From assembly GCA_945787885.1 (NCBI GenBank), contig CALZJF010000017.1, positions 1-40,580 of the forward strand: DNA of 40,580 bases. Direction: 5' to 3'. This DNA is from an uncultured Bacteroidales bacterium. GTDB taxonomy: Bacteria; Bacteroidota; Bacteroidia; Bacteroidales; Bacteroidaceae. How positions within the stretch are numbered: position 1 is the first letter of the stretch; each line of letters opens with the position of its first letter. The position numbers were made by a program, and so were the translations under genes. The notes under the pieces were generated by a model. It had not been told where the DNA came from and made no database searches. It worked only from the letters and a program-made list of their open reading frames with translations. Below are positions 1 through 40,580 of the stretch, piece by piece.

Positions 1-105
1 ACGTGACTGAATGAAAGACAAAAAGATACGGTGCGAGAGGCGTGAAGACATCCAGGTAAAACAGAAACGCTGCCTTACATTGAAAACTAATTTATAGAAC
101 CTACC
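1..105 (+). repeat. MITE-like 189-bp repeat, copy A (cut by window edge)
   Basis: This is the right-hand part of the 189-bp family described at copy C. It ends with the conserved terminal inverted repeat (CTAATTTATAGAACCTACC) at 87-105 and is followed by TAAA. The left half lies outside the window. It faces copy B in inverted orientation about 390 bp away. Confidence 0.9.
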
Positions 106-497
106 TAAATTAGCATTCAATGCTTTAGCGATGATGGTTCTTCATCAATCTTTTCCTACGTTTCCTCGCAGTTTCAGGGCATCCTTCCGCTCGTCTTGGT
201 CCCCAAAAACGCAGGGGATTTTTGCAAAAATACGCCTTTTTGACAATCTTGCAAAGTTTTTGCAGAGAAAAAGCCCTTGAGCATGATTCTAATCAGGCTT
301 TTGATGAGTGAAGAATCAACTACTTTCATCCATTTATAGATAAATGCGGACAACCGGAATAGACAATTTGCGGTGTTTCAACGCCTTGATTGTGCGGAAA
401 ATGCCACGGCAAGTTGGTGCAGACAAGCGTTGTTCGTATATTTGGCGTATGATTTACAGGACAACTTTGGCAAGTCCTCCTATGCTGACTAACACAA
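106..497. other. Gene-poor segment between two inverted MITE copies
   Basis: About 390 bp lie between copies A and B. Only short reading frames occur; the best is a minus-strand frame of about 50 codons ending near 180, which I do not recognise. No promoter, terminator or transposase motif is convincing. It may be decayed sequence carried between the two repeats. Confidence 0.5.
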
Positions 498-686
498 GGT
501 AGGTTCTATCAATTAGTTTTCAATGTAAGGTAGTGTTTCAGTTTTACTTGGATGTCTTCACGCCTCTCGCACCGTAGGGTTTTGTCTTTCATTCAGTCAC
601 GTAGCCCGCTACGCTCCCTCGTGAAAAACAAAAAGCTACTGCACGATAGTCGCAAATACATCGCAAGCTAATTGATAGAACCTACC
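498..686 (-). repeat. MITE-like 189-bp repeat, copy B
   Basis: Full-length copy in reverse orientation, with both terminal inverted repeats intact (GGTAGGTTCTATCAATTAG at the left, its complement at the right). It is 189 bp, the same as copies C, D, E and F. The flanks (ACAA left, TAAA right) do not form a target duplication, unlike copies C, E and F, which suggests rearrangement after insertion. Confidence 0.9.
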
Positions 687-747
687 TAAAATAATTTTTA
701 TTATCTGCTTGATGAAAAATTTGATAGTGATATTCATTCTCATGACG

Positions 748-811
748 CTGCTTTTCATCTCATAGTGACCACTTTGAGGGGTGAAAATGGTCATTTTGAG
801 GGAAAAAAATG
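748..811 (-). repeat. Tandem ~21-bp unit repeat (family 2), copy 1
   Basis: Reverse-orientation copy of a short array whose units resemble TGAYCATTTTCACCCYCAAA. Two to three units are visible (TGACCACTTTGAGGGGTGAA, then AATGGTCATTTTGAGGG). A/T-rich sequence on its left (about 688-720) resembles the flank of the copy at 40188, and AATGCTTGTTGATAAAT (complement, about 820-836) recurs at about 40031. It ends about 100 bp before the lyase gene at 909. Confidence 0.7.
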
Positions 812-908
812 AACGCATTTATCAACAAGCATTAACACAATCAGAAACAAGCCCTGCAAGGCGGGCGATTCTAACATTCACTAATTCTATTTCTCTCTAT
901 TTATTGTC

Positions 909-1976
909 ATGAGACACGGGTTGCTATTCTTCTTTTTCTGCTTTGCCCTTCTGCTCAACGCCCAGCCACGGCTGTGGGACATGGGCGAATTGGAGCAGAT
1001 GCGCCAAGATGCGGAGCATGCAGAGCGCAGATATATTTTGAAGCAGGCTGAGGCTGCGGTAGGGAGTCAGCCCGTGGCGGTGACGGATAAGGCTCTCGCA
1101 CGGTCGGGCGATAAGCATAATTTTGAGAGTCTGAGTCCCTATTGGTGGCCAGACCCTGAAAATCCCGGTGGCCCCTATAAGGTGAAAGATGGGCAGTTCA
1201 ACCCTGAATGCAAGGCGTACGACTTGCCCAGAATGTCAGCCCTCAATCAGCGTACGCACTATCTGGCAAAGGCGTATTACATCACTCGCGACGAACGCTA
1301 TCGCAAGGCGTTTCTGCAGCAGATTGATGTGTGGTTTCTGGACAGGCAGACGCGCATGAACCCCCACTTCGAGTATGCGCAGTTCATTCCAGGGCGCAAC
1401 GATGGCAGGGGGGCGGCAGCAGGAATGATTGATGCCTACAATTTCATAGATGTGCTGGAGAGCGTGCGGCTCGTGGAGAGCGTGCGGCCTATGGGGCGGA
1501 AACGCTGGAGGCAGTTGCAGGCTTGGTTTGGAGACTTTGCCGTATGGATGCAGCAGAGCGCGATGGGGCAGACGGCGCAGAACTTCGACCACAACATCGG
1601 AACTGCCTACGATATTTTGCTCTGCTATCTCTCTGATTTCACGGGCGATGCAGCGACGGCACGCCGTGTGGCTGAAAATTTTGAGGAGAAGCGCATCAAT
1701 GCCCAGATTGAGGCCGACGGCACACAGCCTATACAGTTGCGGAGAACCAAGGTGTTCAGTTATTCCGTTTCCAATCTGCAACATATCATGGATATGTGTG
1801 TGTTGCAAAAAAAAGTGCCTTCCCGTGTGAGAAAGGCACTTGAACATCTGTCGCAATATATTGGCAAAGCGGAATCGTTCCCGCATCAGGAGATTGGCGA
1901 TTGGCAACAGGCGGAGCGGAAACTCATCGCCAATATCCGGCGCGCCAATCAGTTGGGGTGTGACATAAGGTATTGA
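909..1976 (+). CDS. Secreted alginate-lyase-fold polysaccharide lyase
   Basis: The 355-residue product has a hydrophobic signal peptide (about 1-18) and an alginate_lyase-type (alpha/alpha) toroid domain. Family landmarks are SPYWWPDPENPGGPY at 76-90, NFDHNIGTAYD at 225-235 (counterpart of the NNH catalytic segment) and an Arg/Tyr segment near 278-285 (RRTKVFSYS). Such proteins cleave uronic-acid polysaccharides by beta-elimination; PL5- or PL38-like specificity (alginate or glucuronan) is possible, but the substrate cannot be read from the sequence. The usual NNH is replaced by FDHN, so catalysis should be tested. It is a single gene, converging on the polysaccharide block with only 21 bp between stops. 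A role in trimming or degrading an acidic glycan is inferred. Confidence 0.8.
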   Translation: MRHGLLFFFFCFALLLNAQPRLWDMGELEQMRQDAEHAERRYILKQAEAAVGSQPVAVTDKALARSGDKHNFESLSPYWWPDPENPGGPYKVKDGQFNPECKAYDLPRMSALNQRTHYLAKAYYITRDERYRKAFLQQIDVWFLDRQTRMNPHFEYAQFIPGRNDGRGAAAGMIDAYNFIDVLESVRLVESVRPMGRKRWRQLQAWFGDFAVWMQQSAMGQTAQNFDHNIGTAYDILLCYLSDFTGDAATARRVAENFEEKRINAQIEADGTQPIQLRRTKVFSYSVSNLQHIMDMCVLQKKVPSRVRKALEHLSQYIGKAESFPHQEIGDWQQAERKLIANIRRANQLGCDIRY

Positions 1977-1997
1977 TGTGGGAGAGACTACGTGGGG

Positions 1998-2927
1998 TTA
2001 TACGGGAAGTTTCAGCCATTCGCCAATTCTTTCATCCCATTCATGAGGCTGGAATGGCAGAAGACCGGCGTTGTTAAAGAATGTGAGCTCGCCGAAATAG
2101 ATTTTTCCGTTTACATTGTACAAATCCACCCGAACGTGTCGGAATCCTTGCGACAACTGTCGGGCAATGTCTATCATTTGGTCAAAGTTCTTGGGCTTCG
2201 CCAGCTTCTTCTTGCTGGTGGGATAGGACTGACGGAAGGGGAGATGATTGAAATCCAAGTCGAAGAAATCAAATTTCGTAGCCTTTCCTCGTTCTGATGC
2301 CACGTAGAGCATTTTCACTTCACCGTCGAAGCAGAAGAATTTATAGTCTTTCAGTTCAGTGCCAGACTCATCTACAAGGAACTGTTCTGCCAGGATGCGC
2401 TTTGGAACGTTGCGGTAAGGATATTCCCGGCCGCAATAATAGTAGTTGCGTTTCAGGCATCGGTTGATTTTCCGTCGTGCTGCATCAATGTCAAGTTGCG
2501 ACTTATCGCGACAAATGACGATACCCTGACTGTCGTGTGAGCACTTGAGGACAAAACGATTGGGAAGTTTGTCGAAGTCGATATCGTCGAAGCGTTCCCA
2601 TACGCCCAAGGTAGGGATGATGTGGCTGTCGCTGATGATGCTCGCCACATATTCTTTGGCTTGCACCTTGTCCACCAGTTTGGTGTATTCCTCATGCTGC
2701 TCATTCAGCTTGAGCCACTGCAACTTTTCGCTGTAGGTACGCGGATGGTCAAGGTGGAGCACCCTTCCGTTCATACTCAGGAAATATGCGACCTTGAGAT
2801 AGAGTCTGTCGTCTGTGATAAAGCGTGAAAGACCATGTTTCCATATCACGCCTGCCACCCAAAAGGGATTGAATATAAGAGCTTTAGACCTCATTGGTAG
2901 TTCTAACAAATTGTTTAGTTGTAACAA
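1998..2927 (-). CDS. TupA-like ATP-grasp protein of a polysaccharide cluster
   Basis: The 309-residue product matches the TupA-like ATP-grasp family found in cell-surface polysaccharide loci. Visible landmarks are HPRTYSEKLQWLKLN near residue 56, the central VLKCSHDSQG nucleotide-loop segment, ILAEQFLVDESG, LKDYKFFCFDGE, and the C-terminal VRVDLYNVNGKIYFGELTF with metal-ligand-type acidic residues. Members are thought to ligate amino or acyl groups to glycans at the expense of ATP; the acceptor here is unknown. It is the last gene of the minus-strand block and overlaps the preceding glycosyltransferase by 13 bp if the first ATG is used. An alternative ATG at 2894 would leave a 20-bp gap and removes only 11 residues. 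Confidence 0.82.
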   Translation of the reverse strand: MLQLNNLLELPMRSKALIFNPFWVAGVIWKHGLSRFITDDRLYLKVAYFLSMNGRVLHLDHPRTYSEKLQWLKLNEQHEEYTKLVDKVQAKEYVASIISDSHIIPTLGVWERFDDIDFDKLPNRFVLKCSHDSQGIVICRDKSQLDIDAARRKINRCLKRNYYYCGREYPYRNVPKRILAEQFLVDESGTELKDYKFFCFDGEVKMLYVASERGKATKFDFFDLDFNHLPFRQSYPTSKKKLAKPKNFDQMIDIARQLSQGFRHVRVDLYNVNGKIYFGELTFFNNAGLLPFQPHEWDERIGEWLKLPV

Positions 2928-3736
2928 AATAGCCGTTTGGTGAATCCTGCTAAGATGCGCGTTGCAAAGAAAAGAGGATTATAGCGAAACGGATGTTGCA
3001 GATAGACTCTGGTGTATGCCCAAGCCAAACTCAAGGCATTGGCCAGCAAGTGGGCGAACGTCTGGCGACTGTCTGCGTGTGAGGCAGAGTTAGTGCGCAG
3101 CCTCCTGTAGTAAATGGCATCGGGGGCAGCCGTGGCAACAGATGAAAAGCCATCCGTTAGGGTAGCCATGAATAGAGCATCTTCCCCCAACTGGTATTTC
3201 GTGTTGAAGCATCGCCCGCCAATCAGCTTTCGTGGGATAAGTTTGAAGCAGGACGATGACAGGAAGCTGCGTCCCTGTAGCAGACTTGCCTCGCCGCCAG
3301 CATTGTGAATGCGGTTGAAGAGTCGGGCCAGGTAATAGTCAGGGATATATTCGCCCGTTTCATCGCGATAGCCGATGACGTTGGAGGTGACAACTGTAGG
3401 CTTCTGCTGCGAGGCGCGTTCGAGCAGGCTTTGTAGGTAAGGCTCGCTGACCCAGTCGTCGTCGTCGATGAAAGTAAGAAATTCCCCTTTGGCGCAGTCG
3501 ATGCCCATGTTTCTTGCATGACTTACACCGGGCGTTTCGGTATGAATGAGCACGGTGTTCATGGTGAATTGCCGCAGCCATGCCTTCACCTGTCCCAGCC
3601 AAGGCTCGCCGCATCCGTTCAGAACGATGATGACCTCGTAGTGCTGCTTGTCTAAAGTCTGCCTTTCCAACGATTGCAGACATTCTTCCAGATAATGCTG
3701 AGGCTTGTAAGTGGGAACGACGACGGAGATTTTCAT
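2915..3736 (-). CDS. Family 2 glycosyltransferase
   Basis: The 273-residue product is a GT-A fold, family 2 glycosyltransferase. It opens with ISVVVPTYKPQHYLEEC, carries VIIVLNG for nucleotide binding, GVSHARNMGID near 70-80, and an acidic FIDDDDW metal and sugar-nucleotide site at 89-95. It probably adds one sugar to a lipid-linked repeat unit at the cytoplasmic face. Donor and acceptor are not predictable. It lies 42 bp downstream of another GT2 gene and overlaps the TupA-like gene, consistent with one transcript. The C-terminus has a weakly hydrophobic stretch but no clear membrane helix. Confidence 0.88.
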   Translation of the reverse strand: MKISVVVPTYKPQHYLEECLQSLERQTLDKQHYEVIIVLNGCGEPWLGQVKAWLRQFTMNTVLIHTETPGVSHARNMGIDCAKGEFLTFIDDDDWVSEPYLQSLLERASQQKPTVVTSNVIGYRDETGEYIPDYYLARLFNRIHNAGGEASLLQGRSFLSSSCFKLIPRKLIGGRCFNTKYQLGEDALFMATLTDGFSSVATAAPDAIYYRRLRTNSASHADSRQTFAHLLANALSLAWAYTRVYLQHPFRYNPLFFATRILAGFTKRLFCYN

Positions 3737-3778
3737 GAGGTTGAAGGAGAAACGGGATTTTGATGGAGCGACGGGGGG

Positions 3779-4696
3779 TTAATACAGACCGCGACGACGA
3801 TTGATAAACAGGTAGATAGAAGGGCAATAGCGCCGAATTTTATGGAGCATCCAGGTGACGGGGTACTTCTTTGGGTTGTGTCGCTTCACGAAGACGAGGT
3901 AATCGTGTTCACGATGGAGCGGATTGTCGAGGTAGGCGATGCGTTCTTTCAGCGTCATGTGCCTCAGTTTCTCGCAGATATCAGCATCAGATGTATGGTC
4001 AAATTCGCACGTACCACATACGTTTGCCGTGATGAGTGCGGGGAATCCCGCCTTGCGCACTACGAGGCTATAGTCGAAGTCGGGACCGCTGTGTATATAT
4101 CCATCGTAGAAAATGCCTACGCTATCTACCACCTGACGCGAAACGAGGAGGATGTTGGCATTCGTCTTATCTACCATCTGCGGCTGCCCCGTAGGTTTCA
4201 GTTCGCGAATCTTGCTGCGAGAGGCATTTTCATAGACGCCGCCGCCGTATGTGATGAGGCTTTCATCGTTCGGGTCGCAGGTGACACCGCTGTATATGCC
4301 CGCCATGCCATAAGTTTGCAGCGAGAAAGCATGGGCAGCATAGAGTTCCTTGAAGACATTGTCCTTCACGAAGGAATCATCGTTGAGGAGCAGATAGAAA
4401 TCGTAGGCATCGCGTTGCTTCAATGCTTCCTTCCAAGCGAAAATCATGCCGCCAGCCCAGTAGAGCGAGCCTGTTCCTTGCAGGATATGAATGTCTTTGT
4501 CAGGAAACTGATTGCGGACAGCTTCTGCCGTACCATCTGTGCAGCCATCGTCCGTCAGGTAAACCGTCAGAGCCGTCGTATCGTCTTGCGATAGGGCATG
4601 ATAGAGATGTCGCAGGCAGCTGAGGGTTTTTTCCCTGCGGTTGAAGCAGGTGAGTATGGCTGCAATGTGTATGTGGTGGGATGTTGTGTGTGTCAC
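3779..4696 (-). CDS. Family 2 glycosyltransferase (rhamnosyltransferase-like)
   Basis: The 305-residue product is a GT2 enzyme of the rhamnosyl/galactofuranosyl-transferase-like subgroup. Motifs are AAILTCFNRREKT near the start, TDDGCTDGT about 48-56, LYWAGGM at 78-84 and the LLNDDSF metal site at 104-110. The W-GGM motif is characteristic of this subgroup, but the donor sugar is not certain. It sits in the middle of the minus-strand glycan block, 14 bp after the GT4 gene. Confidence 0.87.
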   Translation of the reverse strand: MTHTTSHHIHIAAILTCFNRREKTLSCLRHLYHALSQDDTTALTVYLTDDGCTDGTAEAVRNQFPDKDIHILQGTGSLYWAGGMIFAWKEALKQRDAYDFYLLLNDDSFVKDNVFKELYAAHAFSLQTYGMAGIYSGVTCDPNDESLITYGGGVYENASRSKIRELKPTGQPQMVDKTNANILLVSRQVVDSVGIFYDGYIHSGPDFDYSLVVRKAGFPALITANVCGTCEFDHTSDADICEKLRHMTLKERIAYLDNPLHREHDYLVFVKRHNPKKYPVTWMLHKIRRYCPSIYLFINRRRGLY

Positions 4697-4710
4697 CGTT
4701 TTCTATGTTG

Positions 4711-5871
4711 TTATGATGGGTTTGCCTGACAGATGTCTTTGTAAACCATGAAAATACGTTCAGAGTTGATGGTAGAGGTGAAGTTTGCCATGGCGTGGCA
4801 TTTTCCTTCATTGGCTATGCGCAGCAATGTTGCTCGGTCTGTGATAAGGCGGCGCAGGCATGCTGCCAATTCTTCGGGCTTTCCTAAAGGATAGAGAAGC
4901 CCGGTATGGCCATGGTCAATGAGTTCGGCATTTGCACCGGCATCCGTTGCTACTACTGCCACCTGCTGCATCTGAAATTCTACCGTGACGCGTCCGAAGG
5001 CCTCGCTGGTGGAGAGCATCAACCCCACGTCCATGCGGCGGAGCAGTTGAGGCACATCGAACCGAACGCCTAAGAAGCTGACGCAGTCCTCCAGTTGGTG
5101 GGCCTTGATGAATGCCTGCATCCTGGCAAGATAGTGTTCATCTTTGGCCCGCCCGATGAGGTGGAGATGAAAATCCTGCACGCCCTCTTCTTTCAGGATT
5201 GCGATGGCTTGCAGTGCTTCCATCTGGTTTTTGCCCGGCTCTATTCTGCCCACCATGCAAATGTTTAGTCTGCCCGGTTCGTGGACGGCATCCATGCCCT
5301 CGGCAGGCGGCAGAATGCCATTGTGGATGACTGTGATTTTCTTGCCGTCGATGACGCGCAGGAAGGCGCGTCTGATCACCTCGGAGATAGCGATGAAGCG
5401 TTCGCATTTGCCATAGACATAGCGTTCGTAGCCTTCGCCCAGGCAAGAAGTGAGCCCGAAGTCTTCTTTTCCAAATTCGCGCAGATGCCAGATGTGCGGG
5501 ATGCCTTTCCAGCGCGATGCGTAGGCTCCCAAATCTGTCACGCTGGTATTGCTGTGTACGAGGTCGAACTGCTCTTTGCGCAGTTTCCACAGTAAAGTTA
5601 GTACGGAAAAGCCGTGAACAACGATGAAGTATGCTTTCTCTATCCACGAGCAGCCTTCATGACGCTTGAAGTTCGACATCTTCAGGACAATGCAGGGAAT
5701 GCGATTTTCTTGGCATTCCGTATAAAGCGTGCTGGCATCATTGAGATGAACACGCGGCATGACAACGAAAGGCTCTATTCCATGGTTGGCGCGCAGCTCC
5801 TTTATCAGTTGCAGCATACTGCGGCCTGCCCCCGACATATCTTGAGTTTGGGTGATATACAATACTTTCAT
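4711..5871 (-). CDS. Family 4 glycosyltransferase
   Basis: This is a GT-B fold, family 4 retaining glycosyltransferase of about 386 residues. It begins MKVLYITQTQDMSGAGRS, carries the central VGRIEPGKNQ segment, and ends in the donor-binding SEAFGRVTVEFQM motif (E-x7-E type). I start it at 5871 rather than at the upstream in-frame ATG at 5934: the shorter form begins directly with the first beta strand of the fold, and its ATG overlaps the stop of the preceding GT2 gene as ATGA, indicating translational coupling. Confidence 0.88.
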   Translation of the reverse strand: MKVLYITQTQDMSGAGRSMLQLIKELRANHGIEPFVVMPRVHLNDASTLYTECQENRIPCIVLKMSNFKRHEGCSWIEKAYFIVVHGFSVLTLLWKLRKEQFDLVHSNTSVTDLGAYASRWKGIPHIWHLREFGKEDFGLTSCLGEGYERYVYGKCERFIAISEVIRRAFLRVIDGKKITVIHNGILPPAEGMDAVHEPGRLNICMVGRIEPGKNQMEALQAIAILKEEGVQDFHLHLIGRAKDEHYLARMQAFIKAHQLEDCVSFLGVRFDVPQLLRRMDVGLMLSTSEAFGRVTVEFQMQQVAVVATDAGANAELIDHGHTGLLYPLGKPEELAACLRRLITDRATLLRIANEGKCHAMANFTSTINSERIFMVYKDICQANPS

Positions 5872-6788
5872 GAGGGAAGAAAGGCTCCTGTTTGGTGGAT
5901 GCAGATGTGGCGGTTGCGTCGTATCGTGCGCCATTGCCCTATAATTTTCAGGATGTGGCAGGCAGGGTGCAGTGAATGCTGGCGCACGATGGCCTTCAGC
6001 GTGTCGCCCAGACAGCGATACCAGGCGCGGCGCAACGAAAGAAAAGGATTGCTGAACAGTTTGAGCAGACCGATGTAGTGGAGATACAGCAGTTGCTGCT
6101 TCGATGCCTGACGATATTGGCGGTCGTGGATGGCTTTCGCCTTCATCACCACGCCCGTCCGCAATCCGTGGAATCGCGTGCGAGCCGTGTAGTCATCATC
6201 TTCGCCATAGTGCGGATAGGTGGGCGAGAAGAGTCCGACGGTTCGTATCGTAGAGACGGGCAGTAGCCAGTGGGCAGCCATGACGGTCTCTACGTCATAG
6301 ACCTCTTCAAAGCTATCTGCTTCAAGGCTGTCAGGATTTTTGAATGGCTGCGTCGTGATGGCGTGCTGCAAACGAGGGTTCTGCGAGCAGGGCCCCTGGG
6401 CGAAGTTGCGGTCCAGTAGCCCGTCGGCCTGCAGTTGCGCTGGACTGAGAATCCCGAAGTCCGGGTGATGCCGATGGCAGTCAATCAGCAGTCCCAGGGT
6501 GTCGGGCATGATCCAAGCATCCTCGTTCAGCAGATACACATAGTCGTAGCCATGCTGAAGGGCGTAAATCATTCCCTGGTTGTTGGCACGTCCGAACCCC
6601 TCGTTGTGGGAATTTTGCACAAAGTATGCTTCCGGATAATGCTCCTGTATGAATTGCTGCGTGCCGTCAGTCGAACCGTTGTCGATGACGAACAGATCCG
6701 TCGCCACCTCCGAGTCGCGCAGACTTTGCAGACATTGCTGCGCCCAACGCATGCCATTGTAGGTCACGATGATGGTCAGTACTTTCAT
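5868..6788 (-). CDS. Family 2 glycosyltransferase (WbbL-like)
   Basis: The 306-residue GT2 shows LTIIVTYNG at the start, VIDNGSTDGT at 34-43, NEGFGRANNQGM at 62-73 and a LLNEDAW metal site at 86-92, the pattern of WbbL-like rhamnosyltransferases. The C-terminal part, with a short hydrophobic stretch followed by basic residues, may associate with the membrane. It is coupled to the next gene by an ATGA overlap. The sugar transferred is unknown. Confidence 0.88.
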   Translation of the reverse strand: MKVLTIIVTYNGMRWAQQCLQSLRDSEVATDLFVIDNGSTDGTQQFIQEHYPEAYFVQNSHNEGFGRANNQGMIYALQHGYDYVYLLNEDAWIMPDTLGLLIDCHRHHPDFGILSPAQLQADGLLDRNFAQGPCSQNPRLQHAITTQPFKNPDSLEADSFEEVYDVETVMAAHWLLPVSTIRTVGLFSPTYPHYGEDDDYTARTRFHGLRTGVVMKAKAIHDRQYRQASKQQLLYLHYIGLLKLFSNPFLSLRRAWYRCLGDTLKAIVRQHSLHPACHILKIIGQWRTIRRNRHICIHQTGAFLPS

Positions 6789-6836
6789 TTTTCCTCTTTC
6801 TGAAAAGGATAATCTGTAAGGGTTTGTGTTGCGCTT

Positions 6837-8126
6837 TCACCATTCCACTTCTACAGCAGCGGGGAAGAGACGCAGCGGATCGCCCCACAGTTTGGCGGCG
6901 TGGCGCATCGTCTCGCGCGAAATTTTAGCCCGTCCTTCATAGATTGTGCGGCCATTGATAGTGATGCTGACAGGCCGATTCAGGTCAATCAGTTCTTCGG
7001 AGAGGAACACCCGCAGTCGGCCGTGCTCCGCATCCGCGTAGTGGCGGGCAAAGAATAGGTCGATATTCCACATTCTATCTACAAAGGTTGTGGCATATTC
7101 CACGCGTTTTACGCTGATGTCTATATGGTTGCGGCCGTCGGTGCTGAACTCGTAGGCCGTGCGATAGGCATCCGTCTCAGCCAGCACCTCCAGATTGTAG
7201 AAACAATTGCGCTTCACGCTGTCCATCTCCATGTTTTCCCAAAGAAAGTGGTGTGGCTGCGGTGTTCGTCGGTGACGGCTGAGCCAAGGTGTCGTGGGGA
7301 AATAGTCGATGTGGTGTCCGCGTCCCGGTATGAGCGAGATGCTGTGATGGTATTCGCCGGGGTATAAACGTTCGATACTGTCGAGTGCTTCCGCCGTTCC
7401 TTGTGTGAGCAGATTTCGATAGAACATCGCGTCTTGGTCGCCAGTGTGGAAATGGAAAGCCGTATGCCCCAGATTCTCTACGGGCGCATTCTTCAGCGGT
7501 TCGCCTCCCGCCATTGGTCCGGCAGCAGCAAAATAGTCGGCATAGTAAGATGCCAGACGCTGGCTGCCATAGGCTCCCTCCGAAATGCCGAAGACATAGA
7601 GCCGTGAGGCATCCACATTGGGCTGCGCGAGTGTCCATCGCAGCAGATTCCCCCATGCCCACAGCTTTCCGCGCTGCCACCATCGGTAGAGTTTTCCCTC
7701 ATTGGGAATTTTCGGAATGCAATAGAAGGCAGGAGCATCATCGAAAGCCTGTGCCAATTGCCATCCCGTCTGCCATTCCATATCGCGAGGACCTGAGCCG
7801 TGGAGATACAGATAGCAGGGCCATCCGGCTTCAGGCTCCGTTCCCTTTGTGCCTGAGCGGAAATCAAGCGTAGCATGGGGTTCCAGCGAGTCAGGAATCT
7901 CCCAACTGGTGATGGCTCCTTCGCTCAGAGGCTTCATGGCGAGGGGCGAAACGGGCAGCGAACGGCCCAGCGCATCACACCATTCAGTCCAAACCGATTG
8001 TCGCATGGCTGCCAATTTGCCCGTACGGTCAGGGAAATGTTCTGCCGAGGAGGGCAGAGCTACAAAAGAGGAGGGCAGGGCAGCAAGAGAAAGGAGGAGG
8101 AAAAGCTGTAGTGCAGGCTTCTTCAT
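6837..8126 (-). CDS. Secreted alpha/beta-hydrolase (esterase-like)
   Basis: The 429-residue product has a signal peptide (about 1-28, with a repeated ALPSS) and an alpha/beta-hydrolase domain. The oxyanion-hole LHGSG is at 108-112, the nucleophile elbow GISEGAYG places Ser182, GDQD at 229-232 offers the acid, and GHHIDYF near 270-276 offers the histidine. Residues from about 300 form an extra beta-rich C-terminal domain. It resembles polysaccharide deacetylating or feruloyl esterases of Bacteroidota. Its position in the glycan block suggests it removes or edits acyl groups on an exported or foraged polysaccharide; this is inference. A serine-peptidase-like activity is an alternative. Confidence 0.75.
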   Translation of the reverse strand: MKKPALQLFLLLSLAALPSSFVALPSSAEHFPDRTGKLAAMRQSVWTEWCDALGRSLPVSPLAMKPLSEGAITSWEIPDSLEPHATLDFRSGTKGTEPEAGWPCYLYLHGSGPRDMEWQTGWQLAQAFDDAPAFYCIPKIPNEGKLYRWWQRGKLWAWGNLLRWTLAQPNVDASRLYVFGISEGAYGSQRLASYYADYFAAAGPMAGGEPLKNAPVENLGHTAFHFHTGDQDAMFYRNLLTQGTAEALDSIERLYPGEYHHSISLIPGRGHHIDYFPTTPWLSRHRRTPQPHHFLWENMEMDSVKRNCFYNLEVLAETDAYRTAYEFSTDGRNHIDISVKRVEYATTFVDRMWNIDLFFARHYADAEHGRLRVFLSEELIDLNRPVSITINGRTIYEGRAKISRETMRHAAKLWGDPLRLFPAAVEVEW

Positions 8127-8209
8127 CGTGAGGGAGTTAATGAAATGGGGGTTATTGGTTGTGAAGGCTTCTGAAGTTCCTCATCGTTCTGAGCATTTAT
8201 GCGCAACGT

Positions 8210-8776
8210 TCAATCATGCGTCATGCGCAAATACTCATGTCCGAAAATGAAATAACGCCCCGTTTCAGCAAATCCGAGGCGTTCGTATAGTTTTTTTGCC
8301 AAAATGTTCTGAGGGTCGCAGGCGAGGAGTGTGGTAAGACCTCTGCGGTGTGCCTCTTCTACAGCCGTATTCAGCAGTCTGCCTGCTATGCCGCAGCCGC
8401 GATGCTGGGGCTTCACCGCCACGGAGTCTATATAATACTCTCCGCGCTGCGCTTCATCCACCATTTGTTCGGGGTCGAAGGTCAGCAGATGTCTGAGGGC
8501 ATCGAAGGTGCGCAGGCGCATGTCGTGATAGTCAGCCCCATCGTAGGCAACGATGCCTCCTGCGCGCGCTCCCTCCACTTCGGCAATCACCGTGTTCTGC
8601 CAGGAGTAGAGCGTATCAGTGCGTCGGCATACTTCAATGAGTGCCGCATCGGGCTGCTTTGCAGCGTTTTCGTTGTCCCATAGGTCAGCCCCTAAGGCTA
8701 CTGCCACCACTTCTGCTATGAAGCTGGCATCTTCAGGGATGGCAGGACGGAAGGTAAGGGTAGGGTGTGGTGTCAT
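8210..8776 (-). CDS. GNAT-family N-acetyltransferase
   Basis: The 188-residue product has the GNAT acetyl-CoA fold: LTFRPAIPEDASFIAEV at the N-terminus, YIDSVAVKPQHRGCGIAGRLL containing the Q/R-x-x-G-x-G/A pyrophosphate loop, and the terminal NILAKKLYERLGFAETGRY segment. The acceptor amine is unknown. It is co-oriented with the glycan genes (66 bp after the BspA-like gene, 83 bp before the esterase) but could be an unrelated passenger. Confidence 0.85.
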   Translation of the reverse strand: MTPHPTLTFRPAIPEDASFIAEVVAVALGADLWDNENAAKQPDAALIEVCRRTDTLYSWQNTVIAEVEGARAGGIVAYDGADYHDMRLRTFDALRHLLTFDPEQMVDEAQRGEYYIDSVAVKPQHRGCGIAGRLLNTAVEEAHRRGLTTLLACDPQNILAKKLYERLGFAETGRYFIFGHEYLRMTHD

Positions 8777-8842
8777 CTCTGTTCTATTATTTTTTCCGTA
8801 GAGACGGTAAGAGTAAATGGAAGGTTTGGCTAAAATCCAAGA

Positions 8843-10171
8843 TTATTTCGTTCCCTTTTCGTAGATAAATACGAATTTCTCCCACATGAACGCCACTTTG
8901 TACCTGCTCAGGCAGCCTTCAGGAATGTAGAGGTCCACCATAGTGAACTGCAAATTGGAGAAATTGTCGTAGCCCACGGCAGGCGGAGTCTCAGGGAGGA
9001 GGTCAATGCGCTCCATCTTGTTGCACTTGTCGAAGGCGAAACTGCCGATGTATGTCACATTGTTGCCAATGACCACGTTTTCCAGCTCCGTACACTGCGA
9101 GAAAGTGCTTTGCCCGATGCTCGTCACGTGGTTTCCGATGATGGCATTCTTCAGGTTTGAGCAAGCCTTGAAGGCAGAGCTCCCGATGCTCGTCACGCTG
9201 TTAGGGATGGTGATGCTCGACAGGCTGGTGCAGTTTTCAAACGCCGCGCCGCCGATGCTCTGCAGCGAATCGGGGAGGGTGATATTGTCCAGTCTTGCGC
9301 AGCTTTCAAATGCCGAACTGCCTATGCTTCTCAGCGTGCTTGGCAGACGCACCGACGATAGTTTCACGCACGACTCAAAGGCAGAGTTCCCGATGTCAGT
9401 CAGCGAGCGTCCGACGTTTAGCGAAGTCATGCTGATGCACTCTTCAAAGGCAGAATTGCCAATCGTCATGAGTCCGGCAGGCAGATTCACAGAGGTGAGT
9501 TTCTGGCAGTTGTGGAAGGCATTATGTCCGATGCGCTCCAGCGACTGCGGAAAGTTGATGCTCTTCAGGCTGGTGCAATACTGGAAAGAGCGGTTGCCGA
9601 TGAGGCGGACACTGTTTCCCATGCGTACGTTCGTCAGGCTGCTGCAACTTCTGAATGCCTCGTCGCCGATGCTCTCTACGGCATGGCCAATGCGCACACT
9701 CGTCAGTCCGTCGCAGTTGCTGAAAGCATTTTCATAAATGACCTCCACCGACGATGGAATCTCCACCGATGTCAGCCGCCGGCAATTGCTGAAGGCATAG
9801 CTGCCGATGCTTTTCACCTCATTGCCGATGCGAATGGACTTCAGCGCGCTGCAGTTGTAGAACGCATTGCCGCCGATGCCCTTCACCGTGAAGGTGCGGT
9901 TGCCGTAGCGCACAACGTTGGGGATGATGATGTCGCCGGAATAGAGCGTGCCGTTGTTGAACGTCTTGTCTTTATAGGTGACTTCTACCGAGAGTTCGCT
10001 GACGGAGGTGATGTTATAGTATATCTTGTCCACCTCGAAGTCGTACGCCATGGCGCTGGCCCCTTCAAGGACAAGCGGGAGGACTATCATCAGCAGACGA
10101 AGTAAAAAGGGTCTCATGCAGGAGGGAATGTGGTATTGGAAATAAGATGAGGCAATCTTTGACTTTATCAC
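8843..10171 (-). CDS. BspA-like leucine-rich-repeat surface protein
   Basis: The product (442 residues from the first ATG, 424 from the ATG at 10117) is an LRR_5/BspA-type protein. About a dozen repeats of roughly 23 residues run from residue 95 to 400, each with a core like SIGSSAFESCxxLxxIxLPxSL. The ATG at 10117 is favoured because it starts directly with the signal peptide (MRPFLLRLLMIVLPLVLEGASA). BspA-like proteins are exported and can bind host or bacterial surfaces. The C-terminus has a short non-LRR segment and no obvious sorting domain. The repeats make nearby copies very similar at DNA level, so unequal recombination could change their number. Confidence 0.85.
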   Translation of the reverse strand: MIKSKIASSYFQYHIPSCMRPFLLRLLMIVLPLVLEGASAMAYDFEVDKIYYNITSVSELSVEVTYKDKTFNNGTLYSGDIIIPNVVRYGNRTFTVKGIGGNAFYNCSALKSIRIGNEVKSIGSYAFSNCRRLTSVEIPSSVEVIYENAFSNCDGLTSVRIGHAVESIGDEAFRSCSSLTNVRMGNSVRLIGNRSFQYCTSLKSINFPQSLERIGHNAFHNCQKLTSVNLPAGLMTIGNSAFEECISMTSLNVGRSLTDIGNSAFESCVKLSSVRLPSTLRSIGSSAFESCARLDNITLPDSLQSIGGAAFENCTSLSSITIPNSVTSIGSSAFKACSNLKNAIIGNHVTSIGQSTFSQCTELENVVIGNNVTYIGSFAFDKCNKMERIDLLPETPPAVGYDNFSNLQFTMVDLYIPEGCLSRYKVAFMWEKFVFIYEKGTK

Positions 10172-10196
10172 AGGGGAAATTATCCGTAATTTTGTG

Positions 10197-10204
10197 CAAA
10201 TTTA
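10197..10204 (-). promoter_or_regulatory. Possible -7 box upstream of the BspA-like gene
   Basis: The minus strand reads TAAATTTG here, matching the Bacteroidota -7 consensus TAnnTTTG. No clear TTTG box lies 19-20 bp further upstream, so this is a weak call. Confidence 0.3.
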
Positions 10205-10356
10205 AGGAAAAACTATGAGATGAAGCTCTGTTTTATGTAGAAAAACGCTCTTCACAACGCAGAAGAGGGGATAAATGAGGCATTTTTATGACTTTACCTC
10301 ATTTATCCCCTCCTTACTCCTATATATAATATATATATAAATGATGATGATGTATA

Positions 10357-10545
10357 GGTAGGTTCTATAAATTAGCTTGCGATGTATTTGCGACTATCGT
10401 GCCGTAGGTTTTTGTTTTTCACGAGGGAGCGTAGCGGGCTACGTGACCGAATGAAAGACAAAAAGATACGGTGCGAGAGGCGTGAAGACATCCAAGTAAA
10501 ACAGAAACACTACCTTACATTGAAAACTAATTTATAGAACCTACC
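10357..10545 (+). repeat. MITE-like 189-bp repeat, copy C (reference copy)
   Basis: This copy shows the full structure. Terminal inverted repeats GGTAGGTTCTATAAATTAG (10357-10375) and its exact complement (10527-10545) are flanked by TATA on both sides (10353-10356 and 10546-10549), a perfect 4-bp target duplication. The interior has a second inverted pair (GTGCCGTAGGTTTTTGT against ACAAAAAGATACGGTGC) and a central CGTAGC-GG-GCTACG hairpin, so a transcript could fold into one long imperfect stem. It contains no significant coding sequence. It lies 36 bp beyond the stop of the export gene and could interrupt or terminate the transcript before the BspA-like gene. Confidence 0.95.
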
Positions 10546-10580
10546 TATATAAACAGGAGCCTATGCGAGGTGTAAACCTG

Positions 10581-12989
10581 TTATTTCAGAGCCGTGATGA
10601 GTATGGCTGCAATGGTGGCGATGGCGGTGGTGACGGAGAGCCCCGTCGTCATGTTCTTGTTCGCGTCGCGTCGGTGGCGTGTGGGGACTACGATTTCGCA
10701 GCCCGGCATGACCTTCCCTTTCTTCGCACGCGAGACGTGACCGTTGTTGTAGATGATGAACGTCTTGCGCGAGTGGGCGCGCGTGTTGTAGCCGCCCGCC
10801 TGATTGATGTAATAGTCCAGCGATTTCCCTTCTGTAAAGGTGACGGTGTTGGGATGCAACACTTCGCCACTCACCGTGACGGTGTTGGCATGTTGCGGTA
10901 TGAAGAGCTCATCGCCATCGCGGAGGATGAGGTCGTCGCAGCAGCCAGGATGCTCAATGGCAGTGCGGAGGTCGATGGCTACGTGATACGTGTTGCTCGT
11001 GTCGAGCGTATCAATGGTGATGGAGTCAGAGAATAGGCGGCTTCGTTCGCGTATGATTCGTCGGCGCAGCATCTCTTCTTCCGTACATCGGCGCAGCAGT
11101 CTCGCATCGTTCATGCTTGCCCGCAGCGTCAGCCCGCCCGCCCGCTTGATGATGTCAGACAGGCGTTCCTCTTGTTTTGTCAGCACATATCTGCCCATAT
11201 AGTTCACTTCGCCGTGAACTTTGATGGAAGATTGCGGAGCATACTCCGGCTTGCGGCGTATGAAGACCTCATCGAAAGGCTGCAGCGCGAGGTCAGAAGC
11301 GGCAATGGCAGCCGAGCTGCTGTCGGGCGAGAGGCTCACTTTGAAGAGTTGTACATTCGTGCCGTCGGAGTCCTCAGGCGCATCCATGTGGTGGCGCGCC
11401 ACTTCAATCTCCGTGGTCGATGCCCCCTCCTTCAGTCCGCCTGAGAGCGTGATGAGGTCGGCCACCGTCATGTTGTCGGCAAAGGGGTATTTGCCCGGCG
11501 CAAAGACATCGCCGTCGATGAGCAGATAGCGCTCGTTCAGGCGTGCCTGTCGTGAGGCAATGTGCAGGACATCGTCGGTGCGGAGCGGAACGTCAGGAGT
11601 CGTGCCCGTCAGAATATCATCGAGTGCCACTCCCAATGCTTCGTGGTTCCCGTCTGCCCGTTTCCGGATGATGACGGCATGTTCGCGTTGCGCATCCGGC
11701 GTCAGTCCGCCCGCCTGCCCGATGAGGGTGCGAATGTCGGCAACATCTGCCGTCAGTTCGTAGCTCCCCGGCCGCACCACGGCTCCCTCCACCTTCGCCA
11801 TGTTCACCGTGTGCGTGGCAGACGAGTCGGCCGTGATGATGTCGCCGTCAGTGAGGAGGAAGGTGGCAAACTCATCGGCAGCAGGATTGAAGACCATGCG
11901 CTGCGTGTCGATTCGGCGTTCCACGCGCAGTGAACCCTGATGCGCTCCCTTGGCGAAGGAGCCCGCCGCATCGAGGAGGTTCAGCAGCGTCTCGCCCGCC
12001 CGCATCTCGTAGCGCATGGGGCGCTTCACTCGTCCGCGGATTTCTACGAGCTGCTCGTAGGGCCCCACTAAGATTACGTCGCCATCGTGGAGCAGGATGT
12101 TGCCCGTCAGGCGGCCGTTGAGTATATAGTCATAAATGTCCACGTTCGCCACGATGTGTCCGCCGCGTACCACCTTGATGGCGCGCAGCGTACCGATGTC
12201 TGCCACACCTCCTGCCATATACAGGGCGTGGAAAACGGTGGCAAAGGCACTGAGGGTATAGCTGCCCGGCACAGCCACTTCGCCCATGATGTGGATGCCG
12301 ATGGTGCGCGTCTGCCCCACGCTGAGCCGAACGTTGCAGCCCGCATAGTGGGCGGCGAGGCGCGTGCTCACCAGTCTGCGGGCCTCGCCCAATGTCTTCC
12401 CTGCCAAGGCTATCGGACCAATGTATTTCAGCGTGATGTCGCCCTCCGGCGAAATCAGCTGCTTGGAGGAATATTGGCTTGTGCCATAGACCTCCACGTG
12501 GAGCTCATCGCCTGGCCCTAACACATAGTCATCGCGAACCGCCACATTGGCATGGGGCTCGAAGCTAAGCATTTGGGAGCGGAAGATGTCGTGTCCGAAG
12601 ATGGGGGGAGCCTCGTGCGGGCTGAATGTCTGAGCGGCAGGCCATTCTGCTGCGTCGGCAGCCGCGTCCGGTGTCTCGCCATTGTTGAGGCGCAGGCTCT
12701 TTTCGTCCAGCTCGCCAGCAGTCGGGGGTTGGAGGTCAGGGGTCTGCGCCTTGCCGCGTTGGAAGGAGCGCTGAATGCGCAATATCTGGGCATTGCTGAT
12801 GCCCTTTGCATTCAGTTCTTTCAGAATCGTGCCCGATTCAGCTCCTGCCTTCTGTCGCTTCGCCGCATATTCCAGAATCTCCTTGTCAGAGAGCTGCTGC
12901 GCGCAGGCTGGCAGAATGGCAAAGGCGAGCAGGACGACCGTTAGCCATCTGGTGAGGTAAGTTGTGGTTTTTGTGAAGGTTTTCATCAT
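10581..12989 (-). CDS. Polysaccharide export outer-membrane protein (Wza-like, SLBB repeats)
   Basis: The 802-residue product is a Wza/Wzx-type export protein. It has a signal peptide with a lipobox-like LPAC ending at Cys29, a Bacteroidales-specific N-terminal segment, a Poly_export domain (about 152-225, YVLGPGDELHVEVYG) and about six SLBB domains recognisable from xGEVxxPGxYxL...AGG (near 235, 317, 391, 480, 590 and 710). A hydrophobic C-terminal helix (about 782-800) follows a basic patch. It should form the periplasmic and outer-membrane channel for capsule or exopolysaccharide. The usual partner tyrosine kinase (Wzc) is not adjacent. It is the first gene of the minus-strand block. Confidence 0.9.
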   Translation of the reverse strand: MMKTFTKTTTYLTRWLTVVLLAFAILPACAQQLSDKEILEYAAKRQKAGAESGTILKELNAKGISNAQILRIQRSFQRGKAQTPDLQPPTAGELDEKSLRLNNGETPDAAADAAEWPAAQTFSPHEAPPIFGHDIFRSQMLSFEPHANVAVRDDYVLGPGDELHVEVYGTSQYSSKQLISPEGDITLKYIGPIALAGKTLGEARRLVSTRLAAHYAGCNVRLSVGQTRTIGIHIMGEVAVPGSYTLSAFATVFHALYMAGGVADIGTLRAIKVVRGGHIVANVDIYDYILNGRLTGNILLHDGDVILVGPYEQLVEIRGRVKRPMRYEMRAGETLLNLLDAAGSFAKGAHQGSLRVERRIDTQRMVFNPAADEFATFLLTDGDIITADSSATHTVNMAKVEGAVVRPGSYELTADVADIRTLIGQAGGLTPDAQREHAVIIRKRADGNHEALGVALDDILTGTTPDVPLRTDDVLHIASRQARLNERYLLIDGDVFAPGKYPFADNMTVADLITLSGGLKEGASTTEIEVARHHMDAPEDSDGTNVQLFKVSLSPDSSSAAIAASDLALQPFDEVFIRRKPEYAPQSSIKVHGEVNYMGRYVLTKQEERLSDIIKRAGGLTLRASMNDARLLRRCTEEEMLRRRIIRERSRLFSDSITIDTLDTSNTYHVAIDLRTAIEHPGCCDDLILRDGDELFIPQHANTVTVSGEVLHPNTVTFTEGKSLDYYINQAGGYNTRAHSRKTFIIYNNGHVSRAKKGKVMPGCEIVVPTRHRRDANKNMTTGLSVTTAIATIAAILITALK

Positions 12990-13027
12990 AAGGCGAGGGT
13001 CAAACTGTTTGTTTTGACTCCTTTATA

Positions 13028-13216
13028 GGCAGGTTCTGTCAGTTAGTTTGCGATGTAAGGCCGTGTTTCTGCGCAGTTTGGATGTCTTCACGCCTCTCGC
13101 ACCGTATCTTTTTGTCTTTCATGCGGTCACGTAGTCCGCTACGCTCCCTCATAAGAATCAAAAACCTACGGCACGATAGCCGCGAATACATCGCAGGCTA
13201 ATTGATAGAACCTCCC
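13028..13216 (-). repeat. MITE-like 189-bp repeat, copy D (diverged)
   Basis: Reverse-orientation copy, still exactly 189 bp but with several substitutions in both ends (GGCAGGTTCTGTCAGTTAG left, CCTCCC at the right edge). It lacks a clear target duplication (TATA left, TGTC right), so it is probably the oldest insertion seen here. It separates the export gene from the region upstream of the orphan glycosyltransferase and lies within the expected 5' region of the polysaccharide block. Confidence 0.9.
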
Positions 13217-13647
13217 TGTCGTAAAATAGGAGATGCGTTTGGCTGGTGTGTTTCCTCGTTTCAGGCAAATGCTAAAAAAAACAGGTGCAAATTTACAGGA
13301 AACGATGGAAATATGGAGGAGAAACAGATGGAAAAGTAGTGCAAAGAAGTCATTTTGTGGTCGTTTCACCTTGCGTTGTGGCCGTTTTTTCAGGGAAAAG
13401 GGGCGAAATGTGAAAAAATGCACTAATTTTGCCCGTTACAAACAGGTCATTGTCAGGGGAAAAGTGGGGCGTGTTCCCCCTTCCGAGGGAAAGTTTTTTT
13501 GCATTTTGGTGCAATTTTTCTTCAAAAATGACGTTCTTTTATAAAAAGGGAGAGTACGCCAATCGCCTCGCCCTATTATTCTACGGCTTCTCATCCCCCT
13601 TCAGAGAAGGCATTCAAGCTCATCAATAGCTCTACCTCGAAACAGGA
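13217..13647. other. Non-coding region upstream of the orphan glycosyltransferase
   Basis: About 430 bp hold no gene I can support. A -7-like TAATTTTG occurs at 13424-13431, followed by GCCCGTTACAAACAGG, which resembles the sequence after the glycogen synthase promoter. A minus-strand TAAATTTG at 13288-13295 could serve the polysaccharide block across copy D. Confidence 0.5.
13424..13431 (+). promoter_or_regulatory. Probable -7 box for the orphan GT2 gene
   Basis: TAATTTTG matches TAnnTTTG. The following bases (GCCCGTTACAAACAGG) resemble the transcription-start region of the glycogen synthase promoter at 17716. No good -33 box is visible. The implied leader is about 210 nt. Confidence 0.45.
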
Positions 13648-14448
13648 ATGAACGAAAGTTTAGTGTCTATCATCATGCCCTCCTTTAATTCGGCCACCTA
13701 TATAGCCGAAAGCATAGAGAGCATCCTGAGACAAACATATACAGACTGGGAACTGCTCGTCGTCGATGATTGTTCGACCGACGAGACTATAGCCATTGTC
13801 TCGCAATATGCCGCGCAGGACAAGCGAATACGCCTCTTCCGATTGGAGAAGAACATGGGTTCGGGCCATTCGCGCAACCACGGTATTACCAACGCTGAGG
13901 GCAGATACCTGGCATTCTGCGATAGCGACGACCTCTGGCTGCCTCACAAATTGGAGCGTCAGATGGCCTTTATGCGTGAGCGTGAGTGCGGCATCGTCTA
14001 TGGCTCATATTTAGTGTGCAACGACGATGGCGAACGCTGTGGCATCATCATCGCGCCGAAGCGGCAGACGCTGCAGCAGATGAAGCGCGACAGCAAGATA
14101 GGATTCCTCACCGTAGTCATTGATACGCAGAAATGCCCCAAAATCCCCATGCCCACCCTGCGGAAACGGCAGGATTGGGCCTATCTGCTGATGATTCTGC
14201 AGCATTGCGGTGTGGCGTATGCCGTGCAGGAGCCCATAGCCATCTATCGCCATCGCAAGACATCATTGTCGGCAAAGAAGTTCGGACTGATTGCCTATGC
14301 CATACAAGTCTATCAGCTCGTCTTCGGCTATACGAAGGTGCAGGCGTATGCCTATCTGTTTTGCGTCTTCCTCCCCAATTATTTCTGGAAGCGTTTCCGT
14401 GTGATGTGCTATCAGCGCAGATACCGCCATCTTCTGGCGGAATATTGA
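13648..14448 (+). CDS. Family 2 glycosyltransferase (orphan, WcaA-like)
   Basis: The 266-residue GT2 opens with SLVSIIMPSFNSATYIAESI, carries VVDDCSTDET near 38-47, GSGHSRNHGI about 71-80 and the metal site CDSDDLW at 91-97, followed by the LERQMAFM helix typical of WcaA/EpsE enzymes. The C-terminal third has a hydrophobic patch. It stands alone, divergent from the polysaccharide block, and ends at a strong terminator 60 bp downstream. It may add a sugar to the same glycan; this is inferred from proximity only. Confidence 0.88.
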   Translation: MNESLVSIIMPSFNSATYIAESIESILRQTYTDWELLVVDDCSTDETIAIVSQYAAQDKRIRLFRLEKNMGSGHSRNHGITNAEGRYLAFCDSDDLWLPHKLERQMAFMRERECGIVYGSYLVCNDDGERCGIIIAPKRQTLQQMKRDSKIGFLTVVIDTQKCPKIPMPTLRKRQDWAYLLMILQHCGVAYAVQEPIAIYRHRKTSLSAKKFGLIAYAIQVYQLVFGYTKVQAYAYLFCVFLPNYFWKRFRVMCYQRRYRHLLAEY

Positions 14449-14507
14449 TGATTCCCTGATGCGGACTTCGCCTGAAGTCTTGGCGTGCAGACGAATTTTC
14501 CATTCGC

Positions 14508-14551
14508 AAAAGCCCGCAGCAAGAGCCTTGTGGCATTGCTGCGGGCTTTTG
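14508..14551 (+). terminator. Rho-independent terminator after the orphan GT2
   Basis: A perfect 15-bp stem (AAAAGCCCGCAGCAA with TTGCTGCGGGCTTTT) encloses a 13-nt loop (14523-14535) and ends in a T run. The A-rich left arm means it could also work in the opposite direction. Confidence 0.92.
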
Positions 14552-15386
14552 TTGTCTGGTGGGCGTATGCGGGGCTGACGCAAATGTGGGCAAGATTAAC
14601 TTTTTTTTACTGTCAGTGAGGCGGAAAGCCCGTCGGGTTTACTGCCGAAAAATAGGCGTTGAAGCCTCGAAAATGCAGCGATTTGATGGCCTGAGAGGCA
14701 GTTTTTCCGTCTTTTCCCGTTTCCTTCCCCCCACTTTTAGGCTTCAAAACAGCCGTTTCCGCCCTGATTTTCCCCGTTTCCGACGGTGATTTTCCTATTT
14801 TCTACAGCATTTTTGCCCTCAAACTGACTACTTTTGAGGGGCATAATGATTACTTTGCAGGGCGAAAATGGTCATTTTTTTCGACCGTGGTTCCCTGAAA
14901 ATGGCAGAAGGCTCTGGCATCTTGCGAACGAGGAGCTGTCTCCTCCTGTCAGAAAACGCCGTTTTTAGGGGTGAAGGATAGCAAAATGAGGGGTGAGGCA
15001 TAGTTTTTGATGTGTTTTGGGTTAATGAATGTGAACCATTGCATCAGCAGTTGAATGCCAAAACCACAGCACTGCCTCTGTGCGAGCGCAGAAGAAATAT
15101 TTTGAAACGTCGGGGTTTTTCGGGGGTTGGAAGGGGCTTCGGGAGAGAGCGATATTAAGATACATTAACGTTTGTACGGATTGAAAATGTTAATATATTG
15201 CAAAATTAGTGGGCAAGTAGGTGGTGAAAACCATTTTTCTCACCTACCGACGGAAAGCATGGACTTCTTGCTGCCGTGCGCTAAGAAAGGCGAACGGAAT
15301 GGCAATCCTGCTTCCATGCTTAGCCTCCTGCGCAGAGCCGCTTGCCTGATTGATAAGCAGGAATAGTAAGAAGCATTTCGGTTTGT
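14552..15386. other. Gene-free region with repeat debris and hairpins
   Basis: About 830 bp have no convincing gene. They include a family-2 tandem repeat (14812-14880), an imperfect hairpin at 15217-15247 (GTAGGTG with CACCTAC arms) and a looser inverted pair (AAGCATGG near 15254 with CCATGCTT near 15314). The region is probably decayed sequence and repeat landing ground. Confidence 0.5.
14812..14880 (-). repeat. Tandem ~21-bp unit repeat (family 2), copy 2
   Basis: Reverse-orientation array of three units; on the minus strand they read AATGACCATTTTCGCCCTGC, TAATCATTATGCCCCTCAAA and TAGTCAGTTTGAGGG. Units are spaced about 21-24 bp. The outer flanks seen at 31495 and 40135 are not recognisable here. 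Confidence 0.65.
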
Positions 15387-15575
15387 GGTAGGTTCTATCA
15401 ATTAGCTTGCGATGTATTTGCGACTATCGTGCCGTAGTTTTTTGTTTTTCACGAGGGAGCGTAGCGGGCTACGTGACTGAATGAAAGACAAAAACCTACG
15501 GTGCGAGAGGCGTGAAGACATCCAAGTAAGACAGAAACACTGCCTTACATTGAAAACTAATTTATAGAACCTACC
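15387..15575 (+). repeat. MITE-like 189-bp repeat, copy E
   Basis: Full-length forward copy with intact terminal inverted repeats, flanked by a perfect 4-bp duplication TTGT (15383-15386 and 15576-15579). It lies about 240 bp upstream of the MATE gene and upstream of its probable promoter. Confidence 0.95.
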
Positions 15576-15775
15576 TTGTATGTTTGAACGCTCTCTTTGG
15601 CGCAGGTCTTAGCCTTGAAAACAGTCATGATTCACCTATAATTTGGCCCAATAATATAAGTTCGCCACTTTATTTCAAGCTAAAAACCTGCATCCAAATA
15701 GAGCATTCAAACATAAAACTAATCTTCATTACCTACTTCGGCGAACGCGATAGTGGCAGAAACGAAATGAAATCG

Positions 15776-15783
15776 TATCTTTG
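15776..15783 (+). promoter_or_regulatory. Probable promoter of the MATE transporter gene
   Basis: TATCTTTG matches the Bacteroidota -7 consensus TAnnTTTG, 36 bp before the start codon. The -33 position carries only a weak GTGG. Distance and sequence fit the primary promoter of the exporter gene. Confidence 0.6.
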
Positions 15784-15818
15784 CTTCGTAGCACTAAATA
15801 ATCTCGTGCCAATCAATC

Positions 15819-17213
15819 ATGTCTAAGAAATCTGAAATGAAGCAGACAGCCAATACCTCACACGTATTCCCCATCGTCCGCCTGAGCATACCGCTCATAG
15901 TAGGCCAGTTGGGCATCATCGTCCAGCAGTTTGCCGACACGGCGATGGTGGGACGCTACGGCACTCCCGACCTCTCTGCCGCAGGGTTTGTGGGGACGGT
16001 TTTCGCCTTCGTCACATTCTTCCTGCTCGGAGTGTCGTACAGCACGACGCCCGTGGCAGGCGTATATTATAGTAATGGAGACCGGGAGGGCGTTGCACGC
16101 ACGCTGCGCGAGAGTCTGCTGGTCAATCTGCTGGTGGCTGTAGGCGTCATGCTGCTGCTGGCAGGACTCTATGCCCGCATCGAAGTGTTCCGCCAGCCGG
16201 AAGAACTCTTGCCCATAGCCCGCCCCTACTTCCTCTGTCTGCTCCTCTCAGTGCCCTGCATGGCCCTGTTCAATGCCCTGAAGCAGTTTTCGGATGCTTT
16301 GGGGCAGACCCGCCTGCCCATGTGGGTGATGCTCGCTGCCAATGCCCTCAACATTCTGCTGAATATTCCCCTAATCTTCGGATGGCAGACGCTGGGCATT
16401 CCCGCTATGGGGCTATTGGGAGCAGGCATTGCCACGCTGGTCAGCCGGATATTCATGACGGCGCTGCTGTTTGCCATCGTCTTTGGCAGCAAAATCTATC
16501 GCACGATGGTACATGTGCCTTCGCGCGTCAGCAGGCGAGGCTGCATGCGTCTGCTGCGGTTAGGGCTCCCCATATCCTTGCAGCTCTGTCTGGAGTCGGC
16601 CTCGTTCAATGTCTGCGGCATTTTCATGGGATGGATAGGCACCGTTCCCCTTGCCGCCCACCAAGTGATGTGTACGATTGCCACGCTCTGTTTCCAGATG
16701 GTATATGGAGTGGGCGCAGCCGCGGCCATTCGCATCAGTCATTACAGCGGTAGGGAGGACTGGCATGAGGTGAGGCGTGTGGCGCTGACAGCGTGGGGCA
16801 TATCGCTTTGCTGTGTGGTGCTGACGACGGGCAGCATCCTGCTTGCCCGACATCCCCTGACGCGCCTCTTTACGAGTAGCGCAGAAGTGGAGGGCATGGT
16901 CATCGCCCTGATGCTGCCTTTCGTCTTTTATCAGTTTGGCGATTCGCTGCAAATCACGTTCGCCAATGCCCTTCGCGGCATAGCTCGCGTGAAGACGATG
17001 ATGTTCTCAGCCTTCGTCGCCTACGTGCTGGTCAGCATCCCCCTGAGCTATCTCTTCGCTTTCAGGTTGCAGCAGGGAGCCGTCGGCGTTTGGTGGGGCA
17101 TTCCCTTCGGCCTGACATTGGCAGGCATCCTGTTCGCCCGCGAGTTCTTTGCGGCAGTGAGGAGTTTTCAAGGCAGCGAGAAGGGCGGCCGTGCAAATCG
17201 GTGTTCGCCGTAG
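15819..17213 (+). CDS. MATE-family multidrug/Na+ antiporter
   Basis: The 464-residue product has about twelve membrane helices in two related halves, the MATE arrangement. It begins with PIVRLSIPLIVGQLGIIVQQFADTAMVGRYG and contains the second-half GLPISLQLCLESASF and PLAAHQVMCTIATL signatures. Such inner-membrane proteins exchange Na+ or H+ for cationic drugs or metabolites. It is not a Wzx-like flippase by these motifs, though lipid-linked sugar transport by relatives cannot be fully excluded. It appears monocistronic, between MITE copies E and F. Confidence 0.9.
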   Translation: MSKKSEMKQTANTSHVFPIVRLSIPLIVGQLGIIVQQFADTAMVGRYGTPDLSAAGFVGTVFAFVTFFLLGVSYSTTPVAGVYYSNGDREGVARTLRESLLVNLLVAVGVMLLLAGLYARIEVFRQPEELLPIARPYFLCLLLSVPCMALFNALKQFSDALGQTRLPMWVMLAANALNILLNIPLIFGWQTLGIPAMGLLGAGIATLVSRIFMTALLFAIVFGSKIYRTMVHVPSRVSRRGCMRLLRLGLPISLQLCLESASFNVCGIFMGWIGTVPLAAHQVMCTIATLCFQMVYGVGAAAAIRISHYSGREDWHEVRRVALTAWGISLCCVVLTTGSILLARHPLTRLFTSSAEVEGMVIALMLPFVFYQFGDSLQITFANALRGIARVKTMMFSAFVAYVLVSIPLSYLFAFRLQQGAVGVWWGIPFGLTLAGILFAREFFAAVRSFQGSEKGGRANRCSP

Positions 17214-17292
17214 GGGCATGCTTTGTTCAGGACGGAACGCACACGGCGCGAATCGTACGGTGAAACGGATTTTTCAGGGCTGATGCCTGTAA

Positions 17293-17481
17293 GGTAGGTT
17301 CTATCAATTAGCTTGCGATGTATTTGCGACCATCGTGCCGTAGGTTTTTGTTTTTCACGAGGGAGCGTAGCTGGCTACGTGACTGAATGAAAGACAAAAA
17401 GCTACGGTGCGAGAGGCGTGAAGATATCCAAGTAAAACAGAAACACTGCCTTACATTGAAAACTAATTTACAGAACCTACC
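17293..17481 (+). repeat. MITE-like 189-bp repeat, copy F
   Basis: Full-length forward copy with a perfect 4-bp flanking duplication GTAA (17289-17292 and 17482-17485). It lies 79 bp after the MATE stop, where no other terminator is evident, so its hairpin may end that transcript. Confidence 0.95.
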
Positions 17482-17715
17482 GTAAATGAGTGTGCTATAG
17501 CCGTTTATAAGGTAGAGATAGCAGAGCGTATGTTCGTCAGGCATGGTGGAATTTGCGCGCGAGGCCGCAAAATGTGCAGTTCCTCTTGTGAAATTGCTGA
17601 AGCCGACTTGCCAAAATGTTCTAAAGTGGCGACATGAGGCGAAAAAATAAGGCTGTTTTCTGTGAAAAATGGAAAAAAACGCAGGTCTGCTCCGCCCGAT
17701 ATATGAAAAAAATCG

Positions 17716-17723
17716 TAATTTTG
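17716..17723 (+). promoter_or_regulatory. Probable -7 box of the glycogen synthase gene
   Basis: TAATTTTG followed by GCACCCGTAATAAACAGG. It fits TAnnTTTG, but a -33 TTG is not clear. It predicts a leader of about 270 nt before the start codon at 17997. Confidence 0.5.
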
Positions 17724-17790
17724 CACCCGTAATAAACAGGAAATCCCCTTGCAATCAGAGGACAAGATTAGCTCTTTCAAGATGCCCCGG

Positions 17791-17902
17791 AAGAAGTTTC
17801 GGGGACGTTCCTGACGAGAAGCGTCGGGGACATGATGGATAATAGGTATCTTCCGCGAGGCTCAGCGTGCCTTGCAGGATGGCATCCTGCACGTTTCTCG
17901 CG
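17791..17902 (+). promoter_or_regulatory. Structured 5' leader of the glycogen synthase gene
   Basis: Two hairpins stand out. The first (CCCCGGAA, loop GAAG, TTTCGGGG) is near 17793-17812. The larger one spans 17854-17902: CGCGAG pairs with CTCGCG, and TGCAGGAT (17873-17880) with ATCCTGCA (17884-17891), with an internal loop between. It lies inside an in-frame extension of the synthase frame, which I judge untranslated. Confidence 0.5.
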
Positions 17903-17996
17903 TGCTGCTCTGTTATTATATAATAATAAGGTAGCTGCGCGGGGCGGAAAGTGGTGCAGTCCTCTGAGTCGGTGGGATGCAGAAATTTATTTTTTT

Positions 17997-19655
17997 ATGG
18001 CAAAAAATCAGAATCTGCCCGACGTAGTGTTTGAGACCAGTTGGGAGGTTTGTAATAAGGTAGGCGGTATCTACACGGTTCTTTCCAGTCGCGCAAAGAC
18101 GCTGAAGGAGCGGTTTGGAGACCACCTCGTATTCATTGGGCCGGACATCTGGACTGGCAAGGAGAATCCCCTCTTCCATGAAGACCCGAAACTGCATGAG
18201 AAATGGCGTATGGATGCGCTGCGCGAAGGCTTCGCCGTGCGCATCGGACGCTGGGCAGTGCCCGGGCAGCCCGTAGCCGTGCTGGTGGACTTTAGAGGAT
18301 TCTTCGCACAGAAAGATAGCATATACGCGCAGGCATGGGAGAATTTCGGCGTTGACAGCCTGCACGCCTATGGCGACTACGATGAGAGCAGCATGTTCTC
18401 GTATGCTGCCGGAAAGTTTGCTGAAATCATTGTCAAGAAATATTTTGAGAAGAAGAAGGTCATCTATCAGGCTCACGAATGGATGAGCGGACTGGGCATG
18501 CTCTTCCTCAAGCAGCAGTGCCCCACGGTCAAGACCATCTTCACGACACACGCCACGAGCATCGGACGCTCCATCAGCGGCAACAACAAACTGCTCTATG
18601 AATACTTCCATGGCTATGATGGCGACCAAATGGCAGCCGAACTGAACATGGAGGCGAAGCACAGCATTGAGAAGCAGAGTGCGCTGCGGGCAGACTGCTT
18701 TACGACGGTAAGCCATTTCACGGACCGCGAGTGTCGCCAGCTCCTCGGCAAGGCTGCCGATGTGGTGCTCCCCAATGGCTTTGAGCTCGACTTCGTGCCG
18801 AAAGCCACGGAGTTCTCACGCCAGCGTCGCGATGCCCGCCGCCGTATCCTCCAGACTGCTTCGGCACTGACGGGCGAGGCACTGCCCGAAGATACGCTCA
18901 TCATCAGCACTTCTGGCCGCAACGACTTCCGATGCAAGGGCTTTGATGTCTATCTCGAAGCCATGAAGCAGTTGCGCGACCGCCTGCGTGGGTCAGACCG
19001 CAGAGTGGTGTCGCTCATAGAAGTGCCATGCTGGCTCCTCGGACCTCGTAAGGACGTGCAGGAACGCCTCCAGGCCATTGAAGCCGGAAAGCTTCAGCTG
19101 CCCGCTGCACCCTTGGACACCCCGATGATTTCGCACGACCTCTACAATCTGAACGAAGACCGCATACTCTGCCTCATCAAGCAACTGGGACTTTTCAATA
19201 GTCAGGACGACGCGGTGAAGGTAATCCTCGTGCCTTGCTACCTCGATGGCAACGATGGCATCTTCAATCTGCACTACTACGAGATGCTGACCGCCAACGA
19301 TTTGACCATCTATCCCTCTTACTACGAGCCGTGGGGCTACACCCCGCTGGAGAGTGTGGCGTTCAAGACACCCTGCATCACTACCGACCTGAGCGGATTC
19401 GGACAGTGGGTGAACGAAGTGCTCGGACGCGAGGGCACGATAGCCGACGGTGTGGCAGTGTTGAGACGCGACGACAGAAACTATTACGAATGTGCCGCGG
19501 CCATCTGCGACAACATTGAGAGCGTGATGAACGCTTCGCATACCGAAATGGACAATATGCGCCGCAGTGCCTCCAAGTTTGCCACGAAGGCACAGTGGAA
19601 GAACTTTATCAAGTATTACTACGAAGCCTACGACTTCGCGCTCCAGCGGTCGTAA
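17997..19655 (+). CDS. Glycogen synthase, GT3 (eukaryotic-type)
   Basis: The 552-residue enzyme transfers glucose from a nucleotide sugar to glycogen ends in the cytoplasm. It begins MAKNQNLPDVVFETSWEVCNKVGG (nucleotide-binding KVGGIY at about 21-26) and has FTTHATSIGRS and the retaining E-x7-E site at E444 and E452 (YEPWGYTPLES). This layout is the GT3 (Gys-like) form common in Bacteroidota rather than GT5 GlgA. The ATG at 17997 is chosen over one at 17832 because the extra 55 residues are low-complexity, cover the leader hairpin and precede the conserved start. It is followed 149 bp later by glycogen phosphorylase. Confidence 0.9.
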   Translation: MAKNQNLPDVVFETSWEVCNKVGGIYTVLSSRAKTLKERFGDHLVFIGPDIWTGKENPLFHEDPKLHEKWRMDALREGFAVRIGRWAVPGQPVAVLVDFRGFFAQKDSIYAQAWENFGVDSLHAYGDYDESSMFSYAAGKFAEIIVKKYFEKKKVIYQAHEWMSGLGMLFLKQQCPTVKTIFTTHATSIGRSISGNNKLLYEYFHGYDGDQMAAELNMEAKHSIEKQSALRADCFTTVSHFTDRECRQLLGKAADVVLPNGFELDFVPKATEFSRQRRDARRRILQTASALTGEALPEDTLIISTSGRNDFRCKGFDVYLEAMKQLRDRLRGSDRRVVSLIEVPCWLLGPRKDVQERLQAIEAGKLQLPAAPLDTPMISHDLYNLNEDRILCLIKQLGLFNSQDDAVKVILVPCYLDGNDGIFNLHYYEMLTANDLTIYPSYYEPWGYTPLESVAFKTPCITTDLSGFGQWVNEVLGREGTIADGVAVLRRDDRNYYECAAAICDNIESVMNASHTEMDNMRRSASKFATKAQWKNFIKYYYEAYDFALQRS

Positions 19656-19804
19656 GGGTGCAAAGTGGAGGGCATGATTCCCTCGCACACGTGCGCGCGC
19701 GTAATATATATATGGGTAAAATCGTATGTGCGCGATGCGCATGAGCCTTTCAAAATCACAAAATCATCTACGCAAGCAAAAATTAATTCTTATCTTTTAT
19801 AGAA

Positions 19805-22435
19805 ATGATCAACATCACAAATGCCAATCAGCCCCAGTGGCGTACGGTGACGGTGAAAAGCCACATCCCTACACTGCTGAAACCCCTCGACGAAATGGCC
19901 CACAACCTTTGGTTCTGCTGGAATCAGGAGGCACTCGAACTCTTCAAGAGCCTTGATCCGAAAATCTGGACCGAGGTGCAGCAGAACCCTGTGGAACTCC
20001 TCAACCGCATCAGCTACAAGCGTCTGAAAGTGATGAGCACCGACAAGGAACTCGTGGCACGCATGAATAGTGTCTATAAGATGTTCCGCGAGTACATGGA
20101 CGAGCCGAAGCGTACGGATCGTGCCAGTGTGGCATACCTCTGCATGGAGTATGGTATGAACCACAACGTCAAGATCTATTCCGGTGGTCTTGGTATTTTG
20201 GCGGGCGACTATGTGAAGGAGGCTTCTGACTCCAACGTTGATATGACTGCCGTCGGTTTCCTCTATCGTTATGGCTACTTCACTCAGACCCTCTCGATGG
20301 ACGGACAGCAGATTGCAAAGTATGAGCCTCAGGACTTCGACCGTATGCCCATCGAGCGCGTGCTCGACAGCGAGGGTAAGCAGGTAGTAGTAGATGTGCC
20401 CTTCGGAACTTTCACCGTGCATGCCCTCGTATGGAAGGTGAACGTAGGACGCGTGACACTCTATCTCCTCGATACTGACAATGAGATGAACGCCGAGTTT
20501 GACAAGGGTATCACCCACACTCTCTATGGCGGCGACTGGGAGAACCGTATGAAGCAGGAATATCTGCTCGGTATCGGTGGTGTCCTGACGTTGCAGAAGC
20601 TGGGCATTAAGGTGGATGTCTATCACTGCAATGAAGGCCACGCCGCACTTGCCAACCTTCAGCGTCTGGCTGACTACGTACAGAGCGGCCTGAACTTCGG
20701 CGAGGCTCTCGAACTCGTGCGCAGCAGCAGCCTTTATACCGTACACACACCCGTGCCCGCTGGCCACGACTACTTCGATGAAGGTCTTGCCAGCAAGTAT
20801 CTGGGACATTATGCCGCTAAGCTCGGTATTTCTTGGGATGAACTGATGGGCCTCGGCCGTCAGAACCCTGCTGACAAGGGCGAGCGTTTCTGCATGTCAA
20901 CCTTCCTCTGCAAGACCTGTCAGGAGGTGAATGGCGTGAGCTGGCTCCACGGAAAGGTCAGCGAGCGCATGTTTGCTCCCATCTGGCCTGGCTACATGCC
21001 TGAAGAGCCCGCACGCGAGCACCAAATCCTCACGCACGCTGAGTATGAGGAAATCTATGACCTCAATCCTACCGAGAGCCACGTGGGCTACGTGACGAAC
21101 GGTGTACACTATCCCACTTGGTGCGCACACGAGTGGAAGGCACTGCATAAGAAGTACTTCGGCCCGGAGCACATGAAGGACCAGAGCAACCAGAGCATCT
21201 GGGAGAACATCTATAAGGTGAGCGACAAGGAGGTGTGGGAAACCCGCATGGCACTGAAGAACAAGCTCGTGAAGTATATTCGCGACCGTTTCCGTGACAA
21301 CTGGCTGAAGAATCAGGGCGATCCTGCACGCGTTGTAAGCCTGCTCGACAAGATTAACCCCAACGCTCTCATCATTGGTTTTGCACGCCGCTTCGCTACG
21401 TACAAGCGTGCTCACCTTCTCTTCAGCGACCTTGACCGTCTTGCCAAGATTGTCAACAATCCTCAGTATCCCGTACAGTTCCTCTTCGCCGGTAAGGCAC
21501 ACCCCGCTGACGGAGCCGGACAGGGACTCATTAAGAAGATTCACGAAATCAGCCATCGTCCGGAGTTCATCGGCAAGATTATCTTCCTCGATAACTACGA
21601 TATGGAGCTGGCTCGCCGTCTGGTCAGCGGTGTGGATATCTGGATGAACACCCCGACCCGTCCGCTTGAGGCTTCCGGAACATCGGGCGAGAAGGCTCTG
21701 ATGAACGGTGTTGTCAATCTCTCCGTGCTCGATGGCTGGTGGTATGAAGGCTACCGCCCCGGTGCAGGATGGGCTTTGACCGACAAGCGCACCTATCAGA
21801 ACCAGGATCAGCAGGACCAGCTCGATGCTGCTACCATCTACAGCCTCTTGGAGAACGAGATTATTCCGCTCTACTACAGCCGCAACGCTCAGGGCTATTC
21901 TGAGGGTTGGGTGAAGACGGTGAAGAACAGCATCGCTCAGATTGCTCCCCACTATACCATGAAGCGTCAGCTCGACGACTACTACGATCGTTTCTACAAC
22001 AAGCTCCGCGACCGCTTCGCTGTGGTGTCTGCCAACGACAATCGTCTGGCCAAGGAAATCGCCGCTTGGAAGGAGACCGTCGCTCAGCGTTGGGATGAAA
22101 TCCACGTGGTATCTGTAGAGCGCGTTGGTGCAGACGAGACCGGACAGATTGTCAGCGACCGCGAATTTACCGTACGTGTCGTCGTTGACGAGCGCGGACT
22201 TGAAGATGCTATCGGCGCAGAAATCGTGATTCTCCGCACTGATGCTGAGACGGGCAAGGACATTGTCTTCCGTACTTTCCCCATGCAGGTGGTATCTCAC
22301 GAGGGCAATCTTTACACCTTCGAGGTGAAGGCCAACATCGATGTGGCTGGAAGCTACCGTTCGGCTTATCGTCTGTTCCCCAAGAACAAGAACCTTACGA
22401 GCCGTCAGGATATGTGCTACGTGAAGTGGGCATAA
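19805..22435 (+). CDS. glgP: Alpha-glucan (glycogen) phosphorylase, GT35
   Basis: The 876-residue enzyme releases glucose-1-phosphate from alpha-1,4-glucans. A DUF3417-type N-terminal domain (about 14-120, [15 protein letters not shown]) identifies the Thermotoga-type GlgP subfamily. The catalytic part shows [21 protein letters not shown] near 115-135, [17 protein letters not shown] and the PLP-binding motif [14 protein letters not shown] with Lys630. A C-terminal beta-rich segment (about 750-876) follows. Together with the GT3 synthase upstream it makes a storage and mobilisation pair; branching and debranching enzymes are not in the window. Codon usage is biased, in keeping with high expression. 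A strong terminator follows at 22467. Confidence 0.95.
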
Positions 22436-22466
22436 ATATCCCTCCCCCTATAATTTGAAATGAACT

Positions 22467-22508
22467 GCTCCCCACAGGCTTTCGGAGTCTGTGGGGAGCT
22501 TCTTTTTC
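22467..22508 (+). terminator. Rho-independent terminator after glgP
   Basis: An 11-bp perfect stem (GCTCCCCACAG 22467-22477, CTGTGGGGAGC 22489-22499) with an 11-nt loop is followed by TTCTTTTTC. Confidence 0.92.
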
Positions 22509-22658
22509 AGAGTAAAACCTGAGAGGCACGGGCCGCTGAATACTGCGAGATGCTGAAAATGATGAGATTGTGCCGGAGAAAATCAGAGGCATTTCGACTA
22601 TGGAAACCCTTTTAGCTCGGCATCCTTGGTTAGGGATAAGCTCTTTTAAGAGAGAAAA

Positions 22659-22690
22659 TTTTGCAGAAAACGCAAAACTTAGTAATTTTG
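22659..22690 (+). promoter_or_regulatory. Promoter of thrS
   Basis: TTTTG (22659-22663) and TAATTTTG (22683-22690) are separated by 19 bp, an excellent match to the Bacteroidota sigma-ABfr promoter. The implied leader to the start at 22936 is about 240 nt and includes an alternating A/T stretch at 22860-22880; no T-box-like element was recognised. Confidence 0.75.
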
Positions 22691-22935
22691 CAGGGACTTT
22701 TGGCTGTATTTTGAGGAAGGAATCCTCTCCGAAAAATGCAAAACAGCTGTAGTAGAGAATAGAGCAGGAGCAGGGCAGGGCGATTCAAGTCAATTCCACT
22801 GCAATGTTGTTGCGATGGCTCATAGCTTTCTGTGCTCATCCGCATGCTTCTTCATCTACTCATATATATAATATATATATACGTCTTTGCTTATACTTAC
22901 AGTTCCATTTCATTGAACTCAGAAAATACAAAGAT

Positions 22936-24888
22936 ATGATTAAAATTACTTTCCCTGACGGTAGTGTCCGCGAGTATGAGAGCGGAGTTACCGGATTGCA
23001 GATTGCCGAAAGTATCTCCAGCCGCCTGGCACAAGATGTGTTGGCATGCGGAGTAAACGGCGAGACGCAAGAACTCAATCGCCCCATCTGTGAGGATGCC
23101 ACTATCGCCCTCTACAAATGGGAAGATGCTGAAGGCAAGCATGCCTTCTGGCACACCTCTGCACACTTGATGGCTGAAGCCCTGCAAGAGCTTTGGCCTG
23201 GAACTCAGTTCGGCATCGGTCCTGCCATAGAAAATGGCTACTACTATGATGTGATGCCCCCCGAGGGAGTGGTCATCCGTGAAGAGGACTTTCCGAAGAT
23301 TGAAAAGAAGATGCAGGAGCTTCAGCAGAAGAAGGAGGCTCTCGTCCGCGAAAACATCTCGAAAGACGATGCCCTCAAGTTCTTCGGTGAGCACGGACAG
23401 CACTACAAGAACGAGCTCATAGCAGAACTCGAAGACGGACATATCACCACTTATACGCAGGGAGCATATACCGACCTCTGCCGTGGCCCGCACCTCATGA
23501 CGACGGCTCCTATCAAGGCCAGCAAGGTGATGAGCGTCAGCGCTGCCTATTGGCGTGGCGATGAGAAACGCCCCATGATGACGCGTATCTATGGTATCTC
23601 ATTCCCCAAGAAGAAGATGCTCGACGAATATCTCGCACTCCTCGAAGAAGCCAAGCGTCGCGACCATCGCAAGATTGGTAAGGAGATGGAGCTCTTCATG
23701 TTCTCTGACCTCGTCGGAAAGGGCCTGCCCATGTGGCTTCCCAAGGGAACGGCTCTCCGCCTGCGCCTTGAAGATGTGCTGAAGAAGATACAGAAACGCT
23801 ATGGCTATCAGCAGGTGATGACGCCCCATATCGGTTCGAAGAACCTCTACGTCACCTCTGGCCACTATGCTAAGTATGGCAAAGACTCGTTCCGCCCCAT
23901 CACTACTCCGGAAGAGGGCGAAGAGTATTTCCTCAAGCCCATGAACTGTCCGCACCACTGCGCCATCTTCGCTTCGAAGCCTCGCAGCTATAAGGATCTT
24001 CCCCTCCGTCTGGCAGAGTTCGGCACCGTCTATCGCTATGAGCAGAGCGGCGAGCTCCACGGTCTGACGCGTGTGCGCGGTTTTACGCAGGATGATGCTC
24101 ACCTCTACTGCCGTCCTGACCAAGTGAAGCAGGAGTTCCTCCGTGTCATGGACATCATCCTCATCATCTTCAAGGCTCTGAAGTTTGAGAATTATGAAGC
24201 CCAGATTTCACTCCGCGACAAGGTGAACCGCGAGAAGTACATCGGTTCGGAAGAGAACTGGGAGGCTGCTGAGCGCGCCATCATTGAGGCTTGCGAAGAG
24301 AAGGGACTTCCCGCACATATTGAATATGGTGAGGCTGCCTTCTACGGTCCTAAACTCGATTTTATGGTGAAGGATGCCCTTGGACGTCGTTGGCAGTTGG
24401 GTACCATTCAGGTTGATTATAACCTGCCTGAGCGTTTTGAGCTGGAATATACTGGTGAGGACAACAAGAAACATCGCCCTGTGATGATTCACCGTGCCCC
24501 CTTCGGCAGTATGGAACGTTTCGTGGCAGTGCTCATTGAGCATACGGCCGGACACTTCCCCCTCTGGCTCACCCCCGACCAAGTGGTGGTGCTCCCCGTT
24601 TCTGAGAAGAGCAACGCCTACGCTGAGCAGGTAGTGGCACAGCTTGAGGCAGAAGATGTTCGCGTGCTCATTGATGACCGCAACGAAAAGATAGGACGCA
24701 AGATTCGCGACAACGAGATGAAGCATATCCCTTATATGCTCATCGTCGGCGAGAAAGAGGCAGCTGAAGGCACCGTCAATGTTCGCGTTCAGGGCGGTAA
24801 GGGCGGCGAGCCTGTCAGCATGAGCGTTGCCGAGTTTGTGAAGCTCGTTCACGATGAGGTGGCAGAGCAGCTGGGCGAATTTAAGTAA
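22936..24888 (+). CDS. thrS: Threonyl-tRNA synthetase
   Basis: The 650-residue enzyme charges tRNA-Thr. A TGS domain (1-60) is followed by the editing domain with HTSAH (73-77) and LCRGPH (Cys182, His186), then the class II catalytic core with zinc ligands Cys338 (MNCPHH) and His389 (DDAHL), and a C-terminal anticodon-binding domain. The ATG at 22936 is chosen because the sequence from there ([17 protein letters not shown]) is the family start; the upstream extension from 22804 is not conserved-looking. It is followed by a terminator and the infC operon. Confidence 0.96.
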
Positions 24889-24972
24889 GGATTGCGCACA
24901 GCCCCTGTGGCTGATGTGAGAAAGTGCTCAATATAACGTTAAAAGCACATAAAAATATCATCTTTTGATTGT

Positions 24973-25023
24973 AAAAATGCCATCTTAAGGAGACATAAAA
25001 TTCCTTGAGGTGGCATTTTTTTT
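24973..25023 (+). terminator. Terminator after thrS
   Basis: A 19-bp stem (24973-24991 with 25002-25020, two G-U wobbles) with a 10-nt loop and a run of eight T. The A run on the other side would also support termination in reverse. Confidence 0.92.
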
Positions 25024-25043
25024 CAGAAAGGAAGGATGAAGCC

Positions 25044-25074
25044 TTTGCGAAGCAATAAGAAAAGGCTAATTTTG
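25044..25074 (+). promoter_or_regulatory. Promoter of the infC-rpmI-rplT operon
   Basis: TTTG (25044-25047), 19 bp, then TAATTTTG (25067-25074) is a full Bacteroidota promoter. It predicts a leader of about 110 nt containing a 7-bp hairpin (GGCAGAG 25109-25115, CTCTGCC 25130-25136). Confidence 0.78.
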
Positions 25075-25193
25075 CCCCGATAATCAACGTTTCTGTGAAG
25101 CCAAAAAAGGCAGAGCTATAGCATGGACTCTCTGCCACGGCAAGCAAACGCAAAGATTATCTATCAATCACAAACCCATTCAGCATCTATAAC

Positions 25194-25877
25194 TTGAAAC
25201 CACAAAAGACAGACAAGAAACAGCAGCAGTACAGAATCAACGAACAGATTCGTGCTCGCGAAGTCCGTATCGTAGGCGATGATGTCGAAAGTTCGGTCAT
25301 GCCAACTCGTGATGCGCTCCGACTGGCACAGCAAGCGAACGTCGATCTCGTAGAGATTAGTCCAAATGCCGAGCCGCCAGTTTGTAGATTGATTGACTAT
25401 AGCAAATTCCTCTATCAGCAGAAGAAGCGTCAGAAGGAACTGAAGGCTAAGCAGGTCAAGATAGAGGTGAAGGAAATTCGCTTCGGACCTCAGACTGACG
25501 ACCATGACTACAACTTCAAGCTGAAGCATGCCAAAGGCTTTTTGGCTGACGGCGACAAGGTGAAGGCATACGTCTTCTTCCGCGGACGCTCCATCCTCTT
25601 CAAAGAGCAGGGCGAAGTGCTTCTCCTCCGTTTTGCCAACGATTTGGAAGAATATGGCAAGGTGGAAGCTATGCCTGTGCTTGAAGGCAAGCGTATGACA
25701 ATGTATATCGCGCCTAAGAAGACTGCTCCCAAGAAAGTCGTAGAAAACGTAGAGGCTGAAGAGCCCGAACTTGAAAGCAACGTTGAGGAGCAGCCTGCAG
25801 CACAGGTCAAGAAACAGCCGAAGCAGAAGGAGCGCAAGGAATATACTGGCCCGAAGGTAGAGGGCGAGGATTTCTGA
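25194..25877 (+). CDS. infC: Translation initiation factor IF-3, TTG start
   Basis: The 227-residue IF-3 binds the 30S subunit and checks initiator tRNA and start codon. The N-domain begins near [21 protein letters not shown] and the linker and C-domain contain [20 protein letters not shown] and [13 protein letters not shown]. The tail after about 180 is a charged Glu/Gln/Lys-rich extension as in other Bacteroidota. The start is TTG: no in-frame ATG lies upstream, and the next one would delete essential N-domain residues. A non-AUG start fits IF-3 autoregulation known for infC in Escherichia coli (AUU). It heads the infC-rpmI-rplT operon. Confidence 0.93.
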
Positions 25878-26133
25878 TTCCCGCTTCTATGAAGGCTACG
25901 CCGATTTTACCCCAATAAGGAGTAGAAGGCGGCTAACAGAACAATGAGAATGCCGGCAGACAGGCTGAATCAGTTCTTGCAGGAACTACCCCAGTTTCCA
26001 TATCACTAAAAATCATCCTGCAAGGCGCTTCCCTTCTTCCCATGCCTGCCGTATTTCGATAGTCGCGCGCTGTGCCAGGTATGCGCAGCCGCACCGTATA
26101 TTATTATTCATTCATTATTTTATCTTACAACAA
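25878..26133 (+). promoter_or_regulatory. infC-rpmI spacer with candidate r-protein leader structure
   Basis: The 256-nt spacer has mutually exclusive pairings. AGTTC (25972-25976) and GAACT (25983-25987) form a local hairpin, while CTTGCAGGA (25976-25984) is exactly complementary to TCCTGCAAG (26016-26024). This layout suggests an RNA switch for L35/L20 synthesis, in the place where L20 autoregulation acts in other bacteria. No separate promoter was found. Confidence 0.45.
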
Positions 26134-26331
26134 ATGCCTAAAGTAAAGACTAATTCTGGTGCAAAGAAGCGTTTTTCGCTCACCGGAACCGGTAAGATTA
26201 AGCGTCACCACGCTTATCACAGTCACATTCTGACCAAGAAGACCAAGAAGCAGAAGCGCAACCTTGACCATGTGGCCCTCGTTGACCGCACGAACGTGAA
26301 GCAGGTTCGCGAACTCCTCTGCATGCGTTAA
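26134..26331 (+). CDS. rpmI: Ribosomal protein L35
   Basis: The 65-residue basic protein begins [27 protein letters not shown] and contains [12 protein letters not shown], the L35 signature. It is a structural component of the 50S subunit. It lies between infC and rplT in the conserved order. Confidence 0.97.
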
Positions 26332-26450
26332 TCTTCTCCCTTCCAACATCTTACCAACAGTCATTTATTCACCGAATGTCCAGCACCGAAAGATCGGGAT
26401 AAACATTATCTTTTCACACCCCGACGCTGGCAATCAAAAAACAATCTACT

Positions 26451-26795
26451 ATGCCAAGATCAGTTAATCATGTAGCATCTCGCGCCAAGCGCAAGAGAAT
26501 TTTGAAACTCACCCGTGGCTACTTTGGTGCACGCAAGAACGTGTGGACCGTTGCCAAGAATACCTGGGAGAAGGGTCTGACCTATGCCTTCCGCGACCGT
26601 CGCAACAAGAAGCGCAACTTCCGCGCTCTTTGGATTCAGCGTATCAATGCTGCTGCACGTCTTGAGGGTATGAGCTATTCGCAGCTCATGGGTGCTCTCC
26701 ATAAGGCTGGTATCGAGATCAACCGCAAGGTGCTCGCTGACCTCGCAGTCAATAATCCCCAGGCTTTCAAGGCCATCGTTGCCAAGGTTAAGTAA
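26451..26795 (+). CDS. rplT: Ribosomal protein L20
   Basis: The 114-residue protein begins [19 protein letters not shown] and contains the conserved [10 protein letters not shown] and [10 protein letters not shown] segments. L20 binds 23S rRNA early in 50S assembly and often represses its own operon. It is last in the operon and is followed by a terminator. Confidence 0.97.
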
Positions 26796-26842
26796 TTTCT
26801 CTTAACTGCTACAACGCTTTTTTCCTATTCCCAATCAATCAT

Positions 26843-26885
26843 AAAGGCTTGCTCCAGACATGGTGTGAGCCTTTTCCGTTTTCTT
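26843..26885 (+). terminator. Terminator of the infC operon
   Basis: Stem of 13 positions (AAAGGCTTGCTCC 26843-26855 with GGTGTGAGCCTTT 26862-26874; one mismatch, two wobbles), 6-nt loop, then TCCGTTTTCTT. Confidence 0.8.
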
Positions 26886-26896
26886 ATGTAACCTCC

Positions 26897-26938
26897 AGAG
26901 TTGTTCAGATGTGGTATAGAGTTGCTCAGGTGTGGTAT
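26897..26938 (+). repeat. Tandem 21-bp direct repeat upstream of the methyltransferase gene
   Basis: Two adjacent 21-bp units begin AGAGTTGTTCAGATGTGGTA and AGAGTTGCTCAGGTGTGGTA and differ at two positions. The 21-bp spacing puts the units on the same face of the helix. They end 33 bp before the start codon. Confidence 0.8.
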
Positions 26939-26970
26939 ATCATGGAGGGAGGAAGATATTCTCTGACGTA

Positions 26971-27675
26971 ATGTTTCGTTTTCAACAGTTCACGGTCAAT
27001 GATGACCGTTGCGCCATGAAGGTGGGCACCGACGGCGTATTGCTCGGAGCCTGGACTCCCTGCCAGCAAGCCACAACTGCCCTCGATATAGGGGCGGGGT
27101 GCGGACTTGTGGCTATGATGCTCGCCCAGCGAAATCCCATGCTCAGCGTAACGGCAGTAGAAATAGAGCCTGACGCTGCGGCTCAGGCTGCGGAAAATGT
27201 TGCTGAAAGTCCCTTCGGCAATCGCATCAGTGTGGAGTGTGCTGATATTCTGACCTATGCTTCAACGGTGGAACCAGAAGGCTTCGACCTCATTGTCAGC
27301 AATCCCCCCTTTTTTCAAGAGACGCTCCTGCCTCCTGACGCACTGCGTGCTGCTGCACGCCATACCCGGGCAGGCTTGAATTTCGAGGCTTTGGTGAAGG
27401 TGGCTGCCACACTGCTGCGCCGGGGAGGCGTGTTCAGCGTCATTATCCCCACGGTTGCAGAGCATGATTTCCATGTGTTGTGTGCCGCCAGCGGACTATC
27501 GCTCCATCATGCCACGGCGGTACAGACCGTGGTGAGGAAGTTGCCAAAACGCAGTCTGTTGCATTTTCAGAAAGGCCCGTCGCCCACGAGGGTGGAGCGC
27601 GATGTGCTGGTGTTGATGACCGATGGCAAGCGTTCGGAAGCCTATGCTGCGCTTTGCCGAGATTTCTATTTATGA
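26971..27675 (+). CDS. trmN6: tRNA1(Val) (adenine-37-N6)-methyltransferase
   Basis: The 234-residue SAM-dependent enzyme (YfiC/TrmN6 family) methylates N6 of A37 in tRNA-Val. Motif I is LDIGAGCG (38-45) and the N6-adenine motif NPPF is at 111-114. The start at 26971 (MFRFQQFTVNDDRCAMKVGTDGVLLGAW) matches the family; an ATG 39 bp upstream adds non-family residues. It is monocistronic and ends at a large hairpin. Confidence 0.9.
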   Translation: MFRFQQFTVNDDRCAMKVGTDGVLLGAWTPCQQATTALDIGAGCGLVAMMLAQRNPMLSVTAVEIEPDAAAQAAENVAESPFGNRISVECADILTYASTVEPEGFDLIVSNPPFFQETLLPPDALRAAARHTRAGLNFEALVKVAATLLRRGGVFSVIIPTVAEHDFHVLCAASGLSLHHATAVQTVVRKLPKRSLLHFQKGPSPTRVERDVLVLMTDGKRSEAYAALCRDFYL

Positions 27676-27705
27676 CATTTTTTGAGAGCGTACCCCCTGA
27701 TACGT

Positions 27706-27756
27706 CACGCCCCCTTCACACAGAGCAGCATAGCGTAGCTGTGTGAAGGGGGCGTG
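27706..27756. terminator. Perfect 18-bp inverted repeat between convergent genes
   Basis: CACGCCCCCTTCACACAG (27706-27723) and its exact complement (27739-27756) flank a 15-nt loop. It lies between the stops of the methyltransferase and the TonB receptor. No T run is present, so it may be a bidirectional terminator without the usual tail. Confidence 0.65.
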
Positions 27757-27824
27757 TAGTGTAAAGGGGAAATGAATGATGCTTAATACGCTATTTATCA
27801 GTGAATTATCCGTGATGAATACGC

Positions 27825-29936
27825 CTATAGCGCAATCTTGCACCCTACGAAATACGTGCGGGGCTGTGTCGGCCCATAGAAATAGCCTGAGTCGCGAAAT
27901 TCTCCGCGGTCGAGGTCTTTCTGAAACGCATTAAAAATATTCTGCACGCCGCAGTTGAGCTGCAGCTGGAGGCGATGAGGCAGGATAAAAGTGTAGGCCA
28001 ACTTCGCTGAAAGTTCCATGAAACCGGGTGTATGCACCATTTCGTCCGTCTCGGCGTAGTGTGGCACGTACATCCTTCCAGTGTAGATTCCAGAGAGGGT
28101 GCAGTCCATCCGGCGAAGCGGTTGCACGTTCATCGTGAAATAGCCATACACATCTGGTGTGCGTGGCATCTTCTCAATGGTAGGCACATCGGGGTCCTCG
28201 CTCCAAGCGGTGGGCGAGGTGTAGCGGCTACGTTGCAGGGTGAGGCCTGCCAATATGGAAAAATTGGTGCCATGTGCCGCCTTGGCCTCGATGTTACAGC
28301 CATACACTTTTGCGCCATCGCCGTTGCGGCGCTCCTTGATGGCATGACCCTCAGCGTTGGTGCCGACGTTTTGGAGGTAGAACACATCGGAAAGATACGT
28401 GTAGAACACCTCGCCCAGCAGGTTGAAGAGGTAGTGCCCACGCAGGATGGTCCAGTCGGCCGATCCGCTGAAGCTGTTTGAATATTCAGGCTTTAGCCCA
28501 TCGGCAAGCGTAATCATGATGCCCTCGCCGCCTACTGCCGTGACGTGGAGGTCTTCATCGTATGCCTGTGGTGCGCGAAATCCCGTTGACCATGTCAGTC
28601 GGGTCTGCAGTTTCTCCATGGGTTTCCACATCAGGTTGAGCCTTGGGCTGAAAATCGGCTTTTCAATCAGATTGTGAACGTCCATTCGCAGTCCGGCAAG
28701 CAGTGTGAAGCGTTGTATTTTCCATTCCCCCTGCCCATATACGCTGGCTATCTGCACGTCTTGGGTCAGGTCGCGGTCGTAGCCCGTCATGATGTCGTGG
28801 AGGGAGTTATACTGATATTCCGTGCCCGCCGTCAGTGTGGCAGGGGCAAAGAGCAGACGTTCGAAGCGCCCTACATACGTCGCACCGCCCACGTACGTCA
28901 GGTCTTTCGTCTTGCCGTAGGCATTGGGGTCGCGCTGTGCCCCGTAGTAGCTATTGCGATCTACGTGCTGAAGCGACGAAAATGCAGAGATATTCTGCGT
29001 GCCATCGCGCCAACCTATATCGTAGGTCAGTCCGCCACTGTGGATGATGTGGCGCGTTTGCTCTGTGATGTCCGTCAGGTGCGGTTCCAGGTCGAAGAGG
29101 TTACCGCCGCGGCGAAATTCGTTCGTCGTGTGGTATTCGATGCCGATGCGGCTGAGCCCCGTTGGGCGAAAATAGCCGTTCAGTCCGAAAGTATGTGAAG
29201 AGAGTTTGCCCAGTTCTGAAAAACCATCGTCGTTGTGGTCATACTCCTGACGATAGCGCGTGGTCTGATAGAGAGCCAACCCATAGGTGCGGTCTTCGCT
29301 GACGATAGAGGCGTTGGCTCCCATCATGTCTTCCCATGATTGTGCGCCAATGTTCGAGAGCGTGTTTCGCACTTCAAAACCATTCTTCCTCGGGTCTTTC
29401 GTGATGATGTTGATGGTGCCTCCTACGGCGTTGGCACCGAAGAGGGCAGAGCCGCCTCCCCTGACCACCTCAATCCGATCTACCATGGCTGCCGGTATCT
29501 GTTCCAATCCATAGACACCGCTCAGCGCACTCACCACGGGACGGCTGTTGATGAGAATCTGCGAGTACGAACCTTCCAGACCGTTGATTCTTACTTGCGG
29601 AAAGCCGCAGTTCTGGCAGTTGTTTTCTACTCTCAGTCCTGATTGGAATGAAAGCGTCTTGGCAAGGTCGGGGGCATTGACCTGTTCGAGCAGTTGGGCG
29701 TTGATGACGTTCACCACGACGGGCGCATCCTTGCGTTTCACTACGCTCTTGTTCGCGGAGACCACAATCTCGTCGAGGCATACTGCTTGGCTTTCTTCTT
29801 CTTCTTCGTCGAAGCAGTCAGTGCTGTCAGGGCGTTCCGTCAGAGGTGGTGGCTGAAAAAGTGCAGGGATGGTAGCCTTGGCCTGTACGCCCATCATGGC
29901 AGCTGCAATGGCTGCCCCCATAAAGTGTCTGTTCAT
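27825..29936 (-). CDS. TonB-dependent outer-membrane receptor
   Basis: The 703-residue product has a signal peptide (about 1-20), an acidic linker, a TonB box (LDEIVVSA 54-61), a plug domain (DAPVVVNVINAQLLEQV to TINIITKDP) and a 22-strand barrel ending in aromatic-rich strands. The plug carries Cys107 and Cys110 in NNCQNCGFPQVRINGLEG. Receptors with this motif are frequent in Bacteroidota, with iron, haem or cobalamin relatives, but the ligand is not certain. I use the ATG at 29936 because it opens the signal peptide and lies just inside the promoter; the upstream frame to 30227 overlaps the divergent promoter region. The divergent RIC-LuxR gene is a likely regulator. Confidence 0.9.
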   Translation of the reverse strand: MNRHFMGAAIAAAMMGVQAKATIPALFQPPPLTERPDSTDCFDEEEEESQAVCLDEIVVSANKSVVKRKDAPVVVNVINAQLLEQVNAPDLAKTLSFQSGLRVENNCQNCGFPQVRINGLEGSYSQILINSRPVVSALSGVYGLEQIPAAMVDRIEVVRGGGSALFGANAVGGTINIITKDPRKNGFEVRNTLSNIGAQSWEDMMGANASIVSEDRTYGLALYQTTRYRQEYDHNDDGFSELGKLSSHTFGLNGYFRPTGLSRIGIEYHTTNEFRRGGNLFDLEPHLTDITEQTRHIIHSGGLTYDIGWRDGTQNISAFSSLQHVDRNSYYGAQRDPNAYGKTKDLTYVGGATYVGRFERLLFAPATLTAGTEYQYNSLHDIMTGYDRDLTQDVQIASVYGQGEWKIQRFTLLAGLRMDVHNLIEKPIFSPRLNLMWKPMEKLQTRLTWSTGFRAPQAYDEDLHVTAVGGEGIMITLADGLKPEYSNSFSGSADWTILRGHYLFNLLGEVFYTYLSDVFYLQNVGTNAEGHAIKERRNGDGAKVYGCNIEAKAAHGTNFSILAGLTLQRSRYTSPTAWSEDPDVPTIEKMPRTPDVYGYFTMNVQPLRRMDCTLSGIYTGRMYVPHYAETDEMVHTPGFMELSAKLAYTFILPHRLQLQLNCGVQNIFNAFQKDLDRGEFRDSGYFYGPTQPRTYFVGCKIAL

Positions 29937-29966
29937 GCTTGAGTTAATGATAATTTTTTCGTCGTG

Positions 29967-29997
29967 CAAAGTTACCGCCAGTTCCGAGAGTAGGCAA
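29967..29997 (-). promoter_or_regulatory. Promoter of the TonB receptor gene
   Basis: On the minus strand, TTG (29997-29995), 20 bp, then TAACTTTG (29974-29967). This is a full-strength Bacteroidota promoter, and its -7 box is identical to that of the divergent regulator gene. Confidence 0.78.
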
Positions 29998-30000
29998 TAC

Positions 30001-30020
30001 GCAAAAATGGGGGTTTTTGC
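30001..30020. promoter_or_regulatory. Candidate operator next to the receptor promoter
   Basis: GCAAAAA and TTTTTGC form a perfect 7-bp inverted repeat with a 6-bp spacer, immediately upstream of the receptor's -33 box. A second, weaker dyad (AGGTA 30052-30056, TACCT 30063-30067) lies between the two promoters. Either could bind the dimeric LuxR-type domain. Confidence 0.45.
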
Positions 30021-30120
30021 AGCTCGCCGAAGGGCGGAGATACCATGTTTTAGGTAGTGTGATACCTGAAAATGAGGAGGGTTGGCGATGGATTTTTCCC
30101 CTTTTACCCATAAATTGTGA

Positions 30121-30151
30121 TTGCGGGAATGTGGGGAAATCGCTAACTTTG
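30121..30151 (+). promoter_or_regulatory. Promoter of the RIC-LuxR regulator gene
   Basis: TTG (30121-30123), 20 bp, TAACTTTG (30144-30151). It precedes the start codon at 30214 by 62 bp. Confidence 0.78.
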
Positions 30152-30213
30152 CCGCGAAAACTAAGATATAACCAATCAACCAGGGGGAGTTGCAACCCAC
30201 GATATATACTGCC

Positions 30214-31182
30214 ATGCAACGATTCAAACTCTACGAGGCCAGCGATAAGATGAGCGACCTCATCAGCGACAACTATAGTATGCTTCAGGGACTTGGGGCT
30301 TTCGGCATTCGTCTTGGCTTTGGCGACAAGACGGTGGAGGAAGTCTGCCAGGAGCAGCAGGTGGATAGCTATACCTTCCTTGCCGTCGTGAATTTTATTA
30401 TCAACGGCTATATTTCCAAAGAGACTGATGAACGCATCTGCGTGCAGACCATTCTGGGCTATCTGCGAGCTTCCCACAAATACTTCCTCGACTTCCAACT
30501 GCCCGCCATCCGCGAGAAACTGCAAGATGCACTCTCGCCCGAACATGGGCTTACCGCGCTGATACTGCATCTCTTTGACGAGTATGCCCACGACATACAG
30601 CGCCACATGCGCTACGAGGAAAAAACGCTCTTCCCCTATGTCGAAGCCTTGCTGCGCGGCGACCTGACCACAAAGTATAATGCCGACATCTTCTCCAAAC
30701 ATCATGGCGACACGACCGGAAAGTTTCAGGAGCTGAAGAGCATCTTGATAAAATATCTGCCGCAAGACCGCTTGGCAAACCATAAGCTCACGGCTACGCT
30801 CTATGACATCTACAATAATGAGGAATGGCTCAGCAATCATGCCGAGGTGGAAGACCATCTCTTTGTGCCAGCCATCCGCCTGCTGGAGAAGAAGGTGGAG
30901 ACAGACGGCATATCGACGAGAATTTCTGACATCATCCGTCGGGCAAAGCAGGGAGAAGGCTGCGAGACGGTCTCCGAACGCGAGAAGGAAATCATTGTCT
31001 GCCTCGTGCAGGGCATGTCGAACAAGGAAATTGCCGAGCAGCTGTTTATTTCCGTCAATACCGTCATCACCCACCGCCGTAACATAGCCCGAAAATTGCA
31101 GATACGCTCCGTGGCGGGATTGACCATTTATGCCATTGCCAACAATCTGATAGACCAAAGTTTCTTTGCGAAGGATGAATAA
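30214..31182 (+). CDS. RIC/YtfE-like di-iron (hemerythrin) domain fused to a LuxR-type HTH
   Basis: The 322-residue product has three parts. Residues 1-65 resemble the N-terminal domain of RIC/ScdA/YtfE proteins but lack its Cys-Cys. Residues about 80-225 are a hemerythrin-like bundle with the RIC ligand pattern: His88, His131 and Glu135 (HMRYE), His163 or His164, His209 and Glu213. Residues 254-310 are a LuxR/GerE helix-turn-helix (VSEREKEIIVCLVQGMSNKEIAEQLF). The di-iron centre probably senses iron, oxygen or nitric oxide and alters DNA binding. I start it at 30214, 62 bp after the promoter. It is divergent from the TonB receptor, which it likely controls. It is not a response regulator because no receiver domain is present. 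Confidence 0.88.
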   Translation: MQRFKLYEASDKMSDLISDNYSMLQGLGAFGIRLGFGDKTVEEVCQEQQVDSYTFLAVVNFIINGYISKETDERICVQTILGYLRASHKYFLDFQLPAIREKLQDALSPEHGLTALILHLFDEYAHDIQRHMRYEEKTLFPYVEALLRGDLTTKYNADIFSKHHGDTTGKFQELKSILIKYLPQDRLANHKLTATLYDIYNNEEWLSNHAEVEDHLFVPAIRLLEKKVETDGISTRISDIIRRAKQGEGCETVSEREKEIIVCLVQGMSNKEIAEQLFISVNTVITHRRNIARKLQIRSVAGLTIYAIANNLIDQSFFAKDE

Positions 31183-31285
31183 AAGCCGCACGAACCACAA
31201 CCACGATGAGATTATCGAGAACATAGAAACGTATCAGTTTGCAGCCATCCAGAGCCTGTAATCTTGATAAAAGGCGTTGAAAATG

Positions 31286-31325
31286 AAAAAATCCGCTGCT
31301 TTTGATTGAGTAACGGATTTTTTTG
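31286..31325 (+). terminator. Terminator after the regulator gene
   Basis: AAAAAATCCG (31286-31295) pairs with CGGATTTTTT (31314-31323) around an 18-nt loop, followed by TG. It ends the regulator transcript about 100 bp after the stop. Confidence 0.75.
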
Positions 31326-31410
31326 TACTTTTGCATTGAGGATTCCGTAGCTAATGACTACCGATTCCTCGCCAGAATGAGGAATGAGCAATCATTCCTC
31401 AAACTTTTTA
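31326..31410 (+). ncRNA. Candidate small RNA or attenuator
   Basis: TACTTTTG (31326-31333) fits a -7 box. It is followed by a near-perfect hairpin (GAGGATTCCGTAG 31338-31350, CTACCGATTCCTC 31358-31370) and a perfect one (GAGGAATGA 31379-31387, TCATTCCTC 31392-31400) ending in AAACTTTTTA. The GAGGA and TCCTC segments can also pair across the hairpins, as in attenuators. The transcript would be about 70 nt. A -33 box is only approximate, so expression is unproven. Confidence 0.45.
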
Positions 31411-31494
31411 TATGGGATTCAGAGTTCTGCATCTTCTTTTATCCGGATTTCTTTCATATCCTGACCATCCCTTATATTCTTTTGTCTAAGTAGG

Positions 31495-31650
31495 TGTTCA
31501 AAATCAAAGGGCTTTGCGCCCTTTCTTGCAGAGCTTCTGATATCCATGTAATCATTTTCACCCCATGAAGTGGCCATTCTCACCCCACAAAATGACCATT
31601 TTCATCCCTCGATGTGGTCACTCAGAAATGAAATGTGCAGTCGAAGTTTT
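31495..31650 (+). repeat. Tandem ~21-bp unit repeat (family 2), copy 3
   Basis: Forward array: AATCATTTTCACCCCATGAA, TGGCCATTCTCACCCCACAA, ATGACCATTTTCATCCCTCG, then TGGTCACTCAGAAATGAAAT. The left flank, with the GGGCTTTGCGCCC hairpin and GCAGAGCTTCTG, closely matches the copy at 40135; a further match (GTAGGTGTGAAAAATTATAT near 31706) continues to the right. Confidence 0.8.
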
Positions 31651-31854
31651 GAAGACAGCCATTGTAAGGGGGCATCACGTCATGTCTCGCGTACGGTTTT
31701 CTTTGGTAGGTGTGAAAAATTATATCTGAAAGTGATAGCAATCGTGCAGGATTCATCCCTTACCGCAGGCGTCAGAACCGCAAAAAAGTAGGTGAATGTC
31801 AGGATTTACCGTCGTTTTTCGCGGCATTATATCGTTTGGGAAGCGGCAAATTTG

Positions 31855-31862
31855 TATTTTTG
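31855..31862 (+). promoter_or_regulatory. Possible -7 box of the GH28-like gene
   Basis: TATTTTTG fits TAnnTTTG; a TTTG lies at 31835-31838 with 16-bp spacing, shorter than usual. The start codon is 75 bp downstream. Confidence 0.45.
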
Positions 31863-31937
31863 CTTCTGACGCCTGCCTTGACTTTGCTGTTTTGCTGACG
31901 TCGCAAGCGCTTACTTATCCTATTATTTTCTTGCATC

Positions 31938-33089
31938 ATGTCCACACACCGAATCCTCTCGCTATTTCTGCTGTTCGCCTTTACAGCCTTTCATGCTGAA
32001 GTCTCAGCTCGCCGCATCCGTGTAGCCCCGCCCAGAGCGCGCGGTGGTAATCCTGCCCTCTGCACGGAGGCCATCAATCGCGCCATTGCTAAAGCCGGAG
32101 AGGGCGACACGGTGGTGATAGGTGCTGGCAACTGGACCACCGCCACCATACACCTCAAAAGCCATCTGACGCTCATGATAGAGCAGGGTGCCACAGTGGT
32201 GGCGGCATCTGACCCTGAAATCTACGACCATTATCAGCCTACACACGACATGACGCGCTACGACACGGGAGCGGGGACGCGCAATGCCAACCTCACGGGC
32301 GATGCCCGCTGGACGCGCGCCCTCATTCTGGGGCAGAACGTGGAGGATGTGACTCTCTGTGGCGGGGGAATCATCGACGGAATGCACATAGAAGACCCTC
32401 TCGGCGAGGAGCAAATGCGCGGCCCACACACCCTCTTGCTCGCGGAAGCGGAGAACATCAGGGTGGAGGGACTGAGATTCCTGCGTGCCTCAAACTATGC
32501 TGTGCTGGGCTACGAACTCAAGGACTGCCGCTTCAGCCGTCTGAACATCGAACAGGGATGGGACGGCATACACATTCGTGGGGGCGAACGCATCGTCATT
32601 GCCGACTGCGACATTGCCACTGGCGACGATGCGCTTGCCGGCGGATATTGGCAGGGCATGGAGATTCGTCGTTGTCGGTTGAACTCCTCCTGCAATGGTC
32701 TGCGTATCATTGAGCCGTCGGAGCAGGTGAGGGTGAGCGACTGCGAGATATACGGCCCCGGACGTTTTCCGCACCGCACTCGTCTGGAACGTCCGATAAC
32801 TGACCCGCTGCCAGCTGGCCATGACCTTATTTATGGCATTGTCATCGAGCCTGGGGCCTGGGGTAAGGCCCCCGGGCGAACGGACGGCATCGTCATTGAA
32901 AATGTGAGCATCGACAATTCGTGGGCTCCGGTGGCGTATAGCATGGGCGAGGACAACACCTGCGGCTCGCTGACGATGAAGAACGTGGCAGGCACGCATA
33001 TACGCGGTGTGGCACAGCCCGTCAATCGTCAGGACTGCGTCAGGAGTTGGGACGTGATGACGCTCCAAAACGTGAGTGTGAGCAAGTGA
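31938..33089 (+). CDS. Secreted GH28-like right-handed beta-helix protein
   Basis: The 383-residue product has a signal peptide (about 1-24) and a pectin-lyase-like parallel beta-helix: repeated strands with LTLMIEQGATVVA, ENIRVEGLRF and SRLNIEQGWDGIHI. It carries GH28-type aspartates (D209 in WDGIHI, D230/D231 in TGDDAL) and an Arg in NGLRI (R256), but SCNG replaces the usual GHG, so the GH28 histidine is missing. It could be an active variant polygalacturonase-like enzyme on uronic acid polymers or a binding protein. With the lyase at 909 it suggests use of acidic plant or algal glycans. It ends convergent with metH. Confidence 0.78.
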   Translation: MSTHRILSLFLLFAFTAFHAEVSARRIRVAPPRARGGNPALCTEAINRAIAKAGEGDTVVIGAGNWTTATIHLKSHLTLMIEQGATVVAASDPEIYDHYQPTHDMTRYDTGAGTRNANLTGDARWTRALILGQNVEDVTLCGGGIIDGMHIEDPLGEEQMRGPHTLLLAEAENIRVEGLRFLRASNYAVLGYELKDCRFSRLNIEQGWDGIHIRGGERIVIADCDIATGDDALAGGYWQGMEIRRCRLNSSCNGLRIIEPSEQVRVSDCEIYGPGRFPHRTRLERPITDPLPAGHDLIYGIVIEPGAWGKAPGRTDGIVIENVSIDNSWAPVAYSMGEDNTCGSLTMKNVAGTHIRGVAQPVNRQDCVRSWDVMTLQNVSVSK

Positions 33090-33169
33090 GATGTTGCTGA
33101 AAGCACGGAGAAGAGCGGGCTGAAACGTCGGTCGGTGTATGATGGTTTTGCAGCACGGGATTGTCAGAC

Positions 33170-33216
33170 GAATAAAAAGAATGCCACTTCTACCATTGAT
33201 GCAGTAGAAGTGGCAT
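33170..33216 (-). terminator. Terminator of the metH operon
   Basis: A perfect 13-bp stem (ATGCCACTTCTAC 33181-33193, GTAGAAGTGGCAT 33204-33216) with a 10-nt loop is followed on the minus strand by TCTTTTTATTC. It may also stop the GH28-like transcript from the other side. Confidence 0.85.
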
Positions 33217-33361
33217 AACGTGCTATATTTCAATATCCTGTGCGAGGCCGTCTTTTAGCAGTCGGCACCGTTGCCAACAGCTGCATTTTTGCTTGTTCAG
33301 ACTTCCCATGGAGCAATTTGGCTTTATTCCAGCATCGCCATGACGGCAAGCATGGCAATTT

Positions 33362-36193
33362 TCAGAAGAGCTGCAGTTTGTTTTTCCGAGCCTCTTCCAG
33401 GTTTCTGTGTGGTTCTGCTTCTCGCTGCTGATAGCTGTTGCGGAGTTCTGCGTAGTGCTGTCGGCATTCCGCCACGTAGGAGTCTTGGGCAATGATGGCC
33501 AGTCGTTCCTGCCGTCCGAGTTGCTGCTCTGCTGCCATGCGCAGCTGGGCTGCGAGCGGTTTAAGGCGGGAAGCTACGATGACCATTTGGCTGGCATCCT
33601 TCACCCACAGCACGGGGCCGTCATATTCCGGCGCAATCTTCAGTGCCGTATGGAGGGCAGAGGTGGTAGCCCCGCCTAACAGGACGGGCATGGTCAGGCC
33701 GGCAGCTTGCATGGCTCGGACCGTATGCACCATTTCGTCTAAGCTGGGAGTGATCAAACCCGAAAGTCCGACATAGTCAGCATCGTGGCGGATGGCTGCT
33801 TCTACAATTTTTTCAGGGGGAACCATGACACCGAGGTCAATGGTGCGGAACTTGTTGCATCCGAGTACTACGCTCACGATGTTCTTGCCAATATCGTGAA
33901 CATCCCCCTTCACCGTAGCCATGATGAAGATTCCTTCGCCGCGAGCATTGTGGGCAGCCGTGGTTGATGCCGTGCGGCTTTGTTCGATATACGGTTGCAG
34001 GTAGGCTACGGCTTTCTTCATGGTGCGTGCCGTCTTCACCACCTGAGGAAGCATCATCTTTCCTTCTCCGAAGAGCTGTCCGACGGTTTCCATCGCCTGC
34101 ATCAATGGTTGTTCGATGATGCTGACGGGGGTGGGGTAAGTGGCAAGTGCCTCGTTGAGGTCCGTCTCCAGTGACTCGTCGATGCCCCTGATGAGGGCGT
34201 AAGCCAGTCGTTCTTCGAGCGATGCCTCGCGCCAAGCATCCTGCCCTGCCTTCGCAGGTTGAGTTTTTGCCTCGTCCGTCATGGCAGCGGCATAGCCAAT
34301 CAATGCTTCTTCAGCCTCTTCAGAAGGATGAAGAATGACAGCCTCAAGGAGTTGGAGCAGTTCGGAAGGGATGTCGGCATAAGTGATTTTGGATGAAGGG
34401 TTTACTATTCCCATATCCATGCCGTTTTGTATGGCGTGACAGAGAAATACGGCGTGCATGGCTTCGCGCAGGAAGTTGTTTCCGCGGAAGGAGAAGGAGA
34501 GATTGCTGACACCGCCGCTGATGTGTGCGCCGGGCAGATGCTCCTTAATCCATGCCGCAGTGCGGATGAAGTCGAGAGCATACGAGCGATGTTCGGCAAA
34601 GCCCGTGCAGATGGCGAGGACATTCGGGTCGAAGATGATGTCTTCAGGAGGGAATCCTGCCACTTCCGTCATCAGCCGATAGGCGCGCTGGCAAATGGCA
34701 GTCCGGCGTTCAAAAGTTGTGGCCTGCCCCTCCTCATCGAATGCCATGACAACGACGGCAGCCCCATACTCGCGGATTTCGCGGACGTGCTGCAGAAATT
34801 CCTCTTCGCCGCCCTTGAGGGAGATACTATTGACGATACATTTTCCCTGACAGTTTTTCAAGGCGGTGCGTATGACGTGCCATTTTGAAGAGTCAATCAT
34901 AAAGGGAACGCGCGCCACTTGAGGGTCAGTGCCCAGCAGTCGGAGGAAATGCTCCATCTCCTGCTCCGTCTCCAGCAAGCCGTCATCGAGATTGATGTCT
35001 ATGACGAGCGCACCATCTTCCACTTGTTTTCGGGCGATGGCGCATGCCTCGTCATATTTTTTCTCATTGATGAGACGCAGGAATTTGCGACTTCCAGCCA
35101 CGTTGCATCGTTCGCCGACATTGATGAAGCGCATTTCGGGCGTCAGCGTCAGGTGTTCCATGCCCGAAAGTTCCAGTCGTGGGGCAGTGGTGCGCAGCTG
35201 TTTGGTGATGCGTGGCTGATGCTGACCGACCATGTCAGTCAGAGCGGCAATATGCTCAGGCGTTGTGCCGCAGCATCCCCCGACGATGTTCACCAGCCTC
35301 TCTTCGACATAAGGTTTCAGCTGTTCAGCCATCTCAGCAGGACTTTGGTCGTACAGCCCTAAACCATTGGGCAGCCCCGCATTCGGATGGCACGAGATGC
35401 AGCACTGGCTGTCGGCAGCCAGTTCGCGCAAGAAGGGCAGCATCTCTGCCGCCCCAAAAGAGCAGTTGATGCCAATGGAAAGCAGTGGGGCATGGCGAAC
35501 GCTGGTGGCAAACGCCAGTAAAGTCTGTCCGGAGAGCGTATGGCCGCCGCGGTCGTTCAGCGTCAGGCTGACCATGATGGGGATGCGTCTGCCAGTCTTT
35601 CTGAAAGCATCTTCAGCGGCATGGAGTGCGGCTTTGGCATTCAGTGTGTCGAAGATGGTCTCCAGCAGTAGCAAGTCGGCGCCCGCCTCTGTCACTGTGA
35701 TGATCTGTTCGGAGTATGCCGCATGAAGTGTGTCGAAATCGATGGCGCGCTTGGCAGGGTCTTCAATATCAGGTGAAAGAGAAGCCGTCTTGTTGGTAGG
35801 CCCGATGGAAGCCGCCACGAATCTTGGGCGTTCGGGCGTTTTTGCCGTCATCCTTGCAGCCTCCTCCCGTGCAATTCGTACGGCAGCCCGATTGATTTCG
35901 CTGGCGAGATGCTCGCAGCCATAGTCGGCGAGCGAAATGCGTTGTGCGGAAAAAGTGTTGGTGGTGATGATGTCGGCTCCAGCTTCCAAGTATTGCCGAT
36001 GAATGTCGGCGATGACGTCGGGACGCGTCAGGCAGAGCACATCGTTGTTGCCCGTCTGTGGAGGAAAGTCCTCAGAGGGCAGCAGTTGGGGATGGCGAAA
36101 GTCGGATTCCTTGAGATGATAAGATTGAATCATCGAGCCCATAGCTCCGTCGAGAATCAGGATGCGCCGGTTCAGTTCTTGTGTGATGTCCAT
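33362..36193 (-). CDS. metH: Cobalamin-dependent methionine synthase lacking the activation domain
   Basis: The 943-residue enzyme transfers a methyl group from methyltetrahydrofolate to homocysteine through cobalamin. The homocysteine domain (1-320) has zinc ligands Cys244, Cys307 and Cys308 (GGCCGTTPEH); the folate domain starts near 357 (NVGERCNVAGSRKF); the B12 cap and binding domains carry DVHDIG at 764-769 with cobalt-ligand His766. The protein ends at EEARKNKLQLF, just where the AdoMet-reactivation domain (about 280 residues in Escherichia coli) should begin. No activation domain gene is in the window. It follows smpB by 4 bp and is last in a four-gene operon. Confidence 0.94.
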   Translation of the reverse strand: MDITQELNRRILILDGAMGSMIQSYHLKESDFRHPQLLPSEDFPPQTGNNDVLCLTRPDVIADIHRQYLEAGADIITTNTFSAQRISLADYGCEHLASEINRAAVRIAREEAARMTAKTPERPRFVAASIGPTNKTASLSPDIEDPAKRAIDFDTLHAAYSEQIITVTEAGADLLLLETIFDTLNAKAALHAAEDAFRKTGRRIPIMVSLTLNDRGGHTLSGQTLLAFATSVRHAPLLSIGINCSFGAAEMLPFLRELAADSQCCISCHPNAGLPNGLGLYDQSPAEMAEQLKPYVEERLVNIVGGCCGTTPEHIAALTDMVGQHQPRITKQLRTTAPRLELSGMEHLTLTPEMRFINVGERCNVAGSRKFLRLINEKKYDEACAIARKQVEDGALVIDINLDDGLLETEQEMEHFLRLLGTDPQVARVPFMIDSSKWHVIRTALKNCQGKCIVNSISLKGGEEEFLQHVREIREYGAAVVVMAFDEEGQATTFERRTAICQRAYRLMTEVAGFPPEDIIFDPNVLAICTGFAEHRSYALDFIRTAAWIKEHLPGAHISGGVSNLSFSFRGNNFLREAMHAVFLCHAIQNGMDMGIVNPSSKITYADIPSELLQLLEAVILHPSEEAEEALIGYAAAMTDEAKTQPAKAGQDAWREASLEERLAYALIRGIDESLETDLNEALATYPTPVSIIEQPLMQAMETVGQLFGEGKMMLPQVVKTARTMKKAVAYLQPYIEQSRTASTTAAHNARGEGIFIMATVKGDVHDIGKNIVSVVLGCNKFRTIDLGVMVPPEKIVEAAIRHDADYVGLSGLITPSLDEMVHTVRAMQAAGLTMPVLLGGATTSALHTALKIAPEYDGPVLWVKDASQMVIVASRLKPLAAQLRMAAEQQLGRQERLAIIAQDSYVAECRQHYAELRNSYQQREAEPHRNLEEARKNKLQLF

Positions 36194-36197
36194 GTTT

Positions 36198-36671
36198 TCA
36201 GAATCGTTTCAGTACACGGTCTAATTCTCGTTTGTCATCGCGTTCACGCATGGTGGTGCGTTTGTCAAATTCGCGTTTACCCTTGCAGAGCGCAATGTCG
36301 AGTTTTGCCCTTCCGTTGTCATCGATGAAGAGGCGGAGCGGCACAATCGTATATCCCGGTGATGCCGAATCTTGCTTCAGATTGCGTATCTCTTTGCTGT
36401 TGAGCAGGAGTTTGCGGTCGCGTCGCGTTGCATGATTGTTGTAGCTGCCCCATTCATAGGGAGCGATATAGAGGTTCTTGACCCAGATTTCTCCATCAAG
36501 GATGTAGCAGAAAGTATCTACGAGCGAAGCTTTTCCGGCACGGATGCTTTTAATCTCCGTGCCAGTAAGCACGATTCCAGCCATCAGCTTATCGACGATA
36601 AGATAGTCGTGCTCAGCCCGTTTGTTCCTGATATTGACTTTTCCGGGCTTGCTGTTTTTTTTCTTACTCAT
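36198..36671 (-). CDS. smpB: SsrA-binding protein SmpB
   Basis: The 157-residue protein binds tmRNA and delivers it to stalled ribosomes. It shows the SmpB core [21 protein letters not shown], the [20 protein letters not shown] loop and [18 protein letters not shown], with a basic C-terminal tail. The neighbour metH starts 4 bp downstream, an order seen in other Bacteroidota. The tmRNA gene is not in the window. Confidence 0.97.
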
Positions 36672-36689
36672 ATATTTATATACGATAAA

Positions 36690-37199
36690 TTATCCCTTGA
36701 CGATATCAACAAAGTCCAAAAGATGATTGTCCAAGTAGGTTGCCACTTGCCCGGTCACGCTTTCTTCCATACAGATGAACTCATCGTCGAGGTCTTCCCA
36801 GTCAGGATATTGCTCGTAGAGTGCCATGAAGGCATCGTAGTCCATGTCGCGCTCTATGTCCTCATGGTTTTCCTCATAGACTTCACGTGCTCGATAGAGG
36901 AACTTTGAGAAATCCTTGAGTCCCCATAGGCGCATGGCCTTGGCAAAGGGATTGAGGAAGAAGAAGGGGCCATATCCATTGTGGATGAGCTGGATGAAGC
37001 CTCCATCGCAGAGCTCGTCTCTGAGAATGACGTAGCCCCAGAGCGTAATCTGGTCAGGCGAGAGCACCTGCATCGCCTCTTGTGTCAGTTCGTCAGTGCC
37101 GACATACTCTTTGATGCCGTCCACCACCACCTGTATGAAAGCGTCCATGCCTTCATTGGCAGCGGCTGCCAAAGCACTGTCTTTCAGTTTGATTTTCAT
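36690..37199 (-). CDS. DMP19/DUF4375-family protein
   Basis: The 169-residue acidic protein matches the DMP19 (DUF4375) family: LWGYVILRDELCDGGFIQLIHNGYG and a helical C-terminus with acidic DWEDLDDEF. Neisserial DMP19 is reported as a DNA mimic, but most members have no known role. It overlaps the helicase stop by an ATGA junction and precedes smpB by 18 bp, so it is co-transcribed. Confidence 0.85.
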   Translation of the reverse strand: MKIKLKDSALAAAANEGMDAFIQVVVDGIKEYVGTDELTQEAMQVLSPDQITLWGYVILRDELCDGGFIQLIHNGYGPFFFLNPFAKAMRLWGLKDFSKFLYRAREVYEENHEDIERDMDYDAFMALYEQYPDWEDLDDEFICMEESVTGQVATYLDNHLLDFVDIVKG

Positions 37200-38536
37200 T
37201 TTCTAATCTCTTCAATGATGGTTTTCATTCCTTTTATTTTCTCTCCTGCCACGTTTCTCAGCAATTGTCTGACCGCCTTGCGCTGAACGGCAGCAAAAGT
37301 GGCATGATCTGTCAGGATGATGCGGCCAATCTGAGGCGCATTGAGCCCACCCTTTTTGCAGAAGAATCCTGCAACGTCGACTCTTGAGAGTTTGTCTTTC
37401 TTGCCGCGACCGATGTAAATGAGCGTCCAGGCAGAGGGAGTGGGGTGGATGTCGAGATGGCTGACATTGAGGAGACGGTCAGTCTGAATGAATGCTGGAA
37501 GTGTTTCCTCTGGTCCGACAATCAGACAGCTCTCGCCGCTGGCTTCCCAGCGTGCGGTTCGTCCGCTGCGGTGAGTGAAGGTGGCTTCGTCGAGCGGCAG
37601 ATGGTAGTGTATGATGCGTTCCACGTCGGGTATATCCAGTCCGCGCGCAGCGAGGTCAGTGCTGACCATCACGTTTGCAGCTCCCGCTCTGAATTTTCCC
37701 AAAGCTCGTTCGCGGCGGTCTTGCTCCATGCCGCCATGATAGACGATGGCATCGAAATGCAGTTCCTTCAGGTATTTCCCCACTCGTTCAGCACTCTCGC
37801 GGTGCGCTACAAAGACGATGCAGCTCTTTCCGCCAGCCTCCGTCAGCAGTTGCCCCAAAGTGTGGAGCTTATCTTTTTCAGGCGAAGGCACTTCTACGAT
37901 TTCAATCCTGCTTCTAAGTTCTGCATTGTTCTCCAGATAATCAATGGTGGCGAAGGTCTTTCCGCGTAAGATTGTGGGGCATTCATCCGCCGCCTGTCCG
38001 ATGTCTGCCGAACGTGTGGCAGAAGTCAGAACGATTTGTGGGCATCGTCTGAAGGCTTGTGCTATGCGATCCATCTCTTCGCGGAAACCCAGTTCAAGAC
38101 ATTTGTCGTATTCATCAACGACGAGGATGCGCGTTGCAGCGGTTTCAATATTTCCTTTGTCGATATGGTCAAGCAGTCTGCCTGGGGTGGCAAATATGAT
38201 TGGGGGTTGGATGCTTTTCAGTGTGCGGTGCTCCTCCATGGTGGGCCGCCCGCCATAGAGTGCCATTCCCGCTATCTTCAGGCTTCTGCCCATATTTTGT
38301 TCCTTCAGAGTCTGCTCCATCTGTAGTGCCAATTCCCGGCTTGGAGCTACCACTACTGCCACAGGCCCTCGTGCTGCCGTGGGCGAAGGCGTCTCACATC
38401 CCGCTTCTATCAGGCGCATGATGGGAAGTAGGAATGCCAATGTTTTACCACTACCTGTAGGCGAAAGCAACAAGACGCTCTGTTTTCTGCCTATCAGTGT
38501 GGCAGTCTCCTCTTGCATGGGGGTGAGTTTCATCAT
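37196..38536 (-). CDS. DEAD-box-type RNA helicase
   Basis: The 446-residue superfamily 2 helicase has Q-motif region LTPMQEE, motif I SPTGSGKT, Ia PSRELALQ, Ib TPGRLLDH, II VDEYDK (Tyr in place of Ala of DEAD), III SATR, IV FVAHRESAERV, V TDLAARGLDI and VI HRSGRTAR. After the core is a short domain ending in a basic tail. The start at 38536 (or 38533) is chosen because the only upstream in-frame ATGs (38980, 38947) precede the best promoter's start of transcription and the extension is not helicase-like. It heads the operon with DMP19, smpB and metH. A role in RNA remodelling or ribosome assembly is likely. Confidence 0.9.
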   Translation of the reverse strand: MMKLTPMQEETATLIGRKQSVLLLSPTGSGKTLAFLLPIMRLIEAGCETPSPTAARGPVAVVVAPSRELALQMEQTLKEQNMGRSLKIAGMALYGGRPTMEEHRTLKSIQPPIIFATPGRLLDHIDKGNIETAATRILVVDEYDKCLELGFREEMDRIAQAFRRCPQIVLTSATRSADIGQAADECPTILRGKTFATIDYLENNAELRSRIEIVEVPSPEKDKLHTLGQLLTEAGGKSCIVFVAHRESAERVGKYLKELHFDAIVYHGGMEQDRRERALGKFRAGAANVMVSTDLAARGLDIPDVERIIHYHLPLDEATFTHRSGRTARWEASGESCLIVGPEETLPAFIQTDRLLNVSHLDIHPTPSAWTLIYIGRGKKDKLSRVDVAGFFCKKGGLNAPQIGRIILTDHATFAAVQRKAVRQLLRNVAGEKIKGMKTIIEEIRK

Positions 38537-39126
38537 GTTTAAGTGTGAGATGTGGGGGAAATGCAGGTCCTGCGTGGTGGGATAGCCGGTGAAGTCAGGA
38601 ACCGTAGGGATATAAAAAAGGCTGTGCTGGCAACGATGATGACAACTCCGAGTAAAATAGGATTTGAGCGCACACACTTCCTTTGTAATCCGGTCTTCCG
38701 CGCTGCATTGAAAGCGTAGCGCCGGCACGCCATTAGAAGAGGGGCATTCTCGGTTGTTGGTAATTATTGATGAGTATCCCAATCTGACCAGCACAGCCTG
38801 TATCTTATTTCTGCGAGTGGCATCTGCTTTTACGCTGCGCTGTGCAGTCGTGGGCTGATGGGTTTGACTCGCTGAAGGTGAGGCTTTGTTTATGTAATGC
38901 CTGCAAACTCTCTCGTTTGCGATGGCAAAGGTACGACAAAGAATCATTTCTTGCAAGTTTGAAAATAGATTTTGTGCCACTTGTTGTAGAATTTATACAT
39001 TCTACTCTGAAAACCAGTTGGCGTGTGCTCTACTTTTTTTTGTTCAAACGGTGTGTGTGCGCCATGTGGTCGCTCTGTTTTCAGCGTTGCCCCTCATGCT
39101 TTGTCTGGCAGGAATGGTTCAGGATG
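38537..39126. other. Long leader of the helicase operon and nudC 3' region
   Basis: About 590 bp lie between nudC and the helicase start. The helicase promoter (38926-38956) implies a leader of about 380 nt here. No protein gene is supported; the in-frame extension of the helicase is rejected. Confidence 0.55.
38926..38956 (-). promoter_or_regulatory. Promoter of the helicase-DMP19-smpB-metH operon
   Basis: Minus strand TTG (38956-38954), 20 bp, TACCTTTG (38933-38926). It fits TAnnTTTG well and gives a leader of about 380 nt. Confidence 0.7.
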
Positions 39127-39930
39127 TTATGTCGGAGTGGAATCGGGATTCCCTTCTTCGCTGAGCCAGCGTTCTATCAGTTGTCGGGCCAAGCTCATGC
39201 GTCCTGGCAAAAGTGGGAGCTCTTTGCGTGTGAACCATCCGCCGTATGCCAATTCTTCTTCTTGCAGTCGGAGTTCGCCCTCATCGTAGTCGGCGAAGAA
39301 TCCCACCATGAGCACGGCGGGAAAAGGCCAGGGTTGGCTGGCTTTATAGCTGACGTTTTTGACGCGGAGCCCTGTTTCTTCCATGACTTCGCGCTGTAGG
39401 CACTCCTCCAAGCTTTCGCCCGTCTCCAGAAATCCTGCTATGAGTCCGTAGTAGTTGCCTGCAAAGTTTCGGGCATGCACGAGCAGTGCCTGTTCATCCT
39501 CTTTACGTCCAGACGATGCCGCCCTTCGTATGAGCACAATGATGGCAACGGAGATGGATGGCCACACCTCTCTGCCGCAGGCCGTACAGCGTTTAGAGAT
39601 ATCGGTATGACGCTCCATCGGTGCGCCGCAGACGCTGCAGAAGCGTGTGGTGCTATCCCAGTAGAGGAGTTCGCGTGCCTTGCCTGCCAGCCGATAGGCA
39701 GGCTCGGAGAGTAGATAGAAGCTGTTGCGCAGGGGAATAGCCTGCAGGGAGACATCTTGTGGGGAAACGTCGGGCGGCAACTCTATGGCACACGTCTTTT
39801 CGCCTTCAAAGTCGGGCAAAGGCTGAGGGGAACAGGCTGGCTGTAGCTGCAGAGGGCAGTTTTCGCCAGCAGGAATCTGATTGTCAGTGGTCAGCAGGAT
39901 GTTTCCTTTGTGAAAGATAAACCAGCGCAT
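39127..39930 (-). CDS. nudC: NADH pyrophosphatase (NUDIX hydrolase)
   Basis: The 267-residue enzyme cleaves NAD(H) to NMN(H) and AMP, or removes NAD caps from RNA. It has an N-terminal domain, a zinc ribbon (Cys98, Cys101, Cys115, Cys118), a complete Nudix box (G166-L188, with E172, R180-E181 and E184-E185) and the NudC-specific SQPWPFP motif that recognises NAD. The start at 39930 (MRWFIFHKGNILL) is family-like; an ATG nine residues upstream is a poor alternative. It is monocistronic. Confidence 0.93.
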   Translation of the reverse strand: MRWFIFHKGNILLTTDNQIPAGENCPLQLQPACSPQPLPDFEGEKTCAIELPPDVSPQDVSLQAIPLRNSFYLLSEPAYRLAGKARELLYWDSTTRFCSVCGAPMERHTDISKRCTACGREVWPSISVAIIVLIRRAASSGRKEDEQALLVHARNFAGNYYGLIAGFLETGESLEECLQREVMEETGLRVKNVSYKASQPWPFPAVLMVGFFADYDEGELRLQEEELAYGGWFTRKELPLLPGRMSLARQLIERWLSEEGNPDSTPT

Positions 39931-39957
39931 GGATGTAAGTAGGTGAGTAAGTCGCAA

Positions 39958-40348
39958 GAATTAGTTTGTAAGTACCAAATGTGTAGCCCTTATCCGAGGA
40001 AAACTATACGGGGCATGCTTCCTGTTGTGTGAATGCTTGTTGATAAATCTGGGTCAGGAAGCCCATTTTCGCCCTCCTCTAAGGAAAACATGAAATCCAC
40101 TCTGTCCGTACAGGCATGAAATGTGTAGCTGTGGTGAAAATTCTGGGCTTTGCAGGCCCTTCTACAGAGCTTCTGCTTCACAAGTAATCATTTTCACCCT
40201 CAAAGTGATTATTCTGACCCCAGTAAATGGTCATTTTTCCCTTCAAAATGGTCACTCTGAGACGAAATGTGCCGTAGAAGTAAGGCATCTTCCTGTAAAA
40301 AAAATTTCGTTAAGTAGGTAATGAAAATTATTTCATAGTTATAGTAAA
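39958..40348. other. Gene-free region with family-2 repeat
   Basis: No gene is seen. The stretch holds AATGCTTGTTGATAAAT at about 40031, shared with 820-836 on the other strand, and the family-2 repeat copy at 40135-40290. Confidence 0.6.
40135..40290 (+). repeat. Tandem ~21-bp unit repeat (family 2), copy 4
   Basis: Forward array starting near 40188: AATCATTTTCACCCTCAAAG, TGATTATTCTGACCCCAGTA, ATGGTCATTTTTCCCTTCAA, then TGGTCACTCTGAGACGAAAT. The left flank has the GGGCTTTGCAGGCCC hairpin and ACAGAGCTTCTG, as at 31495. The right flank (GTAGGTAATGAAAATTATTT, 40312-40331) matches the other copies as well. Confidence 0.8.
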
Positions 40349-40537
40349 GGTAGGTTCTATAAATTAGTTTTCAATGTCAGGCAGTGTTTCTGTTTTACTT
40401 GGATGTCTTCACGCCTCTCGCACCGTATCTTTTTGTCTTTCATTCGGTCACGTAGCCCGCTACGCTCCCTCGTGAAAAACAAAAACATACGGCACGATAG
40501 TCGCAAATACATCGCAAGCTAATTGATAATAGTACGT
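40349..40537 (-). repeat. MITE-like 189-bp repeat, copy G
   Basis: Reverse-orientation copy with an intact left end (GGTAGGTTCTATAAATTAG). The right end is altered: AATTGATAATAGTACG replaces AATTGATAGAACCTACC. TAAA occurs on the left (40345-40348) and again just past the changed end, hinting at an original target duplication. Confidence 0.85.
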
Positions 40538-40580
40538 TAAATCATTTTCTAATCGTCTATAAATCAATAACTTAAATTAA

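Follow-up and report, generated by a model that had tools for sequence, protein, structure and literature searches.

What does a hemerythrin-like protein fused to a LuxR-type DNA-binding domain control, and which signal does it read? The question is raised by a stretch of 40,580 nucleotides from an uncultured Bacteroidales bacterium (contig CALZJF010000017.1; the whole stretch is called the window here), in which such a gene lies divergent from a TonB-dependent receptor gene. The host is a gut bacterium. A first-pass annotation had read the protein as a RIC/YtfE-like di-iron protein joined to a LuxR helix-turn-helix (HTH), and the gene pair as a one-component uptake system responsive to iron, oxygen or NO. 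The genes and the parts of the regulator are:

27825 to 29936, reverse strand: TonB-dependent receptor, 703 aa, divergent, ATG at 29936 (PF00593, PF07715)
30214 to 31182, forward strand: fusion regulator gene, 322 aa, RIC-like hemerythrin plus LuxR/NarL HTH (Pfam, alignment, AF2 model, fold match)
30214 to 30438, forward strand: residues 1-75, ScdA_N-like region without the CC pair, Cys45 invariant (family profile aligned to ScdA)
30451 to 30876, forward strand: residues 80-221, hemerythrin-like four-helix bundle, candidate ligands H88, H131, E135, H164, H209 and E213
30781 to 30948, forward strand: residues 190-245, single continuous helix from the last hemerythrin helix (H209, E213) into the HTH linker (AF2 model)
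30970 to 31134, forward strand: residues 253-307, GerE/LuxR helix-turn-helix (Pfam PF00196)

Translation of the window yields the regulator as a single open reading frame, numbered from the ATG at 30214 as residue 1. Since both Hemerythrin (PF01814, 48.2 bits against a cut-off of 25.3) and GerE/LuxR (PF00196, 63.8 bits against 23.5) score above their Pfam cut-offs, the proposed combination of a RIC-like fold and a C-terminal LuxR HTH in one protein is confirmed. The Pfam scan detected no receiver domain in the fusion protein, and the RIC-like domain occupies that place. The AF2 model is of moderate confidence (mean pLDDT 77.2, pTM 0.63), with low pLDDT in the linker helix (66 for residues 231-240, 57 for residues 241-250). 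Structure comparison matched its HTH to the LuxR/NarL type, and profile and structure comparison together gave the bundle a RIC-like fold with homology to YtfE and ScdA. In this model, helix 190-245 is a candidate signal-transmission helix.

The ligands named earlier (His88, His131, Glu135, His163/164, His209, Glu213) lie where claimed. When the window protein was aligned with 37 fusions hand-picked from 80 loci, H88, H131, E135, H164, H209 and E213 were invariant in 38/38 sequences and H163 nearly so, which makes H164 the better ligand candidate. Profile alignment put five of these six columns (H131, E135, H164, H209, E213) in register with the His/Glu residues of YtfE/ScdA, whereas H88 fell one residue off. 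Most ligand residues were missing in one of the 20 split rows, in which the two domains are encoded separately.

The hemerythrin-like four-helix bundle that serves as a criterion of the RIC (YtfE-ScdA) family is present, and the family profile aligns to Staphylococcus aureus ScdA from ScdA residue 1. The RIC signal emerged with the broader A3 profile; the A2 profile, run against the PDB, returned HTH proteins and a few weak matches and no RIC protein. The CC pair of ScdA_N is absent, with L34-G35 at that place in 44/44 fused rows, and the fusion reached 40.4 bits with the curated RIC model TIGR03652, below its cut-off of 204.7. With the first His also shifted by one, strict YtfE/RIC membership was rejected. 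C45 is conserved in all fused (44/44) and split (20/20) rows and could act as a redox switch.

Fusion of these domains is not a new architecture, as a hemerythrin-LuxR fusion was already noted in Prevotella intermedia (PIN17_RS10465; 2023 paper, PMC10434189, Fig. 3E legend). According to the accessible part of the same paper, a two-gene operon of hemerythrin and CdhR occurs as PG1236-37 in Porphyromonas gingivalis and BT0519-0520 in Bacteroides thetaiotaomicron, and is induced by iron depletion. In our survey, a hemerythrin gene was followed directly by a LuxR-type gene in 16/24 genomes of other families, and fused rows were nested within a grade of split rows. The idea that the unfused LuxR-type protein is a response regulator was discarded: three such proteins (L083, L115, L118) gave GerE only in Pfam, with no receiver domain.

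The divergent gene is indeed a TonB receptor, with beta-barrel (PF00593, 1.3e-30) and Plug (PF07715, 1.9e-20) domains detected by Pfam. The best 25 of 29 NCBIfam matches assign it no substrate subfamily, all being below threshold (e.g. TIGR01783, 93.9 against 223.5). A neighbourhood survey found a full-length homologue of it at 6/80 fusion loci (one almost the same as the window) and a different receptor at that place in two further loci; 11 of the 80 carry less than 2 kb of upstream sequence. These counts refute the notion that receptor and regulator form a fixed pair. The commonest divergent operon beside related fusions encodes a porin, an imelysin and a diheme oxidoreductase.

The region between the two genes contains the following elements:

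29967 to 29974, reverse strand: -7 box TAACTTTG of the receptor promoter (match to promoter model R1 at 29965-30017, 26.3 bits)
29996 to 30015, unstranded: predicted operator 1, nearest the receptor gene (16.1 bits; receptor -7 box 41 bp away)
30039 to 30058, unstranded: predicted operator 2, inner, 11.7 bits
30061 to 30080, unstranded: predicted operator 3, inner, 9.3 bits
30103 to 30122, unstranded: predicted operator 4, nearest the regulator gene (16.0 bits; regulator -7 box 41 bp away; R1 match at 30103-30152, 27.0 bits)
30144 to 30151, forward strand: -7 box TAACTTTG of the regulator promoter (motif scan)

The identical promoter boxes described earlier are real, TAACTTTG at 30144-30151 having its complement at 29967-29974. 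They were set aside as evidence of co-regulation, because we take TAnnTTTG to be the generic -7 element of Bacteroidetes, and identical boxes alone are therefore uninformative on shared control. The regulator-specific element shared by the two promoters is a 20-bp palindrome 5' of each box. Recovered de novo from upstream regions as TACCcAnTAnTgGGTA, it has the 7-2-7 form that we take to be the NarL consensus site. Four copies lie in the intergenic region in near-helical phase, the outer ones exactly 41 bp from the two -7 boxes, a spacing as for a class II activator. This palindrome, new in this analysis, is likely the operator of the fusion regulator; among the literature matches listed (titles and abstract openings, with subscription journals thinly covered), none describes this operator or the candidate small RNA (sRNA) discussed below. 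Because matching predicted operators stand at both promoters, control of the receptor by the regulator is probable.

Since the operators overlap the -33 region, repression is geometrically possible, and the iron-loaded fusion might cover this region of both promoters, as Fur would, and be released upon iron loss. CdhR of P. gingivalis has in fact been reported to repress mfa1 and luxS (PMC4082711), yet it has also been called an activator of the hmu operon (PMC10101095; both as far as the accessible text goes). The exact 41-bp spacing is moreover kept at unrelated promoters, those of TonB receptors, FeoAB and the sRNA, a constraint expected of an activator in contact with polymerase but not of a repressor. 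We consider repression rather unlikely, and favor activation.

Promoter model R1, although trained without this locus, placed the regulator and receptor promoters at the top two ranks of the 2.7-Mb genome. The two other matches spanning operator and box there are weak, both 5' of TonB receptors. No operator was found at the genome's own FeoAB genes (C5:48403), so that the regulon in this genome looks small. Since the genome holds further LuxR-type genes (C5:56721 and C1:3704), a different LuxR/FixJ-type regulator might bind the palindromes, with the hemerythrin fusion a mere neighbour or modulator. However, 101/104 loci have the palindrome in the 400 bp preceding the regulator start. It also persists at loci whose divergent gene codes for a TonB receptor instead of a porin, and turns up again next to split pairs of other families; another binder is therefore very improbable. 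Seven of 20 split loci had no site of at least 11 bits, and six of 33 genomes of the order had no R1 match at E ≤0.005; these include one that carries the fusion (G054) and one whose split pair adjoins the porin-imelysin operon (G056). Outside the order, 4/60 genomes gave an R1 match at E ≤0.001.

In relatives, the module of operator and box precedes FeoAB, HmuY/TonB receptors, flavodoxin, porin-imelysin-diheme operons and the candidate sRNA. The targets that could be classified (34/40) fall to iron uptake, flavodoxin, porin/cytochrome assembly, methyltransferase and the candidate iron-sparing sRNA, which supports the link to iron uptake proposed at first pass. The RIC-like centre could alternatively sense O2, NO or redox state, uptake genes following from an iron demand raised by oxidative or nitrosative damage; fold homology to YtfE/ScdA, proteins that have been linked with NO and peroxide stress (review PMC9268430, in its accessible part), and the invariant Cys45 would fit. 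Against this, no NO- or peroxide-defence gene appears among the 34/40 classifiable targets (most other neighbours are unannotated), and iron depletion induces the two-gene form (PMC10434189). We regard this alternative as unlikely; no test made here favoured O2 or NO, and from gene neighbourhoods and the published iron-depletion data, the signal is most likely iron.

We thus propose, as a reasonably probable reading, that the fusion is an iron-starvation activator acting from a class II position, with di-iron occupancy as its signal. The gene would represent the Bacteroidales hemerythrin-CdhR pair fused into a single component. The protein, as a dimer, would bind the 7-2-7 palindromes through its NarL-type HTH and activate both divergent promoters, its own and that of the TonB receptor, which probably imports an iron complex. 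When iron is plentiful, the RIC-like bundle would hold a di-iron centre and the regulator would be inactive; when iron is scarce, the apo bundle may shift the register or dimer geometry of helix 190-245, whereupon the HTH pair would bind DNA and recruit RNA polymerase. The computations establish the fusion, its fold, the conserved ligands, a conserved palindrome at a constant distance from the two -7 boxes, and this module beside iron genes of relatives. Binding of the palindrome by the fusion, activation and not repression, di-iron occupancy and an active apo form are what we infer.

The candidate sRNA of relatives has a core complementary to the leaders of ferredoxin, PFOR, fumarase, rubrerythrin and rubredoxin. 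The exact core was seen in one genus only and was not found in the window's own genome at ≤2 mismatches; six of the sRNA's loci had no Rfam match at E ≤1. Comparison of each sRNA's own flanks with 300 shuffled flanks gave a mixed outcome overall. Own flanks beat shuffled ones for ferredoxin (G036 and G028), G035 PFOR and G035 OMP (0-5/300 as good) and did so weakly for rubredoxin (18/300) and fumarase (42/300); they were no better for G031/G016 PFOR and rubrerythrin (122-155/300) or at two sites away from starts (130 and 189 of 300). With fumarase, rubrerythrin and the PFOR of G031 and G035, sRNAs from other genomes paired better on average than the own one.

A broader proposal is plausible, although we would stop just short of calling it probable: hemerythrin-LuxR regulators, fused or split, may be the long-sought iron-starvation activators of Bacteroidales, di-iron one-component sensors that use a phased NarL-type operator to control the promoters of FeoAB, HmuY/TonB, porin-imelysin-diheme and flavodoxin genes, and in one genus also drive a RyhB-like iron-sparing sRNA that pairs by its conserved core with ferredoxin, PFOR, fumarase, rubrerythrin and rubredoxin leaders. 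With the operator defined, a regulon predicted and an sRNA candidate named, the question can be put to a direct test in commensal laboratory strains.

RyhB is transcribed upon iron starvation under Fur control and pairs with leaders of iron-protein mRNAs. The candidate sRNA resembles it in predicted iron-starvation transcription and predicted pairing with such leaders, but would depend on a hemerythrin-LuxR operator instead of Fur. The window protein shares with the CdhR pair and PIN17_RS10465 the hemerythrin domain, the LuxR-type DNA-binding domain and the link to iron depletion, but its predicted divergent target is a TonB receptor; the available text of PMC10434189 gives no operator, regulon or sensor mechanism and does not contain the word 'motif'. 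With YtfE of Escherichia coli and ScdA of S. aureus it shares the fold and five of six ligand columns, and with ScdA full-length profile homology; it differs in the missing CC pair, the shifted first His, the additional C-terminal HTH and the sub-threshold TIGR03652 score, and its likely role, unlike theirs, is sensing and not repair. The HTH fold and 7-2-7 palindrome geometry are those of the NarL/FixJ/LiaR response regulators, whose receiver domain is replaced here by the RIC-like domain (Pfam scan). In eukaryotes, a hemerythrin di-iron domain reports iron status in FBXL5 and BRUTUS (PMC12022348, accessible part). If the di-iron centre is the sensor, the fusion would be a bacterial parallel, a hemerythrin domain serving as the iron gauge of a transcription factor; FBXL5 and BRUTUS are E3 ubiquitin ligases, whereas the fusion would act directly on transcription, so that the likeness is one of analogy and not of membership.

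For 98 non-redundant fusion genes, an EM motif search of the 260 bp before the start returned AATACCcAnTAnTgGGTATT when a palindrome was imposed and AATACCtAaAAATgGTGATT when unconstrained, with a log-likelihood of 1121 versus 296–348 for three dinucleotide shuffles. This operator, a 20-bp 7-2-7 palindrome, scored at least 9 bits in 101 of 104 fusion upstreams (two or more copies in 78; in-sample counts), against a background of 0.81 per 10 kb in downstream DNA. In the window, four operators lie between the fusion (30214–31182, + strand) and the divergent TonB receptor (27825–29936, − strand), at spacings of 43, 22 and 42 bp:

29996–30015, strong outer operator
30039–30058, weak inner operator
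30061–30080, weak inner operator
30103–30122, strong outer operator

The inner pair (30039–30080) is 22 bp apart and 42–43 bp from the outer operators, and several relatives, such as L045 and L051, have a similar spacing. Elsewhere in the 40.6-kb window, one further match of at least 8 bits was found (22925, 9.5 bits).

The −7 box of these promoters is TAnnTTTG, an element usually placed at −11 to −4. There were 213 site-box pairs within 90 bp; operator start and box stood exactly 41 bp apart in 61 of them towards the regulator (4.0 expected, using boxes from other loci) and in 57 towards the divergent gene. With this spacing and a box in the usual position, the operator centre would lie at about −42, where class II activators bind. 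We propose that under iron starvation the fused regulator probably activates transcription from its symmetric class II sites; an occupied di-iron centre would switch it off, and helix 190–245 would pass the signal on. Computation supports the connection to iron and the geometry of an activator; that the protein binds metal and DNA, and in which direction it responds, is what we infer. Rival readings are that the regulator is an iron-loaded repressor, that it senses O2, NO or redox state, or that a different regulator acts at the site.

The operator matrix, although trained on fusion loci only, also matched at split pairs, where the RIC-like and LuxR-type proteins are encoded by adjacent genes. 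At the 20 split loci, all seven hits of at least 16 bits were intergenic, beside the pair or neighbouring genes including FeoAB, porin and flavodoxin; seven of the 20 had no match of at least 11 bits.

R1, an operator-plus-promoter model, was built from 64 pieces, none of them from the window or from its nearest named record, the MAG Prevotellaceae bacterium SUG275 (L033; identical fusion protein, receptor 99.4% identical). Across the window's own genome (2.7 Mb, 96 contigs; 150 of 795 first-look candidates scored), the top two places went to the window's two promoters (27.0 and 26.3 bits; E 1e-5). Just two more of the 46 listed hits covered operator and box, both weak and upstream of TonB receptors: C5:73089 (18.0 bits, E 0.007; receptor at L183:4502–7057, − strand) and C63:7255 (15.1 bits, E 0.054; receptor at L184:4762–7140, − strand). 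No operator was found at FeoAB of this genome. Hits at E ≤0.001 occurred in 22 of 33 same-order relatives (15 of the 33 from the same genus) and, under stricter filters, in four of 60 genomes from other orders, one of which (G396) also carries an adjacent RIC-LuxR pair.

Forty module loci (operator plus box), the regulator's own promoters left out, comprised 12 TonB-receptor operons (one with HmuY), eight FeoAB, one flavodoxin, three porin or cytochrome-c-assembly genes (L203 adjoins a regulator gene; the L221 porin was assigned from reading its sequence), nine sRNA, one methyltransferase and six others, all as raw counts.

No ORF lay downstream of several of the strongest modules; what these shared was AAATTGTTATGTYNATGTT and, after it, a stable hairpin, present in all 18 folds (native sequences only). 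In 16 same-genus genomes (L226–L241, for example L235 and L238), a 19-nt conserved core and hairpin follow the operator-promoter module, and this element is a candidate iron-sparing sRNA. Of 37 genomes of the genus, 16 carry the core and 21, the window's own among them, lack it, as do all 24 genomes from other families, allowing up to one mismatch; a reversed control pattern gave five hits over all 61. An operator (15.8–23.7 bits) preceded the core in 16/16 carriers, 15 of which had the box exactly 41 bp away, and seven carriers found by the core alone, without prior R1 search, all had operator and box. Among 301 genomes drawn from the family, only members of the genus gave exact matches, and one-mismatch hits in eight other-genus genomes were near the reversed-control level. 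The highest-scoring module of the same-order survey (43.3 bits) is located at the sRNA of G035.

In 18 carriers, two of which have variant cores, a 12-mer complementary to the core was present at 28 sites, and 18 of these sites are the sRNA itself; its reversed control gave zero hits. Eight of the ten other sites lay 17–34 nt before an ATG and two away from gene starts. By Pfam, seven of the eight precede iron proteins (PFOR three times, ferredoxin twice, fumarase, rubrerythrin); the eighth precedes an outer-membrane-type protein. Rubredoxin has an additional site with one mismatch. From complementarity, the core is a candidate for pairing with the leaders of the ferredoxin, PFOR, fumarase, rubrerythrin and rubredoxin mRNAs; a test of extended pairing gave a mixed outcome.

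The reference-genome scan gave at least 512 relatives, the best 80 being used as loci. A full-length receptor homologue adjoins the fusion at six of these (L033, L034, L039, L050, L051, L076), and a different receptor takes that place in L041 and L042; upstream DNA was under 2 kb at 11. ORFs were called mechanically at 110 loci. In 51 of them the first or second divergent neighbour is porin-like (Porin_O_P at 18.9 bits, below the 20.9 cut-off), imelysin genes occur in 44 and diheme-oxidoreductase genes in 41, all lower bounds because contigs are often short and the caller at times takes antisense frames. Split pairs adjoin FeoAB at L117, L118, L126 and L127 (Pfam for L118; the others judged from sequence), flavodoxin at L116 and porin-imelysin-diheme oxidoreductase at L120. 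Just downstream of the fusion lies a pectinase-like beta-helix/GH28 gene (31938–33089, + strand) that matches rhamnogalacturonidase BT4146 below the cut-off; nothing was seen that ties it to the regulator.

Of 24 genomes from other families of the order, 16 have the split form. In the tree, the 44 fused rows are nested inside a grade of 20 split ones and the label changes twice; the fusion looks derived, which would imply in addition either a single reversal, at L113 of the same genus, or a second origin. L113, from G035, is a split pair although most matches in the genus are fused, and may be a reversal. Cys45 (30346–30348) is invariant in 44/44 fused and 20/20 split rows despite the absence of the RIC CC pair; a redox or metal role is possible. 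Unfused LuxR proteins of ~196–207 aa lie near some fusions (L083:9783–10376, L084, L088, L103, L108) and are possibly relics of the unfused partner; in L083, the sole one scanned, GerE alone was recognised. An earlier study already notes both the fused and the two-gene form, and reports that the two-gene form goes up upon iron depletion (PMC10434189).
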